This document shows positions 1-64,000 of a stretch of DNA of 64,000 nucleotides, one piece after another (the first letter of the stretch is position 1; every line of letters begins with the position of its first letter). The stretch lies in NCBI RefSeq assembly GCF_027942865.1, contig NC_134515.1, positions 11,089,339 through 11,153,338 of the forward strand, read 5' to 3'. The notes under the pieces were generated by a model, which saw only the letters and a list, made by a program, of their open reading frames with translations, did not search any database and was not told where the DNA came from. The translations under genes were made by a program, and so were the position numbers. This DNA comes from Odontesthes bonariensis. Its lineage: Eukaryota; Chordata; Actinopteri; Atheriniformes; Atherinopsidae.

Positions 1-529
1 TGTCTGCGCTATGTTAATCCCATGCCACAACGCAAGAGGGACAATCACGAACAAGCTAGGATTGTGGGTGTGGTGGGTGGCGTGTTTCTCTTCCGGTTAC
101 GGAGGTCATTCAACAACAATGGCGACTGGACGAATGCGCACTTTGACATGCAGCTGATCGATCTAGAAATAGAAGAACTATTGCTACTACTGGAGCTGGC
201 AGAGATGCGAAAGAAGCGTCACGGTTAGCGTCACCATTAGCCGGTTAGCAAACCGGAAATACGCATAGTGTAGAGCGGATGTAGAGTTGACCAATCAGAG
301 GCCTCCTTTCTCTCCTCCCTGCGACGATATCTGCGGCACTGTCTGCGGTGAGTTACAATTTTGGGGAGGTGCACCAGAGTGTCTGCGGAAGGGGGGGGGG
401 GGCATGTCTGCGTTAACTGCGACACACACGCAGACGACCTGGTTTCCGACCATAAACAGGCCTTCAGAGGCGCTTTGCGGCAGATCTTTCAGATCTGTCA
501 GACAAACAGAAAGCAGACAGCAATGAGGA
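1..529. other. unassigned left-edge sequence
   Basis: I recognise no gene here. A 68-codon reading frame at 22-228 has a leucine/glutamate-rich stretch and a basic end, loosely like the N-termini of Harbinger-type proteins, but too short to assign. A run of G occurs near 390-402. The 3' exons of slc35c2 are not visible here and should lie further left. Confidence 0.4.
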
Positions 530-1040
530 GAGCTTGAGACAGTAGTTTGGTTTCTATTAAAAGGGAAGTTCTTTTTTTTTTTAACCCTGGACCTTATTTC
601 TGGCATAAAATACGTTCATCGACTCACCGATAACAGTTTGGTGAAAGTCGACGATATTTAGATCACTGGAGATCGGCATATATCCATATAACGGGAGAGA
701 ACAGGACAGAGACAATACAGCCTCTAAATAAGGCATTATCTGTCTTTATTTCACCAATACTTTAAGACCAATGAATGAATGAACGCGTACTATTGCACTG
801 TTAGCTCAGAGCTGCCGTGTTGTTGTTATCGGGGGCCGATAGGAAGCTTTCTACACATGCGTCTACTGGGATGACATCATCAACACGCGCCGCTGCAGCA
901 CAGCTCATTCACTCCGTGCTCTATGACGGTCGGCTAACTTCACACAGAGTTTGCTGCTGATAGTTTTGTGCAAAATGGCAGAATATTTATCAGATTTTGA
1001 CGATGTGGACGACGACTTTGAGTACGATGGACGTCCTTAC
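530..1040. repeat. repeat family with 'YDGRPYR' mini-exon, copy 1
   Basis: This stretch recurs in inverted orientation at about 27270-27730, including the CCCTGGACCTTATTTCTGGC end, the block around 680-760, and a short coding piece. On the plus strand an ATG near 975 opens MAEYLSDFDDVDDDFEYDGR, followed by PYRSE and a stop. The acidic start with a YDGRPY motif resembles N-terminal exons of proteins carried by fish DNA transposons. That assignment is inference. Confidence 0.6.
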
Positions 1041-1100
1041 CGGAGTGAATGAGCTGTGCTGCAGCGGCGCGTGTTGATGATGTCATCCCAGTAGAAAGCC
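853..1100. repeat. local inverted repeat around the mini-exon
   Basis: The sequence at about 860-918 (GGATGACATCATCAACACGC and following) reappears as its reverse complement at 1041-1097. The arms are about 58 bp and enclose the 'YDGRPYR' mini-exon. The second family copy near 27.3 kb lacks this palindrome, so it probably arose at this site. Confidence 0.75.
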
Positions 1101-2141
1101 CCGGATAATATGCTTTACTTGTTTCAACATAAAAGCACGTATTTCAAAATAAATTTAAAAAAAACTCCTGCATTTACAGCCAAGTTGAATTGTCTTCTCA
1201 GCGTAGTAGTTCCAGTCTAAAATATCACTTAAAGGCAAAACACACAACTGATAGCAGCAAGTCATTCAAGGAAACAGACAGGTGAGCGAGGCTTCTACAT
1301 AAAAACTACAGAAAGATGCTGATGTTAAAAGTGTGTTTGCACAACAAATGTTATGGCACTTTCATTCATATGGCAGCACATTTAAAATAAAACTAAATGC
1401 TAAAAGCTATACACTACTTTTGAATTCATTTTTGGATTTTGCGTACAAATGCGATTAATCGTGATTAATCAGCGAAATCGTGTGATTAATTAGATTTAAA
1501 ATTTTAATCGTTCCTGCACCAAGTTAAACACAATCTGGACCAACATATTTAATTCCTACAGCAAAATGTTTCAAAAAGTTATCATCCCAAACCCCATATG
1601 TGCTCTATTTGGATGCACCGCTGAAATCCGTGGCCTTAAAGGCAAAGCAGGGGTAGTCATAGCATTTACTTCCCTGATTGCAAGACGGCTCATTCTTCTC
1701 TCCTGGAAGAAAGCCACTACTCCCACCTTTCCAAAATGGATAAAAGATATAATGCACTTTCCTACACTTGAGAAAATCAGATATACCCTTAAAGGCTCCT
1801 TGCAAAAATTTGAGAGGATTTGGACCCCTTTTCTACAATATTACGAAAGCTTACAAACTAAAGTTAAATGAGGATTAAGACACCAATACAGAAGTGAGAA
1901 CAGATTCTATTTTACCCTTATTATCATTATTATTACTACTATTGTTATTACACATTTATTTATTTTATTTATCCTTTTTAAATATATACTGTATATGTAT
2001 ATTTCTTAAGATATCTGAATGTACTCATTACTTATTTTATTTCATTATTGTTATTGCTGTCTGTGTGTCTGTTCGATAATTCATTGTGAAAAATCAATAA
2101 AAATTGTTGAAACTAAAATTTTTAAATCGTTGCCCCGCCCT
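1101..2141 (+). mobile_element. hAT-type BED-finger element, copy 1, split by a LINE
   Basis: Part of the BED-finger hAT family also present at 4897-5720, 22488-23152 and 25615-26257. It shares the block encoding [15 protein letters not shown] and a terminal region rich in GATTAATC. The left side resembles the copy at 22.5-23.1 kb (TTCAACATAAAAGCACGTAT) and is truncated. A LINE lies between about 1512 and 2117, after which the hAT end resumes as AAATCGTTGCCCCGCCCTA. Confidence 0.75.
1512..2130 (+). mobile_element. 5'-truncated L1-type LINE 3' end
   Basis: The frame at 1566-1871 reads through FTSLIARRLILLSWK and LEKIRYTLKGSL, which I recognise as the C-terminal tail of an L1/Tx1-type ORF2 in fish. 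It ends in AATAAAAATTG. Flanks ATTTTAATCGTT (about 1500-1511) and ATTTTTAAATCGTT (about 2117-2130) look like a target duplication from insertion into the hAT copy. Only the tail remains, so it cannot move by itself. Confidence 0.75.
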
Positions 2142-2159
2142 ACTTAAGACTATACTCAC

Positions 2160-5100
2160 CTTCATTGTACAGGAAGAGGGGGAAGAGGCCGAGGAACATG
2201 AGCGGTTGTAGATGGTACATGGTGTCTATTGGGTTCTGAAGGCCTGAAACAAAGCGTGTGAGCTTGCGTGAACTTTGCTGCTATGAAAACACTAAAACAA
2301 CTTTAGATGCATCCAACCGATGTGCACCGTTCCAAACACAAGAACACGAAAAATCACGTTGGACGGACTGCGTCGGGTTGGAGAAGCAAGAACAGTCACA
2401 GTTGATGCTGAACAGGGTCGCTCCACTTACTGAATATCTAACATTTTCAGTTTGAACACGACTCATGACTGACCCAGCTCTGCTTTCTGCATGAGGACCT
2501 GAGTGAGGGTCCAGCGGATTCCCCCAATGAAGGATGCCAGCAGCACCATAATGAAGCCCTCCAAGTTGAACTGTGTCGACTCGAGAGTAAACATAAAGAG
2601 CCCGCTGGAGATCAACAGGACCACCAGGATCAGGAAAGGGTTCTGACGGTAAAAAAAAACAAAACAAGCGTTTGATGAGATTATGATTCAAAGTGCCTCA
2701 GCAGGGGCATAAGGACACTCTGTCCTCTTCCCACCACAGATGCATGGAGACATGTCTCTACTGTCCTTGCTTACATCAGAGTGGATTCTCTCTTTCTCAT
2801 CACTGATAAGGAAAACAAGGAAAACAACAACAGCCTCATTTGTAGGGAATTCTGCTGCTGTTGTACAGTTCGTTAAAGTGTAGAATAACAATGCAGTACA
2901 TAAAATCAGTTGCTTTTAACTGTATTATCCAAAGAAAATGAGCAACAATGGATGAAATTAACATGAAACCCTGAAACAAATACAGATAATTAGGAGAGAA
3001 TGGTTCCGTTGAGTTTTTTTTCTTCTCAGAAACACGACATTCAAACAAATTTAAATGATTTCTAAAAGAATATTCCTGCAGTTTATCAGCAACACTTGAC
3101 TTTAGTAGCCACTTAAATTGCATTTTAACACGATTAAGGTCATATGTGAAGTTAACAATAACCAATTTACCATATCATATACGAACCTCAATCACGATAT
3201 TACATCCCATTGGAGTGGCGACATTCGCGGCTACTTTACGGCGCATGTTGCCTTAGTCTCCACAGATACCAAATCTGCTTATTATATGCAACTTTGGGCT
3301 TGTTTTCACATGTAAAGTTGCTTGTTTTTGTCACAAGATCTGCCGACAGCAGAGTAATACACTGTTTCTTGAAAAATACGGACATAATGGTGGGTTTTGG
3401 AGGGGTTTTGAATCCAGCTGCACTAAGTAAGATGTAAATAGGAACATGAATGGAATCATGTAAACAATGTGGAATATCATCCTAATCAGAATAATGCCAG
3501 TAGTATGATTATGGATGTGCATATGGATGAAAAAACACTGTTAAAGCAATACTATGTAACATTTCTACCTTAAAATAACAGCTTGAAAAAAATTGCGCGG
3601 CTAGAATGAGTTTTAATATTACGATTGGCCTGTCTCCTATGCCCTTCGGGGGTCTGAGTTGGAAAAACTGCGCTATGTAACTTTGCTGGACCGGCCCGGG
3701 AGCTGAGCAGAAGTACTTCGACTTGCTTTCTGGCACACCTACCGCAAAAACAAATAGACCCCTCTCACGCTCCCAGGTACATTTGATTACTCTTACCTTC
3801 TCGGTCGACATAGCTTGCACCTTCTAACTCCTCGCCGGTTCGTTAACAAACGTGAAAAGTGAAAGTAAAAGGGTGTTGTATTTACGACAGTGTAACCGTA
3901 CATTACCTCCAAGCCTGTAGGGGGAGCTCCAGAGTGGGCTTTTTGAGAAGTTACATTGTATCGCTTTAAAGAGAAATCTGTGAATGACTTGCTGTGTCTA
4001 AATGTGTGAAAAATGACTTTCTCTGACCACAGTGAGAACAAATGCGATGAAAGAGGTTGGCTTTCATCACAACAATACCAACTTCACGGCTGCCTATGGA
4101 GCACACGTATGCAATTAGGAATGTCACTTCTTCTGCAACAGCTTCCACATATTTCCGTCTTATTATACGACAAAACAATAGAGGAACATTTACTCTGACC
4201 GCATGTAGTCTGTCTAAGAGTTGCACTCAATCTGTCCAACTCTAAAACAACATGCAGTCATCATGAGGTCAACATGCACGTTTGACGTGTAGGAATAGTC
4301 ACTCACCGGCTCCTCCAGTTTAAACACCAGAGAGAAAAAGAGGATGAACAGCACGGCCGAGGACTTGGTCATGGTGTACCTCAAATGACAAAGTTAAAGG
4401 ACAAATATTAGAGCTGAACAGTACAATGAATGATTAAAAGCAACTCTGACGACCTAAAGGTGGTCTTAAATCATAGATTTTGTTTAAAATGCCATGAACT
4501 TACAAGCTAATGGTGATGAAGAGGAAGCTCCAGTTGGAAAGTCCAATATCCAGTGCCGTTGCTAAGGCTGTGGATGGGATGAACAGAAGTTAGGACTTTT
4601 GGATCAAACTGCATGCAAAGATGAAATACGGGAATTAGGTACACACATATATATCCATCTTGGCTTTTTTATTTTTTATTATTTTAAAAACACATACTGG
4701 CAACAGGGATTCACAGATTGGGTAATTCTAAGCTGATGCTTTGTGATTTATTTTCCCTCAAATGCCTGGCAGACAGTAAAGTGCTAATTATGTTTCATAA
4801 TAAGTGTCTCAGCTCTTCAACCCGCTACCTTTGGATGAGCACAAATTCATTCATAAAATATACCGAAAACACTTCATTTTAACATTTGCAAATGACTATG
4901 GCTGGGCGCGGTAACTCGCTAATTATTTAACGTCGATAAATATTTTTTCGCACATTAACGCAGGTTTTTTGTTTTTTTGGGGGGGGGGCTTTTGTGCCTT
5001 TAATGGATAGGACAGTTCAGAGAGACAGGAAGCAGGGGGCAGAGAGAGGGGGAACGACACGCAGCACAGGGCCGTAGAATACGGGACTCGAACCGGGGCC

Positions 5101-7622
5101 AGCTGCAGTGAGGACTGTAGCCTCTTGTACATGGGGCGCCTGCTCAACCCACTACGCCACGGACCCCCCCTGTTTTATTATTTATTTTATTTTGTAAAAG
5201 TCTGTTGCTCACAGGCTTTTATTTTGTAAAAGTCTGTTGCTGTCTGCTGCGGAACCGGAAAAGAAAGTAATCGGCGGATCCACCAAACATGGAGAAGGGT
5301 ACGGAACTTTCACTCGGCCATTTTCATTTTAAAGTTCTCCCAGATGGCGGAGTCGACAGAACCAAAGTCATCTGTAAACACTGCCAAGTTGAATTGTCTT
5401 CTCAGCGTAGTAGTTCCAGTCTAAAATATCACTTAAAGGCAAAACACACAACTGATAGCAGCAAGTCATTCAAGGAAACAGACAGTGGAGCGAGGCTTCT
5501 ACATAAAAACTACAGAAAGATGCTGATGTTAAAAGTGTGTTTGCACTACAAATGTTATGGCACTTTCATTCATATGGCAGCACATTTAAAATAAAACTAA
5601 ATGCTAAAAGCTATACACTACTTTTGGATTCATTTTTGCGTACAAATGCGATTAATCGTGATTAATCAGGGAAATCATGTGATTAATTAGATTAAAAATT
5701 GTAATCGTTGCCCAGCCCTACAAATGACTGATGTTATCCTGAGTGCGGTCAACAGGCGGAATAGAAGCCGAATACCAATATTTGGACAGCATTTCTGCAG
5801 ATCCCTGATTTACCATTTCATAACTGATAATAACATTATTCTCAGTATTTGCATTCTATCTACTGTTAGCCAGCACTCACTGATTTTACAAATGGGACAT
5901 CGTCTCAGAAGATCACCGCCAACAAACGCTGCGATTTGTTTCAGGTTCTTACAAATGTAAAGGGGTTCTGATGAAGTTAACTCACAGGAGGAGGAAGGAG
6001 GCAAAGTGAGGGCTCCTCTGGTGAGCCACTTCATTAGAAAGTAGCTACTCTTTTATCATCACTTCTATAGATTTTATGCTACGTGCTTTAAAAAGGAGTG
6101 TCGCTCAACTGGTTAAACGGACACCCCATGCATGGAGGCCCTGTTATTAAAGAAAAGAAAAGGAAAAGCCCAACAGATCCCTGACAGACAGGAGATGTTT
6201 TGGAATAAGTTGCATGAATAAACAATCCCAAGTCTTCTTTTAGGCTCCAATCCTTTGTTTATAATTCTTCCAGGTGGGGTAATGGCTCCTTTTCTTTTGG
6301 GGCTCAAGGAGTAGTGGCCATCTAAGAAGGCCCACAACACTCCAGTTGAAAGCCAGATGGCTCTTACTCTTTGATTCCCAAAAGAAATGTGCCACCTTAA
6401 AATAAAGAAAAATAAGGTTATGGTCAAGATTGGGCCTAAATCTATCATCTACATCAGTGATACTCACTATTTATTTCACAAGAGCCACATTGGCAGAGCA
6501 AAATCAAGGGAAGAGCCACTTTTACGACAACATACTAAGTCCCCTTTTGCAAATATGCATTTCTACATCTACATCCCACAAAAAAAGAAAAAACACAGCC
6601 AATACATTTTCAATTAAGACCACATTTACCTTAATACTGGGATGAGCGGAAGCTGGCATGCATGTCCTTGACTTTCTTCATGTTGTATTTGTAGTTTGTT
6701 GTTGTAATCATAGTGAGACATTCAAGATGGGCATGGTTTTTGTGCTGGTTTTTGCCCTTTTTTATTAAAAAAAAAAAAAAACACCGATCCATTGTGCCTG
6801 CATCTAGCGCTGGCTAAAGGAGCTAGCGTGCACTGCGGTGTGACGGTGGTTTAATTGGGCTGCGTTGCCAGGTTTAACAGTTCCCCTTTAGGAAACACCA
6901 TTAAGCCTTAATTAATACTTAATAAAAATACTTAATACTGTGCAGTATTCACTGTGTGTTATTTGAAAACATGTATTGTTATTGTTACCATATTGTTATA
7001 AGCTACTATGCGAGTGCGAGCCGCCAATTAGAGCTTGAGGAGCCGCATGTGGCCCGCGAACCGCGCAATGAGTATCTCTGGTCTACATGTTTCCAATCAA
7101 GTGTTGCTTATCTATCAACATGGACTTTAGTCAAAGAAAAATCACTGAACGTGATAAAGAGTTGATCATCAGTTCTGACTCTTCGTCTATTCTCCAAATG
7201 TCGACACTTTTGAGACTCCACCAAAAAAAGAAAAACCTACCAGTGGGAGCCACTTTATGGAGGTAGTCTCTCCAGCTCAGAACAACGCGGGGTTTTCCTG
7301 TATAGCACTGCATGGCCCGCCGAGTCAGAGCTGACAGATAGAAGTTGACGGTGAGATGCACCAATGTCATGAAGAGGGGATAATGGAAGCCCTGAGAAGG
7401 TTGGAAAAAACACACGAGAGGCCCTTATAGGACATGGCTTCACTAACTTTAAGGAGCAAACAAAATATATAACTCAGGCCAGTTGGGAAATTTAACTGGA
7501 GATTCACTTACCTTCATCAGCCATTTATTATAAAATGTGATGCCTATGGAGAAGACATAGTAGAGGAGAACTAGTCCAACAGTGCGAAGTCCCCGGCAGA
7601 GGAAATGAACCGGACACGCCAT
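2160..7622 (-). CDS. slc35c2: solute carrier family 35 member C2 (5' six coding exons)
   Basis: Multi-pass nucleotide-sugar transporter family protein, thought to act in the Golgi and linked to GDP-fucose supply and Notch fucosylation. Coding exons on the minus strand are 7622-7512, 7391-7241, 4567-4504, 4379-4307, 2642-2474 and 2243-2160. All have AG/GT borders and every junction keeps frame (652 coding bases, about 217 codons). The ATG at 7622 opens [12 protein letters not shown] and leads into [14 protein letters not shown]. Family hallmarks include [17 protein letters not shown] across exons 2-3, [13 protein letters not shown] in exon 4, [13 protein letters not shown] in exon 5 and [15 protein letters not shown] in exon 6. 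Further exons should lie beyond the left edge. The intron at 2643-4306 hosts a TTAA-flanked element and the intron at 4568-7240 a hAT/SINE nest. Confidence 0.95.
3541..3969. mobile_element. TTAA-flanked nonautonomous element in slc35c2 intron
   Basis: TTAA at 3541-3544 and 3966-3969 flanks inverted ends: AGCAATACTATGTAAC on the left matches AGCGATACAATGTAAC read from the right. The 421-bp body has no transposase frame. TTAA duplications are typical of piggyBac and Kolobok; ends starting AG fit Kolobok better. Confidence 0.7.
4975..5170 (-). mobile_element. tRNA-derived SINE
   Basis: Read on the minus strand, there is an A-box-like TGGCGTAGTGGG (complement of about 5148-5159) and a perfect B box GGTTCGAGTCC (complement of 5084-5094). 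This is the internal RNA polymerase III promoter layout of a tRNA-derived SINE. It is inserted in the hAT element and is not a functional tRNA gene, because no cloverleaf can be folded through the body. Confidence 0.75.
5289..5594 (+). pseudogene. BED zinc-finger N-terminal remnant of a hAT transposase
   Basis: The 101-codon frame starts [20 protein letters not shown] and contains CKHC followed by LKYHLKAKH, a BED-type C2HC/H2 finger spacing used for DNA binding by hAT transposases. It stops after about 100 residues with no RNase-H-like catalytic domain or C-terminal dimerisation domain. It can at most encode a DNA-binding fragment. The same frame recurs at 25800-26123 and, in part, at 22620-22820. 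Confidence 0.8.
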
Positions 7623-8880
7623 TCAGAACTGCCAGGATCAGCTGTCCAGTCCAGACAGCTACAGAAGGGAGGCCCTCTCCAAACTGACTCTGCACCCCCC
7701 TCTGCCACCCATGCTGTGTCCTGTAGGAAGATGAATCTGTAGGTGGAACACATCAAATCAAATTTATTTGTATAGCACATTTCATGTACAAAACAATTCA
7801 AAGTGCTTTACATCAAATAAAAGCATTGCAGCAGGGAGTGGAAGAAGCATTAAAAATACATAAAAGAATATAAAGAGAAACAAATAAATTAATTTAAATT
7901 AATTTAAAAACAAGCAACAGTCATGATAAATTCAAAGATATCGTGCAGATTTCATGCATAGACACATGAGAAAAGAAATTAACCTGGATTTAAAAATGTC
8001 TACACTTAAAGAGTTGCAGTGTTAGCTCATGTTGGATCAACCTTATCAGCAGCTGGACATTAACCACGTCAGCTAGCCATTGCCACACCAACTGTCCTGC
8101 TAATCTTTCCCATTGTTTGCTAACGCATAACTACACAGGGACTGACCCAGGACTATAAACATCTTCGGCTACTTTATGAACTTTATCAACCTGCGGCTGA
8201 GGGCACTGTGATAAAGGTCGATGGTTATTTGGCAAAGTTAGCCGGGGCCAGCTGTGTTGTATGCTGGCTGGCGTTACACTCCCTAAACCTGCAATGTTGA
8301 CAGGACCGTTGTTTGGCTAATTTGCTAATTGCTAGCGCTGACTCTATTCATTCACATAACGGCAAAACAGAGCCCTGAGTTAGCTTCCACTATCACTTAC
8401 TAATTTGCAGCCCTCAGGAAAACAGTTGACAATCGACAACACATCTAATTTTGTCACTTTCAATCGGCAATAGCCTCACACTCAACTCCAAAAAAAACAA
8501 ATCACGCCATTAAAAGTGAGCACTTCCAGATTGTTGGTCACATGCAACCCACATTAAACACTGTTCTCAAACTGAAAGAGCTTTGGAGATGATCTCTGTA
8601 TCGGTTCACGTTTTTACACCACTGCGTTACTTTAAAGTAATAAACAGAGGGGAAAAATGTGAAATGATGTTTTAATACACGTGGATGTAGCTAATATTTC
8701 AAGCTAGCAGGTGTAAGTTATAGCGACCCACTCGGACTTATTTTTTTTAATCAAATCTAACCTCAGTGGCCATCTTCGACCTTCGCATCACACAAAAACC
8801 AGGTAAAAGGAAACAATTAAAACTTACCGCTGAGAGACACTTCTTAACAGTCGTGCTGACTACATGGCTGAGTGGTAAAC
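7623..8880 (-). promoter_or_regulatory. slc35c2: slc35c2 5' UTR and first intron region
   Basis: Upstream of the ATG, two possible 3' splice sites end in CAG at about 7723 and 7738 on the minus strand. A candidate noncoding first exon ends at 8828 with donor GTAAGTT (8827-8821). Between them, 7750-8010 is an L2-like LINE tail. The exon assignment is inferred from splice signals only. Confidence 0.5.
7750..8010 (-). mobile_element. L2-like LINE 3' tail
   Basis: On the minus strand this ends with GTGCTATACAAATAAATTTG and TGATTTG-type terminal repeats. It is the same 3' tail as at 10300-10555, 44465-44615 and 47115-47435. No reverse transcriptase frame remains. The matching tail sequence is seen directly; the L2 clade is inferred from the coding fragment at 9780. 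Confidence 0.75.
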
Positions 8881-9049
8881 TTTGAGGTGTGCGAGCTGCT
8901 TGAAGTTAACAGGAGGTACCAGTAGGGGGCAGTGTTTTATAATTGCTAACTTTAACTCAGAATAATTACTGCCTTAGTCAACGAATCAGAAGCGGAAGTC
9001 CATAACAAACTTGGGGTTTGTTGTGATCCTGTGTGCAGATACAAAGTCA
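8881..9049. promoter_or_regulatory. bidirectional promoter of slc35c2 and taf13
   Basis: The inferred first exons of the divergent genes are only about 120-170 bp apart. I see no TATA box. An ETS-type site GCGGAAGT lies at 8992-8999, typical of housekeeping bidirectional promoters. A taf13 noncoding exon probably ends at 9049 before donor GTAAGTAA. This is inference from geometry and motif. Confidence 0.5.
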
Positions 9050-9140
9050 GTAAGTAATTAAGTAAGTTTCTTCTCTGTAAATCAAAGATAAATCAATCGG
9101 TGTTTGTTAACCCGCTGTGTGCGCGTGCTTTTCAGCAAAA

Positions 9141-9515
9141 ATGGCGGAAGAGGAGGATGAGACCGGCTTCGACGAGGAGCTGGACGACGGCACCAGTGGA
9201 GTGGATGTCGGCCACGGGAGGAGAAAGAGGCTCTTCTCCAAGGAGCTCCGGTGTATGATGTACGGATTCGGAGACGACCAGAACCCGTACACGGAGTCTG
9301 TGGATATTCTGGAGGACCTGGTTATCGAGTTCATCACGGAAATGACCCACAAAGCGATGTCTATTGGACGCCAGGGCCGCGTCCAGGTGGAGGACATCGT
9401 CTTCCTTATTCGTAAAGATCCCAGAAAGTTCGCCAGAGTCAAAGACCTGCTGACCATGAACGAGGAGCTGAAGAGAGCCCGGAAAGCTTTCGATGAGGCC
9501 AATTATGGCTCTTAA
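9141..9515 (+). CDS. taf13: transcription initiation factor TFIID subunit 13
   Basis: A 124-residue complete protein ending EANYGS. TAF13 pairs with TAF11 through a histone-like fold inside TFIID in the nucleus. The region from RKRLFSKELRCMMYGFGDD to the C-terminus matches the vertebrate protein almost residue for residue as I remember it, including YTESVDILEDLVIEF and GRVQVEDIVFLIRKDP. Only the acidic N-terminus looks lineage-specific. The start is the ATG at 9141; an upstream in-frame GTG at 9117 is not plausible. A candidate intron at 9050-9135 ends TTTTCAG just before the start, so the gene may have a spliced 5' UTR but one coding exon. AATAAA lies at 9664-9669. Mammalian TAF13 has several coding exons, so a retrocopy origin is possible. 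Confidence 0.95.
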   Translation: MAEEEDETGFDEELDDGTSGVDVGHGRRKRLFSKELRCMMYGFGDDQNPYTESVDILEDLVIEFITEMTHKAMSIGRQGRVQVEDIVFLIRKDPRKFARVKDLLTMNEELKRARKAFDEANYGS

Positions 9516-9779
9516 ACTCGCATTAGGACATTCTAGTCAGGCATTCAATTTGGTGGATCATTTCCTTACAATTCACGCTTCAGTTGTCCTGTTCCCACGT
9601 GTTTATTGTGTTCTATCCTGGTTTTTATTCTCGGTTGTACACAAACTTGTCTCGGATTGTATAAATAAACTAAAACTTTGTTTTAACCATCCTTTTAAGG
9701 TTTTTTTTTTGTGTGTTCCATAGTACAAATGAGACGCCATTGCTTAGAAATAAATAGCAACCATCATATCTTCACAAGC

Positions 9780-10556
9780 ACAAAATAATTCAAAATGCAG
9801 CTGTCCTGCTGCACGTTGTGCTTTAATCATCAACAGAATTAAAGGTTTACTCTCCCAAAAAGACCAGGAGAAACTCATCCATGCATTCATCTCCAGCAGA
9901 CTGCATCACTGTAATGCTCTTTTAACTGGACTTCCCAAAAAGAGCATTAAACATCTGCAGCTCATCCAGAACACTGCTGCTGGAGTTTTAACCCGGACTA
10001 AGAGATCTGAACACATCACAGCAGCTTTAAAATCTTTACTCTGGCTTCCAGTCAGTCACAGAATAGATTTTAAAAGCCTGCTGATGGTTTACAAATCCCA
10101 GAACGGTTTAGGCCCAAAATACATCTGAGATATGTTCAGAGAATATAAAGCCAGCAGAGCTCTTAGATCCAAGGACTCAGGTCAGCTGGTCCAGTCCAGA
10201 GTCCAGACTAAACATGGAGAAGCAGCATTTAGCTATTATGCTGCAAATAAGTGGAACAAACTGCCAGTGGAGATTAAACTTTCACCAAATGGAGACATTT
10301 TTAAATCCAGGTGAAAGACATTTCTTTTCTCATGTGTCTATGCATGAAATCTGCATGATATCTTTTAACTTATCTGGACTGTTGCCTGTTTTTAAATTCA
10401 TTTAAATTATTTTCTTTGTTTCTCTTTATATTATCTTATGTATTTTTAATGCTTCTTCCACTCCCTGCTGCAATGCTTTTATTTTATGTAAAGCACTTTG
10501 AATTGTTTTGTACATGAAATGTGCTATACAAATAAATTTGATTTGATTTTGATTTT
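9780..10556 (+). mobile_element. L2-like LINE, C-terminal reverse transcriptase end and tail
   Basis: Translation shows LIHAFISSRLHHCNALLTGL, SLLWLPVSHRIDFKSLLMVY and HGEAAFSYYAANKWNKLP, the C-terminal end of an L2/Rex1-like non-LTR reverse transcriptase. Stops such as the TGA near 10127 break it. The tail ends AATAAATTTGATTTGATTTTG. It is 5'-truncated and lies downstream of taf13. Confidence 0.85.
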
Positions 10557-11165
10557 ATTTAATAGCTGCATCATCAAACCTCTGGTTTTTACAATTTGTA
10601 TAATTCTAGGATGTGTGTAGCTGCACCATCTGCTTCAAGTTGGCACTTTGTTCATTCTGATCCAAACCCTGCAATTTTTGAGAAGGCTTACTTTTAGTTT
10701 GACACACAAAAATAATTAAATTACCTGGATCCAGCTTTCCTACTTTTTGATGGTTTCTTTAGTGTGTTTTTTTAATTAAGAAAAAATAAATTAGGGGGTT
10801 TTGAACTGTTAGCTCATGGGAACTTGGTACTTTTTAATGACAAAATATTGGAAATAAATCTGAAAACAAGTTAAGGATCCCCCTTCATGTTCACAGCCAG
10901 CACAGTGGACACAGATAACCTATTTTGTTACCCCAAATGTAACCGATGCCACTTAGTGGTGACAAAAGTACTGACACCAGATAAGAGGATGAAATATTTT
11001 AAATGTTCTGTAAAAATAAGTAAAAGCAAAACTGGCTGTGTTTTAAACAAAATGGACAAAAAGAAGAAACAAACAGATTTTATTTAAATTCCTCAAAACA
11101 AATTTTTTTTTTTACATAGACCATAAATATGACAGACCAACTACAAGTGAGCATGTGTTAGTTCA
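10557..11165. other. intergenic, no gene recognised
   Basis: AT-rich sequence between the LINE tail and the 3' UTR of the first troponin C gene. A 66-codon frame at 10887-11087 shows a C-x2-C-like pair (YPKCNRC) and a lysine-rich end, but has no start context or partner exons that I can support. Confidence 0.4.
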
Positions 11166-11635
11166 TTTATTCTGTTCAAGCAATTTACTTCTTTGTACAG
11201 TGAAGTGTTTGAATTAATTGGTCTAAGCAGCAGGTAAGAGACTGCCCATCTATCTAGAATACATCTAGATCAGAGCTTTACCAGCAGAAAGGCAGGGGGG
11301 GGTGACGTTGCATGCCATGCATGCTGCAGAAAGAGTGCGCAGTGAATTTCCTCACTGCAGCCTCGCCTTCCTGTCACATGGTCATGTCAGCGCAGCATCA
11401 GTGGGCTATCTGCATTCATTAGCAAGTCGGGGTGTAGCCCACCAAACGACCCTCCCGTCAGGTGTCCTAGCTGTCTGTTGAGGATGTTTACGAGGATGGA
11501 GAAGAGAAGCAGTGAACCAGATGGACAGGAGTGTGGTTGGGTCAGTGGGACGGAGGAAGGGGCAGGGATGGTGCAGATGTACTCAGAAAGGGGGTTCACA
11601 TGAGGGTGGAGGAATGTCCATGAGTCTTTCTTGTT
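11166..11635 (-). other. tnnc2: 3' UTR of first troponin C gene
   Basis: From the stop at 11636 the minus strand continues to a poly(A) signal AATAAA (complement of 11166-11171). No competing frame on either strand looks real. The extent is inferred from the signal only. Confidence 0.5.
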
Positions 11636-14124
11636 TTACTGCACATTCTCCATCATCTTGAGGAATTCTGCAAAATTACATAGGGTGCACAGTGTCACCA
11701 AGATGGAAAATGTTTCTTGATATAATCGGCAGCGATCTGTAAGTAAAATGTATTCTGCAGCTCAAATAAAGCGCACATGTTCCTTTAAAACTTGTGTGAT
11801 TGGATTGCAAGGTAAGGATTAAGGCCTAAAAATGATTAAATACATACAATAATACAGCCAAGTAGCCAAAATAAGGTAACTAAAACCTGACCATAAATGC
11901 TTCACTGGCTATAAACTAGGACTGTATATTAATAATAAAGGACTGGACTGAGGTAACATATGTAACACAAAAATATGTAAATGTTTAGGTTTACGTTCAT
12001 CTCCAAAGTACTCAGCTGGGGTAATTTATACCTTGTGACCTTTTACATAACACGTTTTTCCACCATCATTATTATCACAAACGTACCGTCAAAGTCCAGC
12101 ATGCCGTCGGCGTTCTTGTCTCCATCCTTCAGCAGCTCATCAATCTCGTCCTCTGAGATGGTCTCACCGGAACTGCGGATGATTAAAGCGAACTCCTCTC
12201 TGTCGATGTAGCCGTCGGCGTTCCTTTGGGAAAGACAGACAAAAAAATGTGGCACATTACAGATAAACAGTTGCATAACATGAGAAAGTTATCGTGCTGT
12301 GTACAGATCGGAGACAACGTACTTGTCGAACACACGGAAGCACTCTGCCAACTCTTCCTCGCTCTTGCCGGCCTGGTCCTCCTTGAGCAGCCTCACCATC
12401 ATGACCAAGAACTCCTCAAAGTCGATGGTACCGCTACCTGAGTGTCAACAAGAGGCCGCATCATTTTTTTTAACTATCATTATTAAAACTTTCAATTTTT
12501 TCACAACAGAGCCGAGCAGAAATTGGGACGCGCTCATGACGTTGGGGCGACAAAGTAGGCCTACAACACACGTGGGTACAAGTTATTACGCACAGTAAGT
12601 TGATGGGTTGCTATCTGATAAAAACGATACTTTTTTTTGTGGCTCACCATCCTCATCGACCTCCTCTATGATCTCATCCAACTCCTCTCTTGTCGGATTC
12701 TGACCCAGCATTCTCATGACCTGACCCAACTCTTTGGTGCTGATGTCACCGCCACCATCAGTGTCGAACATGTCAAAGGCAGCTTTGAATTCTGTTGAAA
12801 TATGAATTGAAAGAAGTGACAGTCAGAATTGGCCCAGTACCATACTGTTCTCGCGGTGCAAAGTTACATTTATCAGAATTCCAGACAAAAGCAAATGAAA
12901 GTTGATAAAAAAAAAGTCAAATGTTCTATCGCCGCAGAGGTGACCAGGACTGTGATTTTTTTCAAAGGAAAGCATTCGACCTGCCCGATTTCACGCAGTG
13001 GATAAAAAGGTCAACCTCAATAATGGAGCTCACACTGTTAGTAAAAATGAGGGGGGAACAGCGGGATTCGCTTAATAATGTTCCTTTCAAGTAGTGATTG
13101 AGAATAATTGCGGAAACAATTGGCCGCTATGTATGTTGTTGAAAACCTCTTACAAAGGCTACATCTGGCGAAATGCATTATGTTTCCAAGATACTGCACT
13201 CACCATTCAGCATCTCCTCGCTCAGGTAGGAGCGGGCCTCTTGTTGCGCGTCAGTCTGCAACAAAACAGTGAACACTCATTATTTATTTCAGACTTCATT
13301 TAGGCTTCAGGGATTTTTCCACATAAACTCTCAACATTCAGGCAAATTGTCACAATTCCTTTCAAAATCTAATTTAATAAAACTTTATTTTTGTGTGATT
13401 TGTGTATTACCACAAATACAGTGAATGTTTAAAGCAGACCATTATCAACATGCAATACTTTGGTGGAAGCTAGAAAGATGCAAATTTACGATACTTTTAC
13501 ACACGGCGCAGAGGATACTTTTTAGAAATACTGAAAGGACATTAAAAAAAAAATCTTATTTTAATTCTATAGTTACAATTAATGATAGGGATGTCAACAA
13601 AATAACATTCTTTAATAAGTCATGTGACGCAGGACAAAGTGGCGTAGTCTCAAAAGGACTCTTGAGCTTGGTGAAAATTAGTCCGGCTATTTCAGGCTCA
13701 ACACATTAGGCTCGCTGTATAAGGCCATCAGACATCCAATCCCCTGGAATTCGACGCCTAAGCAGAATCCACCCACCCTGCTCCATCAGCAGTGTTCGGC
13801 ATTAAGAGTATTTGCAGATATTTATTAATCGATATTTGGGAATTATATTAAAAATCCAAGAGAAAATCGATTAGACGATTAGAATGTGGATCATATGAAA
13901 CACACAATGTGATGTAAGTGAAGTCAACATAATAATGTCACCAACTGAAGAAAACTACATCTCAGCAAGCAAGCAGAACATTTTTTTTTATACTTCCACA
14001 TGGCTTTATTAATCCTTCATTAACAGATGCTCTTCACGTGGATTACTGACTGATGGATGGCTGGTTTACTGATAAACTTGGAATAGTTCAACTGGTCATT
14101 TTCACAACTAATTGGTCTTACCAT
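11636..14124 (-). CDS. tnnc2: troponin C, fast skeletal type, tandem copy A
   Basis: Calcium sensor of the thin filament that relieves troponin I inhibition in fast muscle. Minus-strand exons are 14124-14122 (ATG only, donor GTAAGACC), 13255-13204, 12791-12648, 12437-12323, 12223-12087 and 11667-11636. They sum to 483 bases, 160 residues plus stop, the same length as mammalian TNNC2, with every junction in frame. Four EF-hand loops are intact: [12 protein letters not shown] (28-39), [12 protein letters not shown] (64-75), [12 protein letters not shown] (104-115) and [12 protein letters not shown] (140-151). Site I keeps its chelating residues, which marks the fast rather than the cardiac form. 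The last exon encodes [10 protein letters not shown]. It lies 5' to 3' in tandem with copy B, about 1.9 kb away. Confidence 0.95.
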
Positions 14125-15646
14125 GTTTGTGGATTAGCTTTTCCTCCCCAAATATCCAAGGAAAACAGAAAAGCCCAAAGGAGTGGTCAATCCGTGTGCA
14201 CCCCAACAGAGAGACTAGACGTCAAGACAAGGTTCAGAGACACTTTAAACGGGACAGCTAGGCCCCGCCCACTGCTTCTCACAGGCCTCCAGATTTAGTA
14301 TCCTGAACTTTTAGGGTTCTGGGGCCAGGACAAGCCAATCACACCTTGAAGAGTGACGCTCTAATGTCTTGATGTGGCATGTTTAAGAAATGTAAAATAA
14401 GTCAAATGTGAGGGGGAAACAAGAGGAATAATACAACATTTTGGGGAGATTTCAACAATTTTGGAGGTCCTTCAGTGTTAATGGCATTGGATTTGATAAA
14501 GCTCAGACAACTAGAAGAGGGAGGTGAAAAAAATAAAAAAAATCACCCACAAAAGCAACATACGCTTTAAAATCTAAATCATACATTGAGATACTATTTA
14601 GAAAAGACCCCGAATGCAGCTTCTCGTGGTGACGACCTAAATGATCCACCACAGTGCAAAAGCAGGCCAAACTGCAGATCACCACACATTGGGTATCTGT
14701 TCAGACCTTGTAAACATATGACAGTTAACAAGGAGGAGTAGGCCTCCTCATTCACCTATTCTCCCAATTTATAAGTAGGTTGTGGCTTTTGTGACGATGA
14801 AGTTTCAATCTGGGTATGAAACTCTAAACCAGGAGAAAAATGCTGGGGGCTCTGACCCCAGATCACCATTCCTGACCCCTCCTTAGCTGTGCCATGAATA
14901 GCAGGCAAATTTCAGACTGAGAAGGGGCTAAGCGACCGTGCATCCCTCTGCCGCATCACCTGACAAACACAACCTGATGCTCCTAATTTGGAGTGCAGTT
15001 CCTGAGGGGAGGGGCCCTGGGTGAGAGACAAGAAGATACGAGGAAGAGGAGAAGAGCAGTCGTGAGGAGAGGGGAGGGATGTTGCTTCTGAGAGGTGGCG
15101 GGGGGCTTGTAGGCTCTGTACCCTGTACTGAGAGAGACCAGCATTTTCCAAAGGGAGAATGAACTTATCCGCTCTGTGACTGCCCGTCTCAAGCCACTGA
15201 TGCCAGCCGGCTCAGCTTCACCTCTCACAATGGGGGCTGATCTCTGGGGGTCCCTGATTTCTCTGCCGGGGGAGACTACTTTGTGAAGAGCAGACAGCTA
15301 TGAGACGGGTGGAGAGCTAATTGGATGATATCAATTTGAACTGGCAACTTAAAATGTCATTAGATATAACAGTTCATGTTTGTTGAATGAGACCGGGAGG
15401 TTACAAGGCTCGGTCTGTGGAAACCAAGGTGAAAGCGTAGTGAAGAGGCCTCTTTGAATTTGAAACAAGACTAGAATGATAAGACCAGCTGTGTTTAGGT
15501 GAAGGGAGTCTGACACAGAAAGTGCATGGATTTGTTTGTCATGCGGTCATGTGTGTGAGAAAAAGCCAGAAAGACTGTAGTAATCTAACAAGAATGAACT
15601 CAGAATAATAGGCAAAGATGAACAGTGAGTCGTAGAAGAAATTTGG
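14125..15646. promoter_or_regulatory. upstream region of troponin C copy A
   Basis: Contains the 5' UTR and presumably the promoter of copy A, since the minus-strand start codon is at 14124. I see no convincing TATA box, coding exon or transposon end. The leader immediately before the ATG reads AAGCTAATCCACAAAC on the minus strand. Confidence 0.4.
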
Positions 15647-16069
15647 TTTATTCAGAAAACACGTTTCAGGGTGGAGAAGACATTCAGTTTTGAGGGTGAG
15701 TAGGAGGAGGGATGGGGCAGAAGCTTGTTGGTGTGACATTTCTAGCCAAACAGCAGCTGCCAAGGAGACAGCTGGGTCTGGGTGGTCAACACAAGGAGGT
15801 GGCCAGGGGACAAGCGCCTTCGTCTTAAAAGGTTTGAATGGATATTTATAGATATACTCAAGAAGCCTCTTGGTTTCATGTGAGGAGGTGGGGGATTAAA
15901 TGGGGCTTAAGGTATCAAATTTGTATCCATTTTGACATGGCAGTTGCTATAAAATTTATATTTGCTAAATATTTTTTTACAGCATTTAGAATTTGCTCTT
16001 TATGCACTTCCGTTACAGATTTATATTCTCCCCAAGTCAGGATCGCCAAGGAATGTAGAGCTGGTTTGA
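15647..16069 (-). other. tnnc2: 3' UTR of troponin C copy B
   Basis: A poly(A) signal AATAAA on the minus strand (complement of 15647-15652) lies 418 bases after the stop codon at 16072-16070. The interval has no competing frame. The end is inferred from the signal alone. Confidence 0.5.
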
Positions 16070-19000
16070 TTACTGGACGTTCTCCATCATTTTCAGGAAC
16101 TCTGTAAGAAGAAAGCAACAGCAAGTTTCAATCAGTCCATAAACCTAAAGCAGTTGGATGAATATACATGAAGATTACATTATTCATCCAATCACTCCAT
16201 GTCAGGTCATATACTGTGAGAGCAGAGTAAGTTCCTGTGTGTGATGGATTTTTGTAAAGGCATAGCACTTTTTTTCACTACTTTGCAATTGGCTACTGAT
16301 TAGAGCAATAAAATTAATTACAGAACAATTAATATTGTTCTTATATTAAGCCAATGTGAAGCTGGGCACAGGAAGTGCCTTTAATTGTAGACCTAGTGAC
16401 GAACACTGGCTCTGAAACCTTTCTGTCTACCATTGAAGTGCATCAGCTTTTCTCAGGAAATGCGCATTTATATTCTAATAACAAGTCGTTTCGGTGACAT
16501 TAGATAAATTCAGTGTTTCTGATCAATATACAGGTAGTTGAAAATGAATCAATAAAGCAAGAATAAATTAAGAACTTATTTGGCATAAAAATGAGGCATG
16601 TTTGGGGGCCTGACTGGCTTGATTGACATGGCAAATGTTGTTTGGGTAACAAAAAACTAACAAGGTTATCATCACCTCATGGACCAGAGTCAAATGCACA
16701 CTACTTATTGATAGACTGACTTCAAAAGAATATAATCTAGGCATCCGTCAGCTACGTGAATTAGCATCTGAGAACTAAGGCCAAAGTTCCAGTGCTTCTT
16801 TTTGCTTCACAATAACTTTAATTTCAATGCAGATCAGTTTAAAAATCCTAATTGAGGGAGTGGGTTTCAAATTCATCCAATAAGTTCTATATTTTTTGCT
16901 ATTCTTACAAGGGTTTGTGTGCATGCAAACATAGAGCATATAGGAAAGATATATCTCGCAACCCTTTTCAGAGATGAAGCCAAAGAGAAAGGACCGACAA
17001 TGATAAGCTTCTTCCCCATCAAAAACCATGAACTTCTCACATGAAATTCTCAGCCATTAAGTTTGTCATATTCTTATTAATGTGCTGGTGGTTCTTTTCA
17101 AAAATAAATTCAGAATTAAGAAGATAATTAGGCCTCAAAAGATGCTTATTTTGTCCAGTCCAGATCTCTCCACCATCTTGTTAAAATATTGTCACTTGGG
17201 CACCAAAAACACAAATTTATGTAGCCTAATAGGAACAGCAAATTTTCCAACAATTTCTATTGTGGTGACTTCATCTGTGCAAAAATCTTCATTGTTCCCT
17301 GAAACATTTTTCAGTTTTACTACCAGTCTACTTTGAATCAGTTGTAAGCCTCTCTGGCAAACTGAGAAGACTTTCAGAAGTCATTGTGAATTTGCCAGAT
17401 GAGATTTCTTTTACTCATAAAAATACAAAAAACAAATTGTCATTTCTTATGTCCTTTCATTTTGGAACAGCAAGTATTTTTGCACAAGCTAAGCTAAATG
17501 GTTCCAGCGTCATATTTACTACTCATTAAGAATCAATACAAGTTTACCAACTCCCATTAACAAGGATTATAAAATTGTTTTCCACAATACTTGACAGGCT
17601 ACACTAGACCTATATTCAAACATATATTTAAGCCAGTGAGAAGCCATTTAAAGTCGTTGTCACATCACCCCGGTTCTCACTGCCTTTCACTGGCTCCCTG
17701 TATTTGTTTTAGAATTGATTTTAAAATTTTGCTGATCACTTTTAAAGCTTGTATGGAGCTGTTGACCCTATACGAGCCACCCCGCAGCCTTAGATCCTCG
17801 GGCAGGACTTTTCTGTCATTTCTGAAGTTAAAACTCACATCCAGAGGAAATCGTAATTTTGCCATCAGGGCTCCTCGACTTTGGAACGACCTGCCTTAGG
17901 AAATAAGGCTTGTAGATTCAGTATCTTCTTTTAAATCACTTCTTAAAACAAATTTCTATCGACTGGCATTCAGGTGACTGTGGGTTCTATTGTCTATTTT
18001 TACTCATTTTATTTATCCATTATTCATCTATCTATTTATTTTTGATTTATTTACATATTTATTCTAACTGCTATTATCATTTTGATCCTTTGATCCATTA
18101 ATGTGGTACTTTTATTCCCTCGTTTGTTGTCTTAACTTTATCTTGTTTGGATTCTGTTTTGTTCTGTAAAGCACTTTGTAAACTAAGTTTTTTAAAAGGT
18201 GCTGTATGAATAAAGTTATAATAAGTCATAAATAAGCCACAGTCAAGCTTAACTGCTGAAAATATCAGTGCATCTGAAAATAAAGTCTTCCTTCGACATA
18301 TTGTATTTAGCCTGCATGTTACCTTTTGCTATGCATAGCTCAATCTCACCATCAAAATCAATCTTTCCATCCTTGTTGTTGTCTGATTCACCAAACATCT
18401 CATCAACATCCTCCTCTGTGACGGGTTCTCCAGTGAGACGGAGGATATCTCCGAATTCCTCCCGGTCGACGAAACCATCCCCGTTCCTGTGGATAAAAAC
18501 AATGTTAACTTTTCCTTACAATTCTGGAAATTTTCATGGGCACAGACCTCAAATATCAACTGTTTAAAAAGTATAATAATTATAGTTAAATTGATTATTT
18601 TACACTGGAAAGTCGATCAATCTCTAAGCTTAAAAGAGTGGGTGGAGATTACATCTTCTAAATCTATGCTTAGTCCATTGAAAGTTAACAATAGATGAAG
18701 GGTCTTGCTTTGGGATCTTTTTTGGATCCAAACGAGGAAGAGAGAGCAGTTAGCATTTTGTCTCCCACTTTTAAAACTTGGTGTGGCTGTACTGGTATCC
18801 TTGGCAGATACTGAGGTTTTGTAGAGCTGTCTCTGTTGAGTAAACTGTTGAGTTTACTTCCTGTTGTGGATTCACACCAAGTCCCAGTTTGCTAAATGCC
18901 TCAGCTGCATCGTGTCTGTCATTAGCTCCCTCAGTATTTTTAGTTCCAGCTTTGCTTTGTTCAGTACCCAGATCCTTGTTGTCATTTTTGTGTGTAGTTT

Positions 19001-22000
19001 CCAAAGGTAAGTCATGTTCTGCTCTTGCCAGACTTGACCTTACGTTTTGGATCTCTGATTTTGGACATTCTGTCACTGCTTTGTTTATTAAAAGCTATTA
19101 GGGTTCTCTAACTCTACTACTACGTAACGTGACAGATCTGCAGGCTGAGTGCATAGCTCTTAAAGTGGTAGTTCGCCTCTTTTGACATGAAGCTGTATGA
19201 CATCCCATATTAGCAATATCATTTATGAACATTTTCTTACCCCCTGCTGCGTCCTGTGAGCCGAGTTCCAGCCTCGTTTTGGCGTTGATGAAAGTAGTCC
19301 GGCTAGTTTGCTGGGGTCCCGAAAATAAAGCGTCTTGCTTCTCAAAACAATATGCGTTCAAAAGAGTAATACATTTGCATCACAAAATTGTCCATCCAGA
19401 AAAAGTCAGACCTCACAATCCCTTGGTGCTATTTCTCTCTACCTTCGTATCACTGCCTGCTGTGTAGACCATGCAGACCGAAGTGCAGACCGAGCACTCC
19501 CCTGCTTCCGAGCAGTAAACACCGTAACAGGTGCGGCTATCGCTAGGTGGCTGAATGCATTGATATGAAGGGAGGCAAAAATAGCGCCAAGCGATTGTGA
19601 GGTCTGACTTTTTCTGGAGGAACGATTTTGTGATACAATTGTATTACTCTTTTGAATGCATATTGTTTTGAGAAGCAAGACGCTTTATTTTTTAAACCCC
19701 AGCCAACTAGCCGGACTACCTTCGTCAACGCCAAAACGAGACTGGAACTCTGCTCACAGGACGCAGCAGGGGGTAAGAAAATGTTCAAAAATGATATTGC
19801 TAATATGGGATGTCATACAGCTTCATGTCAAAAGAGGCGAACTATCCCTTTAAAGAGGTATTTTTTTAATAGTGCCTTAAAAAACTTCATGTAAAGTCTG
19901 AGATCAGATCATAGATAAAAAAGTAAGTCTTTCCAAAGATTAGAAGACGGCACGAAGTACCTTACTGTGTTTGCATTTAGCTTTGTGTTACTGTAAAGTC
20001 TCATACTTGTCAAAAATACGGAAGCATTCAGAAAGCTCCTCTTCGCTCTTTCCAGCCTGGTCCTCCTTTAGCTGCTGCACCATCATGACCAAGAACTCCT
20101 CAAAGTCGATGGTACCGCTGCCTGAGGGGAGATGGAGTGAATCAGCGAAGAGGCAGGAGGTACCTGCAGAGCTGCTACAGTTCTATACAGGGTTTATTTG
20201 TTCAAATCTTTTTTACTGCAGTCTTCGAGGTCTTCTGACATGATATGCAACATAACACTTTTATGTTTTGTCCACTTATTGCATTTGATAAGCTCTGATT
20301 AAAGGGACAAATCAGCTCACCTATAACAAAGCATATTATCATATACAGTTCTTAAGATATATTATAATATGTTTGGGAGTTTCCTGACATTTGAAAAACA
20401 ATGTGATCAAGGCTGAAGGGGTAAAGTTAAGAGAAATATATATATTTTTGATCTGACAGTGTTCTCACCATCTTCATCAACTTCTTCAATGATGGCATCC
20501 AACTCCTCTCTTGATGGGTTTTGGCCTAGCATTCTCATAACCTGACCCAATTCCTTGGTGCTGATGTCACCGCCTCCATCTGTGTCGAACATGTCGAAGG
20601 CAGCCTTGAACTCTGAGTGAAAGAGGAAAATAGTTGAAAGTCAGATACGTAGAAAGCAGCACGGAAAATGCTTGGCCTAAATACTTTAATTTATGGTCAA
20701 CAGCATCTCTTCAAGTGTAAAATAATAAAATAGACAAAGAGCCTCAGGGATAACGCAAACATTTTTTTCAGTTTAAATAATTTTATAATCATTTCTCAAC
20801 TTTAATCTAAATAAACACCAGCGGTCAGATGCATAAACGATGCCTTTAGACAAGAAGACATGTCTACACTTTACCTGCCTGCAAGATAATATCCATAAAG
20901 GGATGAGTGTGCACTGATAACGAGAGATGTGCAGCACTACAAGGTAATGCCTTTCAGGGCAGGGGGGATACATATGCATACACAAGTTGTTTTTTTTTTC
21001 ATTTTACTTCATCAATTTGTACTATAATTTGTAGAATGTTTTTGTTCCCCACATCAAATCCTCCTTAAACCCATTTCCAGTACAGGTTTTAATGCAAAAA
21101 AAAACTGTAGACAGCTTTATACATCTGTCAAAAGTTCTGCTAATGCGCGTTTCTGCCTTTGTTCATGCACACAATTATATGCATCTGACCCCGTGATGTC
21201 CATCTGAGAGTCAGTGGAGTGACTTTATTTAAAAGATAAACCTGAAATCATCTCCTCAGTCAGGAAGGAGCGGGCGTCACTTTGTGCGTCAGTGGGCTTA
21301 AGAAGAGAATGAAAAAAGGTCAGAGAAAGATAAATGGTGAGAGTACAGTACAAGTACTTATGGAGTACTTACAGATTCAGTTGTAAAACGTTGAGAAATA
21401 ATTGACCCTTTTAGAGGTATTTGAGCCTCCATAGCAAAGAAATCTTCGATGTACATTCATTTAAAAGGTACCAGGTTCCATTATGTGAACAAGAAAACCA
21501 CAGCTTTTAACCTTCATGCATAGTAGCAGTTAAATGCCAAGATTACTGTTAATAACGTGTCAAAAAGAAAAGGCATAATTTGGATGGTGGGAAGAAGCCG
21601 GAGTGCCTGGAGAAAACCTATTAATGCATGAGGAGAACATGTGAGATGACGGTGCTAATTACCACACCACACTGTGTTTCTCCATTACCTTCAGCCTCAA
21701 AATATAGCAGTTCAACAACAAGTTCACTACTTTATGATTTTCCGGTCACCAAAAATGTACGTTTACCTTTTAAAATCACCACATGCCTTTGTTTTGGATT
21801 TAGTAAAAATGTCATCCATGCTCAAAAAATTTAAAATGATAAATATTCTATGCTCCAGAAATGTTATATCCCCGCCTTTACCCTTTTCAAACTGTAACAT
21901 GTTACACTCTGCATTATGTCAAACTGCCCAAATGTGATATTCCCCAATTATTACATGTTGAAAAAGTACTTGTAAGGAGGTACAGTAGACTGGGGTGGAC

Positions 22001-24723
22001 TGTCACATAAGAGAACAAAGTTTTAGTCCCATCTGACCTAAATTGTCCAAGAACCTTTCACTTTTTGACTTTTCTATCAGATGTAGTTGGTTTGGGTTAG
22101 TCGTAAAAAACGGGCTAAGTTGAGATAATATTTAAATTAGAGTTAGAGTTGGGGATGAAAAACACATGGTTACAGGTTCACATCACCTGAATGCTTCTTG
22201 ATACAAACAGCGACAACAGCGGATGAAAAACATTCTTTTCTGTGACGCTACAACACTTCGAACCTTTGGACAAACCTATCCATCGACACTTTTTCTTGGA
22301 ACAGCTTCAGAACAACGTGTTATGGACACAGTCGTCTGCCAATCAGAAGGTCGATGATCCCGGCTTCCCAGAACCACCTGTACATGCGTCGGTTAGTGTG
22401 TGAATGTAGCACTGTACAGACTGAGACCTGCTCTATGAGAGTGTGTGTGAGAATGGGTGAGTGTGGCTTGTAGTGAAAAAATTAATAGGGCTGGGCAACG
22501 ATTAAAATGTTTTAATCTAATTAATCACATGATTTCCCTGATTAATCACGATTAATCGCATTTGTACACAAAATCCAAAAATGAATTCAAAAGTAGTGTA
22601 TAGCTTTTAGCATTTAGTTTTATTTTAAATGTGCTGCCATATGAATGAAAGTGCCATAACATTTGTTGTGCAAACACACTTTTAACATCAGCATCTTTCT
22701 GTAGTTTTTATGTAGAAGCCTCGCTCCACTGTCTGTTTCCTTGAATGACTTGCTGCTATCAGTTGTGTGTTTTGCCTTTAAGTGATATTTTAGACTGGAA
22801 CTACTACGGTGAGAAGACAATTCAACTTGGCTGTAAATGCAGGAGTTTTTTTTAAATTTATTTTGAAATACGTGCTTTTATGTTGAAACTAGTAAAACAG
22901 GATTTAGCGCCAGTTAGCTCGTGAGCTTCACACAGAGACCGAGGAGCACCTGTAACGATGTTGTTATCTGCTCGTTTATTTTTTATTTTATTACTCCATG
23001 CTTCGTGGGGTTTGCTGTAACTGTGTGAATGTGATGCATTCAACAGACTTTTACAATAATAAAACCTGCATTAATGCGCGATAAAATATTTATCGGCGTT
23101 AAACAATTAACTAGTTAACGCGATAATAACGAGTGAAGTCGCCCAGCCCTGGTAAAAGTGAAAAGTCTATTTAAGACCCTATTGTCTGCTGGAGGGGATT
23201 CAGAGGAGAAAAGTCAGCATTCTTAGGTAGTGGCCATCACTCCTTCTCCCTAACCTCTCCCAGCAACCTTCCCGGACCAAGTGGCTTGTTAATTTGTTTT
23301 TTGGAGTTAGGCCCTGACCCGGGACTGAAGTTAGACTTTAACAAGTTGTCTGCATTTCAAACAGGAACACAATGTGTCTGTCTTTTCCATACTAGTAACG
23401 ACATTTCCAACTTTAAAGTTTTTACATGTTTAATTCTGTGTTAATGACTATCAGGGTGCGATTCTGACTTTTTTTTTCTTCACATTTACACATTTCCGGT
23501 AAAACCGGAGGATGGGCTGCGTCTGCTGAAAAGACCAAACATTTGTAAAGAATACATTTCTGTGGGAAATATAAAGTATAAATGAGTTGTAGAAAATATA
23601 AAACATTTTATTTTCCTTTCTTATTGAGCCAGAATTAACAAAAGAGCTTTTCTTCACACTTCAATCTATAGAAAGATGAACCCGACGCACTGAGATCATT
23701 GACAAGGTGACAGCCAAGAACTGGAAATAGCCTCGTATCAAGAAGACGTCATGTTTAATCCTCAACCATCTGGCAGAACTTGTTAGTGATGGATCTTAAA
23801 GTGGAATCATCTAAAACATAACATCTGCAAACCGAGGAGTTTCGGGATGACAATTCAAGTCTGGACCCTGTAACATTTAGCGTCTTCCAAGTTTGTTTTC
23901 ATGTCCAGAGATTGAGACTATCAGGCAGACATCTTTAAACTGTATGTGTCGATCATACGGTATATCGAACTGGAGTCATTCTTCATATGTTTAGTTTTTC
24001 TTTAGAATGATAAGAAACAAGTGTAAGTTCAGTTTGGGAGATTTTTTGAGTAATCCTCAATGTGATTTCCATTAAATGAAATCACATTACTCTTTCCCAC
24101 TTTACTTGAGAGGACCTTTAAACTATTCTAACATTTTTAAGGTCACACGAACCCGCCCATTTGTTCACTTATAAGCTATTTATATGGTGAGGCTTTGTCG
24201 AGGATTTGAGAGGGATTTTCTCAAGGTGAATGCCTAAGTTAGGACAGTCGGAAAAAGACGCATGTCTTCTCACTTTACTCAGCTGTGTGCTTTCTATCTT
24301 TAGTATCGCTCTCTTGAATCTAAATATCAATCGCATTGAGCTGAGATACAAAGTGATGGAGCACAAAAGCAGTGTTAAGTCCCTACGAGGTTAAACGTGT
24401 CAACACAAGTTTTCAGAAGCAGGTTAGCAGGCAGAGAAACTTCTATGTCTGTTTGTGGCGAGCGCGTTCCCCAAAGTTGAATTCCCAAGAATTTCCAGAA
24501 TTCCAAGAAACAAAACGCCGCTCGTGTATAAATCCAACTGTGCTTCAGACAAAGAGTTGAAGGGCGACTGTGGGTAAGCAGAACAACTTTGCCTTTGCTT
24601 TGGATAATCATCTCCATCTTCTGTCATGTTGCTTTCATCGTCATCAGCAGAGATAAAAATCAAACTAAATTGTATTCCTCTTGTCTCCTTTTACCTCCTT
24701 CTCAGTTTTTGGTTTCTTACCAT
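16070..24723 (-). CDS. tnnc2: troponin C, fast skeletal type, tandem copy B
   Basis: Paralogue of copy A with the same six-exon plan: 24723-24721 (ATG only, donor GTAAGAAACC, leader CCTGCCGCC), 21296-21242, 20612-20469, 20121-20007, 18486-18350 and 16101-16070. The sum is 486 bases, 161 residues, with an extra proline codon after Met from a shifted acceptor (TTAAG then CCC). The four EF loops are intact; sites III and IV are [12 protein letters not shown] and [12 protein letters not shown]. The C-lobe differs from copy A much more than the N-lobe, for example [20 protein letters not shown] against [20 protein letters not shown]. Introns are longer and host an L2 fragment, a TTAA foldback and a hAT copy. 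The ATG exon is inferred from splice and Kozak context. Confidence 0.93.
17590..18225 (+). mobile_element. L2/Rex1-like LINE C-terminal fragment
   Basis: Reading through frameshifts gives [14 protein letters not shown] and APRLWNDLP, the terminal domain of an L2/Rex1-like reverse transcriptase. It ends near GCTGTATGAATAAAGTTATA. It lies in the last intron of troponin C copy B in antisense orientation and is degenerate. Confidence 0.7.
19160..19853. mobile_element. TTAA-flanked foldback element
   Basis: TTAA at 19160-19163 and 19850-19853 flanks two inverted arms of about 270 bp with a spacer of roughly 120 bp. The left arm (GTTCGCCTCTTTTGACATGA and on) returns as its complement near 19810-19849. 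There is no transposase frame. It sits in an intron of troponin C copy B. TTAA target plus AG-type ends suggest a Kolobok-like source. Confidence 0.8.
21560..21650. repeat. fragment of a common fish interspersed repeat
   Basis: GGGAAGAAGCCGGAGTGCC, GGAGAAAACC and the GCATGAGGAGAACATG stretch resemble a widespread teleost repeat, another part of which appears at about 49065-49240. Short and degenerate. Confidence 0.45.
22488..23152 (-). mobile_element. hAT-type BED-finger element, copy 3
   Basis: The left end is TAGGGCTGGGCAACGATT and the right end GCCCAGCCCT. The minus strand carries the truncated BED-finger frame (22620-22820) and shares its 5' half with copy 1. It sits in the first intron of troponin C copy B. 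No clear 8-bp duplication is visible, because the last terminal base is altered. Confidence 0.75.
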
Positions 24724-25614
24724 GGCGGCAGGCTGTGCTGAACAACAGACACTAAGACGAGGAAGAGGACGAGTCGATAGGGAAAGAAAGTCTCCCTCCT
24801 GCACAGTTCAGGTAGCTCTTTAACTTTGCTCCACTCAATAAGTACCCTCTCATCCAACTGGGATTTTACTGAAAATGATCAGGATTGGACCAGGGACCCC
24901 TCCTTAGATCAGAGTTGGCCAATCAAATCCAACTTTAGATGGCACCCTCTTACAATATCCGGATGGACATCCCCCAGTGTGGCACACTCGCCAATCCCCC
25001 ATATTTAGATAACAGACAAGCTCACTGACAGTCATACAAAAAAAAAAGAAAACACTGCACAGGCATCAGGCAGCTGGAGGTTATTTTGGCACAGGATCAA
25101 CCAGGCATCTCGGTGCAGATGGACTCTTGATTTCACATTCTGATCAGGATCCAAAGAGCATACAGACTCACACACATGCACTCACACACAGATTTACACC
25201 TGTCTGCATGCACAGATTTCCCACTGGCTGGTAATCCATCTATCTGCCTCACAGTCCTTGTTGCTGTTGATGTGCCCTTTCACCTATGTCTCCAGTAACT
25301 TAAGAGGAGTGCAAGGAGACTTATTATCTCACAAGGCTGTACTCCATACCGCACCCATTTGTTCCTCACTCTATCAACAGGTAAACAAAACAATTACATC
25401 TGAATGAAACCACAAACAGGCAATCTGTAGTTAGCACAGCATGTCAGTCAGTCACAAGGCGCTCTGATGGACCATCCAGGGTGAACCCTCCCACCCATAG
25501 CAGCTGGACTAGGCTACAGCCATCCTGCTAACCTGATTTAGATAAAGTGAGTATAGACAATGGATGGAGGATGTGAAACCGAAAACCTTTGGGTCTACAC
25601 CAATAGATAAGAAT
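24724..25614 (-). promoter_or_regulatory. upstream region of troponin C copy B
   Basis: The leader and probable promoter of copy B. On the minus strand, CTAAATATGG (near 25000) is one mismatch from a CArG box, as seen in muscle promoters, but a single site is weak evidence. No other coding sequence or transposon end is evident. Confidence 0.35.
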
Positions 25615-26257
25615 TAGGGCTGGGCGAGTTAACTCGTTATTATCGCGTTAACTTGCTAATTATTTAACGCTGATAAATATTTTATCGCGCATTAACGCAG
25701 TTTTTTTAAATTATTATTATTATATATATTTTTTTTTAAATTTATTTTATTATTGTAAAAGTCTCTTGCTGTCTGCTGCGGAACCGGAAAAGAAAGTAAT
25801 TGGCGGATCCACCAAACATGGAGAAGGGTACGGAACTTTTACTCGGCCATTTTCATTTTAAAGTTCTTCCAGACGGCGGAGTCGACAGAACCAAAGTCAT
25901 CTGTAAACACTGCCAAGTTGAATTGTCTTCTCAGCGTAGTAGTTCCAGTCTAAAATATCACTTAAAGGCAAAACACACAACTGATAGCAGCAAGTCATTC
26001 AAGGAAACAGACAGTGGAGCGAGGCTTCTACATAAAAACTACAGAAAGATGCTGATGTTAAAAGTGTGTTTGCACAACAAATGTTATGGCACTTTCATTC
26101 ATATGGCAGCACATTTAAAATAAAACTAAATGCTAAAGGCTATACACTACTTTTGAATTAATTTTTGGATTTTGCGTACAAATGCGATTAATCGTGATTA
26201 ATCAGGGAAATCATGTGATTAATTAGATTAAAAAACTTTAATCGTTGCCCAAACCTA
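25615..26257 (+). mobile_element. hAT-type BED-finger element, copy 4
   Basis: This is the cleanest copy, 643 bp, with ends TAGGGCTGGGC and GCCCAAACCTA. Flanking octamers ATAAGAAT and ATAAAAAT agree at 7 of 8 positions, as expected for a hAT target duplication. It has no nested insert. Confidence 0.85.
25818..26123 (+). pseudogene. BED zinc-finger N-terminal remnant, hAT copy 4
   Basis: From the ATG at 25818 it encodes the same 101-residue BED-finger fragment as 5289-5594 (CKHC and LKYHLKAKH visible), with only a few substitutions. There is no catalytic domain. Preservation of an open frame in two copies may simply reflect young age. Confidence 0.75.
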
Positions 26258-26325
26258 ATAAAAATCCAACCTTGGCTCAAGCCTTTTGGATTATCCCAGT
26301 TTACACTGTCAAACTCACCACATAC

Positions 26326-26972
26326 TTAAAGGATAAGACCGTTTTTTTGACATTGGGCCCTTAATTTCACATTATAACATGATGTTCTACTCACCCCTGC
26401 TTGTTGTTGGTAATTTGGAGCTGTTCCGAAGATATTCGCGAGGCGTCTGGCTGCTCTCTTGAGATATTCGGTCATGAAACGGTTTCCTATGGGCAAGCTT
26501 ATACAGGCACAAACTATGCTGTTTATAATTTATTAATTACTGTACACTAGCACTGATAACGTGGAGGTGCGTCGCTTACTTAAAAAAATCCGGGTTAATG
26601 TAATTTTGAATTTTACCCGAATGAATAAATAGGCAGCAGGTCTGTGGGCTGTCTGTGGCAGTAGCACGACGAGGACGTCAGTAACACCCACTTTACGACA
26701 AAAATTCAAAATTACAGTAACCAGGATTTTTTTAAGTAAGCGACGCACCTCCACGTTATCAGTGCTAATGTAGAGTAATTAATAAAATATTGTGTAACGT
26801 TGCCCATAGGAAACCATTTCATGGCGGAATATCTCAAGAGAGCAGCCAGACGCCTCACGAATATCTTCGGAACAGCTCCAAATTACCAACAACAAGCAGG
26901 GGTGAGTAGAACATCATGTTATAATGTGAAATCAAGGGCCCAATGTCAAAAAAAAATGGTCTTATCCTTTAA
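26326..26972. mobile_element. TTAA-flanked foldback element
   Basis: TTAA at 26326-26329 and 26969-26972 flanks inverted ends AGGATAAGACC and GGTCTTATCCT. The arms are about 280 bp and diverge only slightly; the spacer is near 26620-26690. No transposase frame is present. Confidence 0.85.
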
Positions 26973-27269
26973 CTCTGTCATTGCAATTCTGGTCCAAAGG
27001 TCTTCTTGTCTGCTAACCTTTCAAGTCATTCACTTCCATCCCATTATTTAAAACTGTCTTCTTAAAACCTTATCAGAGGTCTCAACCATCTCCTATTTCT
27101 AACATAACTATTTTTAACAAATGAAGTATGAATAAATGCTGGTTATAGAGGAGCATTTTAACATCTAAACCTCACCTTCTACTTATAAAGACCCCCTCTG
27201 CTCTTGTTTGGCCAAGTGCTACAGAGCCATAAGCTGGGCTAAGAACTGGGAGCATAGCTTTATTTATTT

Positions 27270-27730
27270 ACAGCTCATTCACTCCGTGCTCTGTGACGGT
27301 CGGCTAACTTCACACAGAGTTTGCTACTGCTAGTTTTGTGCAACATGGCGAGATATTTATCAGATTTTGACGACATGGACGACGACTTTTGAGTACGATG
27401 GACGTCCTTACCGGAGCAGTGCTGCCCCCGATAACAACAACACGGCAGCTCTGCAATAACAGTGCAATAGTACGCGCTCATTCATTCATTGGTCTTAAAG
27501 TATTGGTGAAACAAAGACAGATAATGCCTTATTTAGAGGCTGTATTGTCTCTGCCCTGTTCTCTCCCGTTATATGGATATATGCCGATCGCCAGTGATCT
27601 AAATATCTTCCGAAGGACGGCAACTTTCACCAAACTGTTATCGGTGAGTAGATGAACGTATTTTATGCCAGAAATAAGGTCCAGGGGTTAAAAAATCCAA
27701 ACTTCCCCTTAAAAGTCTGTGAAAGCTAAT
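27270..27730 (+). repeat. repeat family with 'YDGRPYR' mini-exon, copy 2 (inverted)
   Basis: Largely matches the complement of 530-840 and, in direct orientation, the mini-exon region. The frame starts MARYLSDFDDMDDDF and is then broken by an extra T, so YDGRPYR is out of frame. The segments are arranged differently in the two copies. Confidence 0.6.
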
Positions 27731-28182
27731 GCATTGCGTGTAATTGCACTGTTATTGCACTGAACTGCCTTGCACTACAGTTATACCTAATCCTTAACCT
27801 GCCTACTCTGATATTGCAATATTGCACTATTGCACAATTCTCACCCTCTTCAATTATATCAATTGCATTATTGCATTTTTCTTGTACCTGTTGAGGTGTC
27901 CATGACCATAGTACACTGACAGGGACAAGAAGAAGGCGGACATTCCCAGCATTCCCACCCATAGTGTCTATTTATTGCAAATGTACATACTGTATTTATT
28001 ATTCTCATACACATCCCTATTTACCACCCATACTCAATTCCATTCTTACTGTTCTGCATTTCTAATTTTTATTCTTTTATGTTATTGTTGAGTGTTGTAC
28101 TTTGCGAGTGAAGTTTACCGGAGTCAAATTCCTTGTTTGTTTAGTCAAACCTGGCCAATAAAGCTGATTCTGATTCTGATAA
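27731..28182 (+). mobile_element. LINE 3' tail with TGATTC terminal repeats
   Basis: Ends CCAATAAAGCTGATTCTGATTCTGAT, the short-repeat 3' terminus typical of CR1/L2-type LINEs in fish. Upstream is AT-rich noncoding sequence with ATTGCAC repeats. No coding part remains. Confidence 0.55.
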
Positions 28183-29515
28183 AGGCTAAAATAGTGTTGT
28201 TGGCTGAATTATACTGCACATCAGTTTTTTCTCTATTTAGTTCAAAGTCACCAACCACAAAACCACTTAAGAGTTATGCTAAATATTACTTGGATAATAG
28301 GAGAACATGAATGGCTCTCTTTTTCAGCATTTACTTTTCATTTAATCTCTTCTTATTACGTACCCCAAATCTACAGCATTTCCCACAACACACCTCCTTA
28401 CTCTTGCCTCTCTGGGCAACACTTACATTTCATACCTCCCTCCTTCTACTTTTAGTGTTTTGATCCTCACCATGTCCTTTCTCCATCCTCACCTCCTCTC
28501 CCAGTCATCACCCCTTTCTTCCCCGGAGAGCTACAGAGCAAATTCAGCTTCCATGCCCTCCAACTTATGTCACCCCTTCCTTGAATGCCTGTTTGGTGCC
28601 TGACTGACGGCAGCAGCTGATACTGCACTCAGATTTTCCAGAAAAAGTCCTTCTCTAGCTGGGTGAAAGAAAAAGGTGTAAATATGTGAGAGGACTTTAG
28701 ATGAGGTATGAGAGAAAAATGCTCTCCCTCTTATTATATATTTTTGTTTCTATCTTCTTCTCCTTCTCTTTCCACCCTCTTACTCTACCTCCTTCTATTC
28801 CTGGACATTCCCCCGAACAGCTGAGCCTTCTAGACAAACACCCCCTAAATAAGGCTGGAGCTATGCCATTGCTCCTCCCCCTGAGCTCTCTGCCCCTCCG
28901 TTGTGATCCTTTTGCTCTTCTAATGTCTCCTGCCCTTTTCTCTGCCTTTTCCCAACTGTTTCCCAACCAAGGAGGCAGGTTAAAAGAACGTGAAACATCT
29001 CATCAGGCTTTCGGTTTCTTAAATTTGTGTTGATGTCATTTCAGACACTTTACATGACACGTATTTAATGTCACAGTGGATTTTGAAACGAAAGGAGCGG
29101 GATTAAAGCTGTCTATTTAGAATTTATTTGATTTTAGGCTGAACTTTAGCATTTATCCTCTTCTTGTAGATGTATTAGGACAGAGTTCTGTGCAGTCTCT
29201 TTTGGTTTAGCAAACAATGGTCCTCTGAGTTTTTGTTTTTTTAACGCAACCACAGGGTGATTATAGGTGATTTATCTCGATAACTAACAGGTGCTTCTAA
29301 ATTTCCCTTCAGGATGACATGTGATTGTTGTCACAATACGGTTGTTTCTCCTTTAGCATCATCCAATAGGACAAAAACCACCATGTCCCCTAAGCTTTGT
29401 GTTTCATGGCTCGAGTTTAGCATTTGCCAACAAAAATCTGAACAAGAGAACAGGGTGGAGCGGGAGAGTTTTTCTTTAAAGTAGATTTAATAAAAATACA
29501 TATCTTTTAGGAAAT
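28183..29515. other. no gene recognised
   Basis: Mostly pyrimidine-rich unique sequence. A 110-codon frame at 28701-29033 begins with a hydrophobic stretch but lacks splice, homology or codon support and is probably chance. Confidence 0.4.
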
Positions 29516-29885
29516 ATACACTACCATTCAAAAGTTTGGGGTCACTTTATTTTTCAAAGAAAAGCACTGTTTTTTTTCAATGAAGATAACATCAAATCAA
29601 TCAGAAATACACTCTATACATTCTTAATGTGGTAAATGATTATTCTAGGTGGAAATGTTTGTTTTTTTAATTAAATATCTGCATAGGTGTATCGAGGCCC
29701 ATTGCCAGCAATTATCACACCAGTCTTCTAATGGTACACTGTGTTTGCTAATTGCCATAGAAGACTAATGGATGATTAGAAAACCCTTGAAAACCCTTGT
29801 TCAATTATGTTATCACAGCTGAAAACTCTTGCTGGTGAGAGAAGCTATAAAACTGGCGTTCCTTTGAGCTACTTGTGTTGGGTTT
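29516..29885. mobile_element. DNA transposon end, Tc1-like
   Basis: Begins TACACTACCATTCAAAAGTT, followed by TGGGGTCACTT, which I recognise as a terminal repeat common in fish and attributed to Tc1/mariner-like elements. The matching opposite terminus is not visible, so the copy is probably truncated. Confidence 0.45.
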
Positions 29886-30082
29886 CCAGGAGTTGTTTTG
29901 TCTCCCCTCATCAGGGAGAAGCATTTAAGGAGCATGCTGCCAGTCCTTCCGCGCCTGAGTGTTAGCCATATGTGGTAACTTCAAGTCTCTTACCCTTTTT
30001 GTGATCCTTCCATGAGTATTTACTTGTCCTGTCTTTGTTCCCTGAGGTTATTTCCCGTCCTGGTTAAGCCAAGCCTGGTTAC

Positions 30083-30790
30083 TAGTGATGGCAAAATGAG
30101 GCTTTTTGAAGCATTGAATCATTTTTGAACCATTGTGTCATAAAGTGGTTCACTACCCGAAGCTTCCTTCAATTCCCTTGGGTGACATCTACTGGCAGTA
30201 GCGATTGCTGCACCATACGAAACCCTGCGAATGTGATGCATCTCTTGTGTATATAATAACACTATAATAACACTTATGTATGTATGTGTGTTGCACATAT
30301 GTGTTTTTAGTACCTCATTAAAGATTGATTTTACCCCTGAAACAATAATAATTTAAAAACAATGTGAAAATTTTTGGTTTGTCATTCATATTTTCTTTGG
30401 GAGTGTGCTTGGTGTAATAAAGAGGGTGCTTGTGTTACTTCAGGTGTTTTTATTCAAGAAAAGTAGTTTTTGTAAAGTAGAAGAGCTCAAACGGTTTCTT
30501 TTTTTTTAGACAATTTCTCCAGCTTTGGAAAATACTCTTTCACAGGGAACAGAGGAGGCTGGTGTGACCAGGAACTGTTTGGCTCAAAATATTCCCACAC
30601 TTGGGAACGCTTCCTCGATGGTTGCTCCATGACAGAATAATCCAAAACTCTGAATATCAAGAAACGAGAGCCGTTCGTAACGTATAATACGTGCAGAACG
30701 GGGACATGAACCGGGGCTTCAGCCACCTTGAATACACTGAATCGCGGCAAATGTTCAAAGCTTTAAGCTTAAGCTCTAAACTCTGTAAAC
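30083..30790 (-). mobile_element. internally deleted hAT element
   Basis: The left end TAGTGATGGCAAAATGAGGC is hAT-like. On the minus strand (frame 30750-30487) a BED start RKRSQVWEYF is followed within about 15 residues by LFPVKEYFPKLEKLSKKK. The latter resembles the C-terminal dimerisation segment of hAT transposases. The whole catalytic middle is missing, as in MITEs derived by internal deletion. Confidence 0.65.
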
Positions 30791-32203
30791 TTTAGCAACA
30801 TTTGAAACATTTTCAGGTGAGAAAGTAGTCGTTTAGATCTTCATACGGTGATGAACAAGATGGAAACCCCAGTACCATTGTAAATCTTTGACTTCCATTT
30901 AGTTTTCTCAAGCTGTCTAAGACTCATTCAACCACAAGACTCATCCCCAAAGCTCTTTCAGCTCCTGGCACTGCATGATGGATGATTTCATTTAGCCTAA
31001 GTGGTATGAAAAACGTTGGAAATACATGAAACTCCAATGTTTGGTTGCCATCAAACAGAAATGGTTTCATGTCTAAAAGGGGCATACAATGACTTTGGTA
31101 TTACACTTTCTATACCATTAATTTTTCTTATCCCATTTATGAAAATGACTTTGATTCCTTTTTTAATTTAAAGGCCTTTACCCCACAAAAACATTAAAGT
31201 TGCCTCTCAAGCTAGCATTATTTTCAAATGTCAACAGAAGAACAAACAAAATTAAAACGTTAATTTTTTTAATTTTTAAAAATTAAACATAGCTTAAAGG
31301 CTATGCTATAGCCTTTAAGCTATGTTTAATCAAACTAAAGCTTGGGTGGTATTATTGTATCTTAAAGACATTGTAGTCAATAATTTTGTGTCTCTTTCCT
31401 GGAGTTATTGCTCGGGGAAATAAATATGGAGAGAAAAAGGGGAATAAACCAGAAATAAAAACACTTATAAATTTAAATTGCATTGTAAAGTGAAAAAAAA
31501 AAATAAAGAAGAGATGAGTACATTTTGGGACATATTTGTAAATGTAACACAGAGTTGTGACTATTTTGTGACTAAATTCTCTCCATATTGTGCATTAAAA
31601 GCTCTTGGGCTAAACTTGCCTTTAATCAGTTAAAGTCTACATAACTTGTAAATAATTCTCCTTTCAACAAAATGATTGATTTGAAATGGTCTTTTCCGGA
31701 CTCCAGACCCACAGTTTTTCACATCTAATTATCAGCATTTACTCTGGATCCCCTCATTCCAACCATACATCCATTCATTCCTTTTCTACCTGCTTAATCC
31801 AGTTTAGGGTGAGTGTTTCACCTTGATCAACAGTCAGGGTTACAGAGGTGAGGGAAATCTTTTCTTGATCCAGATCCAGAAAGTAGAATGTGATATGGGA
31901 GAATCGTGGAAAAAAAGACATAATTTTGTTAATGCTAAACAATCTGGAATTATATATGATGCACAGTCTGGTGTGCAACTATTCAAGGTTTGGCTTATAT
32001 GGTTTTATCAGTATATTATTCACAGCTTTTTTAAATTTAGTTGCAAATGTTCATGCAGAATAAACATTTATGTTTACATCATGTATCTGCAACATGATGT
32101 TTTCTGTTTCAGTGGCTGAAATGGCCCCATGCTGCCAGAGTCCTGCCATAGATGACAGAACTGAACCATCTACTGCAGTTATCAGTCTTCAGCAACAGGG
32201 GGG
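30791..32203. other. no gene recognised; perfect small palindrome
   Basis: AT-rich sequence. Two perfect 23-bp inverted arms (31282-31304 and 31308-31330, around AGCTTAAAGGCTAT) with a 3-nt loop can form a cruciform. No coding region is supported. Confidence 0.5.
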
Positions 32204-32211
32204 AGTCTTCT
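32204..32211. repeat. target site duplication, left
   Basis: AGTCTTCT, identical to 39341-39348, directly abutting the inverted end that starts ATGGAGGTAGATTTG. Confidence 0.85.
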
Positions 32212-32224
32212 ATGGAGGTAGATT

Positions 32225-32945
32225 TGTTTCTTTATTATTCAATCAAAAAAAAGGTTGCTTCAATCAAAAAATATATTTTCAATCAAAAAAACCCGTTTCA
32301 ATCAAAGAAAAAAAGTGTTTGAATGCAAAAATATATTTGAGACTCAAAAAAATGCATTTGAACACTATTTTTTTTTGCTTGAAAATGTTTTTTTTGATAG
32401 AAGTGAAGGTTTTTTTGTTTGAAGCAACTTTTTTGATTGAAGTATTGTTGTTTTGTGTTTGGGCCATATTATGGGTAGGACATTTGTGTCTTTATAATTC
32501 AATCAAAAAAGAAGTTGCTTCAAACAAACAAAAAATATTTTCAATAAAAAAATCACTTCAATCAAAAAATAAACCTTTTCAATCATAGAAAAAATGTTTT
32601 TGAATGCAAAAAAATATTTGAGACTCGAAAAATTGCACTTGAACACTTTTTTTTTGATTGAAAATGTTTTCTTTGATTGAAGTAATCTTTTTTGTGTTTG
32701 GACCATGTTATGGGTAGGACATTTGTGTCTTAATTATTCAATCCCAAAAAAGTTGCTTCAATCAAAAAAAAAACATTTTCAATCAAAAAAAAATATTTTC
32801 AATCAAAGAAAAAACTGTTTAAATGCAAAAAAAAAAAAAATCATTTGAAGTGTTTTTTTTTTTGATTGAACTTTCTTTTTTTTTGAATGAAGTGAAAAAA
32901 GTTTTGAAGTCGTTTTTTTTTTAAATCATTTTGACACAAACGTAC
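32225..32945. repeat. subterminal repeat array, left arm
   Basis: Three units of about 240 bp. Unit borders are marked by GGGTAGGACATTTGTGTCTT (near 32473 and 32713). Each is internally palindromic: TTCAATCAAAAAA blocks on one side and TTTTTTGATTGAA blocks on the other. The mirror image is at about 38610-39327. Confidence 0.8.
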
Positions 32946-33526
32946 CGCAGTGGGCGGGTGCTTCCCCATTGGTCAGACATGTTTGAGTGACAAGTGTCTA
33001 CACCAACGACGTCTTTCTGACAAGCAAGTCATGGTCGCCACTCGCCAGCGAGCCAGGAAGCAGTGGTCAGGCAGTGGTGGAGTTGTTGTTAAGTAGATAA
33101 AACCGTATTAAAATGATTGGTGTCACGTTATTAGCCTACTCTGTTTGATATTTCGATTAAACATACAGCTTGCTAACTTAGCTCACGTTGACTAATTTGT
33201 GTGATTGTGTTAGATATCTGACGCCTCATATTGTCAGGCAGGCTAGCAGGGTGCGCTAACGGCTAATTGAATTGTTTATTTCACTTAAGTAACGTTACAG
33301 AGGCTTGCTATGTGCTAGTGCTATATTGTGTTATAATACGTAACGTCATTAGTGGTCAAACAACAGTCCACAGGCCAACTGTTGCCCACAGCGCTGCCTG
33401 TTTAGCAGCAACAGGTCATGCAGAGCCTGAGTCTATCTTCTCACACAGCCCACAGGATTACACGACGCTGAAGTTGGCATCCGATTCGCCAGCCTCCGAT
33501 TCGCGCATTAAAGGGGTGGGCATAAA

Positions 33527-34220
33527 GGGCCATTTCACTGCTTTTTTGCATTTTGATCGACCAAAACAAGGTCCTATATGGAAGCTACAAAAGTTACACT
33601 GCTCAAATCTGGATGGAATTATTCTAAAGAGGCTATAGATTCATTAAAATCTTGTTTGGGATTTGTGAAACCTTTTTCTGATTTGTAAAAATACAGAACA
33701 GGGCCATTTCACTTCTTTTTTGTTATTCTGATCACCCTGAACTGGGTCCTGTATGGAAACTACATTACTTAGACAGCTCAAATCTTGATATAATTATTCT
33801 AAAGAGGCTATAGATTCATTAAAACCTTGTTTGGGATTTGTGAAACCTTTTTCTGATTTGTGAAAATACAGAACAGGGCCATTTCACTGCTTTTTTTGCA
33901 TTTTGATCGACCAAAACAAGGTCCTGTATGGAAACTACAAAAGTTACACTGATCAAATCTGGATGGAATTATTCTAAAGAGGTTGTAGATTCATTAAAAT
34001 CTTGTTTGGGATTTGTGAAACCTTTTTCTGATTTGTGAAAATACAGAACAGGGCCATTTCACTGCTTTTTTGTTATTCTGATCACCCTGAACTGGGTCCT
34101 GTATGGAAACTACATTACTTAGACAGCTCAAATCTGGATAGAATTATTCTAAAGAGGGTACAGAGTCTTTAAAACACATTTTATTATTTGTGAAAACTTT
34201 ATTTGGTCATTGAAAATTCA
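33527..34220. repeat. tandem repeat, about 175 bp x 4, left arm
   Basis: Units begin GGGCCATTTCAC at 33527, 33701, 33875 and 34051, giving periods of 174-176 bp. Two slightly different unit types alternate (DNA reading TTGATCGACC or CTGATCACCC), suggesting a higher-order dimer. Confidence 0.85.
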
Positions 34221-35140
34221 AAAAGTTCCTCTGAGCTTTCTTTCTTCTTTTCATTTGGACCATCCAAAACCAGAACCTGTATGAAAAATGATTAAATATG
34301 GGTTTAATCATTGATCACATGATATAAATGATATCAAACACACTTTAGAATTTGTGAAACCTTTCTTTGTCCCAAAATTCACTGGAGTCCTCGCCTCTCC
34401 ATGTTCATTTTAATTTCCATGAGGATCTCCTGTCTTTCACTACATAGGAAAAAGAAAAAGTTCATGCATTTTACGTCACTAACTACTTACAAGAGTCTTC
34501 TTTACTTGTTGACTTTATTATCATGTTCTTTTATCTAGAAACAATGACTTCTCTCACCTTTCTTCCATCTGCCCGTGGTCAACCTCTGCCACCGATTCAA
34601 TCCGTTTCATTTTTCTGACTACTTCCAGAGCCTTTATTGTTGCCTGCATCAGACATCCCATAGTCCAACCATTAATATGCTCTATTCTGTATTGGATGCT
34701 TTGATGAAATCTGCATCACACATTTATTGCTGTCATCTCATGAATCTTTCCACTAACATGTGCTATCATTTCAGACCCTGCTTGTCTTCTCCTGCTCCCA
34801 TCATAGTCATCTTACCTCCCATCTGAGTGCAGACAGGACCTTCTTCATCCCATTATTAACACTATCTTAGATGTCTGTAAAACAACTGTTCAACATTGTC
34901 TTTGCCTTGCAGCCCTTTAGCCTATTTGTGAATGTGATAACCTGCCATTGTAATAATGAGATTAAAAACTGTCTATTTGGCTAAAGTTTGTTTCCAGTTG
35001 CCATTTTACAAGACACGTCAAGAAAATAAAAATTAATTTTATTTGACATATTTAATGTAAAATAATGGGTGGTTAAGACCAACAGTAATCATTAGGTTGT
35101 GCTTACATGATTTAGAATACTGTACATGGACATATGTATC

Positions 35141-35956
35141 TGTTAGGATGGCCATGTAGCAGCTGGATACGCAAGGTAGGAGGCTTGAGGCAGAGGTAGT
35201 GATGAACCAACCGGGTGTTTTATTCACCAACATTTACATCAATCATACACTTTAACATGGACACATACTGCGGACCAGGAGCACTGTGGTCCTAGCAGCA
35301 TTCGTAGTAACAGGACCAACTCTCTCACGTGGTCCAACTGGCAGCCTTATATCCTACTCTGGCTCCACCAACCAAACCCGTAGGGGATTCTGCTCCTCCC
35401 ATTACACATCCCCATAACAACAACACACAAAAACCTTAAAATACATTTACCCTCTATTATAAAATCAATCAATTCCTAGCATGTCTAAACAAAAGTACCA
35501 AATCTACCAAAGACTTCCCCTAACTGATTCTGGTGCACTCCCCCCTACACTAATCAGCACATGGTACGACCCGGAACCTTCAAACGCTGCAGACTGAATG
35601 TAGGGACTCTTTTGACTGAGCACCCTGGAGAGGAGACATAGGTGAATGACTTTACACACAAATTTCAGAATTCACAATTCCAAACAGCATAGTCACCTCA
35701 CAGTTTATCACATCCTTTAGCTACACGTATCCTTATCACAGAGCATTTCAGGCTACTAACTGACTGGATGTTTCCCTTTACAGGCCTGGTCCCCCCTCAC
35801 TCCCCGCTGAGGGCAACACAGGACCTGCACACCCACCTGTTGTTAATATACACATTCAATAAAACATTTGACAATTTATTTATGCCACATTATTAAAAAT
35901 ACTACTCATGTGACCTCAAAGACCAAAAGTCAGTAATGAAGATTACCTTCATTACA
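35141..35956 (-). mobile_element. probable solo LTR in the foldback loop
   Basis: On the minus strand it begins TGTAATGAAGG and ends CCATCCTAACA, so it has the TG...CA ends of an LTR. A TATA-like GGATATAAGG (complement near 35346-35355) precedes an AATAAA (complement near 35219-35224) in the correct order. Flanking pentamers GTATC and GTAGC agree at 4 of 5 positions. It contains no coding sequence. The family is not identified. Confidence 0.6.
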
Positions 35957-37144
35957 GTAGCCCATTTTCCCATTGTAATTTATTTTACTCTACTCTGGAG
36001 CCACAACAACACTACACATTTTTAACTGACCAAACTACACACTGTTCTATCTATATTACAACAACTTAACAAGAAGTTTATTTCTCACTGGCAACCACTT
36101 GGAGATATGAAGAAATAGTTTAACCCAAAAGACATCTTCAACATTCCAGAAAGACAAATCTTGATTAAGTAAATGTATTTCAACCTTACATTCACAAATT
36201 GTCTGGTATAGGGTGAACTCTAACAGCAAAATGTAATGTTTAATATCCAATTCATCAGTGCACATAACACATAATGGCAAAATACTACAGGTTTGATAGA
36301 CGATATAATCAGGAAGTTGTGGTACAGTATCTAAGATAGTGTTAATAATGGGATGAAGAAGGTCCTGTCTGCACTCAGATGGGAGGTAAGATGACTATGA
36401 TGGGAGCAGGAGAAGACAAGCAGGGTCTGAAATGATAGCACATGTTAGTGGAAAGATTCATGAGATGACAGCAATAAATGTGTGATGCAGATTTCATCAA
36501 AGCATCCAATACAGAATAGAGCATATTAATGGTTGGACTATGGGATGTCTGATGCAGGCAACAATAAAGGCTCTGGAAGTAGTCAGAAAAATGAAACGGA
36601 TTGAATCGGTGGCAGAGGTTGACCACGGGCAGATGGAAGAAAGGTGAGAGAAGTCATTGTTTCTAGATAAAAGAACATGATAATAAAGTCAACAAGTAAA
36701 GAAGACTCTTGTAAGTAGTTAGTGACGTAAAATGCATGAACTTTTTCTTTTTCCTATGTAGTGAAAGACAGGAGATCCTCATGGAAATTAAAATGAACAT
36801 GGAGAGGCGAGGACTCCTGTGAATTTTGGGACAAAGAAAGGTTTCACAAATTCTAAAGTGTGTTTGATATCATTTATATCATGTGATCAATGATTAAACC
36901 CATATTTAATCATTTTTCATACAGGTTCTGGTTTTGGATGGTCCAAATGAAAAGAAGAAAGAAAGCTCAGAGGAACTTTTTGAATTTTCAATGACCAAAT
37001 AAAGTTTTCACAAATAATAAAATGTGTTTTAAAGACTCTGTACCCTCTTTAGAATAATTCTATCCAGATTTGAGCAGTCTAAGTAATATAGTTTCCATAC
37101 AGGATCCAGTTCAGGGTGATCAGAATACCAAAAAAGCAGTGAAA

Positions 37145-38040
37145 TGGCCCTGTTCTGTATTTTCACAAATCAGAAAAAGGTTTCACAAATCCCAAACAAG
37201 GTTTTAATGAATCTATAGCCTCTTTAGAATAATTATATCAAGATTTGAGCAGTCTAAGTAATATAGTTTCCATACAGGACCCAGTTCAGGGTGATCAGAA
37301 TACCAAAAAAGCAGTGAAATGGCCCTGTTCTTTATTTTCACAAATCAGAAAAAGGTTTCACAAATCCCAAACAAGGTTTTAATGAATCTATAGCCTCTTT
37401 AGAATAATTCCATCCAGATTTGAGCAGTCTAAGTAATGTAGTTTCCATACAGGACCAAGTTCAGGGTGATCAGAATACCAAAAAAGCAGTGAAATGGCCC
37501 TATTCTGCATTTTCACAAATCAGAAAAAGGTTTCACAAATCCCAAACAAGGTTTTAATGAATCTATAGCCTCTTTAGAATAATTATATCAAGATTTGAGC
37601 TGTCTAAGTAATATAGTTTCCATACAGGACCCAGTTCAGGGTGATCAGAATAACAAAAAAGCAGTGAAATGGCCCTGTTCTGTATTTTCACAAATCAGAA
37701 AAAGGTTTCACAAATCCCAAACAAGGTTTTAATGAATCTATAGCCTCTTTAGAATAATTATATCAAGATTTGAGCTGTCTAAGTAATGTAGTTTCCATAC
37801 AGGACCCAGTTCAGGGTGATCAGAATAACAAAAAAGAAGTGAAATGGCCCTGTTCTGTATTTTTACAAATCAGAAAAAGGTTTCACAAATCCCAAACAAG
37901 ATTTTAATGAATCTATAGCCTCTTTAGAATAATTCCATCCAGATTTGAGCAGTGTAACTTTTGTAGTTTCCATATAGGACCTTGTTTTGGTCGATCAAAA
38001 TGCAAAAAAGCAGTGAAATGGCCCTTTATGCCCACCCCTT
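37145..38040. repeat. tandem repeat, about 175 bp, right arm
   Basis: The inverted counterpart of 33527-34220, but with six unit starts (GTGAAATGGCCC near 37141, 37316, 37492, 37667, 37842 and 38018). The two extra units account for the roughly 350-bp difference in arm length. Confidence 0.85.
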
Positions 38041-39340
38041 TAATGCGCGAATCGGAGGCTGGCGAATCGGATGCCAACTTCAGCGTCGTGTAATCCTGTG
38101 GGCTGTGTGAGAAGATAGACTCAGGCTCTGCATGACCTGTTGCTGCTAAACAGGCAGCGCTGTGGGCAACAGTTGGCCTGTGGACTGTTGTTTGACCACT
38201 AATGACGTTACGTATTATAACACAATATAGCACTAGCACATAGCAAGCCTCTGTAACGTTACTTAAGTGAAATAAACAATTCAATTAGCCGTTAGCGCAC
38301 CCTGCTAGCCTGCCTGACAATATGAGGCGTCAGATATCTAACACAATCACACAAATTAGTCAACGTGAGCTAAGTTAGCAAGCTGTATGTTTAATCGAAA
38401 TATCAAACAGAGTAGGCTAATAACGTGACACCAATCATTTTAATACGGTTTTATCTACTTAACAACAACTCCACCACTGCCTGACCACTGCTTCCTGGCT
38501 CGCTGGCGAGTGGCGACCATGACTTGCTTGTCAGAAAGACGTCGTTGGTGTAGACACTTGTCACTCAAACATGTCTGACCAATGGGGAAGCACCCGCCCA
38601 CTGCGGTACGTTTGTGTCAAAATGATTTAAAAAAAAAAACGACTTCAAAACTTTTTTCACTTCATTCAAAAAAAAAGAAAGTTCAATCAAAAAAAAAAAC
38701 ACTTCAAATGATTTTTTTTTTTTTTGCATTTAAACAGTTTTTTCTTTGATTGAAAATATTTTTTTTTGATTGAAAATGTTTTTTTTTTGATTGAAGCAAC
38801 TTTTTTGGGATTGAATAATTAAGACACAAATGTCCTACCCATAACATGGTCCAAACACAAAAAAGATTACTTCAATCAAAGAAAACATTTTCAATCAAAA
38901 AAAAAGTGTTCAAGTGCAATTTTTCGAGTCTCAAATATTTTTTTGCATTCAAAAACATTTTTTCTATGATTGAAAAGGTTTATTTTTTGATTGAAGTGAT
39001 TTTTTTATTGAAAATATTTTTTGTTTGTTTGAAGCAACTTCTTTTTTGATTGAATTATAAAGACACAAATGTCCTACCCATAATATGGCCCAAACACAAA
39101 ACAACAATACTTCAATCAAAAAAGTTGCTTCAAACAAAAAAACCTTCACTTCTATCAAAAAAAACATTTTCAAGCAAAAAAAAATAGTGTTCAAATGCAT
39201 TTTTTTGAGTCTCAAATATATTTTTGCATTCAAACACTTTTTTTCTTTGATTGAAACGGGTTTTTTTGATTGAAAATATATTTTTTGATTGAAGCAACCT
39301 TTTTTTTGATTGAATAATAAAGAAACAAATCTACCTCCAT

Positions 39341-39348
39341 AGTCTTCT
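39341..39348. repeat. target site duplication, right
   Basis: AGTCTTCT, the direct copy of 32204-32211. Confidence 0.85.
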
Positions 39349-40103
39349 CCCCTTCAACCCACTCAGACCTGATGCAACACATGCATGTATCTCCCTCTCA
39401 AAGCCTAACCAATGTTTGTGAGCTTTTACCTTTCAAGCTCATGCAACCAGAGAATTACTTCCCCATTTAAATGCCTTTGTATGACATTTTTCAGTGATTT
39501 AGCTTTTAAAAATAAAATAAAACTGTGTTCATCTTAAATTAATTGAACTCTGACAAATTATATGTATCATAAAAGATATTTATAAACATAGGGAATAGTT
39601 TTTTTTTTTGGATAAAAGTAGAAGTTTAACTTCTTAAATGTGTTACATCACAGGAATAACTCCCTGAAAACCACGAATAACTGCATCTCACTGCCAACAA
39701 ATGAACAGCCATGCAATAAAATATGCACCATTGCTACTAATGTATGGCGTGATCTTTGTGCCACCAGGTTGAGCGCGCAGTGACACTGATTTGAGGGCAC
39801 AGATCTATCTGAAGGAACAATAATTTTAAGCGTGTGCGTGAGGCCCCATAGCCGGGTATCTGCTCAAACGAATATATTTTTCTACGTTTGGACCTGTCAT
39901 CCACATGAAAACGCATAAAAACGCATCGTAAACGAATGTTTTTAAAAACTCCGGGCAAATTAGACTTTTGAAAACTCCGTTTATGCATTTGCGTGTAGAC
40001 AGAGATAACCGGAGTTTTGCGTTTTCTAACGTCACAATATGCGCCAAAACAACAACAAATCTGCTTTAAAGTCTAAAGTGCGACCTTTGTTTACTGAAGA
40101 AGC

Positions 40104-40388
40104 ATGGATGCCTTGAGAACTGTGGTGGTTATTATTGTGCAGGCGCTGTTTACTGCCTTGATTTTACACGCCCAAGTCGTACTCCCAGAGGAATGGCGTG
40201 ACCGTGAGAATCTGTTCCCCCTGTGTCGGGAGCGCGCTTTGCAGCCAGAGAGGTGGATCCGACCATTTTTGCGGCGCTTCTCATCGATTTCTCAGTTAAA
40301 CGACTCTCGTAATCATGTTGTAACTTTCAGTTTAATCGACAGTTTATGTAAAAAAGAAAAACAAACCTGTAAAATAAACTACAAATAA
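40104..40388 (+). CDS. hypothetical 94-residue frame in inverted-repeat complex
   Basis: It starts MDALRTVVVIIVQALFTALI, a hydrophobic segment that could be a signal anchor or a Harbinger-like N-terminus, then has charged sequence around LPEEWRDRENLFPL. The C-terminal half falls inside an inverted repeat. I do not recognise a family and expression is uncertain. Confidence 0.3.
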   Translation: MDALRTVVVIIVQALFTALILHAQVVLPEEWRDRENLFPLCRERALQPERWIRPFLRRFSSISQLNDSRNHVVTFSLIDSLCKKEKQTCKINYK

Positions 40389-40878
40389 ACCTACTTGTGT
40401 GTGAGTTCTTCAGACACGTTTTTTTAATCGCAAAGAGAATCAGTCTTTTTCCATCTTTTGTCATGTTCACTTTTGCCTGACAAATATCAGTCAGCCAGCA
40501 AACACTGTCTTCCAACACATTGTGTGTATTTATTATTTTTATTGATGATGTAAAAGGATGGAAGCTAGCTGTTAGCAGGACACAAAAAATTAGATAATAA
40601 GCTCTAGCATTTATAATAAATATCTTAAAATATTTCTCTATTATTCTGTAATGTATGAGGACATACCTCTTCTATTTTCAAAGGACAAAAACTGCTTTTA
40701 GAAACATCAAATACAATGTTTAAGCCTGAAGCTCATACCTTGTACTGTTTTGTTACCTCATGGGCAGGGATTAACTAATCATCTGGAGATTTAGGTCGTT
40801 CAATTATACCATCATACACAACTATCCTTGAGAATTTGAAAACATTTGCTCTTTATTTGCCAAAGTTACCAGGGGGGA

Positions 40879-40968
40879 ACCAAATATTTCAGCTGCCTGA
40901 AATAATCTGTTCCCCCTACATAACATGGTAGGGGGAACAGATTATTTCAGGCAGCTGAAATATTTGGT
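40879..40968. repeat. perfect 41-bp palindrome
   Basis: The arms 40879-40919 and 40928-40968 are perfectly complementary, around an 8-nt spacer ATAACATG. The arm contains AATCTGTTCCCCCTAC, and the GTTCCCCC motif recurs at about 40213-40221 and 43903-43930. It marks the axis region between two longer inverted arms. Confidence 0.95.
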
Positions 40969-41554
40969 GTTTGCTGGCTGACTGATATTTGTCAGGCAAA
41001 AGTGAACATGACAAAAGATGGAAAAAGACTGATTCTCTTTGCGATTAAAAAAACGTGTCAGAAGAACTCACACACAAGTAGGTTTATTTGTAGTTTATTT
41101 TACAGGTTTGTTTTTCTTTTTTACAGAAACCGTCGATTAAACTGAAAGTTACAACATGATTACGAGAGTCGTTTAACTGAGAAATCGATGAGAAGCGCCG
41201 CAAATATGGTCGGATCCGCCTCTCTGGCTGCAAAGCGCGCCGCTCTCCAAGCGGGGTGAAGTTGGTTTTATATTCGACATTCGCCTATTTTCGGCCGGTG
41301 TAATTGTAATAGCGTCACGAAAACAGCACCAATTAGCATAAGGATGGTATTAATTTGTACAGAAAACTAAGACTAACATACCACAGGCTTTATCAACTCA
41401 CCAAAGTAAGCAAGTCTGGCGAAAGATCAGAGTAACCGCGCCGAATATACTTCCAAGTGAACAAAGGCAGCCAGAGCGCTTAGGGACCGTCGCAAAAGTG
41501 CAACGCCTTTTTTTTTTTTTTTCAATAACTCACTGGATATTCAACCAATGAACA

Positions 41555-42110
41555 CCAAACCACTTCTGATGTGTTCGTGGACTCATTGTGTACTTCCCAC
41601 ACCCTTTATTATCAAGGAAAACCTTTTAAATTGTATTTAAAAAAAGGCATAAGTAATCATTGTATATAATTCAGTCATAATTATGGCTTTTATTTTGTAA
41701 AAGCTCTCTTGTTTTTAAAGATATCAAAACCAAACCACTTCTGGTATGTACCTGAACTCATTGTGTACTTCCCACAACCCTTTATTATTGAGGAAAACAT
41801 TTTTAATTTTTAAAAAAAGGCATAAGTAATCACTGTATATGATCCATTCATATTTATGGCTTTTATTTTGTAATAGCTCTCTTGTTTTTAAAGATATGAA
41901 CACAAAACCACTTCTGGTGTATTCATAAACTCATTGTGTACTTCCCACACCCTTTGTTATCAAGGAAAACCTTTCCAGTTGTTAAAAAAGGCATAAGTAA
42001 TCACTGTATATGATTCAGTCATATTTATGGCTTTTATTTTGTAATAACTCACTTGTTTTTCTACATATCGACCTCAAAACACTTCTGATGTGTTCATGGA
42101 CTCACTATGA
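41555..42110. repeat. tandem repeat, about 170 bp, three-plus copies
   Basis: Units start near 41565, 41731 and 41903 with AAACCACTTCTG, contain TTGTGTACTTCCCACA and end GGCTTTTATTTTGTAA. A partial inverted copy is at about 43553-43665. Confidence 0.85.
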
Positions 42111-43549
42111 AGACTTCACAGCTTCTTGCTTTTCTTAAAGACCGCATAATGTTCTTAGAGAGAATAATAACACTGAGCATCATTTGTTTTTATTTCACAA
42201 TTTTATTTTGTTCATCACTGTTCTTCACTCTTCTTTTTCTTCCAAATTGCTGCTGATAATTCAGATCAAACATGCAAATTGTTATTCATGCATGAAACAT
42301 ACAACCTTTCTGTCAGTTTAACATTAATTGTGAGTTTGAAAAGCAAAGTTATTTACCAAAAATTTTCAAAACATAAAATTGAGAACATTTGTAATAAGCA
42401 TTGTAGTAATTGCAGTGAGGAGTTAAAAAACTAAGAGCAGTTTTTGTCTTTTGTTAGAATAGTAGTCACATATAGATTGGGCTGCATTTATTGGCTTACA
42501 GTGGAATCTTAAGATTGGTGAGACATTGGAAGGAATGCTTTCTGAAATTTACAATGTTTTTTTTAGATTACACACATAACAGACACATTCAAAGTTACTT
42601 ACATGACGTAGCCACCTTATATGTGAAGTCAGCAAAGGCCACAGATCCATGTCGATGTGACTCCCTCTTTTTCTTTCTCCCAATCTTCATCTGACATGTA
42701 TACGCAGGTCATATGGTACCACCTCCTGCATTTAGTGCATTCAATCTGAAATACATTTTGAACATCATTGGATCAGGCTTTCCAGCAAACTGCTAATTGT
42801 ATATGTGATATCATATGTTTTATAAAAACTGTACCCATTGCAGGGGCAATTTTACAGTGCTACTCTGCATCTTAAAAAGTCTAACTGAACTTAATATTAA
42901 ATTGATAAATTACCCATTTTGTGTTTCCTTTCTGTTCAGTGGGATTCTCCCTGGCACAACTGGAGCAATGGTCTGTTTCACTGAAGACTAAAATATAGGG
43001 ACTTTACAAATTATACGTTCACTGTAGATTAAAGGTGGGGTCAATAATGGATATCAACACAAATATGCATGTCTAGCCAAGTAAAATGATATCCACAGAA
43101 GTAGATACCACTGAATGCACGAGACATAGATGCCAAGCCAACTCCCTATCACATGTCATTGATCCTGCTCCCTTCATATTGGTGGATAGTGTAACAAATC
43201 AAATTAAATGGATTATTACTAAGACTAATAATAATATAACTGTTTTTTTAGGGAGTTACTCTACGGTACAAGTTGTTGTTATCATTCTTCATTCAACAAA
43301 CCAGAGCACTGCAGTATGGTTTTTGTCATGGTGATCCTCAAGTCTTTTAAGTCCTTTCGTGATGTGGCTATTTCTATTTCCTGGGGGACAACAGGAAAAG
43401 CCTCCACCACGTCTGTGGCCATCTGTTTTATCATCGAAATACAAAGTAGACACTTTCAGGTGACAAAATTAAGGATGTCCGCATTATGATGTCGTTTCTG
43501 CCCCTTCCATGTGTACACTGAATACTTGTGCCTTTTTTAGAAACTGGAA
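42111..43549. other. no gene recognised
   Basis: AT-rich interior of the inverted complex. Short frames (for example 42491-42694 and 43086-43334) lack any feature that I can support. Confidence 0.4.
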
Positions 43550-43934
43550 AAGGTTTTCCTTGATAATAAAGGATGTGGGAAGTACACAATGAGTTCATGA
43601 ACACATCAGAAGTGGTTTGGTGTTGATATCTATAAAAACAAGAGATAATAAAATAAAAGTCTAAAATGGAATTAACTATGCACACTGAGTAAATGTTCTA
43701 CCTAAAATGATTTTTCTGGAAACTAAAAGGCTGTGAAAGCTTTATAGTGAGTTCACAAACCAATCAGAAGTGGTTTGGTGTTCATTGGTTGAATATCCAG
43801 TGAGAACAAAAAAAGGCGTTGCACTTTTGCGACGGTCCCTAAGCGCTCTGGCTGCCGTTGTTCAGAAGTATGAAACCAACTTCACCTCGCGCTCCAGACA
43901 CAGGGGGAACAGATTTTCACGGGGGAACAGAATT

Positions 43935-44070
43935 TGTCGCTGTCGGAATTATTACGTCCTCATATCGAGGGGCAGTCCAGTGTCATGCACACTTTATTAT
44001 TTAGCTGACGAGGGCAGATGGCGCAAAACAGCAAATGCATTTGGGTTGTCAAGACAGGTGAAAACGCAGA
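43935..44070 (+). pseudogene. PIF/Harbinger transposase N-terminal fragment
   Basis: The translation includes LYYLADEGRWRKTANAFGLS, which matches the conserved HARBI1-like N-terminal helix region just before the DDE nuclease domain. It sits in a 114-codon frame (43770-44114) whose upstream part lies in an inverted repeat. No catalytic DDE segment follows, so it is a remnant. Confidence 0.65.
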
Positions 44071-44464
44071 TGTTCGGTCCTGTGTGGAAGCTGTTTTTTT
44101 CGAAAACGAGGTAATGTGGATACAAATTATTTTATAAACGGAGGGGGGGGGAAATATTCGGTTTTAAAAATACCCGGCTACGTGTGTAGCTACATAGCCA
44201 TCTCACACACGCTCCCTCATAGGTGCTCTGTCTCTGCGGCTCTATCTCTCTGCTCGCAACTCTAAGTTGTATGTAAATGAGCCATGCCACCAGCCAATCA
44301 CAGACTGGTAGTTTTCACAGACGGGTACTTGTGTGATAAATAATAAAAAAATAAAGAGGAAGAATTGTAATAATCATGTTAGTTGGGTGCCAGCTAGTTA
44401 CTGATTACTGTTGTAGGGTGTCAGGGATAGGTCACAAATATTTTAGAGAAAGAAACCTAACATC

Positions 44465-44615
44465 AACTTTTTTATTTGGTTCTCTTTATATTCTTTTATG
44501 TATTTTTAATGCTTCTTCCACTCCCTGCTGCAATGCTTTTATTTTATGTAAAGCACTTTGAATTGTTTTGTACATGAAATGTGCTATACAAATAAATTTG
44601 ATTTGACTTTGATTT
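44465..44615 (+). mobile_element. L2-like LINE 3' tail
   Basis: Same tail as 10400-10556: TCCACTCCCTGCTGCAATGC followed by AATAAATTTGATTTGAC. Inserted in the inverted complex. Confidence 0.75.
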
Positions 44616-45633
44616 GATCAAAATCTAAAATGGTAGAAAAATAAAACTACACCAGCTTAGGAAATTAAATGTTTGAAGTATTGAAGTGGTTGTTTTTACC
44701 TAGTAAGTTATGAACTATAGCAGCTGACCCACAGTGGGGTTTTTTAAACTTTTAAACTTTAAACTGATCAATTGTTATATTGGTTTAATCTGTAATGGTT
44801 GCTGGTTTGACAAAAAAATATAACATCTAGTTTAATTCCTTTAGGGTGATGGTAGAAGTTCAATTGAGTCTGCACTGCAGACTCTGCAGTGATTGGCTGG
44901 TGGCGTGGCTCATTTACATACAACTTAGAGTTGCCAGCGCAGAGACAGAGCCGCGAGCGAGCAGTTTGTCAGAGTTGAGCGCGTGTCCGAGCACCTATGA
45001 GCGAGCGTGTGTGAGATTCATACGCACACGCTTAAAATTATTGTAGATCTGTGCCCTCAAATCAGTGTCACTGCGCGCTCAACCTGGTGGCACAAAGAAC
45101 ACGCCATACTAATGGGATTATTTCCCTTTATACCAACTGAGGAGTGAGCCTTTAATTAACAAAAAATAATTAAATCACATCAGACACTCCGGTTTTTTTT
45201 CATGTCATTGTCAATGTAGGCAGGGCTTCTTGAAAAATGGAAAAGAGGGATGGATGAAGAATATTGCATGTGTTACTTCATTATTACCACAGGTGAAACT
45301 TTTTTTAAAAGCAAAAGCAACATTTACTTATTGAAACACTTCACTAGTAGCATTTAATTGCACTGATGTGGACGCAGCTCTTTTTAAAAGTTAATTGATG
45401 CCCACAATACAAATATTTTTCATGCAGTTTCATTATTAAGCCTTAAGTTATCTTAAGGCTTAATAAGAGTTTGCCAAAGAGAGATGTGTGCGTCTGAGCT
45501 TTCTGTGGGCGGGCTGTGGGCGGACTCATGAAGGAGGAGGGAAGCTGTTAAAAGGTGCACGCTGAAGCTCACGGCGCATCATTCGTGGCAGAAGGCTGGA
45601 ACAGTACAGTCTATTGAATCCACAAAGGTGAAA

Positions 45634-46980
45634 ATGCCAGGAGTGATCCCGTTTGCGGACAACATCACTCGAGGGTGCGGAGACAACCACACGCGCCTTT
45701 ACGCGCAACTGGACGATGCTGCTCAAATCTTTCACTCAGTACTGCCTGATGGACAGGTAGTTCCAGCGCTGATTGTCGTTTTTGTTTTGCTGACTCTCCT
45801 CTCATTTCTTATAAACGTGCCAAGTCTGTTCTGCGTCGGACGGTCCGACGACATCTCCTGTCAGCCGCGCTTTGTCCTCTTTATCAACCTGATCCTCAGC
45901 GATCTCATACAGACAGTCATCATAGGTCCGGCTGTCATCCACTCACTCGTCCAACGCCGGACGATGGCGTTCAGTCACTGGTGTTACATTCAGATCTTTT
46001 TTGGGGCAGTGAGTGTTTTCTCGAGCCTCGTCACCATCACCTTCATGGCGCTGGAGCGATACGTGTTCATATGCTATGCTTTGCAATACCCCGTAATCCT
46101 CACTGAGAAACGCCTGCGACAGGTGCTCACACTGATTTGGGTTTATTCCATCTTTATCGCCATCATCAGCATGACCCCGCTGCTGTACAACCAGAGGGAA
46201 CAGAAGAATGGACTGGTCACTTTGGGGCTTCTGTGTGAACCGGACATAACAGAAATACACGTAGGTTCCCCTCGTGCTCTTGTCATATTCCGTAAAGTCG
46301 TTGGTTCCATCACTCTGCTGATGTGCCTGCTGGCACACGCCTTCTCCTACTACAAGATGTACAGAACCGCGCGGAACTTCAACGCGGACAGCGACAAAGC
46401 GCGTAAGACGGTGCTGTTTTACTGTGGCATGCTGTTCGTGCAGCTGCTGCCGCTGCTGTTTAAAGTCAGTTTGGACGTGCTGTGGGAGTTTCAGGACAAC
46501 AGTATGATTGACTTATCATACTGCAAACTTAAGCTGACCCCAACAGCAGCCGCGCTTCACGTGGCCCAGCTGATCATGAATTTGGTTCCATCATGCATCA
46601 ACCCGCTGGTCTACGGAGTGAGAAACGTGGAGATAAGGCAGGCGCTGACCAACCTGTTCCGGTGGCCGGCAGAAGATAGGGTCAGGGAGATAAGGCAGGC
46701 GCTGACCAACCTGTTCCGGTGGCCGGCAGAGGATAGGGTCAGGGAGATGAGGCAGGCGCTGACCAACCTGTTCCGGTGGCCGGCAGAGGATAGGGTCAGG
46801 GAGATGAGGCAGGCGCTGACCAACCTGTTCCGGTGGCCGGCAGAGGATAGGGTCAGGGAGATGAGGCAGGCGCTGACCAACCTGTTCCGGTGGCGGGCAG
46901 ACAACAGGGTCGAGCTCCCGTTGGAGAGAATAAGAATGAGATACATAGTAAATCAAAACCAGGTTGATGCCTTACACTGA
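45634..46980 (+). CDS. odorant receptor, OR131-2-like, with repeated C-terminal tail
   Basis: An intronless 448-residue seven-helix receptor; teleost OR131-2-like genes are typically single-exon. The start is the ATG at 45634; an in-frame GTG six bases earlier is not used. It shows sequons at N10 and N18, TM1 near PALIVVFVLLTLLSFL, a TM3 cysteine (HWCYIQIFFG), an ERY version of the DRY motif (MALERYVFICY), and an NPxxY motif NPLVYGVRN ending TM7. The region after TM7 is odd: a 19-residue unit containing IRQALTNLFRWPAEDRV is present five times (codons 333-427), followed by a basic end. The family call is by motif recognition. Flanking sequence is transposon-rich, with no second receptor in view. 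Confidence 0.85.
   Translation: MPGVIPFADNITRGCGDNHTRLYAQLDDAAQIFHSVLPDGQVVPALIVVFVLLTLLSFLINVPSLFCVGRSDDISCQPRFVLFINLILSDLIQTVIIGPAVIHSLVQRRTMAFSHWCYIQIFFGAVSVFSSLVTITFMALERYVFICYALQYPVILTEKRLRQVLTLIWVYSIFIAIISMTPLLYNQREQKNGLVTLGLLCEPDITEIHVGSPRALVIFRKVVGSITLLMCLLAHAFSYYKMYRTARNFNADSDKARKTVLFYCGMLFVQLLPLLFKVSLDVLWEFQDNSMIDLSYCKLKLTPTAAALHVAQLIMNLVPSCINPLVYGVRNVEIRQALTNLFRWPAEDRVREIRQALTNLFRWPAEDRVREMRQALTNLFRWPAEDRVREMRQALTNLFRWPAEDRVREMRQALTNLFRWRADNRVELPLERIRMRYIVNQNQVDALH
46630..46914 (+). repeat. 57-bp coding minisatellite, five units
   Basis: Units start at 46630, 46687, 46744, 46801 and 46858. The first four are nearly identical in DNA; the fifth diverges (WRADNRVE). 57 is divisible by three, so unit-number change keeps the receptor frame open. 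The repeated peptide is the putative helix 8 just after NPxxY. Confidence 0.95.
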
Positions 46981-47114
46981 GGCAAGAAAAAGCATTAGCC
47001 TTCTTTATTCTCTGCAATTTCCATGCCATTAAGTCACTGTTTACCTCGTCAACACGACTATTTTGGCAGTGATCCAAAGTGGCTGGAATCAGGAAAAGCA
47101 GAGGAGGTTGAGGC

Positions 47115-47440
47115 ATATATCAAAATCAAAATCAGATTTATTTGTATAGCAAATTTCATGTACAAAACAATTCAAAGTGCTTTACATAAAATAAAAGCAT
47201 TGCAGCAGGGAGTGGGAGAAGCATTAAAATACATAAAAGAATATAAAAAGAAACAGATAAAATCATTTAAATGAATTTAAAAACAAGCAACAGTCCAGAT
47301 AAATTAAAATATATCGTGCAGATTTCATATATAGACACATGAGAAAAGAAATGTTTTTAACCTGGATTTAAAAATGTCTACATTTGGCAGTTTGTTCCAC
47401 TTGTTTGCAGCATAACAGCTAAATACTGCTTCTCCATGTT
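47115..47440 (-). mobile_element. L2-like LINE 3' end
   Basis: On the minus strand the coding tail (KHGEAVFSCYAANKWNKLP) is followed by the same 3' tail as 10300-10556, ending in ATTTTGATTTTGAT-type repeats near 47118. It lies about 135 bp after the receptor stop. Confidence 0.8.
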
Positions 47441-49060
47441 TAGTCGAAAGTCGATATATTACCTGTTTACGTTTATTAGTTTGGTTAGTTTTTTGGACAA
47501 ATTGAAATCCATACTGTGCAAACCCTTGAGACACCTTGTATATAATGTGTTGGAACACATCTTTCAGAAGAAAATGCCTCTGATTCAGATGTGCTGTTTA
47601 AGTGTTGTTTTGTTCAGTTTTGAATATGCAAGAAAAATAATGTAAAACTGCTACCTAAGTGTTCTTCAGCATTTGTACAGCCAGTACATTGAAATGTGAT
47701 AAAACAGATGAGTTGTCCTGGTTTATCCAGTTTTTATACATAAAAACCAAAATGAAAATAAAAAGAACCAAAAAAATTTAAAAAAAACAACAATGTTGTG
47801 CCATAAGTTGTTGTCGGTACATTGCTTTTGTGTGAACCTTTGACTTTTGCTTTATTTTCAGAAGCATAGATGCCAAAAGTGGAGTTACGGATTTGTGGTC
47901 CAGTTTTTGTTTTGGGCAGTGTTAGAGGTTTAATTCTAAATTAAATAATTGAGACTTAGAAAAACTGCATTGTCTAATTGGTTACTTTTTGTGAATTTCA
48001 AAAACAGCCCTAAAATCACGCAGCATATTCTCTACATTTCCGCTGATGAAAAGTGTTTCTGAAAATAAGGATGCACAAACTCACCTGTGCCTAGGATAAA
48101 AAGTCAGATTTGTCTGTCAACATGGGAAGTGAATAGATGACAATGTAAGTGAAAGAGTAATAAAGATGCTAAAACAAAAAACATATTGAGATAAGGACCT
48201 GGTTTATCTGAGACTGTTTGAGCCGGACAGCTGATTTAGTTGAAGTCTGAGGGACTGCAGTGAAGACCTGGGAGAGCATCACCAGAGAAGATGCAGTGCA
48301 TCCTGATGTATTTGGGTCTGAGGCAGTCCCTGACTGCTGAGGTTTTAACATATTACTAAAGAAAATGATTTTGTTTCTTGTATCTGTCCAGTAAATGTAT
48401 GAAAAACTTGATTGTTTGTTAACACTTTGTGTTAAAAGAGCTATGAAAGCCAATCAAAATAAAGTCGATACCTGTCACTTTGTGTGGTAACTGTTTTGTA
48501 TTTTGTATCAAGCTCTCAAAAGTACTGGACCTGTATTACTCTACAAAATCAACTGATTTTCATGAAATTCATGGCTGTGGCAGAAGGAGGGAAAGGACCC
48601 AAAAGCCGACATCCATGAGGCTCCTGACAGGTCGGTGAAGAAAACAGGGACTTTATTGGTCGAACCAACTAGCACTGCTAGAGCAAGAAAAGAACAGCAC
48701 TAATTATCAAGAATGAACAAGAAATCAAAACTCAAGGGAGTAGACGTCCAACAGAAGTCAGGTGATGATTCGCTAAATGAATTTAGGGGTAAAACAACAA
48801 CAAGAAGTAAGCTTTACAAAGACACAACAGATTAGCATAATAGGAAGCAACACGAACTGCAATATGAACTAAAAAAACAGAACAGGACATCTGCACTGAC
48901 CATCTGAAAATATGTTGAAGCGTTACTTTCATGAAAACAGTAAGTCATATTTCTTTACAGCTCTTTCATGATATTTTTACCTTTAATTTTCAGCTTACAT
49001 GTGATTTGTTTTCAAACAAGAACAGAAAATGGGCTTTTTCACTCGCCAAAAATGTTCCTA
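47441..49060. other. no gene recognised
   Basis: AT-rich. A short segment near 48570-48680 (GGAAAGGACCC, then GGGACTTTATTGG) looks like the start of an interspersed repeat or minus-strand LTR, but I cannot define its ends. Confidence 0.35.
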
Positions 49061-49064
49061 TCCC

Positions 49065-49240
49065 AGCGGTCATCGGGCGAGAGGCGGGGTGCACCCTGGA
49101 CAGATCGCCAGTCCATCACAGGGCCACACAGAGACAAACGAGACGAACAACCGCACACGCTCACACTCACTCATAGGGACCATTTTTTAGAGACACTAAT
49201 TAACCTAACATGCATGTTTTTGGACAGTGGGAGGAAGCAC
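49065..49240. repeat. common fish interspersed repeat
   Basis: GGGGTGCACCCTGGACAGAT, CAGTCCATCACAGGGCCACA and ATGCATGTTTTTGGACAGTG form a consensus widespread in teleost DNA. Family not assigned with confidence. Confidence 0.55.
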
Positions 49241-49830
49241 TACCAGGGGGGCAGCCGCCACCCCTGAAAAGGGGTCTGCCACCCCAGTGAAAAAATACCA
49301 ACTGATGATTTAATGGATAATTATTGTTAATATCGTTTTAAGATCAAATCAAATGCAAAACAATCCGAAATCGGTGTCAAACTGCAGAATGTTAAATTTG
49401 AAAAAGAAACACGTCGGTGTGATGTGATAATCATGCTCACAAACCTTTTGTCCTTAATTTCTTTTATTAGGCTACTCACATTACAGACTGGTAAGGCAGC
49501 TTATTTTCAGAAATAGCGCAAATAACAGCTTAAAGTGTCTGCTGTAAAGTGTGTGGTGCAAATATGGACAATAAACAGTATGAATATAAACAATATGAAC
49601 ATAAACGGGCAACAGTGCAATCATCGAGAACAAGATGACCGGAGCAGGAACAGCGAAGGTGCATGGCACATCGGAGGTGCTCACTCAGTGATGTTCTGGG
49701 GGAACAAGACACGACATGACATTATAGCATGCACTTTCATCCATTGTAAAAAAAAAAAGAAAAAAAAGGTGTTTCAGAATGCGGTAGTGGTGGCTGTGTG
49801 TACAATAGGTGCATGGCGCATCAACTCACC

Positions 49831-50402
49831 TTAAAGTTTGTCCATCATGCGCTCAAACCGAGCTAAAAAGCGCTCCGTCTTCTGCTCCGTCTCCTCGTGG
49901 CGCTTCTGCTCCTTCAGGCTCTCCTGTATCAGGTAATCCATTATGGGATTGGACTTCCTACTTCTTTTTGGGGATGGGGATGACTTTAGAAACCGATCTT
50001 CGTTTTCGGCGCTAAACCTGATCAGGCTCTTTGTTTGTGCTTGAGTCCCTGTGAATCACAGTCACGTATATGAATACTTGTGATAATAGGTAGCGAAATG
50101 ACGCACACGTCACTCAAAAGGAACTTCTCTGTGGTTAACCAAAGGCATTGCTTGTAAATAGTCGAGTTACAATTTAAAAAACGACAACTCTTTCGCAGCA
50201 CCTTCACATGCATTGACCGATTACTCCATGTAAATAGCGACTTTTCCCATGCGTTTATAACAGAAAATAACTACACATTGCCACCATGTTAAACTCACAC
50301 AATACACCAGTTATCACAACCTAAAACGGTTAAAACAGTTAAATTATGGCAAAAAAAATAGAGCTACTTACATTTGTGTGGTCCTTTCTTTGCTTCTGCC
50401 AT
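49831..50402 (-). CDS. two-exon Myb/SANT-like short protein, probably Harbinger-associated
   Basis: Exon 1 (50402-50372) encodes MAEAKKGPHK with donor GTAAGTAG. Exon 2 (50048-49831) has acceptor TTCACAG, and the junction is in frame. The joined 82-residue product has KWTQAQTKSLIRFSAE, like the first helix of Myb/SANT-like domains, then a serine/lysine linker and a charged C-terminal helix (SLKEQKRHEETEQKTERFL). The middle of the DNA-binding domain is missing, so it looks like a shortened copy of the accessory protein found in Harbinger transposons. Function is inferred only. Confidence 0.6.
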
Positions 50403-50492
50403 GTTTAAAAACACTCGAGTTCTCCCGGTAGTCGCGTTGTAGGCCTACTCTGGGAGTGAGTAATGCGAGTGAGAGCGTGCAGGCAATACAAT

Positions 50493-51008
50493 TAGGCGTC
50501 CACTATTCCGGCACGTCAACGTAACTCGCCGGATTGGATGCCTAGTTGTCGCCGTGTTGCTACTACAGTGGGTGTGTACAGAGGGGCGTGTGAAATGGCT
50601 CCGGGGGAAAGTAAATAACTTGTGATTTTAACCAACCGAAGTTTCTCCCTCTAAAAATTTGAGTTTTGGAGGGAAATGAATGTGTATAAATCGTCAGCAA
50701 TGGAACATTATTTCATATTGTACCATGGATCCGGATCTGCGAGCGAGGAGAGCTGCTGTGCTGCTGCTGCTGCTGAGACACAGGAGATCACATGATCTAC
50801 TGCCATTGGATAACGCACTCCGTGTGCCGTGGCAAATTTGCATAAAGTTTGGCCGAGCCCAACTTTTTGACTTGCCGCAGGTCCGCCGCTCGCCGTGCCG
50901 GAATCCCAGCATGCTTTGCGAGCACGGCGACAACGATCGGCCGGATTTCATTGAAAATGAATTGAATGCGTTGGATACGGCTTGACGTGCCGGAATAGTG
51001 GACGCCTA
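50493..51008. mobile_element. short element with 27-bp inverted ends
   Basis: TAGGCGTCCACTATTCCGGC (27 bp in all, 50493-50519) recurs as a perfect complement at 50982-51008. Inside, a plus-strand frame from 50725 starts MDPDLRARRAAVLLLLLRHR, reminiscent of Harbinger transposase N-termini. No clear target duplication is visible. Confidence 0.6.
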
Positions 51009-51040
51009 CCCGTGCACCATGCTAGTTTCGACTGCGCAGG

Positions 51041-51183
<143 letters not shown>

Positions 51184-51364
51184 GTGAAACCTGTGCGTAT
51201 CTGTCCAAAGCGATGCTCTGTTCAACGAGCGTTCAAGGCGACTGCTTGTCAGGGGGCGCGCTGATTGGTCAGCAAAATAAGCCAATAACGTTCGGTGTGG
51301 GAGGGCTTCGATTTACTCTCTGACAGTCACCTAAGTTACCGCTCAAAACTGTGCATCCTGCGAA

Positions 51365-51613
51365 ATGGCAGAGGGTGAATCCTCGAGTGAAAAACGAAAA
51401 TATAAGACTCATTTTACAGCAGAATATACTAAAGTATATCCATGTGTAGTGAAGGTGAAGAATGATGACACCGTGGCGAGGTGCACTGTATGCAATAGTG
51501 ACTTCAGTATTGCCCACGGCGGACTTAACTTGAAAACCTTCATTCTTTATTGTGTGATTAATGAAGAAATAAACTCAAGACTCATGAAATGGATGTTTGG
51601 GCTTCTGAATTAA
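51365..51613 (+). pseudogene. truncated hAT BED-like finger ORF
   Basis: The 82-residue frame begins MAEGESSSEKRKYKTHFTAE and has ARCTVCNSDFSIAHGG, the CxxC half of a BED-like finger found at the N-terminus of hAT-derived fish proteins. It then diverges before the histidine pair (LKTFILYCVINEE), so the finger is incomplete. Confidence 0.65.
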
Positions 51614-51782
51614 ATGATTTGCATAGACAAATGAACATGAATGTGAACTAGCAGATTCCCATTTATTCTGCTCGTCATGTAAATACAAGTTTAGTCTTAT
51701 TTTCTAAATTAGTGACACTAATTTGTTGTTTTTATCTTTGTTCTGTCTGCTATTTATTGCTCTCAACGCCTGCCCTTTTCAG

Positions 51783-52010
51783 GATACTTGCACCCAAGCA
51801 TACCTGTCACTGCGCGCCCACTCTCATCTGCTGATCACTCTTTTCTCCCTCATGCTGCTCACAGGCATACCAGAGCTGAGTGCTGCAGAGGACATGCGCT
51901 ACCTGCGGGAGGAACAGAATGAGGCTGAGGCCAGGGGGCATTTTCCTCAACAGATCTCTGAGTGCGAGGAGAAGGGCTGGACTGTGCAGGCCAACTGGTG
52001 GCAGGCATAA
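51783..52010 (+). pseudogene. orphan last exon of a PI3K class IB (gamma-like) catalytic subunit
   Basis: After acceptor CCCTTTTCAG the frame reads DTCTQAYLSLRAHSHLLITL, then LMLLTGIPELS and GWTVQANWWQA before TAA. This matches the C-terminal lipid-kinase tail of PIK3CG by recollection (KAYLALR...LLI, KGWTVQFNW). AATAAA follows at 52177-52182. No kinase exons (DFGHIL-type motif) are visible upstream in the window. It is therefore either the last exon of a gene with a very long intron or a duplicated fragment. Confidence 0.65.
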
Positions 52011-52199
52011 AGTAGATTGCTTTGTTCCGAACAACCTCAACCCTGGAGGTGGTTAAATGTGTGTTTCTTCCTTAAACAACGCATCAAGGTGCAAACATAT
52101 AGTCTATATAACCTCATCCAAATCTCTGTGGCTGCTTTGTTCTCTCTTGGAGAGTTTTGTGAACTCCTGCTCCTCCAATAAAAGCTTGTGGATTAAACA

Positions 52200-53770
52200 T
52201 CTCCTGCTCCTGCGTCCTCCATTCTCTGGGCCTGACAGGACCACTGGACACTAAAACTTCATTCCAGTCTTAATTTTAGGAGGACTGAAACATTTGCACA
52301 TTTTTTTTTTTTGCACCATCCATCATTCCTTTCATTATGGCAACATTTTCACAACACACCCACACAGATTCTACCATCCCAAAGCTTTATTCAGAGGATG
52401 GTATTCTCAGGGTAAAGAGCTTGTGCCACATGTGGCCTTTTGGTGAGCTCAAACTGAAGAGGCCTTGCTGGAGAGATTTCCGCTCTCAGCTCGATTGTGA
52501 ATATGCTGCTTTTGAAAGGCTCGGAAATTTGCACACTGTTACCCTTCTGTTTTGTTCTCAATTGGTGTGTTTTGATGTGATTGATTTATGAACATTTATT
52601 CTCATAGAAGTGTTCGGGCACCCCATGTCACTATCACACTTTAAAATAACCCTCTCAGACAGACCACTCATCATACTCTGCATACTGTAAGAAAGCATTA
52701 AAAGTGGTTCATTTGGTCAAAAATGAGTCTTTTAGCTTTGATTTCTTTTTTTAAAGCTTGGTTTATTTTTCTAGTTTTCCATCTCATGCTCTGATACAGC
52801 AACCTTTCGTGTTGGTTCAAGGTTAACAACATCCACCACTAGATGGAGCTGTTATGTTAAAGTTTGCTCTACAACATAATAGGGGGGAAATACTTTGACC
52901 ATTATGTGTAAATACACATCAATAAGCAAAAGTGAATCCTACAGAAATATTAGAAGTTGTTTTTTGTGCTTTTATTCAACAGTTTTGTTGTCTTCTAGCT
53001 GTTCTAACCGGACATTTACATACTGCAAATTAATAAAAAAAACAACAAAGAAATCTGATTGAATCATTTCTCATACATAATTTGGAATCACTGAAGATAT
53101 TTTGGATGGAAATATGCACAAATCATCTCCATCTCTCCCTCATTGATGTGGGAAGAAGTCACAAAGATAAGTAGAACAGAAAGCCACGGTGAGTATACTG
53201 TCAAATCTGGATTACAGATACTGTCAGCGTCATATAAAGTGGATAAAAGATTAGAATATATGAAATATTCCTGGTATATTCCCAAATCTATGTAAAAGAT
53301 ATGGAACCAACATTATTTTTGATGGTCTTAAAGTTGTGGAGCTATTGCTGACTGCTTTTCAGGATGTTTCTCAGAAAAACTTATTTGACATTTTCCATGT
53401 CACAGTCATTTAAATTTAAATAATTATTTATTAATTACTTATTAATTTAAAGTAAAGGCAAGATGGGTATTTAATGGACCACATAGACTTAAAACTATAA
53501 ACAAAGCCTATTTCTAATTTATCTCAGTGACAGACTGTCTTTAAAATGCTGAGTCCACAACGTCAATGTAGCACACTTTCTGCTCTGTGGGTGTGCATGT
53601 GAAAAATAAACATGTTCTTTTCATTCTGAGGTTTTATGAAGGTGGAATAAAGAATCCTGCTGTAAACACAGGTATCGAAATGAGGTAAATACAACCGCTG
53701 ATGAACAACAACAGACACCGTGTCATTGTTTATTCAACAAAAACTGACACGGAAGCTGTTTTAAAGGCCC
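52200..53770. other. no gene recognised
   Basis: Unique AT-rich sequence with short frames only (for example 52337-52591, no family recognised). A short SINE-like motif CCACTAGATGGAGCTG lies near 52834. Confidence 0.4.
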
Positions 53771-53774
53771 TAAA

Positions 53775-54185
53775 GTGAGGCTCTTATCTAAAGCTTGTAG
53801 GACCAACTTTAGCAGCAATAACTTATCAGTCTCTCACGTTGTTGCGGAGGAATTTTGGCCCGACTTTGTTACAATGCTGCCTGAGTTTTTTGCGGTTTGT
53901 GGGCATTTGTTTTTGACTGGACTGTTGCAACATCTAGACTCTTTTCTTTTTTTCAGTCATTCCAATTTCAGCCAAGTTTTGGCAGAACATCTTCACTTTA
54001 GCCTCGTCTGTCTGAAGGAAATTGTTCCAGAGAGGTTGGGTTTGTTCAGATACAACTTTGCAAACCAAAGCCGTGTTGCCAGGTTTTTTTTTTTTTCTTT
54101 TAGAGCAAAGAGGCTTTCTCCAGGCAATCCTTTCAAATAAGCCAAACTTGTTCAGTCTCCAAATTGTCTAAATAGTTTGTAAATG
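53775..54185 (-). mobile_element. Tc1 transposon fragment, internally deleted
   Basis: On the minus strand the sequence reads through KASLLSK-like and RLWFAKLYLNKP segments, which I recognise as the Tc1 transposase stretch before the WTDE catalytic aspartate. Frameshifts destroy the catalytic motif, and a large part of the DDE domain between 53935 and 54000 is absent. Confidence 0.75.
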
Positions 54186-54195
54186 GCCTTGAAAC

Positions 54196-54420
54196 TAGTG
54201 ATGTGTCGGTCGCGAACGATCCGGCTCTAAGAGCCGGCTCTTTGAAGTGAACGACAGGAACCGGCTCCACAATGGGAGCCGTTTTGGGATCCTATTTGGG
54301 AGCCGTTTTTTCTTTTTTCTTTCAGTAACTCGCTGTCTCTCCGCCTCCCTGTCGTTGCGCTTCGCTGCCCCCCTCACTCTCCCTCTCCCTCCCTTAAACA
54401 CCTTAAAACTTAAAAACTTA
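54196..54420. mobile_element. hAT-like terminal region
   Basis: TAGTGATGTGTCGGTCGCGA is followed by repeated GGCTC/GAGCC motifs (GATCCGGCTCTAAGAGCCGG). These match the other end of the element inserted at 59470-60223, so the same family is present. The partner end is not identified here. Confidence 0.55.
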
Positions 54421-55079
54421 AAAACAAAAAGCTTAAACACCTGGTGTTTCTCAACGCCAATCGTCTTTGAGTGATTTAATACAGTGAGTTCTTCATCTTT
54501 AGTGGTTCAAAACTTGTGTTGTTCACATGTTTTTTATCCTTCATAGTTTTATACTTTAATTTAATAGCACTGTATTTGATATTTGTATTGTGGCACCTTT
54601 TTTGTTATGAAGCTGCTTTAGTAAGTCAAGGTCTTCTGTTACTTTTTTACCGTTAATATAAGTTTTATGGATGTTTTTAGGTTCGCGTTTTTGGCGCGAA
54701 CGCACGACATAGTAGTAGCCTACAATAGAAGTAAATGCTATAGTTTGGATTCAAATAAAGAGCATAAGCTTACTACAACAGCTCTGTACTTTAATGCAGA
54801 AAGCAATTTTGTGGACAGGGAACACTGCCGTCCTGCCTGTAGGAAAACATTCACATAAGGGATACGTCTCTATTTACTAGAATAAAAGGTTGTTGTTGCA
54901 AACTTTATGGCTACTGTATGTGGATAGAACATTAAAATGTATTTTTAAAACATGGTTTTATTTATCTATTTTAGTCATTTTAAAGACTTTACCATCTAAA
55001 GTTTAGATAGTAAGCTATCGCAAAGACCGCCCTGGAGCCATCTATCTATGGCTCTGGACCGCCCTACTCAGTTTGAATT

Positions 55080-55615
55080 CCAAATAGTCTGCTGATTGGC
55101 CACCAGGTTGCGAGCGCAGTGAACAGGATCATTCCCTTTGGACGCAGCTGGGCACCTTTTGGATTCTGCTTGAGGACCTGTGATTCACTCTTGAAAAGGT
55201 AACATTCATTTTTGTTGACTAGTTAAAGTTGCACTATGTAGGATGGCAGTAAAGGCGTTTTTTTTCTTCTTCAAAATCAGTGAAATATGTGTTCTCCTAA
55301 TCTCTTGGACTAAGCATACCACTTTATTAGTGCAGCTTTCATTCATTGTTTCTCCATTCATTGTTTATATAGCATATCATTTGAACCAAAGATGAAATGG
55401 AATAAGTAAAATAGGCTACAATAAAATAAGTTGTTGTTTTAAATTCAGTTAAATGCAGACACACTCAAGTAAGTCAAGGGCCTATTGATAATGAGTTCCA
55501 TTGTTAGGTGAGCTATACACTATTTGCTATGCACTATATTGAAACGGTTCATATTTTTTCTATGCATGGAAATACAGTTTTGTTCTACTTGCTGAAAAAT
55601 CATCTCCTCACACAG
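55080..55615 (+). other. possible 5' exon region of the downstream multi-exon gene
   Basis: CTTGAAAAG followed by GTAACA near 55199 could end a noncoding exon. The first visible coding exon (from 55616) begins in phase 1, so a start exon should lie upstream, but I cannot identify it. Confidence 0.3.
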
Positions 55616-57500
55616 ATAACTACAAGCTGGCAGAGAAGAAATATGAGCAATATATGGTCAATTCCTGCACAGAGACAGATGATGGCACAGCCATTAACCA
55701 GAAAAGAGTGCGCAGGCCCCCCCGGGGATATTCCTCCAGTGAGGGTAAGGCCTCTTCAGTACAGACTGAATTATGTACAAAATTAAATAAATGTTTCCCT
55801 GTCAGTACAAATGATGGTCTTTCGTTGCAGATGAGTCAGCTCTTCAGCCAAGGAAGCAGGCCAGGAATGTGGGTCGATGTGAAAGCCCAGTTGGTAAGTT
55901 TGTCAAATAATTTTGCGTATCTTGGTGCCAACATCACAGAAATCACCCATTACATGTTATGTGACTAATCTAATTGGTTCTTTTTTTCTTTTCAGAACAA
56001 CACATTCCTTCACCATCATCATGTAAGCGTTTTCCCAATTGTGTGATGTATTGGCATAGGCTTCTGTTTTCAAATTACATTCATAAGAATCTCGCCATAA
56101 CATAATTGACATCTGTGTCATCTTTCTATGCAGGGCCTCAGAGCCGTGTAGCCGCCAGTCCCTCCAGCCATGCACCCAGCTGTCAGACGGGTGAAGACTC
56201 GGATATTGAGGAACAATCACTATTCCCGGAAGTCGAGGGTATATTTGCTTTGAATTATATATTTATACTATCTGATTACAAGCTCCTAACCAAGAAAGCA
56301 AGCTAACAATTTTCTTTTCAAAAACTTCAGGAATGACCCATGGCGATGAGCGGGGGGCATCAGGCATGGCTGTCCTAATAAAGCGTAAGCACTTGATACA
56401 CAATTGATGTTCACACAGCAAAAGTGTTTTGAGTGTAAAACTACAATGAATTTCATCTCAATTCTACCTTTAGTTATGAAGGAACAGAAGGCCATCCAGT
56501 TTCAAACAAGAAGAAGTAAGTACTACATGCACACATTTTCACATATAACAAGTATATTAATTTAAAAAAAATAATATCAATTCTATAATAAATACACCTA
56601 GCAATGGAAGAGCACATGGGGCGTGTGACCAGAAGGATGGAGGCTATCGAGAGGAGGATTGAGGGTTTGGAGAAGAAGTCGGACACGTTGGAGGCTGCTG
56701 TTATCTCCAACCCGCCTCAGCATCAGCCTCCTCAGCAGGAAGAGGTCCTGCTGAGTCAATGTCAAACAGTGGAGGAGCTGGAGGAGCTAGACAGGAGTCT
56801 GGCCCAACCAGAGAGAAAGAACCAAATGGTAATTAATTGGTTATAATTATATATGAAGATGTATGCATGTAATGTGTTTAATTTGAATAATGAAAGTAGA
56901 CCACATAAGCGCTGCATTTGTTTTCACTTCATTTAATTTGTTTTGTCTTTTTCTAGAAACGTTTCCTGGGAAGCCTGGGTGGGGCGAATCCGGGGGCCGC
57001 CGTTCGGCGCATTTTACGCCAGGTGGCAACTAATCAGGTCCTGGGGGAGTACAGCCTGAGGGGGAGGAGGGCAAAAAAGCCCTTCCAGGGCCTGGCCCTG
57101 TGCAACGTTATTACCGGTAAGTTTAACAGGTATTTTTTCCAATTCAGTGTTATGCCAAGTTTGATTGAGGTTTAAATGTGTAACTTTTTTTTAACTTTCA
57201 TTTAACTTCATTTCATTTCATTTGTAGAGGCCTGCATGCAGAACTACCCGCTAATGAAGGTCGCTGACATTGAGGAGTGCATTAGCCATGCACTGAAGTT
57301 TGCACAGAAGGTAAATGTAAACTTTAGTCTGTCATATCAATCTCTGAATAGTCACATTAATGAAATGAAATATTGGTACTAAGTTGGATTAAACCGTTTC
57401 ATATTCTTTTTAGGCCAGCTCCTCAAGACGGAACCACAGACTGAACCACACACCAAATACCACCACCAGCACCAGCACCAGCACCCACACCCATTTTTGA
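55616..57500 (+). CDS. multi-exon coiled-coil protein with DUF4806-like C-terminal region (5' incomplete)
   Basis: Ten exons: 55616-55744, 55831-55893, 55996-56022, 56134-56238, 56331-56384, 56474-56515, 56602-56828, 56957-57116, 57228-57310 and 57414-57500. Each is bounded by AG/GT and all junctions keep one frame (977 bases). The N-terminal part is serine/arginine/proline-rich (KRVRRPPRGYSSSE) with an acidic patch. Exon 7 encodes a strongly charged probable coiled coil (MEEHMGRVTRRMEAIERRIE). Exons 8-9 carry KRFLGSLGGANPGAAVRRIL and KPFQGLALCNVITG, resembling DUF4806, a domain of unknown function common in fish and often associated with transposons. It ends in a threonine/serine/histidine-rich tail. 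AATAAA lies near 57580. The start codon is not seen. Function unknown. Confidence 0.7.
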
Positions 57501-57694
57501 AGTTTTTTATTCTTGTAGTTAATTGTATTTTATTCATATTGTTTTTTTTGTTTATATTTTATTACAGTTGTTTTATTCAAATAAAACCATGCACCCACAC
57601 CCATTTTTGATGTTTATTCTTGTATTTAACTGTATTGATTTGGTATTAAACATTCTCGTCCTGCAACATTTGCCATCACTGCTTAGCTCTGAAG

Positions 57695-58373
57695 TAGGGG
57701 TGTGACGAGATCTCGTGGCACGAGATCTCGCGATATTAAACTCTGCGATATTTCTCGTCGCTTCAAAAATCTGTATCGTGATTTTTTTTTTGCTTGATCA
57801 CTTATTTATTTATTTTCATTACACCAGAGACGGTGAAAACTAAGAAAATCTTTGATTAGGCCTACACTACAAATGTTGTTAAGAGTTATACATGCATGTG
57901 CAACTCATTTAAATAATAGTCTGTTATCCAGCCAGAGAATGTGGACATGCTAATATTCTTAAAAAAGAACATGGCTGTGTAGTTGCAGCAAATTGACAGT
58001 CAGTGACATACTTGTTCAGGTTCTGTTTGCACTATTTGCACTCTGTATTGACAGAGAATAACTTTTTGTTTTGCATATAATATTGTTTGCACTTGAAAAA
58101 AGGAGAAATAATTAATTTTATTTATTTTATTTGAACTTTTATACATTTTTATTTTTATTTCAATTTGTAGAGGAAGAAGTTTCAAAGTTCATGCTTACAT
58201 CATGCATGTTGTTAAGAGTTATAAATGCATGTGCAACTCAGTTAAATAAAAGTCTGTTATCCAGTCATAATTTGTCATTTTAGTTTTCTTAAAATATCGT
58301 ATCGTATCGATCTCGTGAACCCAATATCGTGTATCGTATCGTCTCGTGAGATGAGTGTATCGTCACACCCCTA
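57695..58373. mobile_element. hAT-like MITE with perfect target duplication
   Basis: A 679-bp element with ends TAGGGGTGTGACGA and TCGTCACACCCCTA, flanked by identical CTCTGAAG octamers (57687-57694 and 58374-58381). Subterminal parts are rich in ATCTCGTG and TATCGTATCG. No coding capacity. It lies just after the DUF4806-like gene. Confidence 0.9.
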
Positions 58374-58399
58374 CTCTGAAGTAAATAGTTGTTGTGCAT

Positions 58400-58870
58400 T
58401 TTTACAAACTAGAAATACGACAACATTGTGGGAAAGAACCCAAATATGTAATCAACAAGGTTACTAGAATGTACATACATTCTAGTAACCTTGTTACAGA
58501 GAACGGAAATAAAACGTTTGACTTTGGTTCTCTAAAGGTTTGGTTATAACCAAACCAAAATCTACTACTTAAAAACGTTCCCTTTGGTTGTATAGGGGAA
58601 CCAACACATAATAAACAAGGTTGGGGGAACCTCATGAGAACGTCTAGGGAACCAAATATCTAACCAACAACGTTGTGGGAACCATATGGGAACGGCAAGG
58701 GAACGTAATGGGAACCACACACATAACGTTCTGGGAACCAAAATTAAACTTTCCTGCTAACCAAATTAGAACTGAAAAAAAAAATAAATAAATCAACGTA
58801 CTCAGAACCTAAAAACAACCAAGGGCTAACGTTCCAGGAACATTCTCGGAACGAAAAATTGTTAGTAGGG
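58400..58870. repeat. repeat rich in GGGAACC/GAACGTT motifs
   Basis: Many spaced copies of GGGAACC and AACGTT. A perfect 20-bp inverted pair (58454-58473/58476-58495) sits at its left. It may be a degenerate repeat or the 5' region of the retrotransposon that follows; no LTR or primer binding site could be recognised. Confidence 0.5.
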
Positions 58871-58904
58871 ATCCCGCAACTGTTCACATCACTCACCTGT
58901 CAAA

Positions 58905-60675
58905 ATGGACCCAGAGGTGGAGAACCTTCGGTTTGAGGTGAAAGGAACTCTTTTTCAACTTACAACAGACCAGCTAATGCAAATCAGTGACTTTTTGAAA
59001 ATATCAGGACCAAGAAAACATTATTGGCAAAACTAGAAATGCTCTTGTGTCCCACATCATCAAATATATTGAACGTGATTCGCTGAGTGAACTGGAAGAC
59101 GAAGGTATGTCAGAACTGTTGTGCATTGGGGACATGATAAACACCTTGCGAGAAGCTAGAAAAGACTACACGCCAGGAAAAGCAAGAGGAAATGGGGAAC
59201 AAGAGAAATTAATGAGAGAACTAGAGCAGCTAAAACTTATGGTACAACAGAAGGAGACTGAAATGCAAATGCAAGAACAAGCTAACAAAAATGCACAGAG
59301 TACAGTGAACAGTGAATTTGTCCGAGTTCACAATGCCTCTGCCTGCGCAAACAGTCCACCATGGCGCAAAGACTATAAAATTTCAGGTCAGATTGGCGAA
59401 CCTGGACAAAAGGACAGACTTACCTTCTCCAGCTTGGCTCGCCAAATTGAGAACGGTCTCAGTAAAGGGTAGAGATGGGATTTATGGCTCTTTTGGGGGA
59501 TCCGGCTCTTTATGGCTCGTTCCTTTCAAAGAGCCGTTCAAAAAACTGGCTCATTTGGCTCTTTTTTTTTTTTTTTTTTTTAAAGTATTTTAGGCTTATA
59601 ATCAATTTCCGCCATGTCCGCTCGTACCCATGGTTACTCCAAAGATTTTCTTAGTCCTATTTGACCGTCTCTGGTTACTCCACAAACGCAAAGTCCTGCA
59701 CACATCTGGGAATGCGGCAGAAATCATACATATTAGAAGAACTGTAATTTTAACACGCCATCTCCATTTGAAATCAAATGTAGCATGCTTGAAAACATAG
59801 TATGTAGAATCTTGGATGTTAAGTTGCAGTATTTGATCAATGAATATGGTTCGTTTGTTATTGCCATTTTATAGAATTCTGAGAAAGCCAAGTTTCCCTT
59901 GACTTCCACTGGGAGGCACCAGTAGCCAGTAAATGGCGATGCACGCATTGTAAATAACCACTGCTCACTCAGACACTCACTGCTCATGTGAAGGGCACGT
60001 GCAAGCTGCCTGCGCCCCCTACCCCCCCCTAGTCGTAGTTGTCCTATGTGGGGGGAATCCGCAACTAGATGTCCCCTGGGAGCTGCGTGAAACACGCATG
60101 ACAATAAAAAAAAAAAAAGAACGAGAAATAGAACGGCTCCCGCGCCGCCGCGACTCGGCTCCCTTCGTTCATATCAAAGAGCCGTTCAAAAGATCCGGCT
60201 CATTCGCGAACGTCACAACACTAGTAAAGGGTACCCTGAATCAGACATAGTGGACGCTGTTATCAGAGCCATTGTACCTGGCCTGCAGCTGCGCAGCTAT
60301 CTTGAGGGTAAAAGTGATCTGTCTCTGCCTAACCTTAGAAGGATCCTCCGCTCGCACTATCAAGAGATGAGCGCAACTGAGTTATACAAACAGCTCACCA
60401 CAGAAGTTCAGAGCAATAAAGAAGTTCCACAGAACTTTTTAATCAGAGCAATGGATCTAAGACAGAAAATATTGTTTGCATCACAGGACGCTGAGTCTAG
60501 CCTCAAGTATGACCCTGCACTAGTGCAGAACATGTTCATGCACACTGTACTCACAGGCTTACAAAATGACAACATCAAAACTGATCTCCAACCTTATCTG
60601 CTGCAGCCCACAACACCTGACGAGTTGCTTTTGGAGAGGTTAAATATGGCATGCGCAAATGAGAAAGAGAGATGA
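58905..60675 (+). pseudogene. retrotransposon Gag-like ORF, interrupted
   Basis: The first ATG at 58905 (MDPEVENLRFEVKG) runs into a stop at about 59034 because of a single-base frameshift in an A run. The frame at 59047-59469 then continues (IERDSLSELEDEGMSELLC) with a charged helical region. A hAT-like element interrupts it at 59470-60223. Gag resumes at 60224 (YPESDIVDAVIRAIVPG; RILRSHYQEMSATELYKQL), resembling a capsid-like region of Ty3/gypsy-type elements, and meets a stop at 60673-60675. Confidence 0.75.
59470..60223. mobile_element. hAT-like nonautonomous element inserted in Gag
   Basis: Flanked by GTAAAGGG (59462-59469 and 60224-60231). Ends TAGAGATGGGA and TCACAACACTA are imperfect inverted repeats. 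The interior has many GAGCC/GGCTC copies, like 54196-54420. It disrupts the host Gag frame. Confidence 0.8.
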
Positions 60676-61302
60676 GATAAAAAGAGACAGACGGCACCAC
60701 AGCGACACACAGGTGTCCACGCTGTTCAGTCCAGCGATGCAAGTGGAGAAAAGAAATGTCCGGCTCGACAAAACATCACCACATTACCTTCAGATGTTCT
60801 GTCAGACCTGAAGGAAATCAAAGCAGATCTAGTGCTGTTGAAAGATCTCAAGGCAGAGGTATCACAGATCAGAGAGTGCATTCATAAGACAGAAGCTGTA
60901 CCAAAGCCACATCCTCCTGCTTGCAAAGGGACAGACTATGGGGCACTCAACCATCCAGCTTATGACCAGCCACAGTTCATGGCCTGGAACAAAGAGAGAG
61001 TACCAGCTTTCCATCAGCCAGGTGTACCAGTGCAGGAGAACCGAGCTGCTGGTCACCCAAGGTTCATGCCAGGAACCGCCCAGTTTCAGCAGGGGTTTGC
61101 ACCACAGAGATATCCAGTGTCACGTCCCCGACCGAGATGTTTTGTGTGCCAGCAGCGAGGAGAAGAATACTGCCAGCATTGCACCAGGTGCGGGAGTAGT
61201 GAACACTTCCGTGCAGGCTGCAGAGGATACAGAGGACTACCCAGCGCTGCAAGAGAGACTCATTTAAACGAGGAATGGTTGCCCCCGAGGGACAGGGAGT
61301 GA
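60676..61302 (+). pseudogene. retrotransposon Gag C-terminal region with CCHC knuckle
   Basis: The same frame as the Gag segment, after one stop. A helical stretch (SDLKEIKADLVLLKDLKAEV) leads to a proline/glutamine-rich linker, then CFVCQQRGEEYC and a CCHC knuckle CTRCGSSEHFRAGC, typical of nucleic-acid-binding nucleocapsid. It stops at 61300-61302. The sequence continues one frame over in a C run at about 61280. Confidence 0.75.
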
Positions 61303-61600
61303 CCAGATCAGCCATGGTGTCCCAAAAATGCACTAACTGTGGAGAAATGGAGAAACATCAGAAGTTTCAACAATGCTCAGTGTGTAAAACAACACTTTAC
61401 TGTTCTGAGAAATGTCAGCATAATCACTGGCCGGAACATAAAGAAAACTGTAAACCTTTCACTCCCCACAAACCAAAGACACGACAGACACACTCTTGCA
61501 AGACTATGACTGACAAGAAAAGAAACATCCTGACAAAAAAACATTCAACAGTGACAGAACTGGTGGGAAAAAATGTCTCCTCAACTGCTACCTACAAGGG
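61275..61600 (+). pseudogene. MYND-type zinc finger within the retrotransposon
   Basis: From about 61336 the frame shows CTNCGEMEKHQKFQQCSVCK, then YCSEKCQHNHWPEHKENC, a complete MYND spacing of paired cysteines plus H/C. In host proteins MYND fingers mediate protein-protein contacts. Here it lies between the CCHC knuckle and the protease, an unusual place. The frame is lost at the GGGAAAA run (61565-61571). Confidence 0.8.
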
Positions 61601-62581
61601 AAGAGAACTGAAGTGCTCTGGGATTCTGGCTCACAGGTGTGTGCAATTGATGAGGTATGGAAAGCAGACCATCTTCCTGACATTAAACTGAGGGACATAG
61701 CAGAGATAGTTGATCCAGATGATCCCTTGCAGATTGAAGCTGCTAATGGTACTGAGATGCCATATGTGGGGTGGGTAGAAGTGATCTTTAGGCTAGCTGC
61801 TGGTGCTGTGGAGTTCTTTGTCCCCATACTTGTTCTGAAAGGCAGCCAGCAGCCCCGCCCAATCATTGGCTTCAATGTTATTGAGCGTGTTGTTATTAAC
61901 AGCCAGAAAAAACAGACAAATGATGCAGAGGCAGAGAAACTGATAAACACAGTTAAGATGGCCTTCCCAAAGTTAAAGAAAAATACAGCCAAGGCATTTA
62001 TCAAAGCAGTTAGTGTTGAGCGAACAAGGGAGTATCTGGTGAGAACAGCCTGTCAGAAGATGAGCATACCAAGTCATAGTGTTGTCCAAATAAAATGTAG
62101 AGTGCATGTCAAACCTTTTAAAGAGGACACCACATTAGTCTTTGAGCCTGATGACAATCCCCAGTGGCCAGAGGGACTTGAATTCTGTGACACACTTGTT
62201 CAGGTGAGAAAAAGGGAACAAACAAATATCCTCCTTAGTGTGCAAAATCCCACTGACCATGATGTCATGTTGACAGGAAAGGTAGTTATTGGTACAGCAC
62301 AGTCAGTCACATCCGTGTATCCACTCAGTACTGCTAAGGAAGCACACTCAGCTGTTGATGTAAATAACATTCAAGCTCAACATACCAAAGACAAGGAAAC
62401 GAGTACAGAGCCCTGGGACCCGCCCATTAACCTCAGCCATCTAGATGAAAGTCAGAGACAGGTTGTTTGTGAGATGCTGAGGGAGGAGTCAGACTCATTC
62501 TCCCGATCAGATAGTGACATAGGTTGTATTGAAAAGCTGCAGTTGAAAATTTCATTGAAAGATCCTGAGCCTGTAGCATGA
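61575..62581 (+). pseudogene. retropepsin-like protease and linker
   Basis: VLWDSGSQVCAIDEVW at about 61610-61660 contains the DSG active-site triad of aspartic proteases, and QPRPIIGFNVIE later fits the second conserved strand. The frame continues to 62581 (VEKLIN-like and LNLSHLDESQ-type acidic linker, in which I see no further domain), then a stop before reverse transcriptase. It is one frame back relative to the MYND segment. Confidence 0.75.
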
Positions 62582-62587
62582 ACCTAT

Positions 62588-63047
62588 ATGTCTGTCCCCA
62601 AGCCCTTATATGAGGAAATGAAGGACTATTTAACAGACTTGATTGCGCAAGGCTGGATAAAGAAATCCCACTCTTCCTATGCTTCGCCCATTGTTTGTGT
62701 AAGGACGAAATGTGGCTCTTTACGTCTGTGTATAGATCGAGAGTTGAACCGCAAGACTCATCCTGACAGGCAGCCAATCCCCAGAGTCCAAGATATTATG
62801 GATGGCCTTGGAGGAAACACCATGTTTTCACTTCTAGATCAGGGAAAGGCGTACCATCAGGGGTTCATAGCAAAAGACAGCAAGCACTTGACAGCTTTTG
62901 TGACACTGTGAGGTTTGTATGAATGGGCCAGGATCCCATTCGGACTCATGAATGCTCCGGCGGCTTTTCAACGCTGTATGGAGGAGTGTCTAGAGGGCAT
63001 CCAAGACAATGTGTGTGTCCCATATTTAGATGACACCCTAGTGTTCA
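62588..63047 (+). pseudogene. Ty3/gypsy-type reverse transcriptase, broken
   Basis: SSYASPIVCVRTKCGSLRLC, FSLLDQGKAYHQG (motif A aspartate) and [19 protein letters not shown] are standard gypsy-type reverse transcriptase blocks, and the YLDD catalytic motif is at about 63025-63036. It is broken by a TGA at 62909-62911 and lacks a codon in the IDxRELN motif (IDRELN). After LVF the sequence leaves reverse transcriptase abruptly at about 63048. Confidence 0.85.
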
Positions 63048-63540
63048 CACTCTCCGCCAGGTGGATTCCCCCTGAGTGTCCGCACCGCAGGGAGCTGAAC
63101 ACGGCGGGATGCGCTCCGGCTGGTTTCACCAGAGAGGAGGCAGGCGGACAGGGAGGCACAGACACAAGTTCCGACCGCATGTCTCTCTGCTTCCTCTGTC
63201 CCCGGTGGTGTGAGCTGCTGGTGCTGAGGGCAACACACGCACCCACAGCACTTCGTACATCTACTCGCAATAAAAACTGCACTGAACCCAACGTTTTATT
63301 GCCTTCACCACTCAACAAGCATACTACAATAGCGGCAGCCAGGAAAAACCATGGCACATGTGATGTCACACGGAAGCCCCGCCCCCAGTCTGGAATTCCA
63401 GGAAGGATTTCAAAGCGGCAAATTCAAAATCGCAAATTTCATGCGTTTATGAAATGTTTTGGTGTAGGGTCCAATGATCATTATTGTTCCTCTGTGTATG
63501 TATTATCATTATGTATTGGGTGTAGTGTCAGCTTTCTGTA
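63048..63540. repeat. unrelated block replacing the RT thumb and part of RNase H
   Basis: About 490 bp with no reverse transcriptase similarity. It has AATAAAAACTGC near 63269 and GC-rich first-half content, perhaps a solo LTR or other insertion. RT stops before it and RNase H resumes after it at a much later position, so element sequence was also lost. Confidence 0.55.
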
Positions 63541-64000
63541 GGCCTTTAAGTGGGCGATTACAGAAAAGTTCCGCGACTACCTGTATTATGCCCCCTTTTT
63601 CACAGTTTACAGCGACAACAACCCCTTGACTTATGTACTGTCCACTGCTAAGTTGAATGCCACAGGGAGTAGATGGGTCGCAGAACTAGCAGACTTTAAC
63701 TTCACCATCAAATACCGCCCTGGCAAAGAGAACATCGATGCTGACAGTTTATCTAGAATGCCAGTGGATGTTGAGAGACTGATGGATGAGTGCACGGAGG
63801 AGATGTCTTATGATGCAGTGGGAACAACTGCTCAGGCAGTAGAAACACAGCTGGAGTCAAATGCCTCATGGTAAATGGCCATCTCTGTAAATAGTCTGTT
63901 CAATGATCAAGGTACCTCAGTTGTGTCGTTAACACCAGCACAGATGCAGCAGGATCAGAAAGACGACTCGTATATTGGACCAGTTTTGCAATGCAAATTG
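63541..64000 (+). pseudogene. RNase H end and start of integrase linker
   Basis: AFKWAITEKFRDYLYYAPFF, VYSDNNPLTYVLSTAKLNAT and YRPGKENIDADSLSRMP are typical gypsy RNase H C-terminal motifs. The frame meets TAA at 63872-63874, then continues (TPAQMQQDQKDD) towards an integrase that lies beyond the window. Confidence 0.8.

Follow-up and report, generated by a model that had tools for sequence, protein, structure and literature searches.

A composite transposon in Odontesthes bonariensis with IS3EU-type tips around a foldback core

The window analyzed here, 64,000 nucleotides of Odontesthes bonariensis (GCF_027942865.1, contig NC_134515.1, forward strand 11,089,339 to 11,153,338), contains a composite element in which mirror-image transposon tips surround a second, foldback transposon called X. 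With considerable confidence, we read it as a non-autonomous DNA transposon with IS3EU tips that would be driven by an IS3EU integrase and was probably formed by copying of one flank around X. The arm origin and mobilizing transposase of foldback elements are often unresolved; here the kilobase arms are the arms of two transposons placed end to end, and the family, foldback-like in form, is connected with IS3EU and has integrase-bearing partners in the same genome.

Anatomy of the window copy

Coordinates are positions in the 64,000-nucleotide window, where position 1 is the first letter. The features of the element are as follows.

32211..39341, 7131 bp: whole composite element, TATGGAGG..CCTCCATA; tips at 82 places, among them 40 facing pairs, limits set by flank comparison
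32205..32210: left 6-bp target duplication, GTCTTC; an exact 6-bp duplication lies at the corresponding place in 36 of 40 pairs
39342..39347: right 6-bp target duplication, GTCTTC; same 40-pair flank comparison as the left copy
32211..33461, + strand, 1251 bp: left tip (shell), putatively IS3EU; common to the integrase-bearing C7 copy, boundary with X set by comparison
32211..32940, + strand: three AT-rich units of ~240 bp in the left tip that repeat the terminus; self-match offset ~239
33462..38089, 4628 bp: core element X, ACGACGCTGAAG..CTTCAGCGTCGT; L095 and L097 have the same termini, flanked by direct duplications of 9 bp
33526..34224, + strand: array of four 175-bp units in the left arm of X
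34888..36314: non-inverted loop of X
36976..38025, - strand: array of six 175-bp units in the right arm of X; content unlike the left array
38090..39341, - strand, 1252 bp: right tip (shell), putatively IS3EU; mirror image of the left tip

Self-comparison places the arms at 32211-~34872 and ~36329-39341 with 1456 bp in between, in agreement with the 1.46-kb loop given by the first-pass annotation, which had been made from the window's letters. The exactly inverted ends that it reported extend perfectly over 711 bp, and its near-identical arms are borne out as well: the outer 1314 bp are free of substitutions and differ by a single 1-bp indel within a run of T, and the inner ~672 bp carry one substitution before the arms stop. 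An inverted match of such length is not a product of chance. Each arm consists of two different repeats end to end, a tip of 1251 or 1252 bp followed by an arm of X, and tip-like motifs recur inside the left tip at offsets 263 and 502. The annotation was thus right about an inverted-repeat element but took it for a single one, missing that two transposons are nested. The two reading frames it saw repeated on opposite strands exist, with lengths of 123 and 83 amino acids. A Pfam search of 10 open reading frames of the element, these included, gave no match above cut-off; Rfam at gathering scores and a tRNA scan gave nothing, and the two arm patterns searched in viral contigs had zero matches each.

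Long palindromes are known assembly hazards, which is the one point in favor of reading the inverted structure as an assembly artefact, the outcome named at the start as a possible refutation. Such an artefact is extremely unlikely, given 40 pairs that occupy different sites over many contigs, each with its own flanks, and given the two arms of the window copy, which differ in array number and content.

Genomic copies and integrase-bearing partners

The composite has spread to many places in the genome, almost every one with a 6-bp duplication of its own. Among the 40 facing pairs, the 6-bp target duplication is exact in 36 and has one mismatch in another; it is missing from three, two of which are 17-kb copies. 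In the window copy, AGTCTTCT stands on both sides (32204-32211 and 39341-39348) and had been taken for a perfect 8-bp duplication. An apparent 8-bp duplication occurs in two of the 40 copies, the window copy being one; elsewhere the inner six bases alone repeat. The extra A and T around GTCTTC are therefore ascribed to chance, 6 bp being the length in 36 of the 40 pairs. A genome-wide search, as the annotation proposed, did return 40 pairs with matching tips, the window copy included, but with an exact duplication of 6 rather than 8 bp in 36 of them. Target preference is weakly palindromic (r 0.78 vs 0.15 ± 0.19).

The tip sequence is exact over 34 bp at 81 of the 82 places, so the family must have moved recently. 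Such near-identical tips make origin, cross-mobilization and arm conversion directly testable. The loop of X is present in 26 of 27 mid-size pairs; the exception, C16:6708538, is absent from a loop list for which 40 of 184 candidates were scored. Twelve composites were fetched (the window copy and 11 others), and the loop of the window copy differs from those of the other 11 by 0-4 substitutions per 1427 bp. All 12 copies have the foldback architecture that had been noticed in the window, with long inverted arms and tandem arrays that vary from 2 to 6 of the 175-bp units per arm. In L015 and L022, the arrays are identical between both arms. Both of the explanations first offered for the likeness of the arms, recent activity and arm conversion, find support, and arm-to-arm conversion would keep the arms alike after founding.

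In the parts of the IS3EU literature drawn on here (PMC10045372, PMC12730594), the superfamily is recognized by a 6-bp target duplication, TA..TA and ends of the form TAYGG..CCRTA. The termini at the 82 tips, TATGG..CCATA, have this form. An IS3-type integrase exon is present in five copies that have these tips, three of them 17.0 kb long and the others 31.8 and 9.8 kb, which fits the earlier expectation of long copies encoding a transposase. These exons are near-identical, free of stops and all inside pairs of window-element tips. Exons of the C7 copy match the Pfam integrase core rva_4 (E 6e-11 and 1.4e-29), in keeping with the IS3/IS481-type DDE transposase of IS3EU. The left tip of the window copy is 99.8% identical to L024/L027 over 1250 bp, and the IS3EU arms in the C7 copy are 2.57 kb long. 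Termini, 6-bp duplication and partner integrase mark the outermost 1.25 kb at either end as IS3EU terminal inverted repeats. The earlier idea that the element has no transposase of its own and is mobilized in trans is well supported at the sequence level by the five same-tip copies, and the composite is probably moved by the IS3-type integrase through recognition of the tips that they share.

A 406-amino-acid MULE-like open reading frame in the 31.8-kb C7 copy was considered as the partner transposase and rejected; it is part of element A, a nested insert of 14,788 bp with its own termini and the 8-bp duplication ACAGGATT. Comparison of the integrase pieces with the PDB gave nothing useful. 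A HECT-like reading of a second IS3EU gene is weak: for one exon, HECT ligases account for all eight PDB matches with E<=5, though at E 0.6-1, another exon had no PDB match, and Pfam gave no HECT match.

Core element X and formation of the composite

X also exists as an independent element. Outside the window element's family, 11 copies were tested for target duplication, and nine have exact 9-bp duplications; in each of the 12 composites fetched, by contrast, X is enclosed by IS3EU tips in mirror image and has no duplication of its own. The remaining two of the 11 have mirror-image flanks, one within another IS3EU family that is dissimilar to the first, the other within a TTAA-ended shell known from one copy. 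Two further shells thus share the tip-X-tip anatomy. By duplication length only (~9 bp, exact in 9 of 11), X would be of MULE type. A 40-bp match between the edge of X and the IS3EU interior is short and was rejected as evidence of common origin.

As a route to this anatomy, we propose that X inserted adjoining CAGGATTAC in one arm of an IS3EU founder. The foldback capacity of X could then have led repair or replication to copy the flanking arm and tip to the other side of X. This copying would displace the IS3EU genes and leave two like tips, a product mobile at once, and later arm-to-arm conversion would maintain the likeness of the arms. The same composite could have arisen in two steps, in which conversion carried X from the IS3EU arm where it had inserted into the other arm, and the interior and the inner duplications were then lost through single-strand annealing of the two X copies or recombination between them. 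This is possible but clearly the less probable course. Arm-to-arm conversion does occur in the composite family, the IS3EU arms of the first shell are 2.57 kb and symmetric so that X could be copied across, and the three of 40 pairs without a target duplication indicate that recombination happens. The arms of this shell are symmetric for a further 1319 bp past the X junction, so the first shell cannot separate the two routes. Evidence against the two-step course comes from the second shell and its integrase-related copy C17, the sole one examined, where the X-side flank (positions 473-753) is in the right arm only. A mirrored flank that is complete on one side only suggests the copying of one flank around X. 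The integrase stretch of C17 has a stop, and its left arm may itself be rearranged.

The proposed flank copying may be a more general property of X, a suggestion to which we give even chances. From one arm of an unrelated transposon with terminal inverted repeats, one-step mirror copying would make a tip-X-tip composite that is mobile by means of the host family's transposase. In this one fish genome, X would have remade other transposons in this way at least three times, in two dissimilar IS3EU families and a TTAA-ended shell, with two or more of the composites multiplying afterwards. If true, this would be a general route to long-armed foldback transposons and to a transposon changing its mobilizing enzyme.

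Comparison with known foldback and IS3EU elements

The FB element of Drosophila combines a foldback architecture and arm repeats with a 9-bp target duplication and a MULE-type partner, NOF. The window element shares the architecture and the arm repeats; in duplication length, its X core alone resembles FB. The first-pass annotation had proposed an FB- or Galileo-like element, and a single foldback transposon of that kind, or a hAT-like element whose duplications are 8 bp long, would account for the long arms with tandem repeats and for AGTCTTCT on both sides. It is nevertheless very improbable: termini, duplication length (6 bp in 36 of 40 pairs) and the rva_4-type integrase in same-tip copies all point to IS3EU, and the interior exists as the independent element X. 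The whole element, with its 6 bp, lacks the 8- or 9-bp duplication of FB, hAT and other such families.

The composite reading places the shell with the IS3EU/GingerRoot superfamily, described in the portions of the literature used here as having 6-bp duplications, TAYGG..CCRTA ends and inverted repeats over 30 bp (PMC10045372, PMC12730594). The element shares with it the 6-bp duplication, TA..TA ends, inverted repeats and, in partner copies, the IS3-type integrase; it differs in its 1.25-kb tips with internal arrays and in a core from another transposon. These same portions describe no foldback-like IS3EU element.

In the parts of the foldback literature covered, most foldback elements are assigned to Mutator, and Galileo to P. 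Galileo of Drosophila, of the P superfamily, has a 7-bp duplication, arms up to ~1.25 kb and chimeras within Galileo subfamilies (PMC3573991). Galileo is like the window element in its long, internally repetitive arms, chimeric copies and arm conversion, but the latter joins two different transposons and has a 6-bp rather than a 7-bp duplication. No P-type transposase with a THAP domain was found in the open reading frames searched, which were part of those of the partner copy. Tetris of Drosophila virilis, in the sections of its description used here, has 8-10 bp duplications and no autonomous partner found (PMC4079207), unlike the window element with its 6 bp and integrase-bearing partner. 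In both, each arm comprises a flanking domain, a tandem array that varies and an inner domain, the arms enclose a middle domain, and the tips are common to another element (PMC4079207).

Inverted arms, IS3EU tips and target duplications

Features discussed here (window positions unless a locus is named):
32211-39341: composite element, 7131 bp, with IS3EU tips of 1251 and 1252 bp
33462-38089: core X, a separate foldback element inside those tips
34888-36314: loop of X
L024:1349 to L025:6236 (contig C7): element A, 14,788 bp, nested in a 31.8-kb copy

The inverted structure reported by the first-pass annotation is present in the window, the ends forming a perfect inverted match over 711 bp. In an arm-versus-arm alignment, the outer 1314 bp are free of substitutions and differ only by 1 bp within a T run, and the inner ~672 bp show one substitution before the arms end. 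Between these parts lie arrays of 175-bp units, four on the left and six on the right, with unequal contents. Pfam searches with 10 ORFs of the element gave nothing above the cut-off (best E 0.08), no Rfam family reached the gathering score in the window, and a tRNA scan of the window found none. Elsewhere in the window, an olfactory-receptor-like reading frame at 45532-46980 (7tm_1, E 7e-24, plus an olfactory-receptor family match) has a 57-bp unit repeated in frame at 46629-46911, which extends its C terminus by a 19-residue repeat. The 7tm_1 and olfactory-receptor matches are consistent with the fish host named in the first-pass annotation.

Copies were sought throughout the 945-Mb assembly G000, in which the window belongs to contig C15. 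The genome-wide search suggested in the first-pass annotation, with roughly the first 300 bp of the arm (309 bp as used), found at least 41 places at 100%. The 34-bp tip, searched as a pattern across the whole genome with up to 2 mismatches, occurs at 82 places, 41 per strand; 81 are exact and the other has a single mismatch. The reversed-pattern control found 0, and no tail of diverged tips appeared in this search. The 82 places form 40 facing pairs and two singles.

Facing tip pairs in the assembly, by size
1.4-1.9 kb: 8 pairs
5.3-8.2 kb (mid-size): 27 pairs
9.8 kb: 1 pair
17.0 kb: 3 pairs
31.8 kb: 1 pair

Left flanks read xNNNNNNT followed by ATGGAGG, and right flanks CCTCCAT followed by ANNNNNNx; the six N are repeated, and the T and A are element ends. 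The 8-bp duplication originally described is therefore replaced by one of 6 bp, as six bases repeat in nearly all of the 40 pairs and the additional A and T of our copy are found in two of them. This 6-bp duplication is exact in 36 of 40 pairs, has one mismatch in one and is absent in three. The three pairs lacking it lie at C16:38058511, C13:27507267 (both 17-kb integrase-bearing copies) and C13:29398594, and possibly arose by recombination between copies. The 36 target sites show weak two-fold symmetry (r 0.78 vs a shuffled mean of 0.15, sd 0.19; 0 of 5000 shuffles reach this r), as would be expected for a symmetric integrase complex. PMC12730594 gives, for fungal IS3EU families, 6-bp TSDs, inverted repeats >30 bp and TAYGG..CCRTA ends; PMC10045372 describes IS3EU as having TA..TA termini and a transposase related to IS3/IS481.

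Integrase-bearing partners

The 31.8-kb copy on C7 (stretches L024-L027) has our tips at 99.8% over ~1250 bp and a 6-bp duplication. Its body contains a 234-aa ORF and further exons with matches to rva_4, the Pfam integrase core (E 0.03, which falls below the cut-off; 6e-11; 1.4e-29). There are five near-identical, stop-free copies of this ORF, all within our tip pairs (C7, C8, C13:27507267, C16:38058511 and C24:20015502); the next relative among the matches listed has 71% identity over part of the ORF. The C7 copy has only the outer ~1250 bp in common with ours.

The C7 arms extend a further 1319 bp inward (974 bp with one mismatch and 345 bp with a 2-bp gap), making the full arms ~2.57 kb. 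Opposite-strand exons in this copy weakly resemble HECT ligases, and each arm may act as the promoter for one of two convergent genes. Without the nested 14.8-kb element A, the copy would be ~17 kb, like three other integrase-bearing copies. Element A has 80-bp perfect ends ACTGCGGTCACG, long inverted ~170-bp arrays and an 8-bp duplication. It carries a Ulp1-protease/PHD ORF and a 406-aa ORF with a MULE-like look and no Pfam match; the element A ORF has seven near-identical copies in the genome and relatives down to ~24%. Separately, a single IS3EU-like integrase relative (about 37%) is hit 28 times at C3:33.18-35.89 Mb. The hits, most of them equal in score, are spaced roughly 50-180 kb apart on largely alternating strands, in what looks like a megabase-scale amplified array.

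A foldback element within IS3EU tips

With the loop as query, the assembly gives 184 candidates. The best 40 of the 184 include 26 of the 27 mid-size tip pairs (C16:6708538 is not among them), one match near the single tip C4:22095249 and 13 away from our tips. Two of these 13, L095 and L097, have the ends ACGACGCTGAAG..CTTCAGCGTCGT, precisely at the limit of our shared tip, and each sits between 9-bp direct duplications. The X tip (up to 2 mismatches) occurs at 212 places in the assembly (control 0). An exact 9-bp duplication was found in 9 of 11 pairs tested (L097 plus 10 pairs outside our family, both tips within about 11 kb, among the first 100 of the 212 places), so X is a transposon of its own, of MULE type by duplication length only. 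Our loop differs from those of 11 other composites by 0-4 substitutions, vs 7 and 9 for L095 and L097 and 36 for a further stretch, L096.

In all 12 composites compared, ours included, each edge of X directly follows ...AGCCCACAGGATTAC, the two sides being mirror images, and X lacks its 9-bp direct duplication. The right arm of the C7 copy holds the insertion site, CACAGGATTACAGCTATTTG, uninterrupted. Together, these junctions and this site indicate that the 2.7-3.0-kb arms consist of an IS3EU arm (1.25 kb) and an X arm (about 1.4-1.75 kb). Element A is inserted in the C7 copy at most 2 bp from the same place, so the spot may attract insertions. The IS3EU-type integrase of the partner copies would move the composite, and the mirror copying around X may happen in one step. 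The 240-bp units, which repeat the terminus, could be extra binding sites, by likeness to the repeated units of Galileo discussed in that role in part of PMC3573991. At loop ~186-192 (window ~35073-35079), seven of the 12 composites (L010, L011, L012, L015, L016, L020 and L021) contain an insert of some 361 bp, apparently with a 7-bp duplication; ours, L009, L014, L019 and L022 are without it.

The two X pairs of the 11 that lack a direct duplication are flanked by mirror images, 753 bp at 98.8% (C24) and 151 bp at 98.7% (C22); with ours, such flanks surround X in three shells. The C24 flank ends at TATGGAGAGAG with the duplication CAGTGA and represents a second IS3EU-like family, whose tip has no significant similarity to ours; the C22 flank has TTAA at both ends. 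The second tip occurs at 70 places in the assembly (up to 3 mismatches) and its junction with X at 55 (up to 2 mismatches; 18 facing pairs counted), which means that this composite, too, has multiplied. In arm and loop, the X on C24 shares about 93-95% identity with ours. For the X on C22, the eight longest matches (93-96%) are all confined to arm and array, and its centre may therefore be different. Both look like other X lineages and like separate events.

A second-family copy at C17:95852-111825 bears the duplication TTTCAG and contains a stretch related to the integrase (57%, one stop). Only its right arm has the whole 753-bp flank (95.6%); its left arm matches up to position 472. Should this single copy be typical, the mirrored flank would have arisen by copying one side around X. 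A second-family tip at C16:38080870, with X junctions at C16:38081590 and 38093424, and a 17-kb copy of our family are about 5 kb apart.

Conversion between arms and short copies

The two arms were compared in 13 long copies drawn from among the matches listed in the 309-bp search. Over the outer ~1260 bp, arms within a copy differ by 0-3 substitutions (mean 0.85) vs a mean of 1.72 between copies (with a maximum of 6 in the printed left-by-right matrix); under random arm pairing, a within-copy mean this low arose in 1 of 20,000 shuffles. Arms contain two to six 175-bp units. With copies oriented by the loop, the terminal unit of the array is of type 6 or 8 on one side in 9 of 12 copies and of type 3 on the other in 10 of 12. 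In L015 and L022 the left and right arms carry the same array, and the arms of L022 are identical over 2836 bp, which argues for arm-to-arm conversion.

Of the four short copies compared, L013 and L018 are palindromic from end to end (98.8-98.9%). The inverted arms of L017 measure 811 bp, and the arms of L023, which also has a palindromic junction, 429 bp. These copies could be a further product of the same fold-back tendency; the junctions of the four lie near tip positions 811-929.
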